A stretch of 64,000 bases of DNA from Thermus igniterrae ATCC 700962 (GTDB taxonomy: Bacteria; Deinococcota; Deinococci; Deinococcales; Thermaceae). The notes under the pieces were generated by a model. It saw only the letters and a program-made list of their open reading frames with translations, was not told the origin of the DNA and did no database searches. Numbering within the stretch: position 1 is the stretch's first letter; each line of letters begins with the position of its first letter. Made by a program: the position numbers and the translations under genes. The stretch lies in contig NZ_AQWU01000070.1 in NCBI RefSeq assembly GCF_000376265.1, forward strand, positions 1-64,000. The letters run 5' to 3'. This document shows, piece after piece, positions 1 through 64,000 of the stretch.

Positions 1-121
1 ACGGGGGCTGAAGGCGGTGGCCCTGCAAGTGGAAGCTTGGGTGATGGCCTGGAGCGTGGTGGCCCAGCTTCTTGGGCAGGCGGGTCTGCCCATCACCCGG
101 GTGTTGCGGGCGGTGGCGTGA
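1..121 (+). CDS. C-terminal fragment of an unidentified protein
   Basis: An open frame enters from the left edge and ends at TGA 119-121, giving 39 residues that end in LPITRVLRAVA. Codon use is typical of the window, with G/C at most third positions. The next gene, ftsE, follows after 46 nt and has its own -10 hexamer. The fragment is too short to assign to a family, and I do not propose a function. Confidence 0.55.
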   Translation, partial: RGLKAVALQVEAWVMAWSVVAQLLGQAGLPITRVLRAVA

Positions 122-155
122 GGTGAGTACGCAGGTGAATATCCGAAAAGGGGGT

Positions 156-161
156 TATAGT
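156..161 (+). promoter_or_regulatory. -10 hexamer of a leaderless ftsE promoter
   Basis: TATAGT is followed by 6 nt and then the ftsE ATG at 168. This is the TANNNT-N6-ATG spacing seen repeatedly in the window and expected for leaderless transcription. No good -35 hexamer is visible 16-18 nt upstream. The G-rich 162-167 could also act as a weak ribosome site. Confidence 0.5.
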
Positions 162-167
162 GAGGGC

Positions 168-896
168 ATGATCGCCTTCCACCGGGTGGGCCTCGAGTAC
201 CCCCGCACGGGGACCAAGGCCCTCTACAACGTGAGCCTCGAGGTCAAGAAGGGGGAGTTCGTCTACGTGGTGGGCCACTCCGGGGCGGGCAAGTCCACCC
301 TCTTGGCCCTCATCCTGAGGCGGCTTCTGCCCACCCAGGGGGCGGTTTACTTCGCCGGACAGAACCTCAAGGCCCTAAGGGGGGACCAGGTGGCCCTCCA
401 CCGCCGGCGCATCGGCATGGTCTTCCAGGACCACCGCCTCCTTTCCGACCTAACCGTGGAGGAGAACCTGGCCTTCGTCCTGGAGGTGCAGGGCGTGCCC
501 CGCAAGGAATGGCCTGAGCGCATCGCCACCGCCCTTCGCCGGGTAGGGCTTGCCCACAAGAAGCGGGCCTTTCCCGAGGAGCTTTCCGTGGGGGAGGCCC
601 AGCGGGTGGCCATCGCCCGCGCCCTCCTCCTGGATCCCCCCGTGATCCTGGCGGACGAGCCCACAGGCAACCTGGACCTGGAAAACGCCCTCCAGGTCCT
701 GGACATCCTCAAGGCCGCCCACAGCCGCGGGGCCACGGTGGTGGTGGCCACCCATAGCCGCGAGCTTCTGGAGGCCTATCCCGCCCGGGTGGTGGTCCTC
801 AAGGCGGGCCAGGTGGTGCGGGACGAGCGTCCCGGGGAAGGTGGTAGCATAAGGGTAAGGGAAAGCCCTGACCGGGGCGGAAAGGAGGGCACATGA
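168..896 (+). CDS. ftsE: Cell-division ABC transporter ATPase FtsE
   Basis: This 242-residue protein is the cytoplasmic ATPase of the FtsEX complex, which couples ATP hydrolysis to activation of periplasmic peptidoglycan hydrolases at the septum. Walker A GHSGAGKST is at residues 36-44. The signature loop is LSVGEAQ near 139 (usual LSGGEQQ, with Val in the second Gly position). Walker B ILADEP with the D-loop GNLD follows near 160. Length is normal for FtsE. The frame is open back to position 72, but ATG 168 is chosen because the family N-terminus begins there and a -10 hexamer lies just upstream. Its partner ftsX is not next to it but on the opposite strand at 2745-3599. The stop overlaps the hpf start (ATGA). 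Confidence 0.93.
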   Translation: MIAFHRVGLEYPRTGTKALYNVSLEVKKGEFVYVVGHSGAGKSTLLALILRRLLPTQGAVYFAGQNLKALRGDQVALHRRRIGMVFQDHRLLSDLTVEENLAFVLEVQGVPRKEWPERIATALRRVGLAHKKRAFPEELSVGEAQRVAIARALLLDPPVILADEPTGNLDLENALQVLDILKAAHSRGATVVVATHSRELLEAYPARVVVLKAGQVVRDERPGEGGSIRVRESPDRGGKEGT

Positions 897-1453
897 ACGT
901 CTACAAGCTCATCGGCCGCAACCTGGAGATCACCGACGCCATCCGGGAGTATGTGGAAAGGAAGCTCTCCCGCCTGGACCGCTACCAGAACGGGGAGCTC
1001 ATGGCCAAGGTGGTGCTCTCCCTGGCGGGTAGCGCCCATGTGGAGCGCAAGGCCAAGGCGGAGGTGCAGGTGGATCTCCCCGGGGGGCTGGTGCGGGTGG
1101 AGGAGGAGGACCCCGACCTCTACGCCGCCATTGACCGCATGGTGGACCGGCTGGAGACCCAGCTCAAGCGCTATAAGGAGCGGCGCTTCGTGGGCAAGCG
1201 CCACTCCTACCAGGGGCCCCCGCCTCCTGAGGTGCAGGACCTGAAGGCCCTGCGCAAGCCTGAGGAGGAGGAGGGGCCTCGCATCGTGCGGGTGAAGCGC
1301 TTTGAGATGAAGCCCATGGACCCCGAGGAGGCGGCCTTCCAGATGGAAGCCCTGGGCCACGACTTCTTCGTGTTCCGCAACGCGGAGACCGAGGAGATCA
1401 ACGTCATCTACCGCCGCAAGGACGGGAACTACGGGCTCATTGAGCCCGCCTAG
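893..1453 (+). CDS. hpf: Ribosome hibernation promoting factor, long form
   Basis: The 186 residues fit the long HPF (S30AE) architecture. The N-terminal RNA-binding domain (about 1-100, opening with MNVYKLIGRNLEITDAIREY) sits in the decoding region of stalled 30S subunits. A linker leads to the C-terminal dimerisation domain (about 125-186, with VRVKRFEMKPMDPEEA and INVIYRRKDGNYGLIEP) that pairs two ribosomes into inactive 100S particles. Its ATG overlaps the ftsE stop, so the two are probably co-transcribed, an unusual pairing of cell division with ribosome storage. It converges on the envC-like gene, with a strong hairpin between them. Confidence 0.93.
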   Translation: MNVYKLIGRNLEITDAIREYVERKLSRLDRYQNGELMAKVVLSLAGSAHVERKAKAEVQVDLPGGLVRVEEEDPDLYAAIDRMVDRLETQLKRYKERRFVGKRHSYQGPPPPEVQDLKALRKPEEEEGPRIVRVKRFEMKPMDPEEAAFQMEALGHDFFVFRNAETEEINVIYRRKDGNYGLIEPA

Positions 1454-1466
1454 CCCTTCCTCTGGT

Positions 1467-1493
1467 CCCGCCGCAGGTAAGCCCTGCGGCGGG
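1467..1493. terminator. Bidirectional hairpin between convergent hpf and envC-like genes
   Basis: An 11-bp perfect inverted repeat, CCCGCCGCAGG (1467-1477) and CCTGCGGCGGG (1483-1493), has a 5-nt loop. It lies in the 42-nt gap between two convergent stop codons. There is no clear U-tract on either strand, so it may terminate by stem strength alone or protect both 3' ends. Confidence 0.6.
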
Positions 1494-1495
1494 GG

Positions 1496-2743
1496 TTAGT
1501 AGTAGGCGGCGGGGTCCACGAAGCGGGTTTCCTCGCCCACCCGCACCGCCACCCGGAACTCCAGCTCCTCGGGGCGGATGAGGAGGCCTCCTCCGGTGTG
1601 GCCCAGAAGCTGGCCCCGGGACACCTTCTGTCCTTCCTGTACCAGGGGCTCCTGCAGGTTGGTGTAGACGGTGGAGAGGGTTTCCGTGTGCACCAGCATT
1701 ACCGTGTAGCCCAGGTTGGGGAGGTAGAGGATGCCCGCCACGTACCCCTCGGCGGCGGCCTGGACCGGGCTTCCCGGGGCGGGCCCCTGGATGACCTGGA
1801 AGGGGCCCTCCCGGCCGTAGGGCACCAGGACCCGCCCTCCGGGCACGGGGAAGGCCAGGTTGCCCACGGTGGCGGGCAGGGGGGGTGGGGGCATCACCAC
1901 CACCGGGGCTGGCCTGGCCGCCGCCTGGCGGCGCCGAGCCTCCTCCTGCCGCCGCCTCTCTTCCTCCTGGCGGCGGAGCTCCTGAAGCCGCCTCTGCTCT
2001 GCCAGCACCCGGGCCTGAAGCCGGCTTAGCTCCGCCTGGAGGCGCGCCCTTTCCTCGAGGGTGTCCCGCAGGAGGGCCCGTTTCCCCTCCTCCTCCCGCC
2101 GGAGGGCGGCCAGGGTGGCCTCGAGGCCCCGCCTCTCCCTCTCCAAAGCCCCCTGGGTCTCCGCCAGGGTCCGTTCCTTCCCCGAGAGGTCGGCAAGGAG
2201 GAGGCGGAGGCGTTCCTGTTCCTCCTTAAGGGCCTTCAGGGTGGCCTGGAAGGTGCGCACCAGCTCGGCGTCCCGCGCCGAGAGGTACCCCACCCAGCGG
2301 GCCCGCACCGCCAGGTCGGTGAAGGACTGCGCCCGGAGGAGGGGGAGGTAGCGCCCGGCCTTCTCCCGGTGGAGGCTTCCCATGAGGGCCTGAAGCCTCC
2401 CCTTGAGCTCCCCCAGGTCCCGCTCCAGCTTGGCGATGCGGGCCTCCTTCTGGCGCACCTCCTCCTGCAGGCGGGCGATCTCCCGGCGCAAGGAGGCTCT
2501 TTCCCCTTCCAGGCGGGCAATTTCCTTCTCCAGGCGCCCCTTCTCCGCCAGGAGGTTTCGTACCCGCTCCGAGAGGCGGGAAAGCTCGCGGTTCAGGGCC
2601 TGGATGCGGGCCTGCGTCCTTTCCTCCAGGGCCTTGGCCCTGGCCGCCTGCCCCTCCAGCTGGCGCAGGGTTTCTTCCTGGGTGCGGAGGTCCTGGGCCA
2701 TCCCCAGGGAGAGGAGCAGGACCAGGGCCACAAGCCACCGCAT
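1496..2743 (-). CDS. EnvC-like coiled-coil protein with degenerate M23 (LytM) domain
   Basis: The 415-residue protein starts with a signal peptide (MRWLVALVLLLSLGMA). A long charged coiled coil follows, about residues 20-275, rich in Glu, Arg and Leu heptads. The C-terminal M23/LytM fold covers about 290-415. The M23 metal ligands appear to be missing: the usual HxxxD is replaced around VPYGREG, and the HxH motif reads YTN near STVYTNL. Such dead LytM proteins (EnvC type) activate amidases and are controlled by FtsEX. The gene starts 1 nt after the ftsX stop, supporting a periplasmic partner of FtsX. Identification as the functional equivalent of EnvC is inference. Confidence 0.82.
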   Translation of the reverse strand: MRWLVALVLLLSLGMAQDLRTQEETLRQLEGQAARAKALEERTQARIQALNRELSRLSERVRNLLAEKGRLEKEIARLEGERASLRREIARLQEEVRQKEARIAKLERDLGELKGRLQALMGSLHREKAGRYLPLLRAQSFTDLAVRARWVGYLSARDAELVRTFQATLKALKEEQERLRLLLADLSGKERTLAETQGALERERRGLEATLAALRREEEGKRALLRDTLEERARLQAELSRLQARVLAEQRRLQELRRQEEERRRQEEARRRQAAARPAPVVVMPPPPLPATVGNLAFPVPGGRVLVPYGREGPFQVIQGPAPGSPVQAAAEGYVAGILYLPNLGYTVMLVHTETLSTVYTNLQEPLVQEGQKVSRGQLLGHTGGGLLIRPEELEFRVAVRVGEETRFVDPAAYY

Positions 2744-2744
2744 C

Positions 2745-3599
2745 CTAGGCCTCCCTCAGGTGGACCCGGCTGGCCATGTAGGCCCCCCCGGCCCCCAGCA
2801 CCACCGCCAGGAGGAGGACCAGCCCTCCCGTGCGCCAGAGGTCCTCCGGGCCGAGCACAGGCAAAAAGGGCAGGAGGCCCTGCAGGGCCTGGGCCAGGGC
2901 CCGGTAGAGGAGGCCGCCCAAGGCCACCGCCACCACCCCGGCCCCCAGGGTGAGGAAGACCCCCTCCATCACGAAGGGCCCCTGGATGAAGCGCCGGGTG
3001 GCCCCCACCAGGAGCATGATGGCCAGGGCCTCCTTGCGGCTTTCCACCGAAAGCCGTATGGCCCCCATCACGCTGAAAAAGGTGTTGAGGAGGAGGAGGC
3101 CCACCAGGAGCACCATGGCCAGGCGGCTACCCGCCAGCACCTGCACCAGGCGCTCGGTGAGCTCTCCCCCATACTCCACCCCCTCCACCCCGGGAAGCCC
3201 CTTGAGGCGTTCGGCCACCGCCCGCACCGCCTCCGGGGTCTTGAGCCTGAGGCGCAGGGTGTCGGGCAGGGGGTTTTCCACCAGGTCCCGGGCCTCGGCC
3301 AGGTAGGGGTAGTCCAGGACCAGCTGGGCCAGGGCCTCCTCCTTGCTCTGGAGCCGCACCTCGCCCACCTCAGGCCAGGCCTGGATGGCCTGGAGGAGGG
3401 TCTCCACCTGGGCGTCCTTCCTTAGGAAGGCGGCCACCTCCAGCTCCCGCTCCAGGTTGTCCACCACCCGCTCCAGGTTCCAAAGGAGAAGCCCCAGGAA
3501 GTAGAGGAGGGCGAAGGAGACCAAGGCGGTGAAGAAGGTGGCCAGGCTGGCCGTGGGATGGCGGAGGAGTTGCCGCAGGCCCTCGCGGATGGCGTACAC
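2745..3599 (-). CDS. ftsX: Cell-division protein FtsX
   Basis: The 284 residues have the FtsX layout: a short cytoplasmic N-terminus (IREGLRQLLRHP), TM1 at about 20-42, an extracytoplasmic loop of about 120 residues that would contact the EnvC-like protein, then three TM helices in the second half with the FtsX-family segment around VESRKEALAIMLLVGAT. The GTG start at 3599 is preceded by an AT-rich stretch (TTAAGATATAG), unusual here, which may be a promoter element. It lies 10 nt after the RibD-like gene, and the envC-like gene follows after 1 nt. ftsE is encoded convergently about 1.8 kb away, so the usual ftsEX operon is broken. Confidence 0.92.
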   Translation of the reverse strand: MYAIREGLRQLLRHPTASLATFFTALVSFALLYFLGLLLWNLERVVDNLERELEVAAFLRKDAQVETLLQAIQAWPEVGEVRLQSKEEALAQLVLDYPYLAEARDLVENPLPDTLRLRLKTPEAVRAVAERLKGLPGVEGVEYGGELTERLVQVLAGSRLAMVLLVGLLLLNTFFSVMGAIRLSVESRKEALAIMLLVGATRRFIQGPFVMEGVFLTLGAGVVAVALGGLLYRALAQALQGLLPFLPVLGPEDLWRTGGLVLLLAVVLGAGGAYMASRVHLREA

Positions 3600-3609
3600 G
3601 CCCTATATC

Positions 3610-4119
3610 TTAAGGCCCCTGGGTGGGAGAGACCTGGGGGCGGTAGCGGCAGAGGAGGACGCCCCCGGGAAGGACCTCGGTCCCCAGGAGGCGCAGGGAG
3701 AGGGGGCCTTGCAGAAAGGGTTTTCCCGCCTCGAGGACCACTGGGCAGTAGGCCAGGCGCACTTCGCTCAGCTGGGGCAGGAGGGCCTGGGCCAGGGTGG
3801 GGCCTCCCACGAGCCACAGGCGGGTGAGGCCCAGGGTGCTGGCCAGGCGGATGGCTTCTTCCGGGCTTGCCACCCGCTTGCCAGGCCCTCCCAGACCTTC
3901 CTTGGTGCTCACCACCAGGGCTGGCTTCTCCCCGTAAGCCCAGCCCAGGACCAGGGCCTCCTCGTAGGTGCGCCGGCCCATGAGGAGCCCGTCCACCTCA
4001 CCCAGGAGGCGGGGCAGGTAGACCAAAGCGGCCTCAGCAAAGGGAACGAGCCAGTCCGGGCCCTCCGGATGGGTGGCGAGGCCGTTGAGGCTCACCGCCA
4101 GGTGGTAGATGAGCCTCAC
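3610..4119 (-). CDS. RibD C-terminal / dihydrofolate-reductase-like protein
   Basis: The 169 residues match the stand-alone RibD-C/DHFR-fold family: MRLIYHLAVSLNG at the start, GLLMGRRTYEEAL near 46-58, and the NAD(P)H-binding LWLVGGPTLAQALL near 118-131. These are small NADPH-dependent reductases whose substrates are mostly unknown. The ATG overlaps the stop of the upstream peroxiredoxin gene (ATGA), so they form an operon continuing into ftsX. The family is clear, but the substrate is not. Confidence 0.8.
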   Translation of the reverse strand: MRLIYHLAVSLNGLATHPEGPDWLVPFAEAALVYLPRLLGEVDGLLMGRRTYEEALVLGWAYGEKPALVVSTKEGLGGPGKRVASPEEAIRLASTLGLTRLWLVGGPTLAQALLPQLSEVRLAYCPVVLEAGKPFLQGPLSLRLLGTEVLPGGVLLCRYRPQVSPTQGP

Positions 4120-4601
4120 CGGGAGCGCTCCTTCAGGTAGGCCAGCACCGTGTCCGCGTCCTTGAAGGGGTTAACCCCCCGCCAGATGCGCTCTATGCGC
4201 CCCTCGGGGTTGAGGAGGATGGTGTCCCGGCTGTAGAAGCCGAAGAGGTTCCGCACCCCGTAGGCCCGGGCCAGCTTCCCCTCTGGGTCAGGGATCATCC
4301 CCCCCTTGAGGGCCAGCTTCTCCACGAAGTCGCACTGCTCGCTGGCGGGGTCGTGGCTTACGCCGTAGACCCGGGCCCCCAGGCGCTGGAACTCGGGGTA
4401 AAGCTCAGAGTAGCGCTTGGCCTGGGCGGTGCAGCCGGGGCTTTTGGCCTTGGGGTAGAACCAGAGGACCACGTAGCTTCCCCGGAAGTCCACGGGGCGG
4501 CCGTAGCTGTCCGTGGCCTCCAGGAGGGGGGCCTTGTCCCCCGGGGCCAGGGCCTGGGCCTTGAAGAGGCCCAGGAAGAGGAGGAGGGTGAGGGCGCGCA
4601 T
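4116..4601 (-). CDS. Exported peroxiredoxin of the Bcp/PrxQ type
   Basis: The 161 residues start with a probable signal peptide (MRALTLLLFLGLFKAQA), followed by a thioredoxin-like fold with the peroxidatic motif SPGCTAQ (Cys57). A second cysteine lies at residue 90 (SEQCDF), not five residues after the first as in classical Bcp, so the resolving disulfide may differ. The family reduces peroxides using thiols, and the signal peptide puts this member outside the cytoplasm. It is first in the operon, with TAGGCT 6 nt before ATG 4601. Confidence 0.85.
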   Translation of the reverse strand: MRALTLLLFLGLFKAQALAPGDKAPLLEATDSYGRPVDFRGSYVVLWFYPKAKSPGCTAQAKRYSELYPEFQRLGARVYGVSHDPASEQCDFVEKLALKGGMIPDPEGKLARAYGVRNLFGFYSRDTILLNPEGRIERIWRGVNPFKDADTVLAYLKERSR

Positions 4602-4607
4602 GGGCTT

Positions 4608-4613
4608 AGCCTA
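4608..4613 (-). promoter_or_regulatory. -10 hexamer for the peroxiredoxin-ftsX-envC operon
   Basis: On the minus strand TAGGCT (4613 to 4608) is followed by 6 nt and then ATG 4601, matching the leaderless pattern of the window. It diverges from the promoter at 4690-4695. Confidence 0.45.
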
Positions 4614-4689
4614 GGGAAGCGGGGGCGGGCCAGGTGTGGCCCAACGCCCCAAAGGTGGCCTGGCTTTCCTCCGCTGGGGCCCGGCCTGC

Positions 4690-4695
4690 TACCTT
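4690..4695 (+). promoter_or_regulatory. -10 hexamer for the small membrane-anchored protein
   Basis: TACCTT is followed by 6 nt (AGGGGC) and then ATG 4702. It fits a leaderless or very short leader transcript. Confidence 0.45.
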
Positions 4696-4701
4696 AGGGG
4701 C

Positions 4702-4953
4702 ATGAAACCCTTCCTGCTGGGCCTGTGCCTGGGAGGGCTTCTGGGGGTGGGGACCGCCTGGATGCTCCGGGCCCCGGGGCCTGAGTCCGTGGCCCTCCCC
4801 GTCCAGCTTCCCCCCCAGGGGGAGGGGGCCTGCGAGCCCCAGGTCTACCTCTTCCTGAACGGGGAGTTCTTCCGCATGCTCCCCGTGCCCGGGGGGGAGC
4901 CTCAGGAGCTTTTCCCGGTGGAGCCCGTGCCCAACCCCTTTGGCGGCTCCTAA
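4702..4953 (+). CDS. Small membrane-anchored hypothetical protein
   Basis: The 83 residues have one N-terminal hydrophobic segment (FLLGLCLGGLLGVGTAWML, about 4-22), followed by a short Pro/Glu-rich extracytoplasmic tail with one Cys. I do not recognise a family. ATG 4702 is chosen over the open upstream frame because of the -10 hexamer just before it. The stop TAA overlaps the stop of the convergent VWA gene by 2 nt. Function unknown. Confidence 0.6.
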   Translation: MKPFLLGLCLGGLLGVGTAWMLRAPGPESVALPVQLPPQGEGACEPQVYLFLNGEFFRMLPVPGGEPQELFPVEPVPNPFGGS

Positions 4954-5882
4954 GCGGGGAAGAGGTAGCGCCTGAGGGCTACCCCCAGGAGGGCCAGGAG
5001 CCCCCCTAGGACCCCCAAAAGCCCCGTGGCCTCCACCGGCTGAACCTGGAGGCGCACCTCCTTGGCCAGGGCCCGGTAGAGGCGGGCGAGCTCCTCCTCC
5101 GAGTCCACCAGGAAGTACTTCCCACCGGTGAGCTCCGCCAGGGACCAGAGGAGCTCCTCGTCCACCTCGTAGGCCCCGGCGAAGAAGCCCAGGCCCGCGG
5201 CCAGGTCCTCAGGCCCTGGGGTCCAGCCCGGAACCCCCACCCCCACGGCGTAGATGGGCACCCCCATGCGGGCGGCCTCCCCCGCGGCCTCCAGGGGGTC
5301 TACCCCCGTGCGGTTGCGCCCGTCGGTGAGGAGGAGGACCTCCCCCTTGCCCCCCGCCTCGCGGATGTTGCGCAAAGCCTCCAGGATGCCCTCGCCGATG
5401 GCCGTGGAGCGGCCAAACTCCAGGCTCTGCAGGCTTTCCAGGAGGCGCTTGCGGTCGGTGGTGGGGGGGTGGACGGTGTGGGCGAAGCCGCTGAAGGCCA
5501 CCAGGCCTATGCGGAGCCCCCTGGGGGCTTCCCGGAGGAAGGTGCGGGCGGCCTCCTTGGCGGCCTCGAGGCGGTTGGGCTTGAGGTCGGTGGCCATCAT
5601 GCTCCGACTCACGTCCACCACCAGGATGGCCGCGTTTTCGCTCACCTGCCCGGGAAGAGGCAGGAGGGGCCGGCTGGCCGCCAGGGCCAGGAGGAGAAGC
5701 CCCAGGGCAAAGAGGGCCGTGGGAAGCCAGGGAAGGGGGCCCCGGGCTTCCCTGGCCGCCTCCCGGAGGAGGGGCAGGAGGGGGTGGGGCAGACGGGCCC
5801 TGGGGGCCCTGCGGTAAAGGGCCAGGAGGAGAAAGGCCCAAAGGAGGAGGAGGCTTAGGGCCTCGGGGGCCAGGAGGCTCAC
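4950..5882 (-). CDS. VWA-domain membrane protein, BatA/BatB-like (second copy)
   Basis: The 310 residues have two N-terminal hydrophobic helices (about 6-22 and 55-75), a von Willebrand A domain and a C-terminal TM helix (LLGVLGGLLALLGVAL). The metal-ion-dependent adhesion site is intact: DVSRSM, a Thr in PPTTDRKRLL, and LLLTDGRN. The start is GTG 5882, which overlaps the preceding TGA (GTGA); the frame is open further upstream but that part lies inside the previous gene. This is the last gene of a moxR-DUF58-VWA-VWA operon, a conserved set in which MoxR ATPases are thought to act as chaperones on VWA proteins. The biological target is unknown. Confidence 0.85.
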   Translation of the reverse strand: MSLLAPEALSLLLLWAFLLLALYRRAPRARLPHPLLPLLREAAREARGPLPWLPTALFALGLLLLALAASRPLLPLPGQVSENAAILVVDVSRSMMATDLKPNRLEAAKEAARTFLREAPRGLRIGLVAFSGFAHTVHPPTTDRKRLLESLQSLEFGRSTAIGEGILEALRNIREAGGKGEVLLLTDGRNRTGVDPLEAAGEAARMGVPIYAVGVGVPGWTPGPEDLAAGLGFFAGAYEVDEELLWSLAELTGGKYFLVDSEEELARLYRALAKEVRLQVQPVEATGLLGVLGGLLALLGVALRRYLFPA

Positions 5883-6799
5883 GGCCACCTCCCTTCCAGG
5901 GCCAGGGTGCGGTAGGCCCCAAAGGCGAAGAGCAAGAACCCTGCCACCACCAGGGCCTGGGAAAGCTCCTGGGGGCGGTGCCGCCACACGCGGTGGGGCT
6001 TTAAGGCCTGGTAGAGGGGACGGAAGTCCTCCTGGAGCACGCTGCCGCCTGTGGCCTGGGCCAGGCGCAACAGGCGCATGGGGTCAGCGGGCACGAAGAA
6101 AAGCCCCTCCCCGATGCGGCTCACCGTGCCCCTGGGGTCCCCCAGGGGGCGGACGAAGACGGGCAGGCCCGCCCGGGTCAGCTCCGCCGCCACCTCCAAA
6201 GGGTCCCGCCCGGCGTTGGCCGCCCCATCGGAGAGGAGGAGGAGGGCGGCGGGGGGTTTGGCCTGGGGCAGGTCCCGCTCCGGCCCCTCGGGGCGCAGGA
6301 CCCGCCTGGCCTGCAAAAGCCCCTGGCCCAGGGGGCTGGTGCCCCCGGGCCTTAGGGCCTGGAGGGCCTCCAGGAGGGCCTTGCGGTCCGTGGTGGGGGA
6401 GAGGACGAGGACCGCCTGGGGTCCGAAGCTCACCAGGCCTACCCTCACCGAGGGGTCCAGGCCCCGCAGGAAGGCCTGGGCCAGGGCCTTGGCCCTCTCC
6501 AGGCGGCTCGGCTTTTCGTCGTCCGCGGCCATGGAGTGGCTGGTGTCCACCACCAGGACCACCCGGGTGAGGTTCTCCCGCCAGGGGAGGCTGGCCTCGG
6601 GGCGGGCCGCCGCCAGGAGGAGGAGGGGGGGGGCCAGGAGGTAGGCCAGGCCCAGGGGGCGGGGCGGGGGGCGGAAGGGGGGGTCCAGGAGGTGGGCGAG
6701 CCGCCTTTGCCCGGCCCTCTCCAGGTACCAGAGGGCCAGGCCCCCCATCCCCAGGAGGAGGAGGCCTAGGAGGAGGCCTTCGGGGCTCTTGAGGACCAC
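5879..6799 (-). CDS. VWA-domain membrane protein, BatA-like (first copy)
   Basis: The 306 residues have the same architecture as the following gene: N-terminal TM helices (EGLLLGLLLLGMGGLALWYL and a second near 55-70), a VWA domain with DTSHSM, SPTTDRKALL and LLLLSDGAAN, and a C-terminal TM near 280-297. The two VWA proteins are clearly paralogues. Start GTG 6799 has a good ribosome site (GGAAAGGAGG) and overlaps the DUF58 gene by 34 nt, suggesting translational coupling. Confidence 0.85.
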   Translation of the reverse strand: MVLKSPEGLLLGLLLLGMGGLALWYLERAGQRRLAHLLDPPFRPPPRPLGLAYLLAPPLLLLAAARPEASLPWRENLTRVVLVVDTSHSMAADDEKPSRLERAKALAQAFLRGLDPSVRVGLVSFGPQAVLVLSPTTDRKALLEALQALRPGGTSPLGQGLLQARRVLRPEGPERDLPQAKPPAALLLLSDGAANAGRDPLEVAAELTRAGLPVFVRPLGDPRGTVSRIGEGLFFVPADPMRLLRLAQATGGSVLQEDFRPLYQALKPHRVWRHRPQELSQALVVAGFLLFAFGAYRTLALEGRWP

Positions 6800-7635
6800 C
6801 TTCGCCTCCTTTCCACGAAGCCCAGGAGGAGGGGCACCAGGTCGGCCTCCGTGGAGGCCAGGAGGAGGTCCGCCCCCGCCCGCCGGATGCCCTGGATGCG
6901 GGCCTCCCGCAGGGCCGCGGCCCGCTTCTGGTAGGCCGCCCGCACCCGGGGGTCAAAGGCGTTCACCTCCGCCGTGGCCCCCGTCTCCGGGTCAAAGAAG
7001 CTGAAGACCCCCCCTTCGGGCAGGGCCCGCTCCAGGGGGTCTTCCACCAGGACCGCCACCAGGTCGTGTCGGGCCGCCAGGCGCGCCAGAGGCTCATGAA
7101 AACTATCCAGAAAATCCGAGAAGACGAAGAGGAGGCTCCGCCGCCGCGCCACCCGGCCCAGGAGGTCCAGGGCTTCCCCCAGGGGCCTGGGGGGGCCTGG
7201 GCGCAGGGCCTCCCGGGCCAGGAGAAGGGCCTGGGCCTTGCCTCCCCGGGGGGGAAGGAGGCCCGCAGGCAGGACCGCCCCCACCCGGTTGCCGTGCCGC
7301 AGGGCGATGTGGGCCACGGCCAGGGCCAGCTCCAGGGCCAGGGTGTACTTCTCCCGGCGCCGGCTGCCGAAGCGCATGGAGGGGCTTCCGTCCAGGAGGA
7401 GCCAGAGGGTGAGCTCCCGCTCCTCCCGGTAGCGGCGCACGTGCACCTCCCCCGTGCGGGCGGTGGCCGGCCAGTCTATGCGCTCCGCCTCGTCCCCGGG
7501 GCTAAAGGGGCTTATTTCCGCCAGCTCCAGGCTGCGGCCGTAGAACACCCCCCGGTAGTCCCCGAAGAGGAACCCATCCAGGGGACGCACCACCTCAAGC
7601 TCCAGGCGGGCCAAGAGGGCTTCGGGCGTCTCCAT
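6766..7635 (-). CDS. DUF58 protein of the MoxR/Bat operon
   Basis: The 289 residues contain the DUF58 core (RYREERELTLWLLLDGSPSM, about 88-107), which is the start of a degenerate VWA-like fold. It also has the family segment GDEAERIDWPATARTGEVHV (about 47-66). There is no TM segment, so it is probably cytoplasmic. The start overlaps moxR by 41 nt. In other bacteria DUF58 proteins always accompany MoxR ATPases and VWA proteins; the exact role is undefined. Confidence 0.87.
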   Translation of the reverse strand: METPEALLARLELEVVRPLDGFLFGDYRGVFYGRSLELAEISPFSPGDEAERIDWPATARTGEVHVRRYREERELTLWLLLDGSPSMRFGSRRREKYTLALELALAVAHIALRHGNRVGAVLPAGLLPPRGGKAQALLLAREALRPGPPRPLGEALDLLGRVARRRSLLFVFSDFLDSFHEPLARLAARHDLVAVLVEDPLERALPEGGVFSFFDPETGATAEVNAFDPRVRAAYQKRAAALREARIQGIRRAGADLLLASTEADLVPLLLGFVERRRRWSSRAPKASS

Positions 7636-8632
7636 AGGGGTCGTGAAGGGGTACGAAAGGCGGGGGGAAGCGTTCCAGGACGGCCTTGAGCACGGCCTCC
7701 ACGCCCACGCCCTCCGCCAGGGCCTGGTAGGAGAGGACCAGGCGGTGGCGCAGGGCGTCGGGGAAGAGGTCGCGCACGTCCTCCGGCAGGGCGTGGGCCC
7801 GGCCCCGCACCAGGGCCAGGGCCTTGGCCCCCTGCACCAGGGCCAAGGAGGCTCGGGGGCTGGCCCCGTAGGCCACGAAGGGCTTGAGGTCCTTTAGCCC
7901 CGCCTCAACCAGGTTCCGGGTGGCCTGGACCAGGGCCACGGCGTGCTCGGCCACCTTGGGGTGCACGTAGACCCGGTCGGCTAGGCGGGCCAGGGCCAGG
8001 AGGTCCTCCAGGCTGAGCACCCTCTCCACGGCGATCTCCTCCCCGGTGGTCATGCGCCTTACGATCTCCAGCTCCTCGTGGAAGGCGGGGTAGTCCACCA
8101 CCACCTTGAGGAGGAAGCGGTCCAGCTGGGCCTCGGGCAGGGGATAGGTGCCCTCGCTCTCAATGGGGTTCTGGGTGGCCAGCACCAGGAAGGGTTTGGG
8201 CAGGGGGTAGGTCTCCTTGCCCAGGGTCACCTGGCGTTCCTGCATGGCCTCGAGGAGGGCCGACTGCACCTTGGCGGGGGCCCGGTTGATCTCGTCGGCC
8301 AGGAGGAGGTGGGCGAAGATGGGACCGAGCTCCGTGCGGAACTCTCCCTCCTTGGGGTTGTAGATGCGGGTGCCCAGGAGGTCGGCGGGCACCAGGTCGG
8401 GGGTGAACTGGATGCGCTTGAAGCTTCCCCCCACGGCCTGGGCCAGGGTCTTGACCGCCAGGGTCTTGGCCAGGCCCGGCACCCCCTCAATGAGGAGGTG
8501 GCCCCGGGCCAGGAGGGCCACCAGCATCCTCTCCAGGAGCTGGTCCTGGCCCACGATGACCCGCTTCACCTCCTTGAGGAGGGCCCTGAGCTTCTCCCCG
8601 GCCTCCAAAAAGGGTTCCTCATCCCAGGCCAT
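7595..8632 (-). CDS. MoxR-family AAA+ ATPase
   Basis: The 345 residues include Walker A GVPGLAKT (50-57), Walker B LLLADEINRAP near 110, and the MoxR block LATQNPIESEGTYPLPEAQLDRFLL. These AAA+ ATPases remodel partner proteins, here presumably the two VWA proteins encoded downstream. ATG 8632 is preferred to the upstream in-frame GTG at 8683 because a -10 TATACT lies between them and GGAGG precedes ATG 8632. First gene of the four-gene operon. Confidence 0.92.
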   Translation of the reverse strand: MAWDEEPFLEAGEKLRALLKEVKRVIVGQDQLLERMLVALLARGHLLIEGVPGLAKTLAVKTLAQAVGGSFKRIQFTPDLVPADLLGTRIYNPKEGEFRTELGPIFAHLLLADEINRAPAKVQSALLEAMQERQVTLGKETYPLPKPFLVLATQNPIESEGTYPLPEAQLDRFLLKVVVDYPAFHEELEIVRRMTTGEEIAVERVLSLEDLLALARLADRVYVHPKVAEHAVALVQATRNLVEAGLKDLKPFVAYGASPRASLALVQGAKALALVRGRAHALPEDVRDLFPDALRHRLVLSYQALAEGVGVEAVLKAVLERFPPPFVPLHDPYGDARSPLGPPGA

Positions 8633-8656
8633 GTGCGCCTCCAGGGGTTTCCCGGA

Positions 8657-8662
8657 AGTATA
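8657..8662 (-). promoter_or_regulatory. -10 hexamer of the moxR operon
   Basis: On the minus strand TATACT (8662 to 8657) lies 24 nt before ATG 8632, leaving room for the ribosome site GGAGG. This decides the moxR start. No clear -35 is seen. Confidence 0.5.
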
Positions 8663-8670
8663 GCCCCCCT

Positions 8671-8689
8671 TGGGGGAGGCCACCCCCCT
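8671..8689 (-). terminator. G/C hairpin after the dehydrogenase gene
   Basis: On the minus strand, directly after the dehydrogenase stop, a run of five or six G pairs with five C across a 6-nt loop (GGGGGGTGGCCTCCCCC). There is no U-tract. It separates the dehydrogenase operon from the moxR promoter. Confidence 0.4.
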
Positions 8690-8703
8690 TTAGGGCACAT
8701 TTC

Positions 8704-9789
8704 CTAGGGCCGGAAGAGGGCCTTGCCCCGGGCGGCCAGGGCCTGGGGCCAGGCCTTTAGGGGAAAGACCCCCCCCACCAACCCCTCCAGGCCCGGAAGC
8801 TCGGGCAGGAGGGCTACCGCCTCCCCGAATTCCTCCCGGGTGTAGGTGTAGCTCCCCAAAAGGCCCACTTCCTTGAACCAGAAGGGGGAGAGGTCGGCCC
8901 AGTCCAGCCCCGGCGCCCCCAGGAGGAGGACCCGGCCCCCTTCCCGGGCCAGGGCCAGGGCCTCCCGGAAGCCCCGGCCGCTTCCCGAGGCCTCCACCAC
9001 CGCCGGGTAGCCGCCCCGGTACCCCTGGAAGAGGAGGTAGCGGTAGCCCCTGGCCCGCGCCTCCAGGGCCTCCTTGGCGCTGGGAAAGACGGCATCCGCC
9101 CCGAAGGCCCGGGCCCACTGGGCCTGGTGGGGGTACTTGGCCACGGCGAAGACCTTTCCCCCGTAGCCCAGGGCGCGGAGGAGCCTCACCGCCAGGAGGC
9201 CGATGGTCCCCATGCCCAGGACCAGCACCTCCTCGGGCCAGGGCCTGAGCTTGTTCAGGCCCCGGAGCACCACCGCCAGGGGCTCGGCCAGGACCGCCCG
9301 GGCCTCCGGTACCCCCTCTGGGATGGGGTAGAGGCGCTCAGGCCGGGCCAGGACCCACTCCCCCCATCCCCCGGGCAGGTCGCGGTTGTACCCCAGCATC
9401 CCCGGGGCTAAGGCGCCCTCGGCCACGTTCTCGCAAAGCCCCTCCTCCCCTTCCCGGCACCTGGCGCAGGGGGGGAGGCCGCGGTCGGCGCAGGCCAGGA
9501 GGGGGTTCACCGCCACCAGGCTCCCCTCCACCTCCCCCAGGATCTCGTGGCCCAAGACCGCGGGGAAGGAGAAGAAGGGGCTGATGGCGGGAGGGCTTTT
9601 GCCGTAGAGGAGGGCCAGGTCGGAGCCGCACACCCCGCTCAGGCGCACGCGCACCCGCACGAAGCCCTTCCGCTCGGGCAGGGGCACCTCGGTGAGGCCC
9701 AGGGGGAGGAGGCCCTTGGGGAAGCGCTTGCCCAAGGCCCTTGCGGCGAAGAAGCGGGGGAGGGAAGGGGTGTAGCGGAGGGCTTTCAT
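8704..9789 (-). CDS. Zinc-dependent medium-chain dehydrogenase (alcohol/sugar type)
   Basis: The 361 residues show the MDR fold. Catalytic zinc ligands fit Cys54 (GVCGSD) and His81-Glu82 (LGHEI). A structural-zinc loop has Cys100, 108, 111 and 119 (CADRGLPPCARCREGEEGLC). The NAD(P) Rossmann motif is LVLGMGTIGLLAVRLL. The substrate cannot be read from the sequence. Its ATG overlaps the stop of the class II aldolase-like gene (ATGA), so the two probably act in the same sugar, polyol or alcohol pathway. Confidence 0.85.
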   Translation of the reverse strand: MKALRYTPSLPRFFAARALGKRFPKGLLPLGLTEVPLPERKGFVRVRVRLSGVCGSDLALLYGKSPPAISPFFSFPAVLGHEILGEVEGSLVAVNPLLACADRGLPPCARCREGEEGLCENVAEGALAPGMLGYNRDLPGGWGEWVLARPERLYPIPEGVPEARAVLAEPLAVVLRGLNKLRPWPEEVLVLGMGTIGLLAVRLLRALGYGGKVFAVAKYPHQAQWARAFGADAVFPSAKEALEARARGYRYLLFQGYRGGYPAVVEASGSGRGFREALALAREGGRVLLLGAPGLDWADLSPFWFKEVGLLGSYTYTREEFGEAVALLPELPGLEGLVGGVFPLKAWPQALAARGKALFRP

Positions 9790-10847
9790 GTCATGGGCAC
9801 GGTGCGGATGAGCCTACCCGCAATGCGCTCCATGATCTCCTCCAGGCTGCGGCCGGTGATGGTGAGGCCGTGGTTCTTGAGCCCCACCACCGCCCGGCTG
9901 GGGTCGGGGGCTTCCCGCACCTTCTCCGCCACCGCCTGGGCCAGCTCGTAGGTGCCGCAGGGGTAGTTGAAGGGGGTGGCGGGCACCCCCTCCATCCAGG
10001 CGTGCACGTGGAGGATGGCCCCCACCCCGGGGTGCTCCCGGTAAATCATCCAGTGCTCTATGGCGTCCACGCTCACCCTCCTGGGCTCCACGTGGGGGGG
10101 GACGGAGAGGAGGATGGCGTTCCTCTGCGGGTCGTAGTCTTTCACCATCAGGATGTCCCGGCCCACCTCCTTGAGGTTGGCCTTGTCCACCCCGCTGGCG
10201 GACATCCAGAAGCGGCGCTCGTCCTTGCGCACGGAAAGGTTGCCATAGGAAAGCCCCCCGATGCCGTAGAGCCGCTTCACGTGCCGCAGGTCCTCAGGGG
10301 GGAGGATCTCCTCTATGGGGAAGGGAGCCGGGAGGAGGTCCCATTCCTTGAGCTTCTTGCCGGCCCAGTACATGCTCTTGGTGAGCTCGTCCCCCTGCCA
10401 GAGCTCGGGTTCCAGGTCGGGCTCAAAGATGTTGTTGATCACCAGCCGGCTGCAGGCGATGGGGCGGAGGCGCTGGGCCACCCGCCTGAAGAACCCCTCG
10501 CCCTCGGGCTCCTGGTAGTGGCCGAGCTCCAGGGTGAGGAACTTCACCCCTTTTCCCGGCACGTAGGCCAGGAGGACGTTGGAAAGGGCCCGCACCAGGT
10601 AGGGGTAGAGGCTTTGCAGGGGGTTTTCCGGGAACTCGGGGAGCTCCAGCACCGAGGCCACAAAGGTGGCCTGGGCCCTCCTTCGGTAGGGCCTAGGGTT
10701 TTCCGGGGTGATGGCGTTCAGCACCAGGTTGGGGGCCTCGGAGGCGGGGTTCAGGCGGAAGCCCTGGGCCTCCAGGGCCTTTCCCAGCCCTTCCAAAAAG
10801 GCCTGGACTTTGGGCGTCGGTTCGCCGTGCACCAGGTATTCCCACAT
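9786..10847 (-). CDS. Class II aldolase/adducin-family protein with N-terminal extension
   Basis: The C-terminal two thirds of this 353-residue protein match the class II aldolase/adducin fold: GIGGLSYGNLSVR, a metal-binding ILHVHAW, and KNHGLTITGRSLEE. Members cleave or epimerise phosphorylated sugars such as fuculose- or ribulose-phosphates with a divalent metal. The first 140 or so residues are an extra domain that I do not recognise. ATG 10847 has a strong ribosome site (AAGGAGGGGCT). It is first in an operon with the zinc dehydrogenase. Confidence 0.8.
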   Translation of the reverse strand: MWEYLVHGEPTPKVQAFLEGLGKALEAQGFRLNPASEAPNLVLNAITPENPRPYRRRAQATFVASVLELPEFPENPLQSLYPYLVRALSNVLLAYVPGKGVKFLTLELGHYQEPEGEGFFRRVAQRLRPIACSRLVINNIFEPDLEPELWQGDELTKSMYWAGKKLKEWDLLPAPFPIEEILPPEDLRHVKRLYGIGGLSYGNLSVRKDERRFWMSASGVDKANLKEVGRDILMVKDYDPQRNAILLSVPPHVEPRRVSVDAIEHWMIYREHPGVGAILHVHAWMEGVPATPFNYPCGTYELAQAVAEKVREAPDPSRAVVGLKNHGLTITGRSLEEIMERIAGRLIRTVPMT

Positions 10848-10891
10848 AGCCCCTCCTTGCCTTGCCCCCTAGGCTACTCCATACTGGGCCC

Positions 10892-11866
10892 ATGGCGGAA
10901 GTCTTGGCCCCGGGCAGGGCGCACCTGGAGGGCTTTTCCATCGGCCACTTCACCGATGGGGAGGCCCGGACCGGCTGTACCGTGGTCCTGGTGGAGGAGG
11001 GGGCGGTGGCGGCGGTGGACGTGCGGGGGGCGGCCCCCGGCACCCGGGAGACCGACCTCCTCCTGCCGGAGAACACCGTGGAGCGGGTGCAGGCGGTCTT
11101 GCTCACCGGGGGGAGCGCCTTTGGGCTGGGAGCGGCCCAAGGGGTGATGGCCTACCTGCGGGAGCGGGGCAAGGGGTTTCCCACCCCCGGGGGGGTGGTG
11201 CCCATCGTGCCCGCGGCCGTCCTCTTTGACCTGGGCCGGGGCGGGGTGCACCGCCCCCCGGGGCCAGAGGCGGGCTACCGGGCGGCCCTCGAGGCCTCCC
11301 CCCAGGTGGCGGAGGGCAGCGTGGGGGCGGGCACGGGGGCGGTGGCGGGAGGGGTGAAGGGGGGTGTGGGGTTTGCCGGCTACCTCCTGGAGGAGGGGTT
11401 TAGGGTAGTGGCCCTGGCGGCGGTGAATAGCCTCGGCCGCCCCTTTGACCCCCTCACGGGCAGGCTCTACGCCGAGGACCTCCTGGCCCCCGAGGAGCGG
11501 GCCCTCCTCCCCGACCGCTCCTGCTACCGGGGGGTTCCCGAGGCCTACCGCTACCCCTTCCTCCTGGGCCAGAACACCACCCTGGCCGTGGTGGCTACCG
11601 ATGCTCCCCTCACCAAGGCCGAGGCCAGGCGCCTGGCCATCATGGCCCAGGACGGGATTTCCCGGGCCATCCGCCCCGCCCACACCCCCCTGGACGGGGA
11701 CCTAGTCTTCGCCCTGGCCCTGGGGAACGCCCGGGGGGTGGGGCCCTACGCCCTCTTGCGCCTGGGGGCCTACGCCGCCGATGCTCTTTCCCGGGCCATT
11801 GCTCGGGCGGTGCTCCTGGCGGAGGGCTTCCCCGGGGTTCCCAGCTACCGGGATTTCCTGGGCTAG
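10892..11866 (+). CDS. P1-family (S58, DmpA/NylC-like) self-processing peptidase or amidase
   Basis: The 324 residues fit the P1 family, N-terminal-nucleophile enzymes that cut themselves and then use the freed Ser or Thr as nucleophile. Seen here are the conserved TGGSAFGLGAAQGV (about 72-85), GSVGAGTGAVAGG, and AVNSLGRPFDP, where the expected autocleavage point would be Asn179-Ser180. Known members are aminopeptidases or amide hydrolases such as nylon-oligomer hydrolase; the natural substrate here is unknown. ATG 10892 follows CATACT-N6, a leaderless-type promoter. The stop overlaps that of the convergent htrA-like gene. Confidence 0.82.
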   Translation: MAEVLAPGRAHLEGFSIGHFTDGEARTGCTVVLVEEGAVAAVDVRGAAPGTRETDLLLPENTVERVQAVLLTGGSAFGLGAAQGVMAYLRERGKGFPTPGGVVPIVPAAVLFDLGRGGVHRPPGPEAGYRAALEASPQVAEGSVGAGTGAVAGGVKGGVGFAGYLLEEGFRVVALAAVNSLGRPFDPLTGRLYAEDLLAPEERALLPDRSCYRGVPEAYRYPFLLGQNTTLAVVATDAPLTKAEARRLAIMAQDGISRAIRPAHTPLDGDLVFALALGNARGVGPYALLRLGAYAADALSRAIARAVLLAEGFPGVPSYRDFLG

Positions 11867-12867
11867 CGCCCGGGGAAGGGGCCGAGAAGGGCCTCCACCT
11901 GGAAGACCTCGCTCCCCCGGCGCACGCTGAGGCGCACCCTGTCCCCTACCTGGCGCTTGCGCACCTCCCGCAGGAGGTCCTCAAAGGTGTTCACCGGGGT
12001 GCCCTCCACCTCGAGGATCACATCCGGCACCCCCCCGCTTTCCGTGCCCCTGAGGCCTGCCCGGTGGGCGGCCCCGCCCGGCACCACCTCCCCCACCAGC
12101 ACTCCCCCCGGGGGAAGGCCCAGCTCCCGGGCCAGCTCCGGGGTGAGGGCCCTGGGGCCTCGCAGGCCCAGGTAGGGCCAGTAGGTGCGCTCGCCCCCTT
12201 CTAGGGCGGCCAGCACCCCACCCCGGCCGTGCAGGGGGGTGAAGAAGCTGCGGAAGCCCTCCTCCGTCTGGCCGATGGCCACCGCTACCCCCACCACCTT
12301 TCCCTCTGCGTCCAGGAGGGGGCCCCCGGAGTCCCCAGGGGAAAGGGGCAGGCTGGTCTCCACCAGCCCCTGGGGCAGGAAGGCGGAGGGGCTCACCTCC
12401 AGCCGGGTCACCCGCCCGAAGCGGGGGGCGATGAACTGGCCCCGGCCATTGCCGATGTGGAGGAGGGCCTCCCCCACCTGGAGCCGCCTATTGGTTTCCA
12501 GGGAAAGCAGGGCGGGCGCCTTGGCCTCCGTGGCCAGCACCGCCAGGTCCAGGGGCTCGGCGAAGCCCAGAAGCCGGGCCTCCGCCCGGCTGCGGTTGGC
12601 CAGGACCAGGGTGAAAGGCCCCCCCTCGGCCACCACGTGGTAGGCGGTGAGCACTAGGCCCGGAGCGTAGAAAAACCCCGTGCCCCGGCCGCCCTCGGGC
12701 CCGTCTATGCGCAAGACCGCGGGATGGGCCCGGGCGTACACCTCCTGCAGGGCGGAGGGGCTGGCCTGAACGGGCTCCGCCCAGCGTGTGGTCGGTCCCT
12801 GGGACCAGAGGGCGTAAAGGGCCGAGCCCAGGGGCAGGAGGAAGACTAGACCCCAGGCTTTCCTCAT
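11863..12867 (-). CDS. HtrA/DegP-like trypsin-fold serine protease with one PDZ domain
   Basis: The 334 residues have an N-terminal membrane anchor or signal (AWGLVFLLPLGSALYALW), a trypsin-like domain with the complete triad His77 (TAYHVVAEGG), Asp108 (PLDLAVLA) and Ser180 (SPGDSGGPLL), and a C-terminal PDZ domain (about 235-330, with AGLRGTESGGVPDVILEVEG). Such proteases degrade or refold damaged extracytoplasmic proteins. Length is a little short for the family but complete. The upstream promoter is not obvious. Confidence 0.9.
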   Translation of the reverse strand: MRKAWGLVFLLPLGSALYALWSQGPTTRWAEPVQASPSALQEVYARAHPAVLRIDGPEGGRGTGFFYAPGLVLTAYHVVAEGGPFTLVLANRSRAEARLLGFAEPLDLAVLATEAKAPALLSLETNRRLQVGEALLHIGNGRGQFIAPRFGRVTRLEVSPSAFLPQGLVETSLPLSPGDSGGPLLDAEGKVVGVAVAIGQTEEGFRSFFTPLHGRGGVLAALEGGERTYWPYLGLRGPRALTPELARELGLPPGGVLVGEVVPGGAAHRAGLRGTESGGVPDVILEVEGTPVNTFEDLLREVRKRQVGDRVRLSVRRGSEVFQVEALLGPFPGR

Positions 12868-12922
12868 GCCCCCATTCTCCCGCCGGAAACCCTAGGCAGG
12901 GTGGGCAGGGCCACCATTGCCC

Positions 12923-14020
12923 TCAGTGCCAGAGGAGGAGGAGGCCTAAGAGGAGAAAGCCCAAGCCCGGCCAGGGGTAGGGCCTCCCTAGGAGGCGGTG
13001 CAGGAGGATCACGCCCAGCAGGGCCAGGAGGGGGTGGGGAAGGAGCCTTCCTCCCAGGGCCAAGTGGAGGAGGCCCAGGAGGGCGTTGAGGTCGTAAAGC
13101 CCCACCAGGAGGCGCACCCCCCGGGGCACCTCCTGGCGGCGCAGGAGGTAGAGGCCGGCCAGGAAGGCCAGGGCCACCAGGCCCCACCCCAGGAGGCGGT
13201 GCAGGGAAGGTGCCTCCAGGAGGAGGGTAGGGAGGCCTTGCCAGGTGTATCCCAAGGCGGTGAGGAGGACCAGGAGGAGGCCGAAGCCCATCTGTGTCCA
13301 GCCGATGACCCGCGCCGGGACAGGGGGGCGCAGGAGGGCTAAGCTTCCGTAAAGGGCAAGGAGGCCGAGGGCCAGGGGTACGCTCCAGGGAAGGAGGCCT
13401 AGGAAACCGAGGAGGAGAGCGGCCAAGAAGGCGCTCCAGAGGGCCAGGAAGGCAGGGTGGGTCTTGGGCTTTAGCCCCCGGGCCCGGAGCACCTGCGTGC
13501 GGGCGTAGTAAAGGGCGGCCACGTCGCGGAGGGCCAGGGCCAGGAAGCTTCCCAGGGCCACTTCCGCATCAAGCCCCCCGGCCAGAATCCCAGCGGGGGC
13601 CAAGGAGGCCATGAAGAGGGCGGCGGCCAGCTCGGCGAAAAGCTCCCGGGCCCGGCCGTGGGCATCGGCCCAGGCCACGTAAGCCCCCAAAGGAAGAGCG
13701 GCCAGCAGGGGTAAAAAGAAAGGCCCCCAAGCGGTGAGGGCAGCCAGGAGAAGGCCCACTAGCGCAAGGAGGGCGTAGGCCCCGCCCACCAGAAGGGCCA
13801 GGTCCGTGCGGGGGTAGCGCTTTCCTTTCCGCAGGTCCTGGTAGGCGAGTTTTAAGGGATGCCGAGCCAAGAAGCCACAGAGGCCAAACAGGAATAGCCC
13901 CAGGGTGTGGGGTCCTGGGGTGAGGAGGAGGGCGAGGAGGAGGGGTTCTAGGGTGAAGCCCCATCCCCCGTGCTCCGTGGGGAGGGCCACCGTTTTGAGA
14001 GGAACGCTTGGGGTGCGCAT
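12923..14020 (-). CDS. YwiC-like multi-spanning membrane protein
   Basis: The 365 residues open with PTEHGGWGFTLEPLLLALLL, the hallmark of the YwiC-like family, and contain about 10-12 TM helices and the basic segment LKLAYQDLRKGKRYPRTD. In Bacillus subtilis the family member lies in the narK-fnr-ywiC neighbourhood, so its place beside nar genes is meaningful, though its function is unknown. The frame is open to 14131, but ATG 14020 has a GGAGGC ribosome site and begins the family homology. Last gene of a four-gene operon preceded by an FNR-like box. Confidence 0.8.
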   Translation of the reverse strand: MRTPSVPLKTVALPTEHGGWGFTLEPLLLALLLTPGPHTLGLFLFGLCGFLARHPLKLAYQDLRKGKRYPRTDLALLVGGAYALLALVGLLLAALTAWGPFFLPLLAALPLGAYVAWADAHGRARELFAELAAALFMASLAPAGILAGGLDAEVALGSFLALALRDVAALYYARTQVLRARGLKPKTHPAFLALWSAFLAALLLGFLGLLPWSVPLALGLLALYGSLALLRPPVPARVIGWTQMGFGLLLVLLTALGYTWQGLPTLLLEAPSLHRLLGWGLVALAFLAGLYLLRRQEVPRGVRLLVGLYDLNALLGLLHLALGGRLLPHPLLALLGVILLHRLLGRPYPWPGLGFLLLGLLLLWH

Positions 14021-14063
14021 GCCTGCCTCCAGGGTAGGGGAAGGACTGGGGGGCAAAGGTCCT

Positions 14064-14441
14064 TCAGACCCAAAGCACCTCCAGCATGAGGAGGATGTAA
14101 AGAAGACCTGCCAGGGTGGAAACTCCGGCAAAGACCCCCCAAATCGTGGGGCTCCAAGCCAGCCCCCAGGCCAGGGCCATGCCCAAAAGCCCCAGGTTGG
14201 CCAACACCACTTGTATTAAGGCTACCCCCGCCCTGCGGAAGACCACCCCCCGGAACCGGGGTAGGGCGTGGTAGGAGACCCCGTAGATCATGAGGCCCAC
14301 AAAGCCTATAAGTTGCAGGTGGGCGTGGGCAGGCCGCCAGGTGTAGGGCAGGACCCCGAGGCCCATGAGCAGGCCCAGGAGATTGGCGAAGCCAAACCAG
14401 ACTAAGGCGCTAGTGAGGGCGAGGCGGCTTGCGAGGATCAT
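14064..14441 (-). CDS. Short heme-copper-oxidase subunit I-like membrane protein
   Basis: The 125 residues form about four TM helices. The segment PAHAHLQLIGFVGLMIYGVSYHALP (about 37-61) resembles a cbb3-type subunit I helix and carries His39, His41 and His58, possible heme or metal ligands. Full subunit I proteins have twelve helices, so this is a truncated or stand-alone member. The same spaced motif recurs in the proteins at 29629 and 30962. The ATG overlaps the cupin stop (ATGA). A role in binding heme, O2 or NO is inference. Confidence 0.65.
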   Translation of the reverse strand: MILASRLALTSALVWFGFANLLGLLMGLGVLPYTWRPAHAHLQLIGFVGLMIYGVSYHALPRFRGVVFRRAGVALIQVVLANLGLLGMALAWGLAWSPTIWGVFAGVSTLAGLLYILLMLEVLWV

Positions 14442-14734
14442 GGCCTGGGGGTGATGATGCCAAGCACCAAGAAGGACCTTTCCCCTGCCTTGGCCCCGTG
14501 GGCTTCCCCTGGCTCGGCGGCCAGGAGGGTGCCTGGCGTGGCCCTAACCTCGCGGTCCCCAGCCCAGAGGACCCCCTGTCCTTGCAGACAGAGCAGGTGG
14601 ACCCGTGGCTCCCCTTGGCCTTGCACTTCCTGGCCTTGTTGGAGGCTGAAAAGGACGAGGCGCACCTCAGGATGGTCGGCGAGGAGTTGCACCTGCCGCG
14701 TGTTTCCGTAGCGGGCTTGTTCCAGTAGGTTCAT
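14438..14734 (-). CDS. Small cupin-fold protein
   Basis: The 98 residues have the beta-rich pattern of a single cupin domain (GQEVQGQGEPRVHLLCLQGQ, then TPGTLLAAEPGEAHGAKAG). Only part of the usual His metal site is visible (His in RVHLL and EAHG). It lies between the RIC-like gene and the oxidase-like gene, both overlapped by 4 nt. Probably a small sensor or metal-binding protein; the ligand is unknown. Confidence 0.65.
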   Translation of the reverse strand: MNLLEQARYGNTRQVQLLADHPEVRLVLFSLQQGQEVQGQGEPRVHLLCLQGQGVLWAGDREVRATPGTLLAAEPGEAHGAKAGERSFLVLGIITPRP

Positions 14735-14928
14735 TTCTGTGCCTCCAGGAAGCCGAGAAGGGCCTGCAGGACCTGTGCCGGTTCCTGACCTGCCTGCCGG
14801 GCGGCCTCTTTCAGGGGTTCGGCTCCCCCGCAGCAGGTGTCCAGGCCAAAGCTACTGAGTAGCTTTACCGCTTCCGGATAGTGCCGCAGGATTTCGTTCA
14901 CGGGTGTGTCCAGGGTGATCTCTTCCAC
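14731..14928 (-). CDS. RIC/ScdA N-terminal (DUF542) protein
   Basis: The 65 residues match the N-terminal domain of the di-iron repair proteins RIC/ScdA/YtfE: TPVNEILRHYPEAVKLLSSFGLDTCCGG, with the paired Cys32-Cys33 followed by GG. The hemerythrin-like di-iron domain that normally follows is missing, so this is a stand-alone version, as occurs in several nitrate or NO-stress clusters. GTG 14928 is the first codon of a four-gene operon (RIC-N, cupin, oxidase-like, YwiC-like). The FNR-like box is centred 43.5 nt upstream, the usual activator position. Confidence 0.8.
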   Translation of the reverse strand: MEEITLDTPVNEILRHYPEAVKLLSSFGLDTCCGGAEPLKEAARQAGQEPAQVLQALLGFLEAQK

Positions 14929-14964
14929 GTCCCTTAGCCTTCCCTTGTCCCGGGTGTTACCGCC

Positions 14965-14978
14965 ATGACCTGGATCAA
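14965..14978. promoter_or_regulatory. FNR/DNR-like box 1 (RIC-cupin-YwiC operon)
   Basis: On the minus strand the site reads TTGATCCAGGTCATGG, which is TTGAT-N4-GTCAT followed by GG. It is centred 43.5 nt before the GTG at 14928, close to the -41.5 position of class II CRP/FNR activators if the mRNA is nearly leaderless. It is one of four closely similar sites in the window. Confidence 0.65.
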
Positions 14979-15013
14979 AGCGGTTGGGATCTTGCCTGGG
15001 CCGGTCTGGGCCT

Positions 15014-15379
15014 TCACTCCTTTACCTGGGTGGGCACCCGCTTCCAGAGAAAGTAGACCCCGTAGGCCACCAGGCCCGCTACCAAGGCCTGGCCCATGGG
15101 GTTGGGTAGCCGGAGAAGGCTAAAGACCGCCGCTCCTACTGCCAGGCCTGTGGCTAGGAGCTTTACCCGCTTGGGGATGCCCCTTCCCGCCCGATATCCC
15201 TGGATCAGGGAGCCTACCCGGGGAAGGGAAAGAAGCCACCCCTCGAGGCGGGGGTGGCTACGGGAGAAGAGGTAGGCGGCCACTAGGAAGAAGGGGGTGG
15301 CTGGGAGGACAGGAAGGAAAAGGCCAAGGAAGCCAAGCCCGGTGAAGAAGAGGCCAAGGCTGAGAAGAGCTAGCTTCAT
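15014..15379 (-). CDS. DUF454 (YbaN-like) small membrane protein
   Basis: The 121 residues match the YbaN/DUF454 family: a first helix GLFFTGLGFLGLFLPVLPATPFFLVAAYLF, the conserved motif FSRSHPRLEGWLL, and two more TM helices. The family often lies near heme or respiratory genes but has no proven function. ATG 15379 is chosen because family homology starts there; the frame is open to 15748 but that part overlaps the next gene. It lies 4 nt after the upstream redoxin-like gene. Confidence 0.8.
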   Translation of the reverse strand: MKLALLSLGLFFTGLGFLGLFLPVLPATPFFLVAAYLFSRSHPRLEGWLLSLPRVGSLIQGYRAGRGIPKRVKLLATGLAVGAAVFSLLRLPNPMGQALVAGLVAYGVYFLWKRVPTQVKE

Positions 15380-15383
15380 GGTT

Positions 15384-15671
15384 TTAGGATATCGGCGCTT
15401 TGGGAAGAACGCCTTCTGAATAACGCCGCACGAGGAGCTGGCCTTCCGGATCCAGGAGGAGGGGAAGGGGGCTTGCCTGGGGGGTCGGGGCCAGGAGGAA
15501 GGCTTGGGCCTCGAGGGCCTCCAGGGCTTCCTTATGGGCGGCCAGGGCCTGGGCCAGGGGGAGGTCCCGCAGCAGGACCAGGGTCCTGCCCTTAAGGTCG
15601 GGCAGGTAGACCTTCTGCCCCTCCGGGGTGCGGAGGAGGTAGGGGGGAAGGGGTTGCCGCAGATGCACCAT
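15384..15671 (-). CDS. Short redoxin-like protein without cysteines
   Basis: The 95 residues look like a trimmed peroxiredoxin/thioredoxin fold: LRTPEGQKVYLPDLKGRTLVLL near 13-34 and LPLLLDPEGQLLVRRYSEGV near the end. There is no cysteine at all, so redox catalysis is unlikely. First gene of a pair with DUF454, with FNR-like box 2 upstream. A binding or structural role is a guess. Confidence 0.6.
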   Translation of the reverse strand: MVHLRQPLPPYLLRTPEGQKVYLPDLKGRTLVLLRDLPLAQALAAHKEALEALEAQAFLLAPTPQASPLPLLLDPEGQLLVRRYSEGVLPKAPIS

Positions 15672-15728
15672 TCCTTCACCCTATCCCCTCTACCCCTGGG
15701 GGAAGGTGCCTCAGGGCCTGGGGGTCCT

Positions 15729-15742
15729 TTGACCCTGGTCAT
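15729..15742. promoter_or_regulatory. FNR/DNR-like box 2 (between redoxin-like gene and ferredoxin)
   Basis: TTGACCCTGGTCAT followed by GG lies in the 118-nt divergent gap. Its centre is 54.5 nt from the ferredoxin ATG at 15790 and 64.5 nt from ATG 15671. It could serve either or both genes. Same sequence family as the boxes at 14965, 28551 and 30913. Confidence 0.6.
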
Positions 15743-15789
15743 GGACAACCAAGAGCCCCCGGAGGCAGGCTGGACCTTGGAGGTGGACC

Positions 15790-16059
15790 ATGCCCCACGT
15801 GATCTGTGAACCCTGCATTGGCGTCAAGGACCGTTCCTGCCAGGAGGTTTGCCCCGTGGAGTGCATCTACGATGCTGGCGACCAGCTTTACATACATCCC
15901 GACGAGTGCATTGACTGCGGGGCCTGCGTGCCCGCCTGTCCGGTGAATGCCATCTTCCCCGAAGAGGACGTTCCCGAGCTGTGGCGGATTTACATAGAAA
16001 AGAACAGGGAATGGGCAAGGACCCTGCCCAACGTGCATACCCTAGGGGAAAAAGGCTAG
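15790..16059 (+). CDS. Seven-iron ferredoxin (3Fe-4S / 4Fe-4S)
   Basis: The 89 residues closely resemble the well-studied Thermus seven-iron ferredoxin: MPHVICEPCIGVKD at the start, CQEVCPVEC and CIDCGACVPACP. Nine cysteines are present (6, 9, 17, 21, 25, 40, 43, 46, 50), enough for one [3Fe-4S] and one [4Fe-4S] cluster. It carries electrons in the cytoplasm. The position between nar regulators and accessory genes, behind an FNR-like box, suggests use under low oxygen. Confidence 0.92.
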   Translation: MPHVICEPCIGVKDRSCQEVCPVECIYDAGDQLYIHPDECIDCGACVPACPVNAIFPEEDVPELWRIYIEKNREWARTLPNVHTLGEKG

Positions 16060-16155
16060 GTTTCAGGGTCTTTCTCGTCCCTTGGCCCGCACCGGACGGA
16101 AATGCGGCCTCGGTAGGCCAAGTGCCCGAAAACCCCGGCTAAGACGAAGCCGCCC

Positions 16156-16809
16156 TCAGCGAATAACCTGTGCCAACGCCAAGGGATCGGGGATTTCCAC
16201 CCGCCGGCCCGAAAGCCGAACGAGTCCCTGGCGGTAGAGCTCCCCCAGGTTGCGGGAGACCGCCTCGGGCACGGTGCCCAGCAGAGCGGCCAGCTCGGAG
16301 TTGGTGGGGAGGCGGAAGCCTTGTCCCTCTTCCCTTAGCCTTTCCAGAAGGTACTCGCAGAGCCTTTCCCGCACCTCGTGGAAGACCAGGCGGTCCAGGA
16401 GGTGCAAAAGTTGCCCTTGGCGCCGGGCCAGGTAGCGGATCAGTGCCCGGGCCAAGGGGGGGCGGGCCTCCACCAGCTGGAAGAAGCGTTCCTTGGCGAT
16501 GGCCAGGACCTCGCTCGCCTCCAGGGCCTCGGCGCTGGCGGGATAGGTGGGGCGATCCAGGAAGAGGGCCACTTCGGCCAAAACCCGGCCCGGACCTTCC
16601 ACGTGCAGGGTGAGCTGTTTTCGCCCGTCCGGGTCCAGCTTGTAGACCCTGATGAGGCCTTTTTGCACCACGAAAAGGGCTCTAACAGGCTCCCCTTCCA
16701 GAAAAAGGACTTCTCCTTTCGTGAGGCGTCGGGTCTGGGACTCGCGCCTCAGGGCCTCGAGGTCCCCCAAGGAGAGCTCGCGGAAAAGGGGAACCTGGGA
16801 AAGCTCCAC
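16156..16809 (-). CDS. dnrT: CRP/FNR-family transcription regulator of nitrate respiration (DnrT-like)
   Basis: The 217 residues have a cNMP-binding-type beta-barrel (about 1-115), a dimer helix and a C-terminal winged helix (LPTNSELAALLGTVPEAVSR, about 167-186). The recognition helix carries Glu182, Ser185 and Arg186, the E-x-x-S-R pattern by which FNR reads TTGAT half-sites. The N-terminal cysteine cluster of oxygen-sensing FNR is missing; only Cys151 is seen. It starts 3 nt after dnrS and is therefore in its operon. In T. thermophilus the dnrS-dnrT pair beside nar controls nitrate respiration. The four FNR-like boxes here are its likely targets (inference). Confidence 0.85.
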   Translation of the reverse strand: MELSQVPLFRELSLGDLEALRRESQTRRLTKGEVLFLEGEPVRALFVVQKGLIRVYKLDPDGRKQLTLHVEGPGRVLAEVALFLDRPTYPASAEALEASEVLAIAKERFFQLVEARPPLARALIRYLARRQGQLLHLLDRLVFHEVRERLCEYLLERLREEGQGFRLPTNSELAALLGTVPEAVSRNLGELYRQGLVRLSGRRVEIPDPLALAQVIR

Positions 16810-16812
16810 ACC

Positions 16813-18612
16813 TCACTCCCTCAGGGCCAGAAGGCGTTCCCTGGCCTCCTCCAGCAAGGGCTCTAAGCGTAACGCCCGGGCATAGGCCTCCTTGGCCACT
16901 TCCTTGTAGCCCAAGGCCTCGGCCAGCTCCCCCAAGCGCATCAACCCGGAGAGGGCCCGGTCCTGCAGATAGGCCCGCTCGCCCTCCGCCCACTCCCCGT
17001 AGGGGTCGTCCCCGAAGAGGGGGCCCTTGTAAAGTTCTAGGGCCTGGCGCAGGGTCTTAAAAGCGGAAAGGCCCTCCTCCAGGTCGGCCTTGCGCATGAG
17101 CTCCTCAAAGCGTTCAAAGTCCAGGTAGCGCTTTTCCGGCAGGTGCAGGCGGTAGTACTCCCCCTCGCGCACCACCAAGCCGGGGAGGGCCTTGCGCAGG
17201 TGGTAGACCAGGGCGTAGAGCTCCTGGCGGGCTTTTTCCGGGGGCAGATGGGGGAAGAAGGTCTCGCAAAGCTCGTCTGCGTAAAGGGCGCGCTCCTTGT
17301 TGGCTAGAAGGAACTTGAGGAGGCGGAAGGCCCCGGTGCGGCCAAAGCTTTTGGGGGAGAGCTCCTGCCCGCGGTAGCACACCCTGAACCCGCCCAGGGC
17401 GTAGACCTCGAGTTCCGGGGGCTCCTCGGGAAGGGGGATGAAAAGCAAGGGGGTAGCCAGGCGGGCCAACCACAGGACTGGGGCAGCCGGCCCGGTGGGA
17501 GGCTTGGGCGGGCGGGCGTGGAACAGGGTGCCCACCGCCGCCACCTCGCCCCGGGCCCAAAGGGGGAAGCAGATCCGGGGCCTTCCCTCGGCCTCAGGGC
17601 AGTCGGGAAGGCCGTTCTTGAACCCCACCACCTCCCCTCGCCAGGCGGGGCAGTCCCGCATGGCACAGGTGGGCACCAACCCCAGCTCTAGCCGCTCCCC
17701 GCCCCGGGTGGCTACCCGGACGCCCGTGGCTTTGCTGAAGCGCTTGAGTTCCTTGAGAAGGTTGTGCCGGGCCTGGCTGACCTCGCCCCGATGGAGGTGT
17801 TGCTCCAAGGCCATGAGCCCCGCCTCCCCCAGGCGGGTAAGAAGGGTGTAGAGGGTGCTGGCGAAAAGGGGACCGATGCGGGAAAGGGTGTCCAGGGCCT
17901 CCTCGTGCCTGGCCCCCGGGTCGCGGGAGGCCAAGTTCAGAACCCCAATGAGGCCCTGGGGTAGCTCCAGGGGGTAGCAGATGTAGGTCTGGTAGCCCAG
18001 TTGCTTCACCTTTTGCCGCAGGTAGCGGGCATCTTGCTGGAGGGCATGAGTGTAAAGGGGCTCGCGCTTCAGGGCCACGATGCCCGGGTAGCCCTCCCCG
18101 AGCTGGAACCAGGGCTTTTCCAAAAAGGCCTCGCGGTGCAGGCCCTCGTAGGCGGTGAGGATCAGGTGGTGGCCTTCGGGGTCGGCCAGAAAGAGCTCGG
18201 CGGCCTCCATGCCCAGGGCCTTGCGCAAGGTGCCCAAGAAGGTCTCCAGGGCCTCTGGGAAGGCTTCGGGATGGCGTAGGAGGTGCTGGGTGAAGCGGGA
18301 GAGCTCCAGCAGGAGGTCCGGGGGCTCGGCCTTTTCTGGGTAAAACTCTATTAAAAAGCCCCCATCCTCCCGGTACCCCTGGCAGCGCAGGCGCTTGCCC
18401 TTGAGGAGCAGAGGGGTGCTGGCCCGGTAAGCTCCCCGCTTGAGCTCCCGCTGCACGGGGCATCGGGCGCAGAGAGGGCGGCCAAAGGGGTCCTGCCCCT
18501 GCACCAGGAGGGCACAGGGGAGATCGGACCCTTCCAGGCCCAAGGAGGGGTCGGCCTCGAGGACCTTGGCCCTTCCCCAGGGGTCTAGCCGGAGCCGGGC
18601 TAGGGGCTTCAT
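16813..18612 (-). CDS. dnrS: DnrS-like regulator: cysteine-rich sensor, GAF domain and BTAD-type DNA-binding region
   Basis: The 599 residues have several parts. The N-terminal 90 residues carry Cys33, 48, 51 and 77. A GAF-like domain covers about 105-260. A linker region holds a second cluster, Cys316, 321, 338 and 348. The C-terminal region (about 400-599) matches a winged helix plus bacterial transcriptional activator domain: LEVYALGGFRVCYRGQEL, then repeated helices with FEELMRKADLEEGLSAF. This is the layout of the T. thermophilus DnrS protein, partner of DnrT. It diverges from narC across a 95-nt gap. The cysteine sets suggest metal or Fe-S sensing, which is inference. Confidence 0.82.
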   Translation of the reverse strand: MKPLARLRLDPWGRAKVLEADPSLGLEGSDLPCALLVQGQDPFGRPLCARCPVQRELKRGAYRASTPLLLKGKRLRCQGYREDGGFLIEFYPEKAEPPDLLLELSRFTQHLLRHPEAFPEALETFLGTLRKALGMEAAELFLADPEGHHLILTAYEGLHREAFLEKPWFQLGEGYPGIVALKREPLYTHALQQDARYLRQKVKQLGYQTYICYPLELPQGLIGVLNLASRDPGARHEEALDTLSRIGPLFASTLYTLLTRLGEAGLMALEQHLHRGEVSQARHNLLKELKRFSKATGVRVATRGGERLELGLVPTCAMRDCPAWRGEVVGFKNGLPDCPEAEGRPRICFPLWARGEVAAVGTLFHARPPKPPTGPAAPVLWLARLATPLLFIPLPEEPPELEVYALGGFRVCYRGQELSPKSFGRTGAFRLLKFLLANKERALYADELCETFFPHLPPEKARQELYALVYHLRKALPGLVVREGEYYRLHLPEKRYLDFERFEELMRKADLEEGLSAFKTLRQALELYKGPLFGDDPYGEWAEGERAYLQDRALSGLMRLGELAEALGYKEVAKEAYARALRLEPLLEEARERLLALRE

Positions 18613-18639
18613 CCCTTCTCAGGGTAGGCCCATCTTTTA

Positions 18640-18651
18640 GGACAGATGTCC
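18640..18651. promoter_or_regulatory. Inverted repeat in the dnrS-narC divergent promoter
   Basis: GGACA-GA-TGTCC is a perfect 5+2+5 palindrome 57 nt before the narC ATG and 28 nt before the dnrS ATG. It differs from the FNR-like boxes. It is a candidate operator for DnrS or another regulator. Confidence 0.4.
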
Positions 18652-18679
18652 CGGAGGGGAGAAGTAGGCGCAAGGTGAG

Positions 18680-18697
18680 GGTTCCACACTGGGAACC
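18680..18697. promoter_or_regulatory. Inverted repeat just before the narC ribosome site
   Basis: GGTTCC-N6-GGAACC is a perfect 6-bp inverted repeat that ends directly before the narC ribosome site GGAGGTGAGG. It may be an operator or a 5'-leader hairpin affecting narC translation. Confidence 0.4.
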
Positions 18698-18707
18698 GGA
18701 GGTGAGG

Positions 18708-19502
18708 ATGAAGGGAGTAAGGCTCTATCCCCTGGCCCTGGCCTTCCTCCTGGGTCTGGCCCTGGCCCAGGACGGCAAGGCCCTCTACGGGCAGCACTGC
18801 GCCGCCTGCCACGGGGCGGAGGGGCAGGGTATACCCGGGGCCATTCCCCCCTTGGCCGGGAACCCCAGGGTGGCCGACGAGGCCTACGTGGTGAAGGTGG
18901 TGCGGGAGGGGCTCTCTGGCCCCCTGGAGGTCAAGGGGGTGGCCTATAGCGGGGTCATGCCCCCCATGCCCCAGGTGGCGGAGGCCGACGCCCGGGCCAT
19001 TGCCCAGTACCTCAAGGGCCTCTCCGGCGCTTCCGCCCAGCCTCCAGCCCCCGCACCCCAGGTACAGGGGGATCCCGCCTTGGGCCGGGCCCTCTATCTG
19101 GGACAGAAGGCCCTGCAGAACGGAGGGGCGCCCTGCCAGGCTTGCCACACTGTGGCCGGGGTGGGGTTTCTCGGGGGAGGGTCTCTGGGCCGCGACCTGA
19201 CGGATGCCGCTAAGCGGCTGGGGGGCGAGGCTGGCCTGAGGGCGGTTTTGCAGAACCCCGCCTTTTTGGTCATGCGGGAGGCTTATAAGGACAAGCCCTT
19301 GACCGAAGTAGAGGCTGCGGCCCTGGCGGCCTTCCTGGTCCAGGTTTCCCAGGAGGCGCCCCGGCCGGCTTCCCTCTACCAGGGCCGCTTCCTGGTGGCG
19401 GGGCTAGTCCTTTTGGGCCTTTTGCTTCTCTACCAGGCCATCCTCTGGCAAATGCGTCCCCAAAGCCTTGCAGAGCGTATCCGTAGCCAGCTTAGGAGGT
19501 AG
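18708..19502 (+). CDS. narC: Diheme cytochrome c of the nitrate reductase operon
   Basis: The 264 residues have a signal peptide ([15 protein letters not shown]), two heme c sites, CAACH at 31-35 and CQACH at 143-147, and a C-terminal TM anchor ([18 protein letters not shown]). This is the Thermus-specific NarC, a periplasmic electron carrier or assembly factor for the Nar complex. ATG 18708 has a strong ribosome site (GGAGGTGAGG) and begins the signal peptide; an earlier in-frame start at 18675 is less likely. First gene of narCGHJIKK. Confidence 0.92.
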
Positions 19503-19504
19503 AC

Positions 19505-22500
19505 ATGAAGGACTGGATTAAGGAGATAGAAAGCCCCACGGAGAGGAAGTGGGAGGAGTTCTACCGCAACCGCTTCCAGCACGACAAACGGGTGCGCACC
19601 ACCCACGGGGTGAATTGCACCGGGAGCTGCTCCTGGGAGGTCTTTGTCAAGGATGGGATCGTCACCTGGGAGCTTCAGGCTACCGACTACCCGAGCCTCG
19701 AGGCGGGCCTCCCCCCCTACGAGCCCCGGGGGTGCCAGCGGGGCATTAGCTTCAGCTGGTACCTCTATAGCCCCATCCGGGTGAAGTACCCCTATGCCAA
19801 GGGGGCCCTCCTGGACCTCTGGCGGGAGGCCAAGCGGCAGAACCCGGACCCGGTGGCGGCCTGGGAGGCCATCCAACAGGACCCCCACAAGCGCAAGCGC
19901 TACCAGAAGGCCAGGGGCAAGGGAGGGTTTAGGCGGGCCAGCTGGGAGGAGGTGCTGGAGCTCATCGCCGCTGCGGTGGTCTCCACGGTAAAGCGCTACG
20001 GGCCCGACAGGGTCATCGGCTTCTCCCCCATCCCTGCCATGAGCCAGATCTCCTACGCCGCCGGGAGCCGCTTCCTTTCCCTTCTGGGGGGCGTGCCCAT
20101 GAGCTTTTACGACTGGTACTGCGACCTGCCCAACGCCTCCCCGGAGATCTGGGGCGAGCAGACCGATGTCCACGAGTCCGCGGACTGGTACAACGCTCGC
20201 TTCATCGCCGTCATGGGCTCCAACCTCAACATGACCCGTACCCCCGACACCCACTTCATCGCCGAGGTGCGGCATGCGGGGGCCAAGCTCACCGTCTTCA
20301 GCCCCGACTTTTCCCAGGTCTCCAAGTACGCCGACTGGTGGATTCCCATCCACCCTGGCCAGGATGGGGCCTTCTGGATGGCGGTGAACCACGTGCTCCT
20401 CAAGGAGTTCTACGCCGAGCGGGAGGTCCCTTACTTCCAGGACTACCTGAAGCGCTACACCGATAGCCCCTTCCTGGTAGAGATCAAAGGGGGCCGCCCC
20501 GGGCGTTACCTGCGGGCCAACCGTCTTGCGGAGTACGCCGAGGAGGAGAACGGGGACTTCAAGCTCCTGATCCTTGACGAAACCAAAGGCCCCAGGATGC
20601 CCGGAGGCACCCTCGGCTTCCGCTGGCAGAAGGAAAAGGGGAAGTGGAACCTGAAGTTGGAGGACCCCAAGACCGGGGAGCCCCTCAACCCCCGTCTCAG
20701 CCTCCTAGGGGTGGAGGACGAGGTGGCCCTGGTGGAGTTTGACGACTTCGCCTCGGACCAAAAGCTCCGGCGGGGCGTGCCGGTGAAGTACCTGACCACC
20801 CGGGAAGGGGAGCGGGTGGCGGTGACCACTGTCTTTGACCTGCTCATGGCCCAGTTCGGGGTGGGCCGGGGTCTTCCTGGGGACTACCCCCAGGGCTACG
20901 AGGATGACCTGCCCTACACCCCGGCCTGGCAGGAGAAGTGGACCGGCATCCACCGCGATACCCTCCTCAAGTACGCCCGGGCCTGGGGAGAGAACGGCCT
21001 GAAAACCAAGGGTAAGAACCTCATCATCATCGGGGCCGGCATCAACCACTGGTACCACAACAACCTCATGTACCGGGCGGGGATCGTGGCCTTGATGCTC
21101 ACAGGAAGCGTGGGGGTGAACGGGGGCGGCCTCGCCCACTACGTGGGGCAGGAGAAGCTGGCCAACCAGGCTTCCTGGGCCCCTATCGCCTTCGCCACCG
21201 ACTGGGGCTACCCTCCGCGGCAGCAGAACACCCCCAGCTTCCACTACGTCCACTCCGACCAGTGGCGCTACGAGCGGGGCTTCGCCGCCTACGATAAGAC
21301 AGCCCAGGGGCTTTCCGATCACACCATTGACCACCAGGTACGGGCGGTCAGGAAGGGATGGCTTCCCTTCTTCCCCCAGTTCAACAAGAACCCCCTGCAG
21401 GTGGTGGCGGAGGCCGAGGCCAAGGGGGCCAAGACCGAGGCAGAGATCGTTCAGCACGTGGTGGAGGCCCTGAAGCGGGGGGAGCTCCGGTTTGCTGTGG
21501 AGGACCCCGATGCTCCTGAAAACTGGCCTCGAGTCTGGTTTATCTGGCGGGGCAACGCCATCGGTACCAGCGCCAAGGGGCACGAGTTCTTCATGCGCCA
21601 CTACCTGGGCACCCACAGCACCGCCATCGCCGAAGAACAGGCCGAGGGACACGTGTCAGAGGTGGTCTACCGCAAGCCAGCCCCCGAGGGGAAGCTGGAC
21701 CTGGTGGTGGACCTCAACTTCCGCATGGATACCAGTGCCCTCTACTCCGACATCGTCCTCCCCGCCGCCACCTGGTACGAGAAGGATGACCTCAATACCA
21801 CTGACCTGCACACCTTCATCAACCCCCTCCAAGCCGCTGTGCCCCCTGCCTGGGAGTCCAAGCCCGACTGGGAAATCTACAAGGCCATTGCCCGCAAGGT
21901 GTCCGAGCTGGCCCGGGTTCACCTGCCCAAGCCGGTGAAGGACATCGTGATGATTCCCCTCCAGCACGACACCCCTGACGAACTGGCCCAGACCGAGGAC
22001 CGGGACTGGAAGAAGGGGGAGGTGGAGGCCATCCCTGGCAAGACCATGCCCAAGTTCCGGGTGGTGGAGCGGGACTACACCAAGCTCTACGAGAAGATGG
22101 TCACCCTGGGCCCGGCGGTGGAGAAGAACGGCGTGGGGATGCACGGGCTTTCCATTCCCGTGGAGGACTTCTACCGGGAGCTGGCCGAGCGCCAGCCGCG
22201 AGTCTACGAGGGGGAGAAGCGGCCGAGCCTCGAGGAGGCCCGGGAGGTGGCGGAGGCCATCCTTTTCCTGGACCCCGTTTCCAACGGGGAGCTGGCCTAC
22301 CGGGCTTTCCTGGACGAGGAGAAGAAAACCGGGGTCCAGCTCACCGACCTGGCCGAGGGGAACCGCCACGTGCGGATCTCCTTCAAGGACCTGGTGGCCC
22401 AGCCCCGCCGCCAGCTCACCACCCCCACCTGGAGCGCCATCATCAACCATGGGCGGGCCTACAGCCCCTACACCCTAAACGTGGAGCGCCAGATCCCCTG

Positions 22501-23095
22501 GCGCACCCTTACAGGGCGGCAACACTTCTACCTGGACCACCCCAACTACCTGGCCTGGGGAGAGCACCTGCCCACCTACAAGCCCAGGCCCGAGGTCTAC
22601 ATGCTCCAAGAAACGGAGAAAAGCGCCAGGGAGGCTCTGGGCAAGCTGATGAACTACATCACTCCCCACGGCAAGTGGTCCATCCACTCCACCTACTCGG
22701 AGAACCACCGCATGATGACCCTCTCCCGGGGCGGCTACCCCATCTGGCTTAACGATAAGGACGCCGCGGAGCTGGGCATCCAGGACAACGACTGGGTGGA
22801 GCTCTTCAACGACAACGGCGTCTTCGTCCAGCGGGCCATTGTTTCCGCCCGTATTCCCCGGGGTACGGTCTTCGTGTACCACGCCACGGAGCGGACCGTG
22901 GGCATTCCCAAAAGCCCCTTGCGGGGCAAGCGGGCGGGAATGAACAACTCCATCACCCGCGCCCGCCTCAAGCCCGTGCTCATGTCGGGGGGCTACGCCC
23001 AGTTCACTTACGCCTTCAACTACTGGGGCCCCGTGGGGGTGAACCGGGACACCTGGGTCTACGTGCGCAAGCTGGACAAGGCCCCCGAGTGGTAA
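19505..23095 (+). CDS. narG: Respiratory nitrate reductase alpha subunit NarG
   Basis: The 1196-residue molybdopterin subunit reduces nitrate to nitrite with electrons from NarH. The Fe-S cluster FS0 ligands His34, Cys38, Cys42 and Cys77 are in place (HGVNCTGSC and RGCQRG). The Mo-ligand aspartate is Asp207, in the block [19 protein letters not shown]. No Tat signal is visible at the N-terminus ([20 protein letters not shown]), so a cytoplasmic active site is expected, as in classical membrane-bound Nar. Length is normal. The start lies 2 nt after narC and has AGGAGG before it. Confidence 0.97.
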
Positions 23096-23105
23096 GGAGG
23101 AAGCC

Positions 23106-24641
23106 ATGAAGGTTAGAGCCCACGTTTCCATGCTCTTCCACCTGGACAAGTGCATCGGCTGCCACACGTGCTCCATTGCCTGCAAGAACCTGTGGACCGA
23201 CCGCAAAGGTGCGGAGTACATGTGGTGGAACAACGTGGAAACCCGGCCCGGTACCGGGTACCCCACGGGCTGGGAGGACCAGGAGCGCTTCCGGGGCGGC
23301 TGGGAGTACAAGGACGGCCACCTGGACCTCCGCCTGCACTCCCGGGCCCAGGGACTTTTCCGTCTCTTCTTTAACCCCGCCCTCCCTTCCCTGGACGACT
23401 ACTACGAACCCTACACCTTCCGCTATAGCGACCTCTTCACCAGCCCGGAAGGGGAGGATCAGCCCACCGCCATCCCCATCTCCATGATCACGGGGGAACC
23501 CATGACCCCAGGGGCCGGGCCCAACTGGGACGATGACCTCTCGGGAAGCCCCCTCTACGCCGCCAACGATCCCAACCTAAAGGGGCTGGACCCCGAGGTG
23601 CAGGCCCAGCTTTCCGAGATTGAGGGGGTGGTCTTCCAGTACCTGCCCCGCATCTGCAACCACTGCCTGAACCCGGCCTGCGTGGCCGCATGCCCCTCGG
23701 GGGCCATTTACAAGCGGGCGGAGGACGGGGTGGTGCTGGTTAACGAGAACAAGTGCAAGGCATGGCGGATGTGCGTGGCCGCCTGCCCATACAAGAAGGT
23801 CTACTACAACTGGGCCACGGGAAAGAGCGAGAAATGCATTCTCTGCTTCCCCCGCCTGGAGACGGGCCAGGCCCCAGCCTGCGCCCATTCCTGCGTGGGG
23901 CGGATCCGCTACATGGGGGTCCTGCTTTACGATGCCGACCGCATCCCCGAGGCGGCCATGGTCCCGGACGAACGGCTGGTGGAATCCCAGCTGGACATCA
24001 TCCTGGACCCCTTTGATCCCGAGGTCATCGCCGCTGCCAGGGCCGAGGGGTTGGATGAGGGCTGGATCAAGGCAGCCCAGAACTCTCCCCTCTACAAGTT
24101 CGTCAAGGTCTGGCGCCTGGCCCTGCCCTTGCACCCCGAGTACCGGACTCTGGCCATGATGTTCTACGTCCCCCCTCTTTCCCCAGTGGTGGCTACGGTG
24201 GAGAAGGCCCTCAGGGCCAGCCAGGGGAACGGCGGTCTGGTGCGCCTGGACTTGCCCGAAAGCAACCTGGACTTTGAACTCTACGACAATCTGGAAAAGG
24301 CTCGCATGCCCGTGGAGTACCTGGCCAACCTCTTTGCTGCGGGGAAGAAGGAGCTCATTGTCCCCATCCTGAAGAAGCTCTTGGCGGTACGCCTCCTGAA
24401 GCGGCAGGAAAGCTTGGAAGGGGGTGTTACGGAGAAGGCCCTTAGGGTCCTGGCGGATGCCGGGCTCACCCTCGAGGAGGCCGAGGCCATCTACCGCCTC
24501 ACCACCTTGCCCACCCTCGAGGAGCGCTTTGTCTTGCCTCCATACCACCGGGAGATGGCCGCCGAGGTCTGGAAAGACCCCCTGGCCGCCAAGGGTGAGG
24601 CCGGTTTTGGCTACGTTCAGCCTCCCGTGCGGGGCGAATAG
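23106..24641 (+). CDS. narH: Respiratory nitrate reductase beta subunit NarH
   Basis: The 511-residue iron-sulfur subunit passes electrons from NarI to NarG. Four Cys groups are visible: CIGCHTCSIAC at 16-26, CNHCLNPACVAAC near 184-196, CKAWRMCVAAC near 217-227, and CILC plus CAHSC near 243-263. In the third group a Trp replaces one cysteine, which is the known signature of the [3Fe-4S] centre in NarH, with three [4Fe-4S] clusters beside it. Starts 10 nt after narG with AAGGAGGAAGCC as ribosome site. Confidence 0.97.
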   Translation: MKVRAHVSMLFHLDKCIGCHTCSIACKNLWTDRKGAEYMWWNNVETRPGTGYPTGWEDQERFRGGWEYKDGHLDLRLHSRAQGLFRLFFNPALPSLDDYYEPYTFRYSDLFTSPEGEDQPTAIPISMITGEPMTPGAGPNWDDDLSGSPLYAANDPNLKGLDPEVQAQLSEIEGVVFQYLPRICNHCLNPACVAACPSGAIYKRAEDGVVLVNENKCKAWRMCVAACPYKKVYYNWATGKSEKCILCFPRLETGQAPACAHSCVGRIRYMGVLLYDADRIPEAAMVPDERLVESQLDIILDPFDPEVIAAARAEGLDEGWIKAAQNSPLYKFVKVWRLALPLHPEYRTLAMMFYVPPLSPVVATVEKALRASQGNGGLVRLDLPESNLDFELYDNLEKARMPVEYLANLFAAGKKELIVPILKKLLAVRLLKRQESLEGGVTEKALRVLADAGLTLEEAEAIYRLTTLPTLEERFVLPPYHREMAAEVWKDPLAAKGEAGFGYVQPPVRGE

Positions 24642-24650
24642 GAGGGTGGC

Positions 24651-25163
24651 ATGGTAAACCCCACGCTCTTGGACACCTTGGCCCTGGCCCTGGACTACCC
24701 CATGCCGGGCCGGATGGAGGAGCTCTGGCGGCGCTGGATTGAGTGCCCCCGCGGGCCCGCCAAGCAGAAATTGGAGCGCTTTTTACGCACGGTGGAGGAG
24801 CTTTCCCTGGGGGAATGGGAGGAGCTTTACACCCGCACCCTGGACCTGACCCCCACCACCGCCCCCTACGTGGGCTTCGCCGTCTATGGGGAAAGCTACC
24901 AGCGCGGGGAGCTCCTCGCCGCCCTGGTCCGGGCCTACCGGGAGCTGAACCTGGACCCGGGTAGCGAACTTCCCGACCACCTGGCTAACGTGCTCCGCTA
25001 CCTGGCCCGGTGTGAGCACACGCTCCCCGAACTGGTGGACATCCTGCCCAAGGCCCTTTCCGAGATGCACAAGACCCTGAAGACATTGGATGCCAAGAAC
25101 CCCTACCTCCTGGTGCTGGAGGCGGTGCAGGAGGCGGTCCAAGGGGTCTTGGCCGGGAGGTGA
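24651..25163 (+). CDS. narJ: Nitrate reductase molybdenum cofactor assembly chaperone NarJ
   Basis: The 170-residue all-helical protein belongs to the NarJ/TorD family, needed to insert the molybdenum cofactor into NarG before it docks on NarI. Family features include YTRTLDLTPTTAPYVGFAVYGE (about 60-82) and SELPDHLANVLRYLA (about 105-119). Slightly shorter than the enterobacterial form. It sits in the standard position between narH and narI with GGAGGGTGGC before the ATG. Confidence 0.93.
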   Translation: MVNPTLLDTLALALDYPMPGRMEELWRRWIECPRGPAKQKLERFLRTVEELSLGEWEELYTRTLDLTPTTAPYVGFAVYGESYQRGELLAALVRAYRELNLDPGSELPDHLANVLRYLARCEHTLPELVDILPKALSEMHKTLKTLDAKNPYLLVLEAVQEAVQGVLAGR

Positions 25164-25166
25164 AGG

Positions 25167-25844
25167 ATGAACTGGAACACACTCCTTTTCGGTGTTTTCC
25201 CCTACATCGCCCTTACCCTGGCGGTGGGGGTCACCGCTTACCGCATGGTCTACAGGCCCTTCTCGGTCTCGGCCCAGTCCAGCCAGCTTCTGGAGCAGAA
25301 GCGCCTCTTCTTCGGCTCTACCGCCATGCACTGGGGCCTGGTCCTGGTTCTCCTGGGCCATCTTTTGGCCCTCCTCCTGCCCAAGGGCCTGCTCCTTTGG
25401 AACGCCGTGCCCGTGAGGCTTTATCTCCTGGAGATCACCGGGTTGGGTCTTGGATTTTGGGCTCTGGTGGGCACCTATGTCCTCCTGGCCCGGCGGATCT
25501 CGGTGGCCCGGGTGCGGGCGGCCTCCACGGGCATGGACTACCTGGTCCTGGTCCTGATTCTCCTCTCCGCCCTCTCTGGGGTCCTGACCGCCCTCTTCTA
25601 CCGTTACGGGAGCTTCTGGTTCCCCGCGGTCATGACCCCCTACCTCTGGAGCGTCCTCACCCTGCAGCCCCGGCCTGAGCTCCTCCTGGACCTACCCTTC
25701 TGGATCAAGTTCCACGTCTTCAACTTCTGGCTCCTTGTGGCCGTTTTCCCCTTCTCCCGCTTGGTCCACGTGATCACTGTACCTCTGGGCTATCTCCTAA
25801 GGCCCTGGCAAATCGTGGTTTGGGTGCGCAAGCTGGCGAGGTGA
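25167..25844 (+). CDS. narI: Nitrate reductase gamma subunit NarI (cytochrome b)
   Basis: The 225-residue, five-TM diheme cytochrome b oxidises menaquinol at the membrane and delivers electrons to NarH. Histidine pairs that can hold the two b hemes are seen in MHWGLVLVLLGHLLALL (near 53-70) and FHVFNFWLLVAVFPFSRLVHV (near 180-200). Normal family length. Starts 3 nt after narJ. Confidence 0.95.
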   Translation: MNWNTLLFGVFPYIALTLAVGVTAYRMVYRPFSVSAQSSQLLEQKRLFFGSTAMHWGLVLVLLGHLLALLLPKGLLLWNAVPVRLYLLEITGLGLGFWALVGTYVLLARRISVARVRAASTGMDYLVLVLILLSALSGVLTALFYRYGSFWFPAVMTPYLWSVLTLQPRPELLLDLPFWIKFHVFNFWLLVAVFPFSRLVHVITVPLGYLLRPWQIVVWVRKLAR

Positions 25845-25847
25845 GCT

Positions 25848-27179
25848 ATGGTTCACGATCCTGTGCAGCTGGAAAAGGAGCGCCCCGAGCGGCTTAGGGT
25901 CCTCTGGCTTTCCACCCTGGGCTTCACCCTGATGTTCGCCGTGTGGCTGATGTTCGGGGTGCTGGGGGTGCCCATCCGCAAGGAGTTTGGCCTTACGGAC
26001 GTGCAGCTTTCCTGGATTTCGGCGGTGGCCATCCTGAATGGCTCCCTGTGGCGCATGGTGACGGGCATCCTGGCCGACCGCTACGGGGGCAAGCTGGTCT
26101 TCACCCTCATGCTCTTTTTCACCGCCATCCCGGCCTACTTGGTTTCCCGCGCCGGGAGCTACCAGGAACTCCTCCTTTACGCCTTCTTGGTGGGCTTTGC
26201 CGGGAACGCTTTCAGCGTGGGCATCGCCTGGAACTCCGCCTGGTTCCCCAAGGAGCAGCAGGGCTTTGCCCTGGGCCTTTTCGGGGCGGGGAACGTGGGG
26301 GCTAGCGTCACCAAGTTCATCGGCCCCGCCCTCATCGCCAGCGTTCCCGCTACCGGTTACCTGGGAGGCCTTGTCCCCGGAGGTTGGCGCTTCATCCCCT
26401 TCCTCTATGCCGTGCTTCTGGTGCTGATGGGCTTTGTCATGTGGTTCGGCACCCCCAGGCGGGACAAGCGGCCGGGGCAGGGGCGGCCCCTTTGGGAGAT
26501 GCTCAGACCCCTCCGCCACATCCGGGTTTGGCGCTTCAGCCTCTACTACGTGGTCGTCTTCGGCGCCTACGTGGCCCTTTCCGCCTGGTTGCCCAAGTAC
26601 TACGTGGACGTCTTCGGCCTGCCCCTCCACCAGGCCGCTTTGCTCACCGCTCTTTTCATCTTCCCGGCAAGCCTTTTGAGGCCGGTGGGGGGGTACTTCT
26701 CCGACCGCCTGGGGGCCAGGCGCGTCATGTACTGGACCTTCTGGAGCATCCTCATTCCCTCGGCCATCCTCATGATGCCTGAAGGTCACATCGTGCTCTA
26801 CACCAAGGCGGGCCCCAAGGAGGTCATGCAGTTCACCATGAACGTCTGGCTCTTCACCTTCTTGGTCTTCATCATCGGCGTGGGAATGGGCATTGGCAAG
26901 GCTGCGGTGTACAAGCACATTCCCACCTACTTCCCTCAGGACGTGGGGGCAGTGGGCGGGTTGGTGGGGATGCTGGGGGCCCTGGGGGGCTTCTTCCTCC
27001 CGCCCCTCTTCGCCTACGCCCAGGCCTGGACCGGCCTGCCCCAGATGACCTTCTTCGTCCTCTTCCTCCTCACGGCCATTGCTTTCCTCTGGATGCACCT
27101 CACGGTGATCCAGCTTTTGCAACAAGAGGCCAAGCACCTGAAGCACGACTTTGAACTGAAAGGAGACCGTCCATGCTGA
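25848..27179 (+). CDS. narK: NarK-type nitrate/nitrite transporter (first copy)
   Basis: The 443-residue, 12-TM major facilitator protein has NarK signatures in TM5 and TM11: VGFAGNAFSVGIAWNSAWFP (about 117-136) and GVGMGIGKAAVYKHIPTYFP. The family exchanges or symports nitrate and nitrite across the membrane. It directly follows narI by 3 nt and overlaps the second transporter by 7 nt, as in T. thermophilus. Which copy imports nitrate and which exports nitrite cannot be decided from sequence. Confidence 0.93.
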   Translation: MVHDPVQLEKERPERLRVLWLSTLGFTLMFAVWLMFGVLGVPIRKEFGLTDVQLSWISAVAILNGSLWRMVTGILADRYGGKLVFTLMLFFTAIPAYLVSRAGSYQELLLYAFLVGFAGNAFSVGIAWNSAWFPKEQQGFALGLFGAGNVGASVTKFIGPALIASVPATGYLGGLVPGGWRFIPFLYAVLLVLMGFVMWFGTPRRDKRPGQGRPLWEMLRPLRHIRVWRFSLYYVVVFGAYVALSAWLPKYYVDVFGLPLHQAALLTALFIFPASLLRPVGGYFSDRLGARRVMYWTFWSILIPSAILMMPEGHIVLYTKAGPKEVMQFTMNVWLFTFLVFIIGVGMGIGKAAVYKHIPTYFPQDVGAVGGLVGMLGALGGFFLPPLFAYAQAWTGLPQMTFFVLFLLTAIAFLWMHLTVIQLLQQEAKHLKHDFELKGDRPC

Positions 27180-28504
27180 AGACCGCAAAGGGCACCTGGC
27201 TCACAGAGTGGAACCCGGAAGACCCCACGCGCTGGGATTCCCGGCTCGCCTGGCGTACCCTCTGGATCACTACCTTCAACCTAACTTTGGCCTTCATCAC
27301 CTGGTTCGTGGTGAGCGCCCTGGTGGTGCGCTTGCCCAAGGTGGGGTTTGAGCTCTCCACCACCCAGCTCTTCTGGCTCACGGCCATGCCTGGCCTGGCT
27401 GGGGGCACCTTGCGCATCGTCTGGACCTTCCTGCCCCCCATCCTGGGTACCAGGCACCTGGTCACCTTCTCCACCCTGCTGCTCCTCATCCCCCTTCTGG
27501 GTTGGAGCGTGGCCGTCCAGAATACCGGGACTCCCTACTGGGTTCTCCTCCTTCTGGCCTTCTTGGCCGGGATCGGCGGGGGGAACTTCTCGGGTTTCAT
27601 GCCCTCCACCAGCTACTTCTTCCCCAGGCGGCTTCAGGGTACGGCCCTTGCCCTGCAAGCCGGCATCGGCAACTTCGGGGTCTCGGTGGTGCAGTTCGTC
27701 ACCCCTTGGATCATCGGCTTTGCCCTCTTCGGTTCCCTGCTGGGTGGGCCCCAGACCTTCACCCCTAAGCCCGGGGTTTCCCAGCCCATCTGGCTGCAGA
27801 ACGCCACCTTCATCTGGGTTCCCTTCGTGCTCCTGGGGGCCCTTTTGGCCTGGATCTACCTGCGGAGCGTTCCCATCCGGGCCAACTTCCGCGAGCAGTT
27901 TGACATCTTCCGCGACAAACACACCTGGGTCATGACCAGCCTGTACATCATGACCTTCGGCTCCTTCTCCGGGTTTTCCGCCATCTTCCCCCTTTTGATC
28001 CGGGAGGTGTACGGGAAGTTTGACGGGGCCCCCGACCCCTTGCGCTACGCCTTCTTGGGGCCTTTGGTGGGCTCCCTTTCCCGGATCCTCGCAGGGCCCC
28101 TCACCGACCGTTTTGGCGGAGCCATCGTGACCCAGGTTTCGGCGCTGGGCATCTTCCTATCAGCCCTCCTGGTTACCCTGTACACCCGGCCGACTTCCCT
28201 GGAACAGTTCCCTATGTTCGTGGGGGCTATGTTGGCCGTCTTCTTCTTCGCCGGGGTGGGGAACGCCAGCACCTTCAAGCAGATGCCCATGATCTTCCCG
28301 CCCCGGCAGGCGGGTGGGGTCATCGGCTGGACGGCGGCCATCGGCGCTTACGGGCCCTTTATCTTCTCCACACTAGCCGCTTACACCCAAAAGGCCACGG
28401 GGGGCTTTACCGCCTTTTTCTACGGCCTCATGGTCTTCTACGCTCTGAACCTCTTCCTGAACTGGTACTACTATGCCCGCAAGGGGGCGGAGAAGCCCTG
28501 TTGA
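27173..28504 (+). CDS. NarK-type nitrate/nitrite transporter (second copy, NarT position)
   Basis: A second 443-residue major facilitator carrier, only moderately similar to the first. NarK family motifs are AFLAGIGGGNFSGFMPSTSYFFP (about 126-148) and FAGVGNASTFKQMPMIFP in the second half. It occupies the place of narT (narK2) in T. thermophilus. The start ATG overlaps the end of narK. A hairpin terminator follows the stop, so this ends the nar operon. Confidence 0.92.
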   Translation: MLKTAKGTWLTEWNPEDPTRWDSRLAWRTLWITTFNLTLAFITWFVVSALVVRLPKVGFELSTTQLFWLTAMPGLAGGTLRIVWTFLPPILGTRHLVTFSTLLLLIPLLGWSVAVQNTGTPYWVLLLLAFLAGIGGGNFSGFMPSTSYFFPRRLQGTALALQAGIGNFGVSVVQFVTPWIIGFALFGSLLGGPQTFTPKPGVSQPIWLQNATFIWVPFVLLGALLAWIYLRSVPIRANFREQFDIFRDKHTWVMTSLYIMTFGSFSGFSAIFPLLIREVYGKFDGAPDPLRYAFLGPLVGSLSRILAGPLTDRFGGAIVTQVSALGIFLSALLVTLYTRPTSLEQFPMFVGAMLAVFFFAGVGNASTFKQMPMIFPPRQAGGVIGWTAAIGAYGPFIFSTLAAYTQKATGGFTAFFYGLMVFYALNLFLNWYYYARKGAEKPC

Positions 28505-28521
28505 ATCCAGGCCTGCCTGGT

Positions 28522-28549
28522 GGCCCCGCCTTTGGCGGGGGCTTTTCCC
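28522..28549 (+). terminator. Terminator of the nar operon
   Basis: The stem CCCCGCC (28524-28530) pairs with GGCGGGG (28534-28540) over a TTT loop and is followed by GCTTTTCCCTTT. This is the clearest intrinsic terminator of the window, 18 nt after the last nar gene. Confidence 0.75.
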
Positions 28550-28550
28550 T

Positions 28551-28564
28551 TTGACCCAGGTCAT
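28551..28564. promoter_or_regulatory. FNR/DNR-like box 3 (DUF2249 operon)
   Basis: TTGACCCAGGTCAT followed by GG starts directly after the nar terminator. It is centred 46.5 nt before ATG 28604, a normal activator distance if the leader is only a few nucleotides. Confidence 0.65.
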
Positions 28565-28603
28565 GGCGAAAGGGGAACTGGCCCGGGGAAACTGAGGGCG
28601 CTA

Positions 28604-28821
28604 TGGAGCTGGACGTTCGCACCATACCCCCAAGAGAGCGGCACCCACGGATTTTTGGCGTCTTTGACAGCTTGAAGCCGGGGCAGAGCTTCGTTTTGGT
28701 CAACGACCACGACCCCAAACCCCTCTACTACCAGCTCATGGCCGAGCGCCCGGGCCAGGTGGACTGGACCTATTTGGAGGAGGGCCCGGAGGTATGGCGG
28801 GTGCGGATCGGGAAGAAGTAG
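28604..28821 (+). CDS. Single-domain DUF2249 protein
   Basis: The 72 residues match DUF2249: ELDVRTIPPRERHPRIFGVF, SLKPGQSFVLVNDHDPKPLYYQL and the WTYLEEGPEVWRVRI end. DUF2249 has a TusA-like fold and recurs in nitrate, nitrite and NO-related gene clusters; its role is unresolved. First gene after FNR-like box 3. The next gene starts inside its 3' end. Confidence 0.8.
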
Positions 28822-29615
28822 TCCGCCCCGAGATGAAGGTGGCGGAGGTCCTAAAGCGCTGGCCCCACCTCCTCGAGGTCCTGGTGGCGGCAAGCCCCGC
28901 CTTCCAGAAGCTCAAAAACCCCCTCCTCCGCCGCACCATGCCCAACCTGGTCACCGTGGCCCAGGCGGCGAGGATCGGAGGCCTGGAGCCGGAGGAGCTC
29001 GTGGCAAGGCTCAACCGGGCCCTGGGGGTGGAGGCCAGGCCCCCCGTGGCCAAGGCGGAGGAGAGCCTCCTCGGCACCCCGCCCCCTCCCTGGCTTTCCG
29101 CCCCCGTGGGCTTCCGGCTGGACGTCCGGCCTACCCTCGAGGCGGGAGGGGAGCCTTTCCAGGCCATCATGGCGGCGGCCAAGGAGGTGAAGCCCGGGGA
29201 GAGGCTCGTGCTGGAGGTGCTCTTTGAGCCCATACCTCTCTACAAGGTCCTGGGGAAGCAAGGCTTCCTGGCCTGGTGCGAGCGGCTTGGGGAAAGGCAC
29301 TACCGGGCCCACTTCTACCGACAGGAGGTGGGGGAGGGGAGGAAGGGGGAAAGGGACCATGCCGCCCCCCTCACCGAGGCGGACTGGGAGGACTTCCAGG
29401 CCGAGGTCTTCATTGAGGAGAACCTGGAGCCTCCTTTGCCCATGATGCGGGTCCTCGAGGCCCTGGCCGCCCTCAAACCGGGGGAGAAGCTTCTCGTCCA
29501 CCACGTGCGCAGGCCCATCCACCTCCTCGCCCGCCTCGAGGAGGAGGGGCACGCTTACCTGCTCAAGGACCTGGGCCCGGGGCAGGTGAAGATCCTGATC
29601 CGGAAAGGGGGGTAG
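28794..29615 (+). CDS. DUF1858-like plus two DUF2249 domains
   Basis: The 273 residues have an N-terminal helical domain of the DUF1858 type (EVLKRWPHLLEVLVAASPAF through AARIGGLEPEELVARLNRAL, about 14-80). Two DUF2249-like units follow (about 100-185 with LDVRPTLEAGGEPFQAIMAA, and about 195-270 with MRVLEALAALKPGEKLLVHH). The cysteine usual in the DUF1858 motif is missing. The start overlaps the upstream DUF2249 gene by 28 nt; ATG 28833 is an alternative start. The repeated DUF2249 makes this an elaborated relative of its neighbour. Function unknown. Confidence 0.72.
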   Translation: MAGADREEVVRPEMKVAEVLKRWPHLLEVLVAASPAFQKLKNPLLRRTMPNLVTVAQAARIGGLEPEELVARLNRALGVEARPPVAKAEESLLGTPPPPWLSAPVGFRLDVRPTLEAGGEPFQAIMAAAKEVKPGERLVLEVLFEPIPLYKVLGKQGFLAWCERLGERHYRAHFYRQEVGEGRKGERDHAAPLTEADWEDFQAEVFIEENLEPPLPMMRVLEALAALKPGEKLLVHHVRRPIHLLARLEEEGHAYLLKDLGPGQVKILIRKGG

Positions 29616-29628
29616 GCCTTCAAAGCCC

Positions 29629-30066
29629 ATGGGCTTTTGGCACTTCCTCTTCATCCGGGCGGCTCTTTTATACCTTATCTACACCGCCCTCTTGGGCACG
29701 CTTTTCTACTTCTTCCCAGGGCTGGTGGGGCCCTTCAGGCCCTCCCACGTGCACGCCGGGCTGGTGGGCTTCTTCCTGCAGATGGTCATGGGGGTGGCCT
29801 ACTGGATGATGCCGAGGCCGGGAGGCTTGAGGCAGGATGCCCTCGAGGCCCTCACCTTCCTTCTCCTCAATGCCGGCCTCCTCCTGAGGCTTTTCCTGGA
29901 GCCCCTCCACCTCCTGGGCCAGGAGGGGCTGCGCCCTTGGCTCGGGCTTTCCGGGGGGCTCCAGCTTCTCGCCACCTTGGTCTTCGCCTTGGCCATGCGT
30001 AGGCGGGTGGTCACGGGGGATATGCTGAGGAAAATGCGCGAGGAGCGGGAAAGGAGAGGAGGATGA
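29629..30066 (+). CDS. Four-helix heme-copper-oxidase subunit I-like membrane protein
   Basis: The 145 residues form four TM helices. The second carries PSHVHAGLVGFFLQMVMGVAYWMMP (about 38-62) with His40 and His42, spaced exactly like the motif in the protein at 14064. It resembles one quarter of a NorB/cbb3 subunit I. The C-terminus is basic and cytoplasmic (RKMREERERRGG). It overlaps the next gene (ATGA). Heme binding is plausible but not shown. Confidence 0.65.
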   Translation: MGFWHFLFIRAALLYLIYTALLGTLFYFFPGLVGPFRPSHVHAGLVGFFLQMVMGVAYWMMPRPGGLRQDALEALTFLLLNAGLLLRLFLEPLHLLGQEGLRPWLGLSGGLQLLATLVFALAMRRRVVTGDMLRKMREERERRGG

Positions 30067-30905
30067 AGCCGGTCGTCGTCTGGGAGGAGGCCCTCGTTCT
30101 GGACCTACCGCCCCTGCCGGAGGAGGTTTTCGCTGACCTCTTGGCCTTCGGGGGGCTGGGGGAGGAGGCCAGACGGGCCATGCGCCTGGATGCGGAAAGG
30201 CTTCTGGAGGGGGCCGCAGCCTTTGTGGCCCGGGTCTACGACCACCTGAGCCGCCATCCCGGCACCGCCCGCGCCCTGGGCTGGGAGGGGAGGGTGCCCG
30301 AGGAGGAGCTTTACCTGCGTAGGGCTTTTTTCTCCGCCTGGCTGGCCCGCACCTTCGGGGTGGATACCTCCCCCGAGTTTGCCCGGGAGGTGTATAGGGC
30401 GGGCCTCTGGCATGGGGGGCTTGGGCCCAAGGCGGCCCTCATCCCCCCGGAGTACGTGGGCCTGGCCTTCGCCGAGGTGGGGCGGTACGTGGCGGAGCGG
30501 GTGGGGGACGTGGGGCCTTGGCTGGTTTATCTGGCTGCCCAGGTGGAGGTGATGCGCAAGGGCTTTGACGCCGCCCTGGCCCTGAAGGAAGGGAGGGCAC
30601 GTGTGAGCTTCCAGGCGCTGGGGCTGGCCTACCCCGCCCTGCCCAAGCCCGTGGCCCTGCAGGCAGGAAGCGTGGGGGAGGCGCTTGGCAAGGTCTTCGC
30701 CGCCCACCCCGCCCTGCGGGACCTGGCCCTCGAGGCCCTCCCCGCCGAGGAGGAGGTGGGGCTTTGGCTTTCCCCCAAGACCCTCTACTCCCTGCGCCCC
30801 CGCTGGGCGGTGCTTCGCAATGGCCGGGATGTGCGGTATCTGGAGGGGCTGGCCACTCCGTTGGGAGAGGGGGACCTCCTCACCCTCCTACCCCCGGGGC
30901 GGTGA
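30063..30905 (+). CDS. Protoglobin-like heme domain fused to a MoaD/ThiS-like beta-grasp domain
   Basis: The 280 residues fall into two parts. Residues about 15-175 resemble a protoglobin or globin-sensor domain: AAFVARVYDHLSRHPGTARA (51-70), a helix LRRAFFSAWLARTFG (85-99), and GLWHGGLG with His117 as likely proximal heme ligand before IPPEYVGLAF. Residues about 180-280 resemble MoaD/ThiS: VGEALGKVFAAHPALRDL and LRNGRDVRYLEGLATPLGEG, ending LLTLLPPGR. The usual Gly-Gly end for sulfur transfer is replaced by Gly-Arg, so it is probably not a sulfur carrier. It lies in an operon of DUF2249 and oxidase-like genes. Gas sensing is inferred. Confidence 0.68.
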   Translation: MKPVVVWEEALVLDLPPLPEEVFADLLAFGGLGEEARRAMRLDAERLLEGAAAFVARVYDHLSRHPGTARALGWEGRVPEEELYLRRAFFSAWLARTFGVDTSPEFAREVYRAGLWHGGLGPKAALIPPEYVGLAFAEVGRYVAERVGDVGPWLVYLAAQVEVMRKGFDAALALKEGRARVSFQALGLAYPALPKPVALQAGSVGEALGKVFAAHPALRDLALEALPAEEEVGLWLSPKTLYSLRPRWAVLRNGRDVRYLEGLATPLGEGDLLTLLPPGR

Positions 30906-30912
30906 GGGGGTC

Positions 30913-30926
30913 ATGACCTGGGTCAT
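30913..30926. promoter_or_regulatory. FNR/DNR-like box 4
   Basis: ATGACCTGGGTCAT is a perfect palindrome (ATGACC-TG-GGTCAT) and is followed by GG as in the other three boxes. It is centred 42.5 nt before ATG 30962, so a leaderless transcript would place it at about -41.5 to -42.5. A weak -10 (AGATTT, 30950-30955) fits. Confidence 0.68.
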
Positions 30927-30961
30927 GGCCCATTCCGAGCGCCGAACTCAGATTTAGGACG

Positions 30962-32113
30962 ATGCTGGCGAGCGTCCACACCCGGGTTGTTCCCCTCGCC
31001 CTTCCCGCAGGGTTCATCTTCCTGGGGGAGGGGTTCTTCCTCTTCTCGGGCCTGGTTCTGGCCCTTCACCCCGAGGTCCTCTCCCTTCCCCGGCACCCTC
31101 TAGGTCTCGCCGGGGCTCACCTCTTCCTCTTGGGCTTCGGGGTGGGGGTGCTCCTCGGGGCTTTGCACCAGCTCCTGCCCGTGGTCCTCGAGGTGCCCCT
31201 CTACCGCCTGGGGTGGGGGTACCCGGTGATGGCCCTCTGGGCCCTGGGGGTAGCCCTCCTGGCCTTGGGCTTTGCCCAGGTCCCAGTTTTGGTGCCGGTG
31301 GGGGGAAGCCTGGCCCTTTTGGCCCTCCTCTTCTTCGCCTACAATGCTTACCGCACCTTTCGCCTGGCCCCCCGGTGGAACCGGGTGGCCACCGCCTTGG
31401 CCTGGGTGGGCTTCTACGTGGTCCTCACCCCCCTTTTGGGCCTTGTGCAGGCCCTTTCTCTGCGTTACGGCTTTTACGACCCGGAAAGGCTCACTTGGCA
31501 CCTCCTCGCTGGCTTGGGCGGGGTCTTCCTCCTCTCCATCCTGGGGGTGGGATACAAGCTTCTTTCCATGTTCACCCTCACCCACGAGGTGGACGAGCGG
31601 GTCCTGGGGCTTTTCCTCTGGGTGGCCAACCTGGGGCTTTTGGGCGTGGCATTGGGAGAACGGCTGGGGTACCTCCTTCTCCTCCTGGCCTACGCCCTGG
31701 CCCTCTACGACACCTGGCGCATTCTCAAAAACCGCATGAAAAAATCCCTGGACATCGGGGTGCGCCACTATCTCGGGGGGCTTTGCTTCCTGGGCCTCTC
31801 CTTGGTCGCCCTGCCCTTTAGCCCCGTGCAGGCCGCTTTGTGGTTTACCCTGGGCTTTGTGGGCCTGGTGGTCACCGGGATGCTCTATAAGATCTTTCCC
31901 TTTTTGGTCTGGACCCACCGCTACGCCCCTAAAGCGGGTAAGGAGCGGGTTCCCCTTCTCAAAGACATGCTCCCCGAGGGGGCGGGGTACTTGGCAGGGA
32001 TGCTTCTGGCGGCGGGGGCGCTCCTCTTCCCCCTGTTTCCCTGGGCGGGGTGGGTCTACTTCCTGGGGATTTTCCCCCACCTTTACGCCCTTTGGGAGGT
32101 GATGCGGCGATGA
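30962..32113 (+). CDS. Multi-spanning NnrS/oxidase-like membrane protein
   Basis: The 383 residues form about 11-12 TM helices. One helix has [23 protein letters not shown] (51-73; His53 and His69), matching the spacing of the short proteins at 14064 and 29629. A later helix repeats the pattern ([20 protein letters not shown] with His180). This layout recalls NnrS and heme-copper oxidase subunit I. NnrS proteins relate to NO tolerance in denitrifiers; equivalence here is inference. FNR-like box 4 lies directly upstream. The stop overlaps the next start (ATGA). Confidence 0.6.
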
Positions 32114-32412
32114 ACCCTTTGGAGGAACAGGCGTGGAACCTTTTGCGGACGGTTTATGATCCGGAGCTGGGCTTGGACGTGGTGAACCTGGGGCTCATCT
32201 ATGTGCTCAAGGTGGAGCCCCCTAGGGTCCACGTGCGCATGACCCTTACCACCCCGGGCTGCCCCCTGCACGACAGCATGGGGGAGGCGGTACGCCAAGC
32301 CCTTTCCCGCCTTCCGGGGATAGAGGAGGTGGCGGTGGAGCTGACCTTTGACCCCCCCTGGACCCCGGCCCGGCTCTCCCCGGAGGCCCGGCGGCTCCTG
32401 GGCGGGGTCTGA
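32110..32412 (+). CDS. MIP18/DUF59 family Fe-S assembly protein (SufT/PaaD-like)
   Basis: The 100 residues match the MIP18 (DUF59) family: [21 protein letters not shown] (about 12-32) and the reactive-Cys motif [11 protein letters not shown]. Members help mature Fe-S proteins. ATG 32110 overlaps the preceding stop and is preferred over the longer upstream frame. Its position at the end of the accessory cluster suggests support or repair of Fe-S clusters under nitrate or NO stress. Confidence 0.85.
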
Positions 32413-32492
32413 GCGCAGGGGGACTAAGTGCCCATCGTGCCTCAGAAAGACCATGGGCGTTGCTGGCTGGGGCAGCTTTCGCGCGCCAGCGC

Positions 32493-35400
32493 TTAGCCCT
32501 CTTCGGCCTCTTCCATGATCCTCAAAAAAGCCGCCACCACCTCGGGGTCCAGCTGTTTTCCCGCTTGCTCCTGGAGGTAGGCCAAGGCTTTTTCCTTGGG
32601 CCAGGCCTGGCGGTAGGGGCGGTCGGAGGTCAGGGCGTCATAGACGTCCACCACGGCGAAGATGCGGGCCGCCAGGGGGATGGCCTCCCCCTTCAGCCCC
32701 CGGGGATAGCCGGAGCCGTCCCAGCGCTCATGGTGGGCGTAGGGAATTTCCAGGGCCTTCTTCAGATAGGGGATGCCGGAGAGCCACTCGTAGGCGTAGA
32801 CGGGGTGCTTCTTCATGACGGCCCACTCCTCCTCCGTGAGGGGGCCGGGCTTGAGGAGGATGGCGTCGGGGATGCCCAGCTTGCCCACGTCGTGGAGGAT
32901 GGCCCCCCGCCTCATGTCGTCCAGGTCCTCCTCGGGTACCCCCAGGGCCCGGGCCAGCCTCAGGGTGAGCTCGGTGACGCGCTCCGTGTGGCCGGCGGTC
33001 TCCTGGTCCCGCAGTTCCACCGCCTTGGCCCAGCCCCAAAGCGTGAGGTCGTAGGCGGCCTCCAGCTCCCGCTGGCTTTTGAGGAGCTCCTGGAAGGTGA
33101 GGGCGTTGTCCAGGGCGATGGCTCCCTGGGTGGCCAGGGCCTCCAGGAACTCCTCGTCCTCTGGGCTCAGGTTCCAGGGGCCTCGGGTGAAGACGGCCAG
33201 CACCCCGAGGAGCTGGCCCTTGGCGAAGAGGGGATAGGCCCTTTCCACCACCAGCCCTTCCTTCAGGGTGAACTCCGGGGAGGTGCCGGGGTCTTGGGTG
33301 AGGTCGGGTACGTGCACCACCTCCCCCAGGAGGGCGGCCCTGCCCACGTGCCCCTGGCCCAGGGGGATGTGGTGGGGCAGGGCTTTTTTGGGGGAGAGGA
33401 ACCCCTTGGCGTGCTTTAGCTCCAGGACCCGGTCCTTTGAGCGGTAGAGGAAGAGGGCGGCGGCGTCCAGGGGCAGGCGCATCACCTGGTCCAGAAAGAC
33501 CTCCAAGGAGGGGGCAAGCTCCAGGGAGTGGACGATGGCCAGGTCCACGGCCCGCAGGGCCTCTAGGTATTCCAGGCGCTGGCTCAGCTTTTTCCTCAGA
33601 CTGGCCCGGCGGACGGCGTTGCCGATGGTCTCGGCTATCAGCTCCGCCCGCCCCACCTCCTTGGGGGTGGGTACCCGGGGAGGGGGCCAGGCCAGGGTGA
33701 GGACCCCAACAGCCTCCTTCCCCGCCATGAGGGGAAGCGCTGCCCCACTCCAACCCTCGGGGATGAAGGGCTTGGCCCCGGCCCGAACCCGGGGGTCTTC
33801 CCGGAGGTTGGGGCTGACCATGACCTGTCCCTGGAAGGCCTGTTGCACCAGGCTGGCCTCATCCAGGCTGGGGGGTGGAGGGAGGTCTTGGACCCAGCCC
33901 CGGCTGGCCACGGCCTCCAGGCGGCCGGTTTCCGGGTCGTAGAGGAGGAGGCTTCCCGCCGGGGCCTCGAGGGCCTCGAGGGCGGCTTCCAAGGCGTATT
34001 CCATCATCTCCTTCAGCTCCTCGCTCCGGCGCAGGGCCACGCTCACCCGGGCGAAGGCCTCCAGGGCCAGCTCCCGCTCCCGTGCCTCGGTGACGTCCAG
34101 GGCTATCCCCAAAACGGCCGGCCTTCCCCCCACCTCCACCCGGGCGGCGGCGTAGTCCAGCCAGCGCACCTCCCCGTCCTTGGTCAGGATGCGGAAGGGG
34201 TAGCGGCTTGGGGGGTTTTCCCCACGGAAGCGGGCCAGGCCCCGCTCCCGCACCGTCTCCCGGTCGGCGGGATGGACGAAGTCCCAGATGGGGCGGCTCT
34301 GGAGTTCCTCCAGGGTGTAGCCGGTGACCCTCAGGACCTCCTCGTTGGCGAAGATGAGGCGCTCCTCCTGCCACAGGAGGATGAAGGCCGGGGCGGTCTG
34401 GGCCAGGGTGCGGAAGAGGGCCTCGGACTCCCTGAGGGCCTGCTCCCTGGCCTTCTCCTCGGTGATGTCCCGTTTGATGGCGATGAAGTGTTGGATTTCG
34501 CCCTCTTCCAGGACGGGGGTGATGGTCATGTACTCCGTGTAGAGGGTGCCGTCCTTGCGGCGGTTGACGATCTCCCCCTCCCAGACCTTCCCGGAGAGAA
34601 TGGTCTCCCACATCTGCTGGTAGAACTCCTGGGGGTGCTTGCCCGACTTCAGGATGCGGGGGTTCTGGCCCAGGGCCTCCTCCGAAGCGTAGCCCGTGAG
34701 GCGGGTAAAGGCCTGGTTCACCCACGCAATGCGCCCGTCGCGGTCGGTGAGCACCACGGCCTCGTGGGCGGCCCTCAGGGCCTCCTCCAGGAGCCTCCGG
34801 GTGGCCTCGGCCTTGAGCTTTTCCGTCACGTCCAAAGCCGCCACCAGCACCGCCGGCCGCCTCCCGTATTCCAGGGTGTGGGAGTGGATTTCCACCTGGA
34901 TTTCCCGGCCGTCCTTGAGGCGGTGGGTCCAGGGGCCGGACTGCTGCAGGGGGGGGCGGGGCTGTTTCAGCTCTTCCAGGAGGCGGAGCCTCTCCCGCTC
35001 CGGGCGGATTTCCAGGATGGTCATGGTGAGGAACTCCGCCCGGCTGTAGCCATACTTGGCCACCGCCGCCTCGTTCACCTCCAGGAAGCGGAGGGTCTCC
35101 CGGTCGTAGACCCACATGGGCAGGGGGTGGGCCTGGAAGAGGAGGCGGAAGCGCTCCTCAGCCTGCACCTCCTGGGTGACATCCATGCCGTACCCGGTCA
35201 GGAGGCGGCTTTGCGGGTCGTAGACCAGGCTGTCCTGGAGCCAGACCCACTGCTCCTTCCTTCCGTGCCAGAAGCGGTAGCGGAGCTGGACCACTTCCCC
35301 GGGTCTGGCCACTGCCTGGCGGCAGACCTCTTGGGCGGCCTCCCGGTCTTCGGGGTGGACCTTTTCGTAAAAGCTCGCGGGCTCGGCCAGCGCCTCTTTG

Positions 35401-36131
35401 GGGTAGCCCAGGATGCGCTCCGCCTGGGGAGAGGCGTAGAGAAGGGGCAGGAAGGCGGGATCGGCCCCCTCGGGAACCAGGGCCTGGAAGACGCGGCCGG
35501 GTAGCGCTTCCAAAAGGCCCTGGAGCCGGGCACGCTCCCTTTCCAGCTCGCTTTCGTCGCGCACATTCAGCACGATGCCCCGCACCGCCGGGTCCTGGAG
35601 GAGGTTCCGGCCCCAGACCCGCACGAACCGGGTCTCTCCCCTGGCGTCCAGGATGCGGAAGCTGTACTCCCGGGTGGACCCGGGGTAGCGGAGAAGGTCC
35701 TCCAGGACGGCCTCGGCGTAGGTGCGGTCCTCGGGGTGGACGAAGTCCAGGGCGTGCAGGGGGGTGCGGGTGTAGCCCAGGGGGTCATAGCCCAGCACCT
35801 GGGCCACGTTGGGGGAGACGTAGGTGAGCACACCCTTTGGGTCCACCACGTAGATGAGCTCCCGCCCCTCTTCCACCAGGGCGCGGAAGCGGCGCTCGGA
35901 GGCCTTTAGGCCTTCCTCTTCCCTGCGCCTTTGGGCCTCCAGGGCCAGGGCCAGGAAGTAGACCAGGAGGCCGGAGAGCAGGACGAAGGTGAGGCCCTTT
36001 CCCGTCTGCCAGCGGGTGAGGGTCTGGGCCTCGGGGAAGAGCTGGAGAAAAAGCTGGTCGCTCCCCAGGATCCACACCAGGGCGAAGAGGGCATAGGCCA
36101 GGGTGAGTTTCCAGGGGTTGCTGAGGCGCAC
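32493..36131 (-). CDS. Membrane multi-PAS/GAF sensor with HD-GYP cyclic-di-GMP phosphodiesterase
   Basis: The 1212 residues begin with two TM helices (KLTLAYALFALVWILGSDQL, then GLTFVLLSGLLVYFLALALE). Five PAS domains follow (about 80-700; the fourth, with LTDRDGRIAWVNQAFTRLTG, resembles redox-sensing PAS), then two GAF domains (about 715-1015) and a complete HD-GYP domain (LHDVGKLGIPDAILLKPG, then HHERWDGSGYPRGLKGE). HD-GYP enzymes break down cyclic di-GMP. GTG 36131 is chosen because a perfect TATAAT lies 9 nt before it; the frame is open to 36188. It directly follows two other c-di-GMP genes. Confidence 0.9.
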   Translation of the reverse strand: MRLSNPWKLTLAYALFALVWILGSDQLFLQLFPEAQTLTRWQTGKGLTFVLLSGLLVYFLALALEAQRRREEEGLKASERRFRALVEEGRELIYVVDPKGVLTYVSPNVAQVLGYDPLGYTRTPLHALDFVHPEDRTYAEAVLEDLLRYPGSTREYSFRILDARGETRFVRVWGRNLLQDPAVRGIVLNVRDESELERERARLQGLLEALPGRVFQALVPEGADPAFLPLLYASPQAERILGYPKEALAEPASFYEKVHPEDREAAQEVCRQAVARPGEVVQLRYRFWHGRKEQWVWLQDSLVYDPQSRLLTGYGMDVTQEVQAEERFRLLFQAHPLPMWVYDRETLRFLEVNEAAVAKYGYSRAEFLTMTILEIRPERERLRLLEELKQPRPPLQQSGPWTHRLKDGREIQVEIHSHTLEYGRRPAVLVAALDVTEKLKAEATRRLLEEALRAAHEAVVLTDRDGRIAWVNQAFTRLTGYASEEALGQNPRILKSGKHPQEFYQQMWETILSGKVWEGEIVNRRKDGTLYTEYMTITPVLEEGEIQHFIAIKRDITEEKAREQALRESEALFRTLAQTAPAFILLWQEERLIFANEEVLRVTGYTLEELQSRPIWDFVHPADRETVRERGLARFRGENPPSRYPFRILTKDGEVRWLDYAAARVEVGGRPAVLGIALDVTEARERELALEAFARVSVALRRSEELKEMMEYALEAALEALEAPAGSLLLYDPETGRLEAVASRGWVQDLPPPPSLDEASLVQQAFQGQVMVSPNLREDPRVRAGAKPFIPEGWSGAALPLMAGKEAVGVLTLAWPPPRVPTPKEVGRAELIAETIGNAVRRASLRKKLSQRLEYLEALRAVDLAIVHSLELAPSLEVFLDQVMRLPLDAAALFLYRSKDRVLELKHAKGFLSPKKALPHHIPLGQGHVGRAALLGEVVHVPDLTQDPGTSPEFTLKEGLVVERAYPLFAKGQLLGVLAVFTRGPWNLSPEDEEFLEALATQGAIALDNALTFQELLKSQRELEAAYDLTLWGWAKAVELRDQETAGHTERVTELTLRLARALGVPEEDLDDMRRGAILHDVGKLGIPDAILLKPGPLTEEEWAVMKKHPVYAYEWLSGIPYLKKALEIPYAHHERWDGSGYPRGLKGEAIPLAARIFAVVDVYDALTSDRPYRQAWPKEKALAYLQEQAGKQLDPEVVAAFLRIMEEAEEG

Positions 36132-36140
36132 GCCGCCTGC

Positions 36141-36146
36141 ATTATA
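36141..36146 (-). promoter_or_regulatory. Consensus -10 of the HD-GYP sensor gene
   Basis: A perfect TATAAT on the minus strand (36146 to 36141) is 9 nt before GTG 36131. It overlaps the last codons of the upstream EAL gene and sets the start of the HD-GYP protein. Confidence 0.6.
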
Positions 36147-38709
36147 AGGCCTGGGGCTTCCCCAAAAGGTATCCCTGGCCCAGGGCAAAGCCCAGGCCCT
36201 TCAGGTGGTGCAAAACGGCCTCCTCCTCAATGCCCTCGGCCACGGCCGTCAAGCGCAGGGCCCGGGCCAGGGCGGCCACCGCGGCCACCACCCGGGCGGC
36301 CGGGCTTTGGGGGTCTGGAGGGCTTCCCAGGGCCTGGGTGAAGGCCTGGCCCAGCTTCAGGCCGTCCACGGGCAGGTGGGCCAGGCGCTCCAGGCTGGAG
36401 TGGCCGCTGCCGAAGTCGTCCAGGAATATCCGTACCCCCAGGCCCCTCAGCACCCCCAGGGCCTTGGTGGCGTCCCGGCCCCTTTCGTCGGGGATGACGC
36501 TGGTCTCCGTGACCTCGAGGACCAGCCCCTCGGGAGGGCACCCCGTCTCCTCCAGCACCTGGGCCACCCCGGCGGGGTAGTGGGGGTCCAGGAGCTCCTG
36601 AGGGCTCACGTTTACGTGCACGGGGAGGCCGTGGCGCTTCTGCTCGGCGCAGGCCCGGCGGAGGACCCAGTGGCCCAGCCTGGCCATGAGCCGGTGCCGC
36701 TCCGCCAGGGGGATGAACTCGGAAGGCGGGGCCAGGCGCCAGCGCAGGAGGGCTTCCAGGGCCACCCTTTCCCCGGTGTGCAGGTCCACGATGGGCTGGT
36801 AGACGAGCCAAAGCCCCTCTTCCCCCTCCAAATCCTCCCGCAACGCCTCCAGGAGGGCCATCTCCCGGCGCAGGCCCTCCTGGAGGTGGGCCTCGTAGAA
36901 GGCCAGGCGGTCCTTTCCCTCCCCCTTGGCCCGGTACAGGGCCAGGTCCGCCCTCTGCAACAGTTCCCCGGGGGAAAGGCCGGTTTCTCCCAGGGCGATG
37001 CCGATGGAGGTGGTGAGGTGGTAGACCCGCTCCCCCACCCCGAGGGGCAGGCGCACCACCTCCAGAAGCCTTTCCGCCACGGCCGCGGCCTCCTCGGGGC
37101 CCCGAAGGCCGGTGAGGAGGACCAGGAACTCGTCCCCTCCCTGGCGGGCCACCAGGTCCCGGGGGCGGAGGGCGGCCCGGAGCCGGGCGGCCACCCCCCT
37201 CAGCACCTCGTCCCCGGCGGCGTGGCCGTCCAGGTCGTTCACCAGCTTGAGGCCGTCCAGGTCCAGGTACAAGACGGCCAGGCCCTGGTTTTCCTCGGCC
37301 AGGGCCTGGGCCAGCTTCTCCAGGAAGAAGAGGCGGTTGGGGAGGCCCGTGAGGGGGTCGTGGTAGGCCAGGTGGTGGAGTTGCCCCTCCAGCTCCAGGC
37401 GCCTGAGGAGGAGGCCCAGCTGGCTGGCGAAGGCCTGGGCCAGCTCCAGGTCCAGCGGGGTGAAGGCGTCTTCCCGCTCAAAGTTGTCCAGGTAGAGGAA
37501 GGCCTTGCGTTCCCCCGCCAGGTAGACGGGTACGGAGAGGATGGCCCTGATCTCCCGCACCCGCCCGGCCTCCTCCATCACCTGGCGGCGCTTTTTGTCC
37601 AGGCGGGCGTTGAAGCGCTGGAGGTCCTTCCAGGTGAAGATCTGGGCCTCCCGGTGGCCGGTGAGGGAAAGGGGCTCCTCGGGGCGCAGGGTCACCTGGC
37701 GCAGGGCCGCAAGGTCATACCCCTTGGCGGCCACGAAGTGGTAGTTCCCGTCCTCCAGGAGCACGGTGACGCTTCCCGCCTGGGCGCTGGGGAGGGTTTC
37801 CAGGGCGGCCTCGAGGATGAGGCCGAAGATGGAGTCCGAGATGCCCTCGGCCATGAGGGTTTCGTAGACCCGAAGGAGGTTCTTGCGGAAGACGCTCCAG
37901 CGGGCTTCCCGGGCCTCTATCTCCCGCCTTTCCGTTACGTCCACCCCCAGGGCCAGCACCTCCAGGGCCTCCCCTCCGGGGCCAGGTACCCCCAGGAGGG
38001 TCCACTCCACCGCCCGATGGCCTTCGCTGGTGTGGAGGTGGGGGCGGCCCGGGTGGGCCAGGGCCTGGGCCAGGGGAAGGGGTGGGGGTTTGGGGAAGGC
38101 CTGCCGGAAGGCGGGGTTGGCGTAGAGGAGGCGGCCTTCGGGGCTGAGGCGGGCCAGGTGGAAGGGGGAGGTCTCCAGAAGCCTTTCCAGCCAGCGCGTC
38201 CGCTCCCAAAGCCCCAGGGTGCGCGCCAGCGCCTCGGCCATCACCCGCAGGAGCTCTTCCTCCTCCGGGGTAAAGACCCGCTCCCGCCGGCAGTCGTCCA
38301 CCCCCAGGAACCCCCAGAGGGTGCCCTCCAAGAAGATGGGGACCACCAGGAGGCTTAGGATGTCCTGGGCTTCCAAAAGCGGCCTTTCCTCCGGGGGAAA
38401 GGTCCTCACCGGGCCGGCCACCGCCCGGTTCTTCAGGAAGTAGGCCATCCAGCGGCCGTAGCCGCCTTCCCGCATGGGCAGGTTCTGCAGGGCGGGGTTT
38501 TCCAGCTGGGGGGTGGTGCCGGGCCCCGCCCACTCGCAAAGCTGGGAGGTGTACCAGGCACCCTTCCGCTTCTCCAGGCGGAAGAGGTAGGCCCGGTCGG
38601 CCCTGAGGGCCTGGCCTATGCCCTCCAGGGCCTTGGGAAGGCCCTGGAGCCCGTCCCTCAGGAGAGGAAGGAGGGTCCGGTAGAGGCTTGCCCCGGGGGC
38701 CAGGTCCAT
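36142..38709 (-). CDS. GAF-PAS-GAF-GGDEF-EAL cyclic-di-GMP enzyme
   Basis: The 855-residue soluble protein has a GAF domain (about 20-165), a PAS domain (about 170-275), a second GAF (about 280-430), a GGDEF domain with intact QGGDEF and an upstream inhibitory RPRD site, and an EAL domain with LEALLRW, EVTETS, LDDFGSGHSS and AEGIEEE. Both catalytic halves look intact, so it could make and degrade c-di-GMP, with direction set by the sensors. ATG 38709 lies 15 nt after TATACT. It converges with no neighbour and is followed directly by the HD-GYP gene. Confidence 0.92.
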   Translation of the reverse strand: MDLAPGASLYRTLLPLLRDGLQGLPKALEGIGQALRADRAYLFRLEKRKGAWYTSQLCEWAGPGTTPQLENPALQNLPMREGGYGRWMAYFLKNRAVAGPVRTFPPEERPLLEAQDILSLLVVPIFLEGTLWGFLGVDDCRRERVFTPEEEELLRVMAEALARTLGLWERTRWLERLLETSPFHLARLSPEGRLLYANPAFRQAFPKPPPLPLAQALAHPGRPHLHTSEGHRAVEWTLLGVPGPGGEALEVLALGVDVTERREIEAREARWSVFRKNLLRVYETLMAEGISDSIFGLILEAALETLPSAQAGSVTVLLEDGNYHFVAAKGYDLAALRQVTLRPEEPLSLTGHREAQIFTWKDLQRFNARLDKKRRQVMEEAGRVREIRAILSVPVYLAGERKAFLYLDNFEREDAFTPLDLELAQAFASQLGLLLRRLELEGQLHHLAYHDPLTGLPNRLFFLEKLAQALAEENQGLAVLYLDLDGLKLVNDLDGHAAGDEVLRGVAARLRAALRPRDLVARQGGDEFLVLLTGLRGPEEAAAVAERLLEVVRLPLGVGERVYHLTTSIGIALGETGLSPGELLQRADLALYRAKGEGKDRLAFYEAHLQEGLRREMALLEALREDLEGEEGLWLVYQPIVDLHTGERVALEALLRWRLAPPSEFIPLAERHRLMARLGHWVLRRACAEQKRHGLPVHVNVSPQELLDPHYPAGVAQVLEETGCPPEGLVLEVTETSVIPDERGRDATKALGVLRGLGVRIFLDDFGSGHSSLERLAHLPVDGLKLGQAFTQALGSPPDPQSPAARVVAAVAALARALRLTAVAEGIEEEAVLHHLKGLGFALGQGYLLGKPQAL

Positions 38710-38724
38710 GGCCGAACCGGGGTC

Positions 38725-38730
38725 AGTATA
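38725..38730 (-). promoter_or_regulatory. -10 hexamer of the GGDEF-EAL gene
   Basis: TATACT on the minus strand (38730 to 38725) is 15 nt before ATG 38709. Confidence 0.5.
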
Positions 38731-38759
38731 CCCGCTTCCTGGGGGTGGAACAAGGAGGA

Positions 38760-41000
38760 CTAGGCCAGGACCGAGAGGCCCTGGGCCTTGGCCTGGTACA
38801 TGCGGCTGTCGGCGGCGGTGAGGAGGGCATCTGGGGCGGTTCCGTCTTCGGGGTAGGTGGCCAGGCCGATGTTCACCCCCAGGCAGAGGCCCTGGAAGCA
38901 GAGGGCCTCTATGGCCCGGGCGTAGCGGAAGGCGGCGGCCAGGGCCCCCTCCTTGCCGGTGTGGGGAAAGAGGGCGGCGAACTCGTCCCCGCCCCAGCGG
39001 AAGAGGCGGTCCCCGTTGCGCCGCTCTTGGGAAAGGGCCTCGGCCACCTTGATGAGGGCCAGGTCCCCCGTGGCGTGGCCCAGGCGGTCGTTGATGGCCT
39101 TGAACCCCTGCAGGTCCAAGACGGCCAGGGAGAGGGGATAGCCGTAGCGCTCGGCTCGCTTGAGCTCCTCCAGGAAGGCGCGTTCAAAGGCGCGGCGGTT
39201 GGGGAGGCCGGTGAGGGGGTCGGTGAGGGCGGCCTCCTCCAGGAGGTGGCGGGTGCGGTGCTCGTGGAGCAGGGTGGCGATGGGGGCGGCGAAGAAGCGG
39301 GCCACCTGCAAGGAGTCCTCCCCGAAGGCCCGGGGGTCGTGGAGGTTGTCCAGGTTCAAGTAAGCCAGCACCTCCCCCTTGTAGGGGATGGGCAGGCAGA
39401 GGTTGGCCTGGATTTCCCGGGCACGGCCGGCGGTGTCAATGATTTGGGGCGGAGCTGTCCGGTGGCTTATCTCGGGGATGTTCCGCTCCTCCTGGCTCAT
39501 GATGCGGGGTTCCCCGCGGCGGGCCTGTCCTTCCCCCAGGCCGTACCAGAGGAGCTGGTCCTCGGGGCTGAAGGCCACGGACTGGAGGGCCGGGAGGTCG
39601 TAGCCCACCGCCGCCTTGAAGCGGTACTGGCCTTCCTCCAGCACCAGGAGGCTTCCTGCCTCGGAACCCGGCACCTGGTGGATGGCCTCCTCCAAGACCC
39701 GCTGGTAGAGTTCCTCCAGGGGCTTTTCCAAAAGGTCCAGAAAAAGCCGGTTCACTCCCTCGTGCCGGCGCTTTTCCGCCAGGCGTTCCAGCCCCAGGCC
39801 CAGGGTGCGGCAGGCCAGGAGGAGGAGTTCCACCTCGGCCTGGCACCAGAGGCGCTCTGCCCGCTGGCCCACCACCAGCACCCGGCGGCTCCTGGGGGCG
39901 CCTGGGGAAGGCAGGGGAAGGGCGGCGAAGGTGCGCCAGTCCAGGGCCTTGAGTGCGGGCACTACCCGGTTTTCCTCCGCATAGCGGGCGGTGAAGAGGG
40001 GGCTTCCCGTCTCGTACACCTGCCAGGCCAGGCCCTGGCCGTAGGGGAGGCCCTCTTGCAACACGCGGAGGAGGGTTTCCTCCTTCACCCCCTGATGGGC
40101 TAGGGCCTGGAGCCTGGCCCCCCGCACCTCCCAAAGGGCCCCAGATTCCAGCTGGAGCACCTCCAGGAGCAGGGCCAGGGCCTTCTGGGCCGCCTCCTCG
40201 AGGGTGGCGGCGCTTTGCAGGCGCTCCGAGAGCTCGGCCAAAAAGCGGCGCTCCTCCAGGTCCACCAGGCGGTCCAGGTGCAGGCTCACCGCCTGGGCGA
40301 AGCGGGAAAGCCCCCCCACGTCCTCAGGGGAGAAGGGTCTGTCCCGCTCCAGGTTGAGGACCGCCACCACCTCCCCCCGAAGCTTAAGGGGCAGGGCCAG
40401 CTCGGAAAGGGCCTGGTGCCCCGGGGCGCCCAGGTAGCTGGGCTCCTGGCGCACATCGGGGATGTAAAGGGGCTTCCCCTCCCGGAAGGCCCGGCCCACC
40501 ACCCCGGTTGGGGGAATCTCCTCCAGGGCCAGGGGAGGGACGCTGGCCAAAAGGCGGAAGCCCCTGGGGGAAGGCACCCACACCCCCACGTGCCCCCCTT
40601 CCCCCAGGGCGGCCAGGCTCTGGGGAAGGCTTTCCAGGAGGGCCTTGCGGTTTTGCGCCTGGGGGAGCCCTTCGAGGGCGCTGGCCAGGAGGCGCTGGGT
40701 GTGGGCCAGGGCCCGGGCCTTGAAGTGGGCCTTCCGGAGGCTCTGTCCGATGTCGTTGGCCAGCAGGGCGGAGAGGAGGAGAAGGGCCACGGCCAGGGGC
40801 TGGAACCCCGGGAAGGGCAAGAGCAAGGCGGTGGAGAGCAGGCTGGCCAGCAGTCCCCACCCAAGCCCGTAGAGGCTGGCCGTGGTGGCGGTGAAGATCA
40901 TGAACCAGGGGAGGATGTAGGGATCCGAGTAGCCCAAAACCCCCACCAGAAGCCCCAGCAGGAGGGCCCCCAAGGCGATCACGGGATAGGGCAGGGCCAT
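38760..41000 (-). CDS. Membrane diguanylate cyclase with multiple GAF domains
   Basis: The 746 residues start with about four TM helices (ALGALLLGLLVGVLGYSDPY, FMIFTATTASLYGLGWGLLA and others). Three GAF-like sensor domains follow (about 100-570) and a C-terminal GGDEF domain (about 580-746) with intact WGGDEF and RNGD inhibitory site. It should synthesise c-di-GMP from GTP in response to an unknown signal. A TAGCAT hexamer lies 9 nt before ATG 41000. Confidence 0.9.
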   Translation of the reverse strand: MALPYPVIALGALLLGLLVGVLGYSDPYILPWFMIFTATTASLYGLGWGLLASLLSTALLLPFPGFQPLAVALLLLSALLANDIGQSLRKAHFKARALAHTQRLLASALEGLPQAQNRKALLESLPQSLAALGEGGHVGVWVPSPRGFRLLASVPPLALEEIPPTGVVGRAFREGKPLYIPDVRQEPSYLGAPGHQALSELALPLKLRGEVVAVLNLERDRPFSPEDVGGLSRFAQAVSLHLDRLVDLEERRFLAELSERLQSAATLEEAAQKALALLLEVLQLESGALWEVRGARLQALAHQGVKEETLLRVLQEGLPYGQGLAWQVYETGSPLFTARYAEENRVVPALKALDWRTFAALPLPSPGAPRSRRVLVVGQRAERLWCQAEVELLLLACRTLGLGLERLAEKRRHEGVNRLFLDLLEKPLEELYQRVLEEAIHQVPGSEAGSLLVLEEGQYRFKAAVGYDLPALQSVAFSPEDQLLWYGLGEGQARRGEPRIMSQEERNIPEISHRTAPPQIIDTAGRAREIQANLCLPIPYKGEVLAYLNLDNLHDPRAFGEDSLQVARFFAAPIATLLHEHRTRHLLEEAALTDPLTGLPNRRAFERAFLEELKRAERYGYPLSLAVLDLQGFKAINDRLGHATGDLALIKVAEALSQERRNGDRLFRWGGDEFAALFPHTGKEGALAAAFRYARAIEALCFQGLCLGVNIGLATYPEDGTAPDALLTAADSRMYQAKAQGLSVLA

Positions 41001-41045
41001 GTTTGGGCCATGCTAACCCAGGCTCTGCTCCTTTTGCCAGGGGGT

Positions 41046-42404
41046 TCAGCCGGGGGAGGGGGAGAGGGCCAGGTAGGCCACGGCCCTTTCCGCGGCCCGC
41101 CTGCCCGTGCGCACCACCTCGGGAAGGCCCACCCCTTCCAGGTAGTTCCCGGCCAGGAACACCCCAGGGGCCTTAAGGAGGGCCATCTCCAGCCGCTCCA
41201 CCCGCTCCAGGTGCCCCACCCGGTAGGCGGGCATGCCCTCGGGGAAGCGGAAGGCCCAGGTGCGCTCCGGCTTCACCTCCTGCCCCAGGAAGCGGCGCAG
41301 GTCCTCCAGGGCCACCCGCACCAGCTCCGCCTCGGCCAGGCGGGCCACCTCCCCCGAGAGGTAGGCCCGGGCCAGGGAAAACCCCTCGGGGGCCCTTCCC
41401 GGCCATTTCTGGTGGGTCCAGGTGAAGCCCCGCACCCGGTACCCCTCCCCCTTGGCCATGAGGAGGCCGTGGCCCCTCACCGGAAGGGGTTCCCGGAAGG
41501 CCAGGCTCACCGTGGCCGCCGGGGTGTGGGGGATGCCCTTGAGGAGGGCGGTGGCCTCGGGGAGGAAGGGCCTTAGGAGGGCCGCGGCCACCGGGGCGGG
41601 GGTGGCCAGGACCACGGCCTCCGCCTCCAGGACCCCCCTGGGGGTGTGGAGGCGGTAGCCCCCCTTCCCGGGTTCTAGGCCTAGGACCGGGGTGGCCAGG
41701 AGGGTCCTTTCCCCCAGGGCCTCCGCCATCTTGCGGGTAAGGGCGGAAAGCCCCTCGGCGAAGGAGAAGAAGAGGCTTCCTCCCTCCCGGCTTCCCCGGG
41801 CCCTCCTGGCCCGCATGGCCCCAAGGACCAGGCTTCGGTGCTTCCGCTCCAGCTCCAGGAGCTGGGGAAAGGCGGCCCTCATGGAAAGCTCCTCGGGCTC
41901 CCCCCCGTAGATCCCCCCGGCCAGGGGGGCCACCAGGGCCTCGTAGACCTCGAGGCCCAGCCGGCGCTCCACGAACTCCTTGAGGCTCTCGTCCTCCTTT
42001 CCCCCCCGGGGAAGGAAGAGGTCATAGAGGGCCCGGAGCTTCCCCCAGGGGGAGAGGAGGGGGGTTTTGGCCAGGGCCTTGAGGTCCCCGGGCACCACCT
42101 GCAGAAGCCCCTCGGGGAGGGGGTGGGCCCTTCCCTTGCGCAGGATGAAGGCCGCGGGCTTTTGCGGCAGGGTGCCTATGGGGGTGAGCCCAAAGGCCTC
42201 CCCCAGCGCCAGCACCTCCTTCTTGTAGCGCACGCTGGCGTCGGGGCCCCCCTCAATCAGGAAGCCTTCCCCCCGGTGGGTGAAGACCTTGCCTCCCAGG
42301 CGGGGGGCGGCCTCCAGGAGGAGGAAGTCTGCGCCCCGTTCCTTCAGGGCCAGGGCGGCGGAAAGCCCTGCCCATCCCCCGCCCACCACGACTACCTGAG
42401 CCAC
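41046..42404 (-). CDS. hemG: Protoporphyrinogen/coproporphyrinogen oxidase (HemG/HemY, CgoX)
   Basis: The 452-residue FAD enzyme opens with VVVVGGGWAGLSAALALKE, the dinucleotide-binding motif, followed by LLEAAPRLGGKVFTHRGEG. A C-terminal FAD motif (PGVFLAGNYLEGVGLPEVV) is present. It oxidises the porphyrinogen ring late in heme synthesis. Starts with GTG 42404, overlapping hemH by 13 nt. Operon order hemE-hemH-hemG matches the coproporphyrin-dependent branch of Gram-positive bacteria and Thermus relatives. Confidence 0.92.
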   Translation of the reverse strand: MAQVVVVGGGWAGLSAALALKERGADFLLLEAAPRLGGKVFTHRGEGFLIEGGPDASVRYKKEVLALGEAFGLTPIGTLPQKPAAFILRKGRAHPLPEGLLQVVPGDLKALAKTPLLSPWGKLRALYDLFLPRGGKEDESLKEFVERRLGLEVYEALVAPLAGGIYGGEPEELSMRAAFPQLLELERKHRSLVLGAMRARRARGSREGGSLFFSFAEGLSALTRKMAEALGERTLLATPVLGLEPGKGGYRLHTPRGVLEAEAVVLATPAPVAAALLRPFLPEATALLKGIPHTPAATVSLAFREPLPVRGHGLLMAKGEGYRVRGFTWTHQKWPGRAPEGFSLARAYLSGEVARLAEAELVRVALEDLRRFLGQEVKPERTWAFRFPEGMPAYRVGHLERVERLEMALLKAPGVFLAGNYLEGVGLPEVVRTGRRAAERAVAYLALSPSPG

Positions 42405-43345
42405 GCCGCCTCCACCAGGTCCTTGAGCACCTGGATGTAGTCCAGGTCCGCGTTGAGGCTCCGGGCCCGGAGGAGCCTCAGCCCCACCTCGCGGGCCGTG
42501 GCCTGGGCCTCGAGGTCCAGGTCAAAGTAGACCTCCAGGTGGTCGGCGGGGAAGCCCACGGCCTGCACCACCACCTCCTCAAAGCCCTCTTCCTTGAGTT
42601 GCCGCAAGAGCTCGTTGATGTCGGGGCCAAGCCAGGGCTCGGGGGTCCTCCCCGCCGACTGGTAGGCCACCTGGAAGCGGGGCAGGGAGAGCCTTTTGGC
42701 GATGAGCTCTGCCGTCTTCTCCACCTGGCGGGGGTAGGGGTCGCCCCTCTCCACCGCGGCCACGGGGATGGAATGGGCGGTGAAGACGTAGGCCGCCCGC
42801 CTGGGGTCCCGAAGCCGCCAGATGGCCTCCTCCAGCCTCCTGGCGTAGGCGGCGATCAGCCCGGGGTGGGCCTCGTAGCTTTCCACCCAGACCATCTCAA
42901 TGGGCTCGGGCAGGGCCTTTAGGGCCTGGTCCACCTTCTCCTTGTACTCGGCCACGCTCCTTAGGGAGTAGTGGGGGGCGGCCACGATGGCCACCGCCCG
43001 CCGCACCCCGTCCTCGTGCATGGCCGCCACCGCCTCGCCGATGGCGGGGTGCCAGTGCTTGGTGCCCACGTAGACCCGGGCCGGGCCCTGGGGGGTACGG
43101 GGGCCGAAGGGGCCCAGGAGGCGCTTGGGGTAGGGGGGGGCCTCGAGGTTCAAAAGGGCCTGGAGCCTTATGGCCTGGACCAGGGTGATCTCGTTCAGCG
43201 GGCTCTTGCCGATGGCGGCGTAGCGTTCCGTGAGCTCGTGGAGGAGTTCTTCCGAGGGTCGCCGGCCCCGGCGGATGTCGGTGTAGTAGGGTTCGATTTC
43301 CTCCGGGGTGTAGGGGGTGCCGTAGGCCATCAAGAGGACGTTCAT
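42392..43345 (-). CDS. hemH: Ferrochelatase
   Basis: The 317-residue enzyme inserts iron into porphyrin. Family features: MNVLLMAYGTPYTPEEIEPY at the start, FTAHSIPV (about 189-196) with the metal-binding His, and QAVGFPADHLEVYFDLDLEA near 260-279 with the conserved His and Glu. The ATG overlaps the hemE stop (ATGA) and the 3' end overlaps hemG. Confidence 0.95.
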   Translation of the reverse strand: MNVLLMAYGTPYTPEEIEPYYTDIRRGRRPSEELLHELTERYAAIGKSPLNEITLVQAIRLQALLNLEAPPYPKRLLGPFGPRTPQGPARVYVGTKHWHPAIGEAVAAMHEDGVRRAVAIVAAPHYSLRSVAEYKEKVDQALKALPEPIEMVWVESYEAHPGLIAAYARRLEEAIWRLRDPRRAAYVFTAHSIPVAAVERGDPYPRQVEKTAELIAKRLSLPRFQVAYQSAGRTPEPWLGPDINELLRQLKEEGFEEVVVQAVGFPADHLEVYFDLDLEAQATAREVGLRLLRARSLNADLDYIQVLKDLVEAAWLR

Positions 43346-44358
43346 GCCGCTACCTCCTTCAGGAGTTCTACCACGTACCGCACGTTCTCCACCGGGGTGC
43401 CGGGCAGGATCCCGTGGCCCAGGTTGAAGATGTGCCCGGGGCGGGAGGCGTTCTCCTCCAGGATGCGCCCCACCTCCCGCCGCACCACCTCCTTGGGGGC
43501 GAAGAGGACCACCGGGTCCAGGTTGCCCTGCACCGGGGTTTTCCCCAGCACCTCCCGGGCCCAGGGGAGGGGGGTGTGGTGGTCCAGGCCCAGCACGTCC
43601 CCCCCGGCTTCCTGCATCTCCTTCAGGAGGCCCATGGTGCCCACCCCGAAGTGGATGACGGGGACCCCCAGGGGCTTGAGCCTCTGGAAGAGGCGGGCCA
43701 TGTGGGGCTTCACGTAGCGGCGGTAGTCCGCGGGGGAGAGGGCCCCCACCCAGGAGTCAAAGACCTGGAGGAGGTCGGCCCCCGCCTCCGCCTGGGCCCT
43801 CAGGTAGCGGGCCATGGCCTCGGTAAGCCGCTCCATGAGCTGGTGCCAGAGGGCCTCCTCCCGGTACATGAAGGCCTTCACCTCCTTGAAGTGGCGGCTT
43901 GGCCCCCCTTCCACCAGGTAGCTGGCCAGGGTGAAGGGGGCCCCGGCGAAGCCGATGAGGGGCACCCTGAGCTCCCCCTTGAGGAGGCGGATGGTCTTGA
44001 GGACAAAGGGCACCGCCTCCTCGGGCTCCAGGGGCCTCAGGGCCTCCACCCCCTTGGCGTCCCGGATGGGGCGGTGGATGACCGGGCCCTTGCCCTCCAC
44101 CAGGTCCAGCTCCACCCCCATCCCGTAGAGGGGGGTGGTGATGTCGGCGAAGAGGATGGCGGCGTCCACCCCCAGCTGTTCCACCGGCAGGAGGGTGACC
44201 TGGGCGCAGACCTCGGGGGTCTTCACGATCTCCGGCAGGGTGTAGCGCCTGCGGATCTCCTGGTACTCCTTCTGGTAGCGGCCGGCCTGGCGCATGAACC
44301 AGACGGGGGGCCTGGGGGTGGGCTCCCCCCGGGCCGCGCGCAGGATGAGGTCGTTCAC
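43342..44358 (-). CDS. hemE: Uroporphyrinogen decarboxylase
   Basis: The 338-residue enzyme removes four carboxyl groups from uroporphyrinogen III. The signature PVWFMRQAGRY lies near the N-terminus, with ILFADITTPLYGMG and IGFAGAPFTLASYL further on. The open frame runs to 44550, but GTG 44358 is chosen because the -10 TAGCAT at 44366-44371 overlaps the next upstream ATG (44367). First of hemE-hemH-hemG. Confidence 0.94.
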   Translation of the reverse strand: MNDLILRAARGEPTPRPPVWFMRQAGRYQKEYQEIRRRYTLPEIVKTPEVCAQVTLLPVEQLGVDAAILFADITTPLYGMGVELDLVEGKGPVIHRPIRDAKGVEALRPLEPEEAVPFVLKTIRLLKGELRVPLIGFAGAPFTLASYLVEGGPSRHFKEVKAFMYREEALWHQLMERLTEAMARYLRAQAEAGADLLQVFDSWVGALSPADYRRYVKPHMARLFQRLKPLGVPVIHFGVGTMGLLKEMQEAGGDVLGLDHHTPLPWAREVLGKTPVQGNLDPVVLFAPKEVVRREVGRILEENASRPGHIFNLGHGILPGTPVENVRYVVELLKEVAA

Positions 44359-44365
44359 GCCCCCC

Positions 44366-44375
44366 ATGCTAGCAT
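44366..44375. promoter_or_regulatory. Palindromic double -10 element between hemE and the parvulin gene
   Basis: The palindrome ATGCTAGCAT gives the hexamer TAGCAT on each strand: 44371 to 44366 for hemE (GTG after 7 nt) and 44370 to 44375 for the isomerase gene (ATG after 5 nt). Both transcripts would be leaderless, and the two promoters cannot be bound at once. Confidence 0.6.
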
Positions 44376-44380
44376 GGGGC

Positions 44381-45298
44381 ATGCGCGCTTTTTTCCTCGC
44401 CCTGACCCTGGCCTTTGGCCTGGCCGCCGCCCAGGAGGCCGACCCCGTGGTGGCCCAGGTGGGGCCGGAGGTCCTCACCAAGAGCCAGTTTGAGCTCCGC
44501 TTTGGCCTCTTCGCCCGGAGCGCCCTGAGGCAACTGGGCCTGCCCGACACCGAGGAGACCCGGGAGTTTTTGGAGCAGTACCGCGCCCCCTACCTCCAGG
44601 CCCTGGCGGAGGAGCGGGCCCTGCTCCTCGCCGCCAAGGCCCGGGGCTTCTGGCCCAGGCCCGAGGCGGTGGAGGCCCGGGTGCTGGCCTTGCAGGAGGC
44701 CTTCCCCGACCAGGAGACCCTCCTCCAGGCCCTGAGGGGGGCGGGGGTGCCGGACCTGGCCACCTACCGCCTCCTCCTGGCCGAGGCCTTGGCCCTGGAG
44801 GCCCTGGAGGGGCACTACCGGGAGAAGCTCCAGGTGTCCCCTGCGGCCCTCAAGGCCCTCTGGCTCCTGAGCCCCGAGTACCGCCACCCCACCCTCTACT
44901 GCGCCCGGCACATCCTGGTGCCCACCCTCGAGGCCGCCAAGGAGGCCCTCGGCCGCCTGGAGCGGGGGGAGGCCTTCGCCCAGGTGGCCCAGGCCCTCTC
45001 CCAGGACCCGGGCTCCAAGGAGGCCGGGGGCAACCTGGGTTGCGAGCCCGAGGGCACCTACGTCCCCGCCTTTGAGAAGGCCCTCCTGGCCCTGAAGCCC
45101 GGGCAGGTCTCGGAGCCCGTGGGCACCCAGTTCGGCTTCCACCTCATCCTCCTGGAGGGGGTAAAGCCCGCGGGCCGCTACCCCCTGGGGGAGGTGCAGG
45201 AGGCCCTCCTGGCCTCCGTCAAGGACCTGGCCTGGGAGAAGCTGGCCAAGGCCCTGGCCCGCCCCTACCCCGTCCGGCTCTTCCCCGAGCGGCTTTAG
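44381..45298 (+). CDS. Exported parvulin-type peptidyl-prolyl isomerase (PpiC/SurA-like)
   Basis: The 305 residues have a signal peptide (MRAFFLALTLAFGLAAA), a helical SurA-N-like region (about 20-165) and a parvulin domain (about 175-265): ARHILVPTLEAAKEALGRLE, FAQVAQALSQDPGSKEAGG and QFGFHLILLEG. It should fold secreted or outer-envelope proteins. Two cysteines in the domain (YCARH and LGCEPEG) could form a disulfide. ATG 44381 is set by the shared -10 element. It ends in a 4-nt stop overlap with the convergent nitrilase gene. Confidence 0.85.
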   Translation: MRAFFLALTLAFGLAAAQEADPVVAQVGPEVLTKSQFELRFGLFARSALRQLGLPDTEETREFLEQYRAPYLQALAEERALLLAAKARGFWPRPEAVEARVLALQEAFPDQETLLQALRGAGVPDLATYRLLLAEALALEALEGHYREKLQVSPAALKALWLLSPEYRHPTLYCARHILVPTLEAAKEALGRLERGEAFAQVAQALSQDPGSKEAGGNLGCEPEGTYVPAFEKALLALKPGQVSEPVGTQFGFHLILLEGVKPAGRYPLGEVQEALLASVKDLAWEKLAKALARPYPVRLFPERL

Positions 45299-46143
45299 GG
45301 GTGGTGGAGGAGGGCCTCGTCCCCCCGGGGGGCCTGGGCCAGGCGTAGGGCCTCCCCGGGGGCGTAGAGGCCGCTTTGCCCCTCAAAGGTGAGGCCCAGG
45401 AGGGTTCCGTTCAGCATGGGGTTCAGGAGGAAGCGCAGGTTTTCCCGGCCCCAAAGCCGTTCCCGGGCCGAGGCCAGCCAGACCTCCCCCTCCTTGCGCC
45501 CGGGGTCCTGGGGCCAGGGGCGGTCCCAGAGGGCGGGGTTGGCCGAGGGCTGGAGGAGGACCTCCGCCCCCAGGGCGTCCAGCCGGGCCAGGTGGCCCTC
45601 GTAAAACCCGTCCAGGCAGATGAGGATGCCCACCCGGCCCGCCCGGGTCTCCACCAGATGGGGGCCAAAGCGCCCCCGCTTTAGCCAGCGCTCGGCGGGG
45701 GTGAGCTCCATCTTGGGCACCTGGGCCAGGAGGCGGCCCTGGGGGTTGAAGAAGAGGGCCAGGTTCTGGAAGAGGGGGGTGCGGGCGAAGCGGCCCCGGG
45801 AGAGCTCCTCCTCGTAGGGGGGGCTCAGGATGGACCCCGCCAGCAGGTAGGTGCCGAAAGCCCGCGCCGCCTCGGCCATCACCCCGTGGAAGGTCCAGAA
45901 GGCCCGCCGCGCCCTCCGCCAGGGGAGGAGGGGGTCTCGGAGGAGGTCTTTGGGGTGGAGGTCGCCCTCGAGGTGGAGGAGGAGGGGCAGGCCGAAGAGC
46001 TCGGGAAAGGCGGCCAGCCTGGGGGCAGGGGTGCCCTCCAGGGGGGCGAGCAGGGAAAAAACGCGCTCCCGGAAGGCCTTCCGGGAGCGGTAGGGCTCGG
46101 GCCGGACCTCGGTCTGCAGGACCAAGAGGGTGCGGAAGGGCAC
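45295..46143 (-). CDS. Nitrilase/carbon-nitrogen hydrolase superfamily protein
   Basis: The 282 residues carry the catalytic triad Glu (AAFPELFGL), Lys (VPKMELTPAERW) and Cys (ILICLDGFYEGHLA). The family cuts amide or nitrile C-N bonds; the substrate is unknown. Start GTG 46143 follows TAGACT-N7, a leaderless promoter. Converges with the isomerase gene. Confidence 0.82.
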   Translation of the reverse strand: MPFRTLLVLQTEVRPEPYRSRKAFRERVFSLLAPLEGTPAPRLAAFPELFGLPLLLHLEGDLHPKDLLRDPLLPWRRARRAFWTFHGVMAEAARAFGTYLLAGSILSPPYEEELSRGRFARTPLFQNLALFFNPQGRLLAQVPKMELTPAERWLKRGRFGPHLVETRAGRVGILICLDGFYEGHLARLDALGAEVLLQPSANPALWDRPWPQDPGRKEGEVWLASARERLWGRENLRFLLNPMLNGTLLGLTFEGQSGLYAPGEALRLAQAPRGDEALLHHP

Positions 46144-46150
46144 CCTTAGA

Positions 46151-46156
46151 GTCTAA
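46151..46156 (-). promoter_or_regulatory. -10 hexamer of the nitrilase-family gene
   Basis: TAGACT on the minus strand (46156 to 46151) is 7 nt before GTG 46143. It lies over the stop codon region of the upstream TauE-like gene. Confidence 0.45.
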
Positions 46157-46908
46157 CCCGCCAGGCTCTGGGCCACGATGAAAGCCCCCATGACCACCAG
46201 GAAGAGGGCGAAGCCCCGCCTAAGCCCCTCCTGGGGCAGGCGCACCGCCAGCCTGCCCCCCAGGAGGCTTCCCAGGGTGCCCACCAGCACGAAGAGGCCG
46301 GCCACGGCGTAGTTTACGGAAAGCCCGTACTGGGGCAGGAGGTGGAGGTACTTGTAAAAGCCGGCGAAGGACTTGAGGGCGATGATGAAGAGGCTCGTCC
46401 CCACCGCCAGGTGCATGGGAAGCCCCCCCAGGAGCACCAGGGCGGGCACGATCAAAAACCCGCCCCCCACCCCCACGAACCCCGTGAGGGCCCCCACCAG
46501 AATGCCGTCCAGCACGATCTTCCACCCCTTGCGCCCCTTGGGCTTCCCGCCCTGCAAGGGGGCAGGCCGGGCCATGAAGTAGGCGGCCAGGAGCATCACC
46601 AGGGCGAAGGTGAGGAGCTGCACCTCCCCCGAGGCGAAGCGGGAAAGCCAGGCCCCCAGGTAGGTGCCCCCCATCCCCGGCAGGCCGAAGAGGAGGACGT
46701 TGCGCCAGTCCACCAGGCGCCTCAGGGCGTAGGGGACGGCCCCCAGGAGGGCGATGCCCCCCACGATGAGGAGGCTTTCCGCGATGGCCTGCTTGGGGGC
46801 CTCCCCCAGGAGGTAGACCAGGACCGGCACGGTGAGGATGGACCCCCCCGAGCCCAGAAGGCCCAGGGAGAGGCCGATGAGGAGGGCACCTAGGAGGGCC
46901 AGGCTCAT
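46153..46908 (-). CDS. TauE/SafE-family sulfite/organosulfur exporter
   Basis: The 251 residues form about eight TM helices in two related halves: [20 protein letters not shown] at the start and [20 protein letters not shown] in the middle, both TauE/SafE signatures. The family moves sulfite or sulfur organic acids out of cells. ATG 46908 overlaps the rhodanese stop (ATGA). Its place after rhodanese and persulfide-dioxygenase-like genes fits export of sulfite formed from sulfane sulfur. Confidence 0.88.
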
Positions 46909-47564
46909 CGCTCTATGGGGAGGCCGGCCCCCATCCAGGCGTAGGTGCCGCCCTCGAGGTTGTACACCTTTTCCCCGGAAAAGCCCTGCTGCACCAGGAA
47001 GTCCGCGGCCACCCCGGAGCGGTTGCCGGAGTTGCACACCAGGAGGATGGGGCGGTCCTGGGGCAGGGTGGAGAGCTTTTGCGGAAGGAGGGAGAGGGGG
47101 ATGTTCACCGCCCCCGGCACGTGCCCCTCCCGGTACTCCCAGGGCTCGCGCACGTCCACCACGAAGGCCTCGGGGAGGAGCTTCTCCGCCTCGTGGGGCC
47201 CCACCTCCCGGTAGGGGGTGGCGGCGTAGCCCACCTCCACCGGGGTGGTGTCCACGGGGAGGCCGGCGCGGTACCAGCGCACGATGCCCCCCTCCAGGTT
47301 GTACACGTTGCCGTACCCCTGGCTCGCCAGCCAGGCCGCCGCCTGCCAGGAGCGGTTGCCCGTGCGGCAGTAGAGGACCACGGGCCGGTCCTTGGGGATC
47401 TCCCCGTGGCGGGCCAGGAACTCCGAAAGGGGCAGGAGGCTGGCCCCGGGGATGCGGGCTTGGGCGTACTCCTCCACCTCCCGCACATCCACGAAGGGCA
47501 CGCCCTGGTCGTAGAGCCGCTTGGCTTCCTCAGGGGTAAGGTCTTTCACCTCGGTCTCGTACAT
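46905..47564 (-). CDS. Tandem rhodanese protein
   Basis: The 219 residues contain two complete rhodanese domains, each with an active Cys loop: YCRTGNRS (Cys66) and VCNSGNRS (Cys177). Rhodaneses carry sulfane sulfur as a persulfide. Unlike classical tandem thiosulfate transferases, both domains keep the cysteine. No signal peptide, so cytoplasmic. ATG at 47564 has GGAGGTGTT before it. It is followed by the TauE exporter and preceded by a hairpin after the dioxygenase-like gene. Confidence 0.9.
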   Translation of the reverse strand: MYETEVKDLTPEEAKRLYDQGVPFVDVREVEEYAQARIPGASLLPLSEFLARHGEIPKDRPVVLYCRTGNRSWQAAAWLASQGYGNVYNLEGGIVRWYRAGLPVDTTPVEVGYAATPYREVGPHEAEKLLPEAFVVDVREPWEYREGHVPGAVNIPLSLLPQKLSTLPQDRPILLVCNSGNRSGVAADFLVQQGFSGEKVYNLEGGTYAWMGAGLPIER

Positions 47565-47582
47565 AACACCTCCGTTAAGGGC

Positions 47583-47606
47583 GGGCGGGGGAGGTTTCCC
47601 CCGCCC
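47583..47606 (-). terminator. Strong hairpin between the dioxygenase-rhodanese and tandem rhodanese genes
   Basis: A perfect 10-bp stem, GGGCGGGGGA (47583-47592) with TCCCCCGCCC (47597-47606), has a 4-nt loop. On the transcribed minus strand it is followed by TTAACGGAGG, the next gene's ribosome site, so it may attenuate, set mRNA ends or tune the ratio of the two proteins rather than stop all transcription. Confidence 0.5.
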
Positions 47607-47613
47607 CGGGGCC

Positions 47614-49050
47614 TTAGGCCCCCACCAGCTCCTCCCCCTTGACCACGGGGAAGCCCTCCTGCTGCCAGGCCCGGATGCCCCCGGTGAGGTTCAGGGCGTT
47701 GCGGAAGCCGTGGGCCAGCAGGGCGCTGATGGCGGTGCTGGAGCGGTCCCCGCCCACGCAGTGGAGGATGAGGGGCCGGTCCTTGGGAAGCTCCTCCAGG
47801 TGGGCCAGGATGCGGCCCGCATGCAGGTTCTTGGCCCCGGGGATGTGGCCCGCCAGGTACTCGTCCCGGCCGCGCACATCCAGGACTACGGCCTGGCCCT
47901 TCTCCCAAAGGGCCTTAGCCTCCTTGGCCGTGATCTGGGGCACGGTCTCCAGCTCCCCTTCCGCGTAGCCCTGGAGGCTGGGGATGTAGCCCACCACCTC
48001 GTCCAGGCCGATGCGGATCAGGGCCCGGGTCAGGGCCTCCACCTCCGAGGGGTGGGCCAAGAGGATGAGGGGCCGGTCGTAGGGGAGGAGCCAGCCCGCC
48101 CAGGTGGAGAAGTTCTTCCCGGCGGGGATGTTGATGCTTCCCGGGAAGTGCCCCCCGGCGAAGGCGAACTTGTCCCGGGTGTCCACCAGGATGGCCCCCT
48201 CCTGCAGGTAGCGGTCAAACTGGGCCTTGGTGAGGCGGCCCGGGTGGGGAATACCCCCCAGGATGGGCATCCCGTCCCGGTTCAGCCGCTTCATCTCCTT
48301 GAAGTAGGTGGGGGCCTCGGGCTGGCCGGAGAGCAGGGCCCTCACGAAGCCCTCCTCGTCCCGGCGCTCCAGGTACTCCGCCCACCAGGCGTGGCGGCGC
48401 TCGTAGCCCACGGTGGTGGCGGGGAGGGCTCCCAGGGCCTTGCCGCAGGCGGAGCCTGCCCCGTGGCCGGGCCAGACCTGCACGTGGTCGGGCAGGGTGA
48501 GGAACTTCTCCAGGAGGCTACGGAACATGCGCCGGGCCCCGGGCTCCGCGGTGCCCTTGATGCCCGCGGCCTCCTCCAGGAGGTCGGGGCGGCCGATATC
48601 CCCCACGAAGACGAAGTCCCCGGTGAGGAAGAGAAGGGGCTCGTCCGTCACCGCCCCATCGGCCACCAGGAAGGAGAGGTGCTCGGGGGTGTGGCCGGGG
48701 GTGTGCACCGCCTTCACCCGGATGTTGCCCACCTTGAACTCGTCCCCGTCCTTGAGGAGGACATGGGCGAAGCCCTCGAGGCCCCGGTACTTCCAGTTCT
48801 CGTCCCCCTCGTCGGAGAGGTAGAGGGTGGCCCCCGTGAGCCGGGCCAGCTCCCGGGCCCCCGAGAGGTAGTCCGCGTGGATGTGGGTCTCGGCGATGGC
48901 GGTGATGCGCAGGCCCAGGGATTCGGCCAGCTCCAAATAGGTGTCCACGTCCCGCTTGGGGTCCACCACCAGGGCCTCCCCGGTGGCGGCGCAACCCAGG
49001 AGATAGCTCATCTGGGCCAGGCCTTCTTCGTAGATCTGCCGGAAGATCAT
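47614..49050 (-). CDS. Persulfide-dioxygenase-like metallo-beta-lactamase fused to rhodanese domains
   Basis: The 478 residues have an ETHE1-like metallo-beta-lactamase domain (about 1-240) with THIHADYLSG, HTPGHTPEHL and LTGDFVFVGDIGRPDLL. Iron ligands of persulfide dioxygenases (His, His, Asp) fit, while the second-metal His of HxHxDH is Tyr. Two rhodanese modules follow: the first (about 260-360) lacks the cysteine, the second (about 375-470) has LHCVGGDRS. Such fusions oxidise persulfide to sulfite and thiosulfate. ATG 49050 has GGAGGTGAAGCC before it. The promoter contains a CsoR/CstR-like operator. Confidence 0.87.
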   Translation of the reverse strand: MIFRQIYEEGLAQMSYLLGCAATGEALVVDPKRDVDTYLELAESLGLRITAIAETHIHADYLSGARELARLTGATLYLSDEGDENWKYRGLEGFAHVLLKDGDEFKVGNIRVKAVHTPGHTPEHLSFLVADGAVTDEPLLFLTGDFVFVGDIGRPDLLEEAAGIKGTAEPGARRMFRSLLEKFLTLPDHVQVWPGHGAGSACGKALGALPATTVGYERRHAWWAEYLERRDEEGFVRALLSGQPEAPTYFKEMKRLNRDGMPILGGIPHPGRLTKAQFDRYLQEGAILVDTRDKFAFAGGHFPGSINIPAGKNFSTWAGWLLPYDRPLILLAHPSEVEALTRALIRIGLDEVVGYIPSLQGYAEGELETVPQITAKEAKALWEKGQAVVLDVRGRDEYLAGHIPGAKNLHAGRILAHLEELPKDRPLILHCVGGDRSSTAISALLAHGFRNALNLTGGIRAWQQEGFPVVKGEELVGA

Positions 49051-49090
49051 GGCTTCACCTCCGAGATGGGACGTTTGTCCCCACGAGGCC

Positions 49091-49119
49091 AAGATACCCT
49101 ACCGGGGTAATCCTGTCAA
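49091..49119 (-). promoter_or_regulatory. TTGACA-N17-TATCTT promoter of the dioxygenase-rhodanese gene
   Basis: On the minus strand a perfect -35 TTGACA (49119 to 49114) and -10 TATCTT (49096 to 49091) are separated by 17 nt. The start site would be near 49084, about 33 nt before ATG 49050. The spacer is occupied by the palindrome at 49095-49109. Confidence 0.7.
49095..49109. promoter_or_regulatory. CsoR/CstR-like operator 1
   Basis: TACCCTACCGGGGTA is a pseudo-palindrome (TACCC...GGGGTA) like operators of the CsoR/CstR/RcnR family. It lies in the spacer and touches the -10 of the minus-strand promoter, an ideal place for repression. Confidence 0.55.
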
Positions 49120-49169
49120 CGCCGGGGGCATGGTGACCGTTGCCCCTATGTCTGCCAAAGGACCTCTGC

Positions 49170-49175
49170 TATAGT
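49170..49175 (+). promoter_or_regulatory. -10 hexamer of the disulfide oxidoreductase operon
   Basis: TATAGT with a probable start site near 49182. The -35 region is poor. The operator-like palindrome at 49188-49203 lies just downstream of the start site. Confidence 0.5.
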
Positions 49176-49187
49176 TGGTGAAGGATG

Positions 49188-49203
49188 TACCCCTACGGGG
49201 GTA
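49188..49203. promoter_or_regulatory. CsoR/CstR-like operator 2
   Basis: TACCCCTACGGGGGTA is a near-perfect palindrome of the same type as operator 1. It lies between the -10 (49170-49175) and the ATG at 49218, where a bound repressor would block early transcription. Confidence 0.55.
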
Positions 49204-49217
49204 TCCAGGAGGACAGC

Positions 49218-49907
49218 ATGGCGCTACTGGGACCCAAGGAACAGGAAATCGTGCGCGAGCGGCTTTCCAGCCTGGTGCGGGACGTGGAGATGGTGCTCTT
49301 CACCGACACCTCCACCCTCATCGCCCCGGGCAAGGAGCCCTGCATGTACTGCAAGGAGACCAAGCAGCTTCTGGAAGAGCTTGCCCAGCTTTCCCCCAGG
49401 CTCCACCTGGTGGTCTACGACCTAGCCACCCCTGAGGGCAAGGAGCAGGCCCAGGCCTACCGGGTGGAGGCCGCTCCCACCCTGATCCTTCGGGAGAAGG
49501 GCTCGGAGGCCATCAACCTCCGCTACCGGGGTATCCCCGCGGGCTATGAGTTCGCCAGCCTCCTGGAGGACCTGGAGATGCTGGGCCGGGATGGGCACGG
49601 CCTGCCCGAGCAGGTGGTCCAGGAGCTCCAGGGCCTGCCCGAGGAGGTGGTCCTGCAGGTCTTCGTCACCCCCACCTGCCCCTACTGCCCCCAGGCGGTG
49701 CGCACCGCCCACCGCATGGCCTACGCTTCCCCCAAGGTGTGGGGCGAGATGATTGAGGCCAACGAGTTCCCCGAGCTCTCCAACCGCTACCACATCCACG
49801 GGGTGCCGGACACCATCGTCAACCACGGCAAGGAGCGGGTGCTGGGGGCCCAGCCCCTCTCCCAGTTCCTCCAGGCCATCCGCAAGGCCGTGGGGGTGCA
49901 GGCCTAG
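49218..49907 (+). CDS. PDO-type protein disulfide oxidoreductase (two thioredoxin-like units)
   Basis: The 229 residues have two glutaredoxin/thioredoxin-like units, one with CMYC (Cys42, Cys45) and one with CPYC (Cys154, Cys157). The layout is that of the thermophile PDO family, which makes or shuffles disulfides in the cytoplasm with thioredoxin reductase. The conserved cis-Pro stretches are AAPTLILRE and GVPDTIVNH. An in-frame ATG at 49185 exists but lies over the operator; ATG 49218 has AGGAGG before it. First of a three-gene operon. Confidence 0.9.
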   Translation: MALLGPKEQEIVRERLSSLVRDVEMVLFTDTSTLIAPGKEPCMYCKETKQLLEELAQLSPRLHLVVYDLATPEGKEQAQAYRVEAAPTLILREKGSEAINLRYRGIPAGYEFASLLEDLEMLGRDGHGLPEQVVQELQGLPEEVVLQVFVTPTCPYCPQAVRTAHRMAYASPKVWGEMIEANEFPELSNRYHIHGVPDTIVNHGKERVLGAQPLSQFLQAIRKAVGVQA

Positions 49908-49909
49908 CC

Positions 49910-50281
49910 ATGACCCGCCGCGCCCTCCTTGCCCTTCTCCCCCTCCTTCTCCTGGCCTGCGGCCCCAAGGGGAGCTACCAGGATGTGGGCCCGGCGGAGC
50001 TCTACCGGGCCCTGGAGTCCGGGGCCCTCATTGTGGACGTGCGCACCCCGGGGGAGTTCGCCCAGGGCCACGTGCCCGGGGCGGTCAACCTGCCGGTGGA
50101 GGCCATCGCCACCTGGGCGGATGAGGTCCCCAAGGACAAGCCCGTCTACCTCTACTGCCGTAGCGGCAACCGTAGCCGCCAGGCGGCGGAGTACCTGAAG
50201 AAGCGGGGCTACACCAACCTCTACCACGTGGAAGGCGGGGTGAGGGCTATCCAGCAGGCGGGGTACCCCCTGGTGCGCTGA
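49910..50281 (+). CDS. Rhodanese-domain lipoprotein
   Basis: The 123 residues begin with a lipoprotein signal peptide ending LLLLACG (lipid-anchored Cys17), then a single rhodanese domain with the active loop YCRSGNRS (Cys83). It would face the outside of the cytoplasmic membrane and hold sulfane sulfur as a persulfide. Starts 2 nt after the oxidoreductase and overlaps the next gene by 1 nt. Confidence 0.9.
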   Translation: MTRRALLALLPLLLLACGPKGSYQDVGPAELYRALESGALIVDVRTPGEFAQGHVPGAVNLPVEAIATWADEVPKDKPVYLYCRSGNRSRQAAEYLKKRGYTNLYHVEGGVRAIQQAGYPLVR

Positions 50282-51072
50282 TGGACGGGGTGCAGCTTGG
50301 GCCCTTCGCCATCCCCTGGGTGCGGCTGGGGGTGGCCCTGGCCTTTTTGGCCCTGGTCCTGGTGGCCGAGCTCCTGGCCCGGCGGGTGGACCGGAGGCTT
50401 TCCTCCTGGGCCAGCGGGGTGGTGCTGGTGGGGCTTCTGGGGGCGCGGCTGGGGTTCGTGCTGGAAAACCTTCCTGTTTTCGCCCGCGACCCCCTTTCCG
50501 TCCTCTATGTGTGGCAGGGAGGGTTTGACCCCATCTGGGGTATCCTGGCAGGAGGAGGGTACACGCTGATGGTTCTGCCCAAGCACCTTTGGCGCTACAC
50601 CCTGGCGGCGGCCCTGGCCGCGGGGCTGGTGGCGGGGGTCTTCCTCACCCGGGGCCGGGGGGCGGAGGCCCAGGGCCTCCCGGAGGTCCAGCTCACCAGC
50701 CTGGGGGGTACGCCGGTGAGCCTCGAGGCCTTCCGGGGCAAGCCGGTGGTGCTGAACCTCTGGGCCACCTGGTGCCCCCCCTGCCGCCGGGAGCTTCCCA
50801 TGATGGTGCGCCTGAGCCACGAGCACCCCGAGGTCCACTTCGTCTTCGCCAGCCAGGGCGAGGGGCCGGCGGTGGTCCGCCGCTTCCTGGAGGAGGAGGG
50901 CCTCGAGGCGGACTGGGTCCTCCTGGATCCGGAAACCCACCTCTCCCAGGACCTGGGGGCCCAGGGCCTGCCCACCACTTTCTTCTTTGACCGGGAGGGG
51001 CGCCTGGTGGCCCGGCACCTGGGGGAACTTTCTGAGGCCCTGCTCCTCGGCTACCTGCGGGCCCTGCGCTAG
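50281..51072 (+). CDS. Lgt-like membrane domain fused to a TlpA-type thioredoxin
   Basis: The 263 residues have an N-terminal membrane part (about 1-125, four to five TM) in which GARLGFVLENLPVFARDPLS and the WGILAGGG segment recall prolipoprotein diacylglyceryl transferase, but it is shortened. A TlpA/ResA-like thioredoxin domain follows (about 130-263) with WATWCPPC (Cys165, Cys168) and cis-Pro GLPTTFFF. It should reduce disulfides or persulfides outside the membrane. Last gene of the operon. Whether the membrane half handles lipids or electrons is unknown. Confidence 0.75.
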   Translation: MDGVQLGPFAIPWVRLGVALAFLALVLVAELLARRVDRRLSSWASGVVLVGLLGARLGFVLENLPVFARDPLSVLYVWQGGFDPIWGILAGGGYTLMVLPKHLWRYTLAAALAAGLVAGVFLTRGRGAEAQGLPEVQLTSLGGTPVSLEAFRGKPVVLNLWATWCPPCRRELPMMVRLSHEHPEVHFVFASQGEGPAVVRRFLEEEGLEADWVLLDPETHLSQDLGAQGLPTTFFFDREGRLVARHLGELSEALLLGYLRALR

Positions 51073-52448
51073 GTTCCGGCGGAAAGCAAAACCTCCTTGC
51101 CCCCCACCACCGTCTTCAGGTGCACGGGGCGGCCCCAGAGGCGGTGCAGGTTTTCCAGCACCGCCTTGGTCTTCTTAAGGTCCAGCTCCACCCCCTCGTA
51201 GGCGTGGGCCAGGAGGAGCTCACCCCGGTTGCCGTGGTTGGCGTCCAGGAGCTCCACAATGGGGTAGCCCAGGTTGCTAAGGCGGAAGAGGAGGACCCGC
51301 TTGGCCTCGGCGAAGCGGGGGAGGTCTTCGGGAGAGAGGAGCCCCTGGCGCAGGGCGAACTCAGGGGTGAGGAACTCCTCCAAGAAGGGCAGGTCCGTGT
51401 AGACCGTGCGCACCTGGAAGAGCTTCTTGCGCCCTTCCCCCGTGGGCCGCTCGTAGCGGAGCCTCTCCCCCAGGGGCAGGGCCTCGTACTCCGGCCCAAA
51501 CCGCCCCTTGTCCCAGCGCTCCTCCACCTCCTTGAGGAGGAGGTAGCCCAGCCGGTAGGGGTTGAAGCCTTGGGCCGCCAGGAGGCCCGCCTGCATCTCG
51601 GCGAACTCCAGGGCCTCCTCGGGGGTGAGGAGGGGGAGGAGGAGGCGGGTGTGCCAGTAGGTGGCCCAGCCCTCGTTCAGGATTTTGGTGGCCCCCTGGG
51701 GGGCGTAGTAGAGGCTTTCCTCCCGGATGATCTCCAGGATGCCCTTCTGCCAGGGGGCCAGGGGGGCGTGCCGGGCCAAAAACCCCAGGAGGTCCCGGGT
51801 GGGCCTGGGGGGAAGGGGCTTGGGGCTTGCCCCCTCCTGGGCCTCCTTGGGGGGTTCGGGGGGCGGGTTCACGTAGGGGTCCAGGTAGGGGCGCACCCGC
51901 AGGCGCTCCGGCGGCCTTTCCTCCTCCTCGCCTTCCTCCCGGCGGATGTAGGGGGCGTGGGGGTCTATGAGGTTTTCCAGGGAGAGGGCCATGTCCAAGA
52001 ACTCCTCCACGCTCCTGGCCCCGTGCCGCTCCATGGCCCGCTCCACGAAGGCGGCGTGCTGGGCCATCTCCGAGAGCATGTCCTTGGGGATGGGCTTGAA
52101 GGCCAGGTTGTTGTGGAAGAAGTCTGCGTGGGCGTACACATGGGCCATGACCAGCTTCTGGGCCAGCAGGGTGTTGCCCCGGAGGAGGTAGGCCTGCACG
52201 GGATGGGTGTTCACCACCAGCTCGTAGATGCGGGAGAGGCCATAGCGGTAGGTCTCCCGGTAGCGTAGGTACTCGCTGCCAAAGCGCCAGTGGGGGTAGC
52301 GGCGGGGAAAGCCCCCGTAGGCGGCCAGCATGGCCATCTCCTCGGGGCCCACCTCCTCAAAGAGGACCGGGGGAAAGGAAAGCCCCGCGGCCTCTGCCCG
52401 CTCCCGCAGGAGGCCGGCCCAGTGGCGGAGTTCCTTCTGCATCCTCAC
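51069..52448 (-). CDS. SpoVR-family protein
   Basis: The 459 residues match the SpoVR/YcgB family: YPHWRFGSEYLRYRETYRYG, VVNTHPVQAYLLRGNTLLAQ and AHVYAHADFFHNNLAF in the first 140 residues, and NEGWATYWHTRLL (near 255). The family is widespread in non-spore formers, and the third member of the prkA-yeaH-spoVR set. Start GTG 52448 (or ATG 52442) overlaps the yeaH stop. Molecular function unknown. Confidence 0.9.
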   Translation of the reverse strand: MRMQKELRHWAGLLRERAEAAGLSFPPVLFEEVGPEEMAMLAAYGGFPRRYPHWRFGSEYLRYRETYRYGLSRIYELVVNTHPVQAYLLRGNTLLAQKLVMAHVYAHADFFHNNLAFKPIPKDMLSEMAQHAAFVERAMERHGARSVEEFLDMALSLENLIDPHAPYIRREEGEEEERPPERLRVRPYLDPYVNPPPEPPKEAQEGASPKPLPPRPTRDLLGFLARHAPLAPWQKGILEIIREESLYYAPQGATKILNEGWATYWHTRLLLPLLTPEEALEFAEMQAGLLAAQGFNPYRLGYLLLKEVEERWDKGRFGPEYEALPLGERLRYERPTGEGRKKLFQVRTVYTDLPFLEEFLTPEFALRQGLLSPEDLPRFAEAKRVLLFRLSNLGYPIVELLDANHGNRGELLLAHAYEGVELDLKKTKAVLENLHRLWGRPVHLKTVVGGKEVLLSAGT

Positions 52449-53488
52449 CCCCCAAGGAGCCGCCTGAGGGCCGCGGGCAGGTCCTCCCGGCCCCGCACCT
52501 CGGCGGTGGCGAGCCCTTCTGCCTTGCCCAGATTCTCCCTCAGGTCCTCCAGAAAGCGCCCCTGACCGTAGGGGCCCTGCACCTGGGCGTAGCCGTAGAG
52601 GGCCAGGGTGGGGAGGAGGCGCCTTAGGGCCTCGAGGGCCAGGGGGGTATCCCCCTGCCAGTTCTCCCCGTCGGAGAAGTGGTAAAGGTAGCGGTTGTAA
52701 AAGGCCTCCGGGTAGCGCTTCAGGATCTCCTCCGCCAGGAGGAGGGCGCTGGAAAGCCGGGTACCCCCGCCTTCCCGGGCCCGGAAGAACTCCTCCTCGC
52801 TCACCTCCCAGGCCTCGGCGTCATGGAGCAGGTAGCGGCGTTCCAGCCGGGGGAAGTGGCGCTTGATCCAGAGGGTGATCCAGAAGGAGAGGACCTTCAC
52901 CAGCCTTAGCTCCTCCTCCCGCATGCTCCCCGAGACGTCCAGGGCGAAGAGGACCACCGCCTGGGCGTGGGGCCTGGGCTTGCTCCTGGGGGCCTTGTAG
53001 CGCAGGTCCTCCCGCTCCGGCACCAGGAGGGGGTCTTCGGGCTGGTACTCCCCGGTTTGCAGGGCCCGCTTGAGGCTTTCCTTCAGGGTTCGGCGCACGT
53101 GGCGCAGGCCCCTTGGCCCCTTGCGGGCGATGGTGGTGAAGCGGAAGGCCTCCTCCGTTACCTCCCCTTCCCCCTTGGGCTTAAGCCGGGGAAGCCTTAG
53201 GGCCTCCCCCATGAGGTCCAAAAACTCCTCCAGCTCCAGCTCGGCCACGGGCACGTGCCCGCCCGGGCCCATCCCTTCGGCCCCCGCTCCCCCCAGGCCC
53301 AGACCTTCCCCCGGGGGCTCCCCGTGGACGATCTTGGGCACCTCCAGCTGGGGCAGGGGGATGGAGACCAGGCGGCCCTCCACCTGCCCGAAGAACTCCT
53401 CCCGGGTGAGGAACTCCCGCGCCCGCTTCTTCACCTCCCCCCGGACGATTTCCTTGAAGCGCAAGAGGTCGCGCTCAATGGGCCTCAT
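52445..53488 (-). CDS. yeaH: YeaH/DUF444 family protein
   Basis: The 347 residues match DUF444: [20 protein letters not shown] at the N-terminus, and a C-terminal VWA-like domain with [20 protein letters not shown] and [14 protein letters not shown]. It acts with PrkA kinase in stress responses in other bacteria. The ATG overlaps the prkA stop (ATGA) and the stop overlaps spoVR. Confidence 0.9.
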
Positions 53489-55497
53489 CGCTCACTCCGG
53501 GCAAAGAGGGAGGCGGCGAACTCCAAGACCCCCCCGGCGCAGTGCTCGCAGTAGCCGTAGTCCCGGATGAGCCGGGCCTTGACCACGTCAATCTTGGCCT
53601 GGGTCTCCGGGTCCACCACCCCCGAAACCAGGGCGGAGAGGCGGATGGTGTCCTTCTGGTCCTCAAAGAGCTTGAGCTCCAGGGCCCGCCGCAGGCGGTC
53701 GTTGTCCTTGTAGGTGAACTGCCGCCCCTCCAGGGCCAGGGCCCCAATGTAGTTCATGATCTCCCGGCGGAAGTCGTCCTTGCGGGACTCGGGGATCTCA
53801 ATGCGCTCCTCAATGGAGCGCATGAGGCGCTCGTTGGGGGGCTCGGGGGCGCCGGTGTAGGGGTTTTTCACCTTCTCCCCCAGGACGTAGGCCTTCACGT
53901 GGTCAATGTAGTTGTGGAAGAGGCGGTTCAGGGCCTCCTCGTCGGCGGCGATGGCCCGTTGCACCTCGTTCTTCACGATCTCCGCGTACTCCGCCTTGAC
54001 CTCCTGCAGGAGGGCCTTGTAGCGCTCCTTGGTCTTTTCGTCGGAGATGAGGGAGTGGTGCTTCAGGCCCTCCTCCAGCTCGTTCATCACCATGAAGGGG
54101 TTGATGCAGGGCTCCTCCGAGGTGACCAGGACGTTGCTGATTTTGTCCTGGATGTAGCGGGGGCTGATGCCCTCCAGGCCCTCCCGCTTGGTCTCGGCCA
54201 TGAGCTCCCGCACCGCCTCCTCGGTCCATCCGGGGAGGAGGCGGCCATCGTAGAGCTTGAGCTTCTGCATCAGGGTAAGCCCCGCTCGCTTGGGGGGCTC
54301 CAGCCGGGTGAGCACCGCCCAGGTGGCGGCCATCTCCAGGGTGTGGGGGGCGATGTGCTTACCCCGCACCTTGGCGAAGTCCCGCTGGTAGATCTTCACC
54401 TCGTCGGAGACCCGGAGGATGTAGGGGACGTCAATCTTGATGGTGCGGTCCCGCAGGGCCTCCATGTACTCGTTGGCCTGGAGCTTGCGGTATTCCGGTT
54501 CATTTGTGTGCCCGAGCACAATCTCATCAATGTCCGTCTGGGCAAACTTCTTGGACTTGATCTTGTGTTCCTGGCTGGCGGTAAGGAGGTCGTAGAGGAA
54601 GGCCACGTCCAGCTTGAGGATTTCAATGAACTCCACCAGGCCGCGGTTGGCGATGTTGAGCTCCCCGTCAAAGTTGAAGGCCCGGGGGTCGGAGTCGGAG
54701 CCGTAGATGGCCACCTTGCGGTAGTTGATGTCCCCGGTGAGCTCGGTGGCGTCCTGGTTCTTTTCGTCCTTGGGCTGGAAGGTGCCGATGCCCACGCGGT
54801 CCTTTTCCGAAAGGACCAGGCGCTTCACCACGATTTCCTCCTCCAAAACCGCGGCCAGGTCCCCCCCGTGCCGGGCCAGGGCCTCCCGCATCTGGAAGCG
54901 GCAGACGGGGCAGAGGTCCCCCTCCACCTCCAGGGGATAGGGGTAGGCGGGGTGGAGGGCCCTGAGTTCCGCCAGGAACTCCTCCCGGAGCTCCTTGGGC
55001 AGGAGGTGGAGGGGTTCTTCGTGCATGGGGCAGGGGAGGGGGCCTTCCTCGGTTTTCCAGTAGAAGGTGTAGAGCCTGCCCTCCTCCGTGCGGCTGTAGG
55101 CCTCGAGGCCCTTCTTAAGGAGGCGGGCGATGGTGCTCTTGGCGGAGCCCACGGGGCCATGGAGGAGGAGGATGCGCCGCTCAGGGCCCAGGCGGTGGGC
55201 CGCCGCCTTGAGGGTGGCCACCAGGCGCATGAGGGGCTTGTCCAGGCCGAAGATGGCGTCCTTGCCCCCCTCAAAGGGGTCGTCAAAGAAGCGGTAGTGG
55301 AGGAGCTTTTCCCGGAAGAGGGTGTACTCCTCCACCCCCTGGGCCAGGATCATGTCGTGGACCCGCTGGAAGCTGGTCCTCAGGGGCCTCGGGTCCTCCT
55401 TGAGGAGGCGCAGATAGTCGGCGAAGGAGCCTTCCCAACTCAGGGCCCGGTAGGCCTCGAGGTCCTGGCGGCGCCGGATGCGTTCCAGCTCACTCAT
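53485..55497 (-). CDS. prkA: PrkA/YeaG serine protein kinase
   Basis: The 670 residues have an N-terminal AAA domain with Walker [10 protein letters not shown] (114-122), a long family-specific middle part ([19 protein letters not shown] and [19 protein letters not shown]), and the C-terminal PrkA kinase domain. This family regulates stationary-phase and starvation responses. ATG 55497 has GGAGGG before it. A TATAAT hexamer lies about 53 nt upstream. First of prkA-yeaH-spoVR. Confidence 0.94.
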
Positions 55498-55549
55498 GGA
55501 AACCCTCCTCCATAGGGACCCGCGGGAAGTTTTGGATAGCTTTAGGCCC

Positions 55550-55555
55550 ATTATA
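55550..55555 (-). promoter_or_regulatory. -10 hexamer of the prkA operon
   Basis: A perfect TATAAT on the minus strand (55555 to 55550), about 53 nt before the prkA ATG, gives a leader of roughly 40 nt. It is one of the few promoters here with a longer leader. The -35 region is poor. Confidence 0.55.
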
Positions 55556-55610
55556 GCAGGTTTACCCCGGGGATTGTGGGGGAGAACCTTGCGGGGAAGG
55601 GGGTCTTTTG

Positions 55611-56210
55611 CTAATGTGTGCGGTAAAGCTCGTAAAAACCCCGGGCGTTGTGCAGGAAGTGGGCCAGGATGCCGGGCAGGAGGCTTCCCGTGAGGAGGTA
55701 GGCACTCCCCAGGAGGAGGCCGGCGAAGCCCGTGTAGAGGGGGTAGGCCAGGGCCCGCCGGGGTGCGGGGTGGAAGAGGGCGAAGAGGAGGGCCTGGAGC
55801 AGGACCCCCCAGGGGCCAAACCCCTTTACCAGGAGGCCTTGCACCAGCCCGCGGAAGAAGACCTCCTCCGCCACCCCGGAGAGGAGGGCCAGGAGGAGGA
55901 GGGCAGAAGGCCCCATCCCGGCCTCCTTCAGGGCCCGCCCCAGGGCCTGGTGGAGCCTTTCCGTCTCCCGGAAGGAGGCGGGGAGGAGGAGGCGGAAGAG
56001 GGCCTCGAGGCCCCCCAGGGCCAGAAGAAGCCCCCCCGCCCAGAGGAGGTCCCCGGCCCTGGCCTCCCCGAAGGGCAGGCCCAGGAGGAGCATCCCCGAG
56101 GCCCCCAGGAGGAGGAGGCCTACCTGGAGGGCGAGGAGGAGGCCGAAGGGTGCGGGCACGGGAGGGCGCTCAGCTTGGGGCCCGGGCCGTGACCAGGGCC
56201 ACCTTCTCAT
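55611..56210 (-). CDS. CPBP-family intramembrane metalloprotease (CAAX protease-like)
   Basis: The 199 residues form about six TM helices with the ABI/CPBP motifs: [10 protein letters not shown] (paired Glu and Arg), ALFHPAPRR and ILAHFLHN. Members cleave membrane peptides or serve in prenyl-protein-like processing. ATG 56210 lies 1 nt after the stop of the phosphoesterase, and the longer upstream frame is inside that gene. Confidence 0.85.
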
Positions 56211-56211
56211 C

Positions 56212-56898
56212 CTAGGGGATTTCCAGCACCAGCCTGGGCCGGAAGGCCAGGGCGTCGGCGGCCACCAGGTGGAGGGGGATGCCCTGGAAGGCCTGGGGGA
56301 GCTTGCTGGGGTCGGCCCCGTGCAGGTGGCCGTAGACGATGGCCGTGGGCCTAGCCTCCGCCGCCACTTCCAGCAGGGGGGTGGGTTCCCCGCTGGGGCC
56401 AAAGGGGGGGAAGTGGAAGGCCAGCACCAGGTGCCGGTAGGGCTTGCCCTCCAGGTCCCTCAGGGAAAGCTTGAGCCGCTCCACCTCCCGGGCGAAAACC
56501 TTCTCATCCTCCGGGGTGGGGGGTGGGTACTGCCAACCCCGGGTGCCGGCCACCGCCACCCCGTCCACCACCAGGGCATCGTTTTGCAGGGCGTACATCC
56601 CCGGGGGGAGGACCGCCCTCAGGCGGCTGATGGAGGGCCACCAGTAGTCGTGGTTGCCCTTGAGGAGCACCTTCCGCCCGGGCAGGGCCGCCAGGTCCAG
56701 GAGGTCGGGAAGGGCCTCGGGCAGGCGCATGGCCCAGGAGATGTCCCCGGGGACCACCACCAGGTCCTCCTCCCCCACCACCTGCCGCCAGCCGTGGAAG
56801 AAGGCCTCGGGGTGCCCTTTCCACCCGGGGCCGAAGACGGTCATGGGCTTGGGGTGGACGCGGGATAGATGGGGGTCGGCGATGGCGAATACCCGCAT
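56212..56898 (-). CDS. Calcineurin-like metallophosphoesterase
   Basis: The 228 residues hold the full metal-site set: ADPHLS (Asp8, His10), VPGDISW, LKGNHDYWWPS, LAFHFPP and YGHLHG. The family hydrolyses phosphoester bonds with two metal ions; the substrate is unknown. It diverges from recX across 23 nt with overlapping -10 hexamers. Confidence 0.88.
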   Translation of the reverse strand: MRVFAIADPHLSRVHPKPMTVFGPGWKGHPEAFFHGWRQVVGEEDLVVVPGDISWAMRLPEALPDLLDLAALPGRKVLLKGNHDYWWPSISRLRAVLPPGMYALQNDALVVDGVAVAGTRGWQYPPPTPEDEKVFAREVERLKLSLRDLEGKPYRHLVLAFHFPPFGPSGEPTPLLEVAAEARPTAIVYGHLHGADPSKLPQAFQGIPLHLVAADALAFRPRLVLEIP

Positions 56899-56905
56899 GG
56901 GCTTT

Positions 56906-56915
56906 AGCGTACCCT
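56906..56915. promoter_or_regulatory. Overlapping divergent -10 hexamers between phosphoesterase and recX
   Basis: TACGCT on the minus strand (56911 to 56906, 7 nt before ATG 56898) and TACCCT on the plus strand (56910-56915, 6 nt before ATG 56922) share two bases. They sit inside the imperfect palindrome TTTAGCGTACCCTAAA. Both mRNAs would be leaderless. Confidence 0.5.
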
Positions 56916-56921
56916 AAAGGC

Positions 56922-57350
56922 ATGGGAGAGGCCCTGGCCTATGCCCTCCGCCTCCTGGCGGGACGGGCCTTCAGCCGCGCCCGCCTTAAGGAGAAGCTAG
57001 GGGCCCGCTTTCCCCAGGAAGAGGTGGAAGCGGCCCTGGAACGGCTGGAGGCCCTGGGGTACCTGGACGACCGGGCCTTCGCCGAGGCCTTCGTGGCGGG
57101 AAGGCGCAAGTACGGTCCGCGGAAGCTCCGCCACCTCCTCTGGGCCCAGGGGGTGCCGGAAGAGGTGGTGGACGCCCTGCTCTCCCAGTACGGGGAGGAA
57201 GAGGCCCTGGAGGCCGCCCTAAAGGTCCTCCGGCGCTACCCCCGCCGCCAGGACCAGGCCAAGGCGGTGCGCTTTCTCCAGGGGCGGGGTTTTCCCCTTT
57301 CCGTGGCCCTTCAGGCCTACCGGCTTGTCAAGGAGGAGGAAAGCGGGTAA
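56922..57350 (+). CDS. recX: RecX-family regulator of RecA
   Basis: The 142-residue all-helical protein has the RecX pattern: ALRLLAGRAFSRARLKEKLG, ALERLEALGYLDDRAFAEAF and GPRKLRHLLWAQGVPEEVVD, then a third repeat. RecX binds RecA filaments and limits recombination and SOS activity. recA is not in the window. Leaderless-type promoter. Confidence 0.88.
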   Translation: MGEALAYALRLLAGRAFSRARLKEKLGARFPQEEVEAALERLEALGYLDDRAFAEAFVAGRRKYGPRKLRHLLWAQGVPEEVVDALLSQYGEEEALEAALKVLRRYPRRQDQAKAVRFLQGRGFPLSVALQAYRLVKEEESG

Positions 57351-57359
57351 AAAGGGCCC

Positions 57360-57797
57360 ATGCCTGAGGTACGCGCCGAGCGCTTCATCCCCGCACCCCC
57401 GGAGAAGGTCTACGCCCTGGCCAAGGACTTGGAGGGCCTCAAGCCCTACCTCAAGGAGGTGGAGAGCCTAAAGGTCCTGGCCCAGGAGGGAAACCGCACC
57501 CGAAGCGAGTGGGTGGCGGTGGCCATGGGCAAGAAGGTGCGCTGGCTGGAGGAGGAGGAGTGGGACGACGAGAACCTTAAAAACCGCTTCTTCTCCCCCG
57601 AGGGAGACTTTGACCGCTACGAGGGCACCTGGGTCTTCCAGCCCGAGGGGGAGGGGACCCGGGTGGTCCTCACCCTCACCTACGAGCTCACCATCCCCAT
57701 CTTCGGGGGGCTTTTGCAGAAGCTGGTGCAGAAGCTCATGCAGGAAAACGTGGAAAGCCTGCTGAAGGGCCTGGAGGAGCGGGTCCTGGCCGCCTAG
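57360..57797 (+). CDS. SRPBCC-fold (START/polyketide cyclase-like) protein
   Basis: The 145 residues match the SRPBCC superfamily: AERFIPAPPEKVYALAKDLE at the start, GTWVFQPEGEGTRVVLTLTY in the middle, and a long C-terminal helix (LLQKLVQKLMQENVESLLKG). The fold binds hydrophobic ligands; the ligand is unknown. Starts 9 nt after recX and is likely co-transcribed. Confidence 0.82.
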   Translation: MPEVRAERFIPAPPEKVYALAKDLEGLKPYLKEVESLKVLAQEGNRTRSEWVAVAMGKKVRWLEEEEWDDENLKNRFFSPEGDFDRYEGTWVFQPEGEGTRVVLTLTYELTIPIFGGLLQKLVQKLMQENVESLLKGLEERVLAA

Positions 57798-57887
57798 TTG
57801 CGTCCTGGGTCCCTTTGCTCTAGCATGGGCCTGAAGCCGCCCATGTTTTTCCAGACGGGGTGGCCCAAGAGCTTTCAGGAGGTCAAA

Positions 57888-58160
57888 GTGGAAACGTTGC
57901 GCGTCTCTTCCAAGTCCCGCCCCAACTCCGTGGCCGGCGCCATCGCGGCGCTCTTGCGCACTAAGGGGGAGGTGGAGGTGCAAGCCATCGGTCCCCAGGC
58001 GGTGAACCAGGCGGTGAAGGCCATCGCCATCGCCCGGGGCTACATCGCCCCCGACAACCTGGACCTGGTGGTCAAGCCCGCCTTCGTGAAGCTGGACCTG
58101 GAGAACGAGGAGCGGACCGCGCTGAAGTTCAGCATCAAGGCCCACCCCCTGGAGTCTTGA
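57888..58160 (+). CDS. spoVS: SpoVS-related protein
   Basis: The 90 residues match SpoVS: VETLRVSSKSRPNSVAGAIA at the start and VQAIGPQAVNQAVKAIAIAR in the middle. GTG 57888 is chosen because the family sequence starts there and AGGAGG lies 7 nt before it; the frame is open further upstream to 57798. In Bacillus it regulates sporulation; Thermus does not form spores, so the role must differ. The Alba-like fold suggests nucleic-acid binding. Confidence 0.9.
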   Translation: METLRVSSKSRPNSVAGAIAALLRTKGEVEVQAIGPQAVNQAVKAIAIARGYIAPDNLDLVVKPAFVKLDLENEERTALKFSIKAHPLES

Positions 58161-59356
58161 GGCCCGAGAACCCTAGGGCCCTGGCCCTGGTCCTCCTCCT
58201 GGAGGTGGAGCGGGGAGGCCGGGCCCAGCTCCTTTTGGACCGGGCCCTGGACCGCCTCCCCTGGCCGGAGCGGGACAAGGCCTACGCCACCCACCTGGTC
58301 TACGGGGCCCTGCGCCGGCTCCGCCTCCTGGACTTTCTCCTGGAGCCTTTCCTCCCCCATCCGGAAAAGCTTCCCCCGGAGGTGCGCTGGGCCTTGCGCT
58401 TAGGGGCCCTGGAGTGGCTTCTCGGCAAGCCCCACCACGCCCGGGTGAGCCCCTGGGTGGAGGAGGCCAAGCGCCACTTTCCCCGCCTGGCCGGCCTGGT
58501 AAACGCCGTGCTGCGGCGCCTGGCCCCCAGGGAGGCCCCGGAGTGCGTGCGCCTAAGCCTCCCCGACTGGCTCTGCGCCGCCTGGCGTACCTTCTTCGGG
58601 GGGCTGGGCTTTGCCGAGGGCTTTAACGAGCCCGCTCCCCTTTTCCTCACCGCCTACCGGCCGGTGGAGGGGTTGCGCCCGGGCCCCATCCCTCACAGCT
58701 ACCTCTGGGAAGGGCCTAAGACGGACTTCTCTGCCCTGGGCCTCCAGCCCCAGAACCCGGCCTCCCTCTTCGCCGCAGAGCTCCTGGAGCCTAAGTCGGG
58801 GGAGAGGGTGCTGGACCTCTGCGGGGGGGCGGGGCTCAAGGCCTTTTACCTGGCGGCCAAGGGGGCGGAGGTCATCTCCTACGACCTGAACAAGAAGCGG
58901 CAGGAAGCGGGGGCCAGGACGGCGGCCCGGCTTGGCCTGAAGGTGGCCTACCGCACCCAGGACCTGAGGCACCCCATTCCCGAGAAGGCGGAGAAAGTGC
59001 TCCTGGACGCTCCCTGTACCGGGACGGGCACCTTCCGCACCCACCCTGAGCTGCGCTACCGCCTGGCCCCGGAAGACCCCCAGGCCATGGCCGAGCTTCA
59101 GCTTGCCCTGCTGGAAACGGCGGCAAAGGCCACGGCGGAAGGGGGGGTTCTGGTCTACGCCGTCTGCTCCCTTACTGAGGAGGAGGGGGAGGGGGTAGCC
59201 CGGGCCTTTTTGGCCAGGCACCCCGAGTTCCAGCCCGAGCCCTTTTCCTGCCCCTTCCCGGTGCTTAAGGCGGGGCTTGGGGTGTACGTGGCCCCCGAGG
59301 GGGGGCTGGACGGGTTTTATTACCTCCGCCTGCGCAGGGTAGACTCTAGAGCATGA
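58157..59356 (+). CDS. rsmB: 16S rRNA cytosine-C5 methyltransferase RsmB-like
   Basis: The 399 residues have an N-terminal NusB-like helical domain (about 1-130) and a C-terminal SAM-dependent methyltransferase: LDLCGGAGLKAFYL (SAM loop), DAPCTGTGTFRTHPEL (near 285) and YAVCSLTEEE with the two catalytic cysteines. It uses TTG 58157 as start, overlapping the spoVS stop (TTGA). The rRNA target assignment is by family, not shown here. Confidence 0.9.
   Translation: MRPENPRALALVLLLEVERGGRAQLLLDRALDRLPWPERDKAYATHLVYGALRRLRLLDFLLEPFLPHPEKLPPEVRWALRLGALEWLLGKPHHARVSPWVEEAKRHFPRLAGLVNAVLRRLAPREAPECVRLSLPDWLCAAWRTFFGGLGFAEGFNEPAPLFLTAYRPVEGLRPGPIPHSYLWEGPKTDFSALGLQPQNPASLFAAELLEPKSGERVLDLCGGAGLKAFYLAAKGAEVISYDLNKKRQEAGARTAARLGLKVAYRTQDLRHPIPEKAEKVLLDAPCTGTGTFRTHPELRYRLAPEDPQAMAELQLALLETAAKATAEGGVLVYAVCSLTEEEGEGVARAFLARHPEFQPEPFSCPFPVLKAGLGVYVAPEGGLDGFYYLRLRRVDSRA
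59340..59345 (+). promoter_or_regulatory. Internal -10 hexamer before proC
   Basis: TAGACT inside the last rsmB codons is 7 nt before the proC ATG 59353. It may give proC its own leaderless transcript. Confidence 0.4.
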
Positions 59357-60138
59357 AGCTGGCCTTCCTGGGCCTGGGCAAGATGGGCCGGAGCATCCTA
59401 AAAGGGGCCCTGGACCGGGGCTTCCTCAGGCCGGAGGAGGTGGGGGTGGTGGGGCGCACCCCCGAGCGCACCCGGGAGCTGGCGGCGGCCTTTGGCCTGC
59501 GTCCCCTGGATCTGAAGGGGCTGGCCCGGGCGGAGCGGGTCCTCCTGGCCGTGCAGCCCCGGGACTTCCCCCACCTGGCCCCGGAGATCGCCTTTCCCGG
59601 GGTGGGGTACATCTCCATCATGGCCGGGGTTTCCACGGCGGTGCTGGCCCGCCGGCTGGACACCCGGCGGGTCGTGCGGGCCATGCCCAACCTGGCGGCG
59701 GTGATCGGGGAGAGCTCCACCGCCCTCACCGCACTAAAGGAGGCCCGGGAGGCGGGGGACCTGGACTTCGCCCGGGGCCTTTTCGCCACCGTGGGGGACG
59801 TATACGAGATTCCTGAGCACCTCTTTGACCCCTTCACCGCCATGTCCGCCTCTGCCCCCGCCTACCTGGCGGTGGTGGCCGAGGCCCTGGCGGACGCGGG
59901 GGTGAAGATGGGGATGCCCCGTTCCCTGGCCCTGCGCCTGGCGGCGGAGGCCCTGGCGGCCACCGGGGAGCTTCTGAAAAGCCGCCATCCCGGCCAGCTC
60001 AAGGACGAGGTGGCAAGCCCCGGGGGCACCACCATCCACGGGCTCCACGCCCTCGAGGCCCGCGCCCTGCGCGCCGCCTTCTACGAGGCGGTGGAGGCGG
60101 CCACCCGGCGGGGGCATGAGCTCGGGGAGGTGGAATAG
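59353..60138 (+). CDS. proC: Pyrroline-5-carboxylate reductase
   Basis: The 261-residue enzyme makes proline from pyrroline-5-carboxylate with NAD(P)H. The cofactor motif is FLGLGKMGRSI, with RAMPNLAAVIGESSTALTA near 112-130 and LKDEVASPGGTTIHGLHALE near the C-terminus. The ATG overlaps the rsmB stop (ATGA). Confidence 0.95.
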   Translation: MKLAFLGLGKMGRSILKGALDRGFLRPEEVGVVGRTPERTRELAAAFGLRPLDLKGLARAERVLLAVQPRDFPHLAPEIAFPGVGYISIMAGVSTAVLARRLDTRRVVRAMPNLAAVIGESSTALTALKEAREAGDLDFARGLFATVGDVYEIPEHLFDPFTAMSASAPAYLAVVAEALADAGVKMGMPRSLALRLAAEALAATGELLKSRHPGQLKDEVASPGGTTIHGLHALEARALRAAFYEAVEAATRRGHELGEVE

Positions 60139-60142
60139 GGCC

Positions 60143-60679
60143 ATGGGGAGGTGGGCGCTCCTGGCCGGGCTTGGCCTCCTGCTTTTGGCCTGGGGCCAGG
60201 TCTTTCCTCAGGCGGGGGCCCGCTACGCCTACTCCGACGGCACCCGGCAGGAACTCCTCCCCACCCCGGAGGGCTTCCGCCTGCGCTACCTCAAAGGAGG
60301 GCAGCTTTTCCGAGAAGACCGGCTTAAGGCCCTTCCCGAGGGGCTTTTCCTCCTGGGGGTGGGCCTGCCCGAGGGGTATTTCCCCTTTGAACCCCCCTTG
60401 CTCCTCTACCCCCATCGCCTGGAGCCGGGCCTGGCCTGGGGGGGAAGCGTCCGCTTCCGGGGCCAGCGGGTGGCCCTCTCCGCCCGGGTGGAGGGGGTGG
60501 AGGGGGTGAGGGTGCGGGCCGGGGCCTTCAACGCCTACCGGGTGCGGGTGGCCTACACCACGGAAAAAGGGGGGACTGACCTCAAGGAGCTCTACCTGGT
60601 CCCCGGCCTGGGGGTGGTGGCCTACCGGGCGGGGGAGAGCTGGGTGGAGCTTTTGGAGGTTCCTAAGCCTGGGCCCTGA
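60143..60679 (+). CDS. Secreted hypothetical protein
   Basis: The 178 residues start with a signal peptide (WALLAGLGLLLLAWGQVF) and continue as a beta-rich domain with FNAYRVRVAYTTEKGGTDLK and LYLVPGLGVVAYR, similar in style to envelope proteins that share a common beta-sandwich. I do not recognise a family. ATG 60143 is chosen because the signal peptide begins there. Its 3' end overlaps the convergent glycosyltransferase gene by 17 nt. Confidence 0.65.
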   Translation: MGRWALLAGLGLLLLAWGQVFPQAGARYAYSDGTRQELLPTPEGFRLRYLKGGQLFREDRLKALPEGLFLLGVGLPEGYFPFEPPLLLYPHRLEPGLAWGGSVRFRGQRVALSARVEGVEGVRVRAGAFNAYRVRVAYTTEKGGTDLKELYLVPGLGVVAYRAGESWVELLEVPKPGP

Positions 60680-61292
60680 GGTAGTAGCGCAGGATCTCCC
60701 CGTACATGCGCAGGCGGTGGAAGAAGCCCTTCAGGAGGCCCCGCTTCTCCTCCTTCATCACCTGGCTCACCCCCGGCAGGGGCAGGTAGCGCACCCGCCA
60801 GCCCAGGCGCTTGGCGTGGCGGGTGAGGAGGAGCTCCAGGTCGTAGCGGGCTCCCTCCAGGCCGGGAATGGCCTGGAGGTCCTCGGTGCGCAGGGCCCGC
60901 TGGCCCGAGAGGAAGGGGGTGAGGCGCATGGCCAGGTCGGTGGAAAGCCGCCCCCCCTGGAAGACCCCCACGGTCATCTCCGCCTCCCCCCGGGCCACGG
61001 GGTCCAGCAGGGCCTGGAGGTGCTGGGGTTTGAGCCCCAGGAGGTCGGCGTCCGCCAGGAGAACCAAAGGGGTGTCCACCGCCTTGAGCCCCGCGGCGAT
61101 GGCCCCCCCCTTGCCCCGGTTCTCCCGCAGGCGCACCACCTGGGCCCCGGCTGCGGCCGCTTCCTGGGCGGTGCGGTCCTGGGAGCCATCGTCGGCCACC
61201 ACCACGGGGAAGCCCGCCTCCTTGGCTGCCCGCACCACCTGGGCGATGGTGGCCTCCTCGTTGTAGGCGGGGATGAGCACCGTGGCCTCCAT
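60663..61292 (-). CDS. Family 2 glycosyltransferase
   Basis: The 209 residues have the GT-A fold: VLIPAYNEEATIAQVV, VADDGSQDRT, LRENRGKGGAIAAGL and the metal-binding ADADLLG. It resembles polyprenyl-phosphate sugar synthases, but lacks the C-terminal TM pair. It starts directly at the rseP stop. Substrate unknown. Confidence 0.85.
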   Translation of the reverse strand: MEATVLIPAYNEEATIAQVVRAAKEAGFPVVVADDGSQDRTAQEAAAAGAQVVRLRENRGKGGAIAAGLKAVDTPLVLLADADLLGLKPQHLQALLDPVARGEAEMTVGVFQGGRLSTDLAMRLTPFLSGQRALRTEDLQAIPGLEGARYDLELLLTRHAKRLGWRVRYLPLPGVSQVMKEEKRGLLKGFFHRLRMYGEILRYYLRAQA

Positions 61293-62303
61293 CTAGCCTC
61301 CCAGAAGCCGCCTCAGGTCCTGGAAGGTGACCAGGATCACCAGCAGGATGAGAAAGAGGAAGCCCAGGTAGTGGACCACGGCCTCCTGTTCGGGGCGGAT
61401 GCGGAAGAGCCGGGCCAGAAAGAGGAGGAGGATCCGCCCCCCGTCCAGGGCGGGGATGGGCAGGAGGTTGAAGAGGGCCAAGGAGAGGTTGATGGCCACG
61501 GTGAGCTCAACCAGCCGGAAAAACCCCTCCTGGGCCGCCCGGCCGGTTTCCGCCACGATGCCCACCGGGCCCATCACCCCGCTGTCGGGGTTGCCCGCCA
61601 GCACCCCCAATAGCCCTCCCACCAGGGCCCGCACCATCTCCGGGCCGAAGGCCAGGGTGCGGCTTGCCGCCAAGAAGAGGCCCTCCAGGAAGCCCACCCG
61701 GCGGTAGGCCACCTCCGGCTGGTACACCACCCCGAGCCGCTCCATCCCCGCCTCCCAACGGAGGTTCAGGACCACCTCCTGCCCACCCCGCCTCACGGTG
61801 AGGGTATGGGTCCCCGGGGTCTTCACCCGCTCAATGTCCCGGGGGGTTTCCAGGGGCCTTCCGTCCACCGCCACCAGGACGTCCTGGGGCCTTAGGCCGG
61901 CCCTTTCGGCCACGCTTCCCGGGAGCACCTCCAGGACCACCGCCCGCCCCGTGGCCTGCGGCACCCCTTGGGCGCTGAAGAGGTAGGCGAGAAGCCCCCA
62001 GGCCAGGAGGATGTTCATGGCCACCCCCGCCACCAGGACCAGGAGTTTGCCCGGAAGGGAAAGGGCATCGTACCCCCGGCCCCGTTCCTCGGGGAGGAGG
62101 CCTTCAATGTCGGCGTAGCCCCCTAAGGGGATGGCGGAGAGCCGCCACTCCGTGCCCGCCGCCTGCCGCCGCCAGAGGATGGGGCCGAAGCCGATGCTGA
62201 AGGCCTTGACCCGCACCCCCTGGAGCCTTGCCGCCAGGTAGTGCCCCAGCTCGTGCACGAAGATGCTGACCCCGATGATGATTAGAAACCAAACAAGGCT
62301 CAT
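61293..62303 (-). CDS. rseP: Site-2 protease RseP (M50 intramembrane metalloprotease)
   Basis: The 336 residues have the catalytic zinc motif HELGH in TM1 ([20 protein letters not shown]), a PDZ domain (about 115-200) with [27 protein letters not shown] and the third active-site motif [13 protein letters not shown]. It cleaves membrane proteins such as anti-sigma factors or signal peptides. ATG 62303 overlaps the dxr stop (ATGA); GTG 62309 is an alternative. One of a conserved cdsA-dxr-rseP set. Confidence 0.93.
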
Positions 62304-63403
62304 GCCCACCTCTTGGCCTCCTCCCGGGCCCAGGCGTCCACGGCGAAGAGGTTATCCCATGTTAGGGGAAGGTTGGGGCTGGCTTCCAGCACCCGGGCCA
62401 ACACTTCGGGAATCCGGGTGAAGGGAAGGCGGCCGGCCAAGAAGGCCTCCACCGCCACCTCGTCCGCAGCGGAGACCGCCACCTGGGCTAGCCCGCCCCG
62501 CCGGCCCGCGGCGTAGGCCACCTCCAGGGCGGGGAAGCGCCGGGTGTCGGGCTCCAGGAACTCCAGGGTTCCGGGGAGGGGGAGGTCCTTGAGGGGGGTC
62601 TCCGCCCGCTCGGGGTAGGTCAGGGCGTACTGGATGGGTAGGCGCATGTCCGTGGGGCCCAGCTGGGCCTTGAGGCTGCCGTCCCGGAAGCGCACCAGGC
62701 CGTGCACGTAGGCCTGAGGGTGGACGAGGACCCGCACCCTTTCCAGGGGGAAGCGGAAGAGCTCCTTGGCCTCCAGGGCCTCGAGGCCCTTGTTGAAGAG
62801 GGTGGCCGAGTCCACCGTCACCTTGGGCCCCATCCGCCAGCGGGGGTGGCGGAGGGCCATCTCCGGGGTCACCTGGGAGAGGTCCTGGGGCTCCTTCAGA
62901 AAAGGTCCCCCGCTGGCGGTGAGGATGAGCTCGGCCACATCCTCCCGCCTTTCTCCCAAAAGGGCCTGGAAGAGGGCGGAGTGCTCGGAGTCCACGGGGA
63001 GGATTTCCGCCCCGTGGGCCTCCACCTCCTGCCAGAGGAGGGGCCCTGCGGCCACCATGGCCTCCTTGTTGGCCAGGGCGATGCGCTTGCCCGTGCGGGC
63101 CGCCACCCGGGTGGGGCTAAGCCCCGCCAGGCCCGGGATGGCGGCCACGGCCACCTCCGCCTCCAGGGCGGCCACCTCCTCCGGGGTCCCCAGCTTAAGG
63201 CCGGGGAAGCGCGCCCTGAGCTCGCCGTGCAGGCTTTCCTCCGCCGCCACCAGGAGGGGTTGCCACTCGGCGATCTGCTGGGAGAGTTCCTCCAGGTTTC
63301 TGCCCGCCGCCAAGCCCACCACCCGGTAGCCCCGCCAGCGGCAGACCTCGAGGGCCTGCCGCCCGATGGAGCCCGTGGAACCCAGGACCACAACCCGTTT
63401 CAT
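62300..63403 (-). CDS. dxr: 1-deoxy-D-xylulose 5-phosphate reductoisomerase
   Basis: The 367-residue enzyme makes MEP for isoprenoid synthesis. Motifs: [17 protein letters not shown] (NADPH), [36 protein letters not shown] and [16 protein letters not shown]. Length is close to that of other Dxr proteins. The ATG overlaps the cdsA stop. It supplies precursors for carotenoids and quinones. Confidence 0.96.
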
Positions 63404-64000
63404 GTGAAGAGCACCACCAGGTAGTACGTGAGGGGGAAGGTGAAGAGGAGGCTATCTATCCGGTCCAGAAGCCCCCCGTGCCCGGGAAGGAAGCGCCCGG
63501 AGTCCTTCACCCCACAGTAGCGCTTCAGCATGGACTCCGCCAGGTCCCCAAGCTGGGCCGCCAGGGAGAGGAGGAGGCTGAAAAGCCAAAGCTCCAGTAG
63601 GCCAAAGGGGAAGACCTCCCGCACCAGGCCGGTGTAGCCCACCAGGGCCAAAAAGCTCACCAGGATGCCCCCCAAGGAGCCCTCCACCGTCTTGCCGGGG
63701 CTGATCTCCGGGGCCAGCTTGCGCCGGCCAAAGGCCCGGCCCACGAAGTAGGCCCCGATGTCGGTGGCGAAGCTGGCCACGATGGGCAGGGAAAGGGTCC
63801 AGAGGCCCATGTGGCCGTCCGGGGTTTCCCGCAGGAGGAGCACGTACCCCAGGCTCCAGGGGAGGTAGAGGAAGGCCAGGAGGGTGAAGGCGAAGCGGGT
63901 GAGGTCGGCGCCCCGCAGGAGCTCGTAGCTGAAGCTGGCCATGAGGAAAAGCCCCAGGGCCACCTCCCGCCAGGGCACCTGGGGGAAGTGCCAATAGAGC
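63400..64000 (-). CDS. cdsA: Phosphatidate cytidylyltransferase, partial
   Basis: At least 200 codons of a gene that begins beyond the right edge (the frame stays open to 64000, and the apparent start at 63978 is internal). The CdsA signature is complete: [20 protein letters not shown], with [11 protein letters not shown] earlier. Multi-TM enzyme that makes CDP-diacylglycerol. The 3' end overlaps dxr by 4 nt. Confidence 0.92.

Follow-up and report, generated by a model that had tools for sequence, protein, structure and literature searches.

The window (the whole 64,000-nucleotide stretch of DNA analyzed) belongs to a Thermus genome of 2.2 Mb, 99.98% complete, and carries in its nitrate cluster a gene for a globin fused to a beta-grasp domain. 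The gene and its surroundings comprise the following features:

15729-15744: third copy of the palindrome listed next, before an nrcD-like ferredoxin at 15790
28551..28566, + strand: palindrome TTGACCCAGGTCATGG, of NsrR/DnrT type, upstream of drpA (motif from PMC5748679)
28603..28821, + strand: drpA (DUF2249), a published nitrate-signalling protein, with position, size and overlap as in PMC6282519
28794..29615, + strand: drpB, with DUF1858 and two DUF2249 domains (Pfam; PMC6282519)
29629..30066, + strand: small COX1-like membrane protein of 145 residues, with orthologs; shares 4 bases with the fusion gene
30063..30905, + strand: globin-beta-grasp fusion gene, an open reading frame of 280 residues from ATG to TGA, with known orthologs
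30105..30590, + strand: protoglobin domain, about residues 15-176 (PF11563; 19 of 19 orthologs; hhalign against globin-coupled sensors)
30237..30239, + strand: Tyr59 codon, invariant, aligned with the distal B10 Tyr
30411..30413, + strand: His117 codon, the sole invariant His, aligned with the proximal heme His
30594..30902, + strand: MoaD/ThiS/SAMP1-like beta-grasp domain, residues 178-280 (sequence profiles, Foldseek)
30897..30905, + strand: C-terminal Gly-Arg and stop in place of a VAGG tail, invariant in 31 distinct genes
30913..30928, + strand: second palindrome, ATGACCTGGGTCATGG, directly 3' of the fusion gene
30962..32113, + strand: polytopic membrane protein of 383 residues, the conserved next gene, matched by no curated family
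32110..32412, + strand: SufT/MIP18-like iron-sulfur assembly protein (PF01883, DUF59; Pfam)

In Thermus, the genes follow one another as narCGHJIK..., drpA, drpB, the small COX1-like gene, the fusion gene, the 383-residue membrane gene and the SufT-like gene, and the order of the drp genes and the fusion gene is conserved synteny in the genus. The small membrane protein reached 25.7 bits against Pfam COX1, below the cut-off. Adjoining the cluster on the minus strand (32493-36188) is a gene for a 1231-residue protein that, by eye, contains an HD-GYP domain along with several stretches of PAS and GAF type. The CTTGACCNNGGTCATGG motif has been shown to bind NsrR-Th, an NO-responsive regulator, and it overlaps the DnrT footprint (PMC5748679). 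We found three copies of WTGACCNNGGTCATGG in the 2.2-Mb genome, all of them in the window and its nitrate cluster, and none in the reversed control; the window copies are without the leading C of the full CTTGACCNNGGTCATGG motif. The palindromes at drpA and after the fusion gene are kept in nearly all Thermus loci examined.

Because palindromes stand before drpA and right after the fusion gene, the latter would most simply close a drp unit of four genes, drpA-drpB-small COX1-like-globin. It shares the transcription-unit position, operator and synteny of the drpAB operon, although that operon has been described as bicistronic, ending at drpB, and as dependent on DnrT, the dependence being published for drpAB with DnrT only (PMC6282519). 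In strain NAR1, the model for nitrate respiration in Thermus, an insertion sequence lies inside the small COX1-like gene, just after drpB, and would cut the fusion gene off from the drp unit. This may be why drpAB were taken as bicistronic, and why the globin gene was left out of the published drp work. The transposase gene that splits the small COX1-like gene maps to L040:10586-11935 on the T. thermophilus NAR1 megaplasmid. The fusion gene itself is frame-broken on plasmid pTP143 of T. parvatiensis (L010 / G022:C2:5284-6119), where the nearby drpB and narI look broken too.

The N-terminal half of the fusion protein matches the Pfam Protoglobin family (PF11563) over residues 22-144 with 38.4 bits, above the cut-off of 25, and so does that of all 19 orthologs searched; in profile-profile comparison (hhalign) it aligned to globin-coupled sensors with 95% probability (E 3.8e-8). 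His117, the only histidine invariant in the family, falls on the proximal (F8) His of HemAT and AfGcHK, and the invariant Tyr59 aligns with the FYDYL-motif tyrosine at the distal B10 position; a 5-residue insertion precedes IPPEYV. The sequence-only reading, which had proposed a protoglobin with His117 as the candidate proximal ligand and a short insertion at this point, is supported in all three respects. RefSeq already names the orthologs "protoglobin domain-containing protein."

The C-terminal half had been read as a MoaD-like beta-grasp domain, and this also held. ThiS matches residues 229-278 with 19.8 bits, just below its cut-off of 22.5, and was recovered in 18 of the 19 orthologs; the NCBIfam SAMP1 (29.1 bits, cut-off 60) and MoaD (16.7, cut-off 49.5) profiles scored below their thresholds. 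The closest PDB relatives of the protein are the MoaD-related 1v8c of T. thermophilus and SAMP1/MoaD structures. In the AlphaFold model, most of the beta-grasp half has pLDDT 65-83, and Foldseek aligned it with SAMP1 (2l52; E 2e-5, TM 0.78 by target length), with further matches to 4hro, 1v8c and CysO. The globin half of the model has pLDDT of about 30-45, too poor for use, and Foldseek placed it only weakly on 5ohe (E 0.08), so that we draw no globin fold from it; pLDDT was 50 when the whole protein was modeled with 8 close orthologs and 54 for the isolated beta-grasp piece. The profile and structure checks proposed earlier for the two halves thus support both domains by profile and the beta-grasp by model, the model of the globin being unusable. 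Between Thermus species, dN/dS is 0.11 for the globin part and 0.29 for the beta-grasp part, which, together with the invariant Gly-Arg end in 31 distinct genes, argues against a chance open reading frame.

MoaD-type carriers end in PPVAGG, as does the 1v8c-like protein of the same genome, where this stretch precedes DUF1952. All 31 distinct fusion genes end instead in ...LPPGR-stop, with no amino acid change, and the C-terminal Gly-Gly of MoaD/ThiS/SAMP carriers is absent from 31 of 31. Four codons are used for the Gly (GGC, GGG, GGT, GGA), four for the Arg (CGC, CGT, CGG, AGG), as well as all three stops. Since the nucleotides drift and the amino acids are fixed, the PPGR end with its missing Gly-Gly is a selected trait. 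We rejected frameshift or truncation of a former Gly-Gly tail, given the identical tail across genera and the varied codons and stops. The lack of Gly-Gly makes it unlikely, judging from the sequence, that the domain has a canonical sulfur-carrier or conjugation role, as had been suspected from the Gly-Arg end; the conserved PPGR may perhaps matter as a docking element.

Among 27 Thermus genomes, 20 carry an ortholog of the fusion gene (the broken T. parvatiensis copy included), as do, at about 50-59% identity, 12 of 14 genomes of a second family, f4, in which the carriers belong to two genera. A profile search of 111 genomes across the phylum found the fusion only in these two groups. A scan of GTDB contigs with near-exact peptides, whose reach does not extend to distant fusions, returned Thermus alone, and viral or phage relatives were not found. 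Two types of locus occur in f4: in the first, the fusion gene follows a gene for a universal stress protein and the small membrane gene known from Thermus; in the second, confined to one genus, it lies between a ferredoxin gene and hemC, with hemC and a Fur-type regulator directly downstream as read from the sequence. Meiothermus-like genera have the drp/membrane/SufT module without the fusion gene. Stand-alone protoglobin genes adjoin a gene of glutamate synthase size (1498 residues) in several Meiothermus-like genomes and G064 (L050, L052, L053, L054, L056); in L050 this neighbor is glutamate synthase according to Pfam. The two genes form a conserved pair.

The distribution of the fusion gene follows nirS/norB more closely than nar. 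It is present in 16 of 16 nirS-bearing Thermus genomes, which as species are not independent of each other, and 12 of the 12 f4 carriers have nirS or norB; in G052, nirS, norB and the fusion gene are all absent. A test of nirS against the fusion gene in f4 (Fisher p = 0.27) has no power, because the gene is nearly universal in this family. Within Thermus the gene tracks drpB best (20 of 20), as expected of neighbors. As for nar, one Thermus genome (G005) has lost narGHJI and keeps the drpA-globin-DUF59 block whole, with nirS and norB; seven f4 genomes have the fusion gene without narG (e.g., G064, 98% completeness); and narG and drpAB occur without the fusion gene in Meiothermus-like genera and in G052. 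The deletion in G005 lies between a narC fragment and narK2 (L098), a natural one that is useful for function tests. Copper nitrite reductase was rejected as the driver of the distribution, since Meiothermus-like genomes have nirK beside drp and no fusion gene. In the window's own genome and in G011, both carriers, no nirS, nirK, norB or nsrR orthologs were found at the cut-offs used. The window retains nsrS, nsrT, a COX1-like gene and a YwiC-like gene (12923-14928, minus strand), and with nsrR, norB and nirS unmatched, these genes are apparently what is left of a nitrite/NO respiration cluster that its genome has lost.

We therefore suggest that the fusion protein is probably part of the Thermus response to nitric oxide, and more specifically, with a probability of roughly 0.45, that it works in the cytosol as a heme-based sensor of NO (or O2) within the denitrification regulon and uses its tailless beta-grasp domain for docking. 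The heme in the globin domain would bind NO (or O2), and the gas-bound state would alter the docking of the beta-grasp domain, in no sulfur-carrier role, on a partner. The likeliest partners would be DrpB or the small COX1-like membrane protein of the same unit, or the DnrS/DnrT/NsrR regulators, and the outcome would be to couple the level of NO or oxygen to the nitrogen-oxide response. This reading draws on the domain assignments, the invariant His117, Tyr59 and PPGR, the operon position with its conserved synteny, the NsrR/DnrT-type operator and DnrT dependence of drpAB, the co-occurrence with nirS/norB and the survival of narGHJI loss in G005. Counted against it are the two carriers without nirS, nirK, norB or nsrR, the genomes of a third family (f3) that have nirS without the gene, and the poor model of the globin. 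The sequence-only reading had placed the gene in an anoxia-linked operon, which the drp unit and its palindrome bear out as one of anoxia and nitrogen oxides, and its prediction of NO/O2 sensing appears plausible.

The main rival, which we regard as rather unlikely, is a globin that scavenges or converts NO (NO dioxygenase, nitrite or peroxynitrite chemistry), in which the beta-grasp domain is no more than a tether, to either a reductase or the small COX1-like membrane protein. The NO-linked regulon and the nirS/norB co-occurrence would fit such an enzyme, no known output domain is fused or adjacent, and a Methanosarcina protoglobin is reported to act in vitro as a nitrite reductase and a peroxynitrite isomerase (PMC4020757). 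However, the protein has no reductase domain and no reductase neighbor conserved in all lineages, its distal Tyr and proximal His are the pair seen in sensor-family globins, and the gene is single copy amid the regulatory genes drpAB.

Signaling to molybdenum-cofactor synthesis or Nar assembly, which had been put forward from the sequence, now looks improbable. The tailless domain would mimic MoaD and block or gate MoaE or MoeB according to the bound gas, an idea favored by the MoaD/SAMP1 likeness in sequence and fold, by the position beside nar in Thermus and by the presence of MoaE in nearly all genomes. MoaE is near-universal regardless of the fusion gene, however, and the idea is weakened because the gene persists without narGHJI or narG and is missing where nar and drpAB are present; moreover, moa genes are not adjacent in the loci examined, and the f4 neighbors described above are neither moa nor nar. 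A gas-gated ubiquitin-like decoy is likewise a long shot: NO/O2 binding would expose the tailless MoaD/SAMP-like domain, and by occupying a partner of E1-like or MoaE-like type this domain would turn sulfur-carrier-dependent cofactor synthesis or protein modification on and off.

We give similarly low credence to the carriage or hand-over of heme, or the sensing of heme supply, for the heme-rich denitrification enzymes and COX1-like membrane proteins. The hemC and Fur-type neighborhood and the adjoining small COX1-like gene in Thermus and another genus speak for it, but the former is found in one genus only, and globins of the protoglobin/sensor kind hold heme tightly, as a prosthetic group. 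Lastly, it is very improbable that the C-terminus is processed, or that Gly279 acts as an unusual single-Gly carrier in a domain still conjugated or thiocarboxylated: the end is as strictly conserved in amino acids as functional carrier tails, but it has no terminal Gly-Gly and only 2 residues after Pro-Pro, versus 4 in MoaD-type tails.

The protein joins two known kinds of domain in a new pairing. The output domains known from sensor globins are of kinase, cyclase, chemotaxis and similar types. The fusion resembles the globin-coupled sensors (HemAT, AfGcHK, GsGCS) and protoglobins (PF11563) in its proximal His, B10 Tyr, N-terminal globin and second, C-terminal domain; it differs from the sensors in a 5-residue insertion before the G helix, an N-terminal extension of about 20 residues, and in that its C-terminal domain is a ubiquitin-like beta-grasp instead of an MCP, kinase, GGDEF, HD-GYP or STAS domain. 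Pfam, NCBIfam and Foldseek identify no known transmitter or enzymatic output domain there. With the MoaD/ThiS/SAMP1 carriers, of which the Thermus ThiS-DUF1952 protein 1v8c is the nearest, it shares the hairpin NGRDVRYLEGLATPL...LPP as well as the beta-grasp fold, with 35 residues being 57% identical to the 1v8c-like copy in the same genome, but it ends in PPGR-stop and not PPVAGG, has a globin in front and has no moa or thi neighbors. The beta-grasp is likewise a fused module in other prokaryotic Ub-like fusions (Mut7-C RNase, MoaD-MoaE, ThiS-sulfite reductase, MoaD-AOR), but the survey that describes these lists no globin fusion, nor does the word globin appear in it (PMC1779556). Neither a sensor globin with a ubiquitin-like C-terminal domain nor a report of this protein in Thermus was found in the open-licence literature searched, and earlier mention elsewhere is possible.

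We know of no NarX/NarL and no FNR in Thermus, and its literature treats the working of the nitrate, oxygen and NO circuit as an open question. A globin in the drp unit may have been overlooked, perhaps owing to the insertion in the model strain NAR1, and as a predicted heme protein it is a concrete candidate for the gas-sensing step still missing in Thermus, and one that can be tested.
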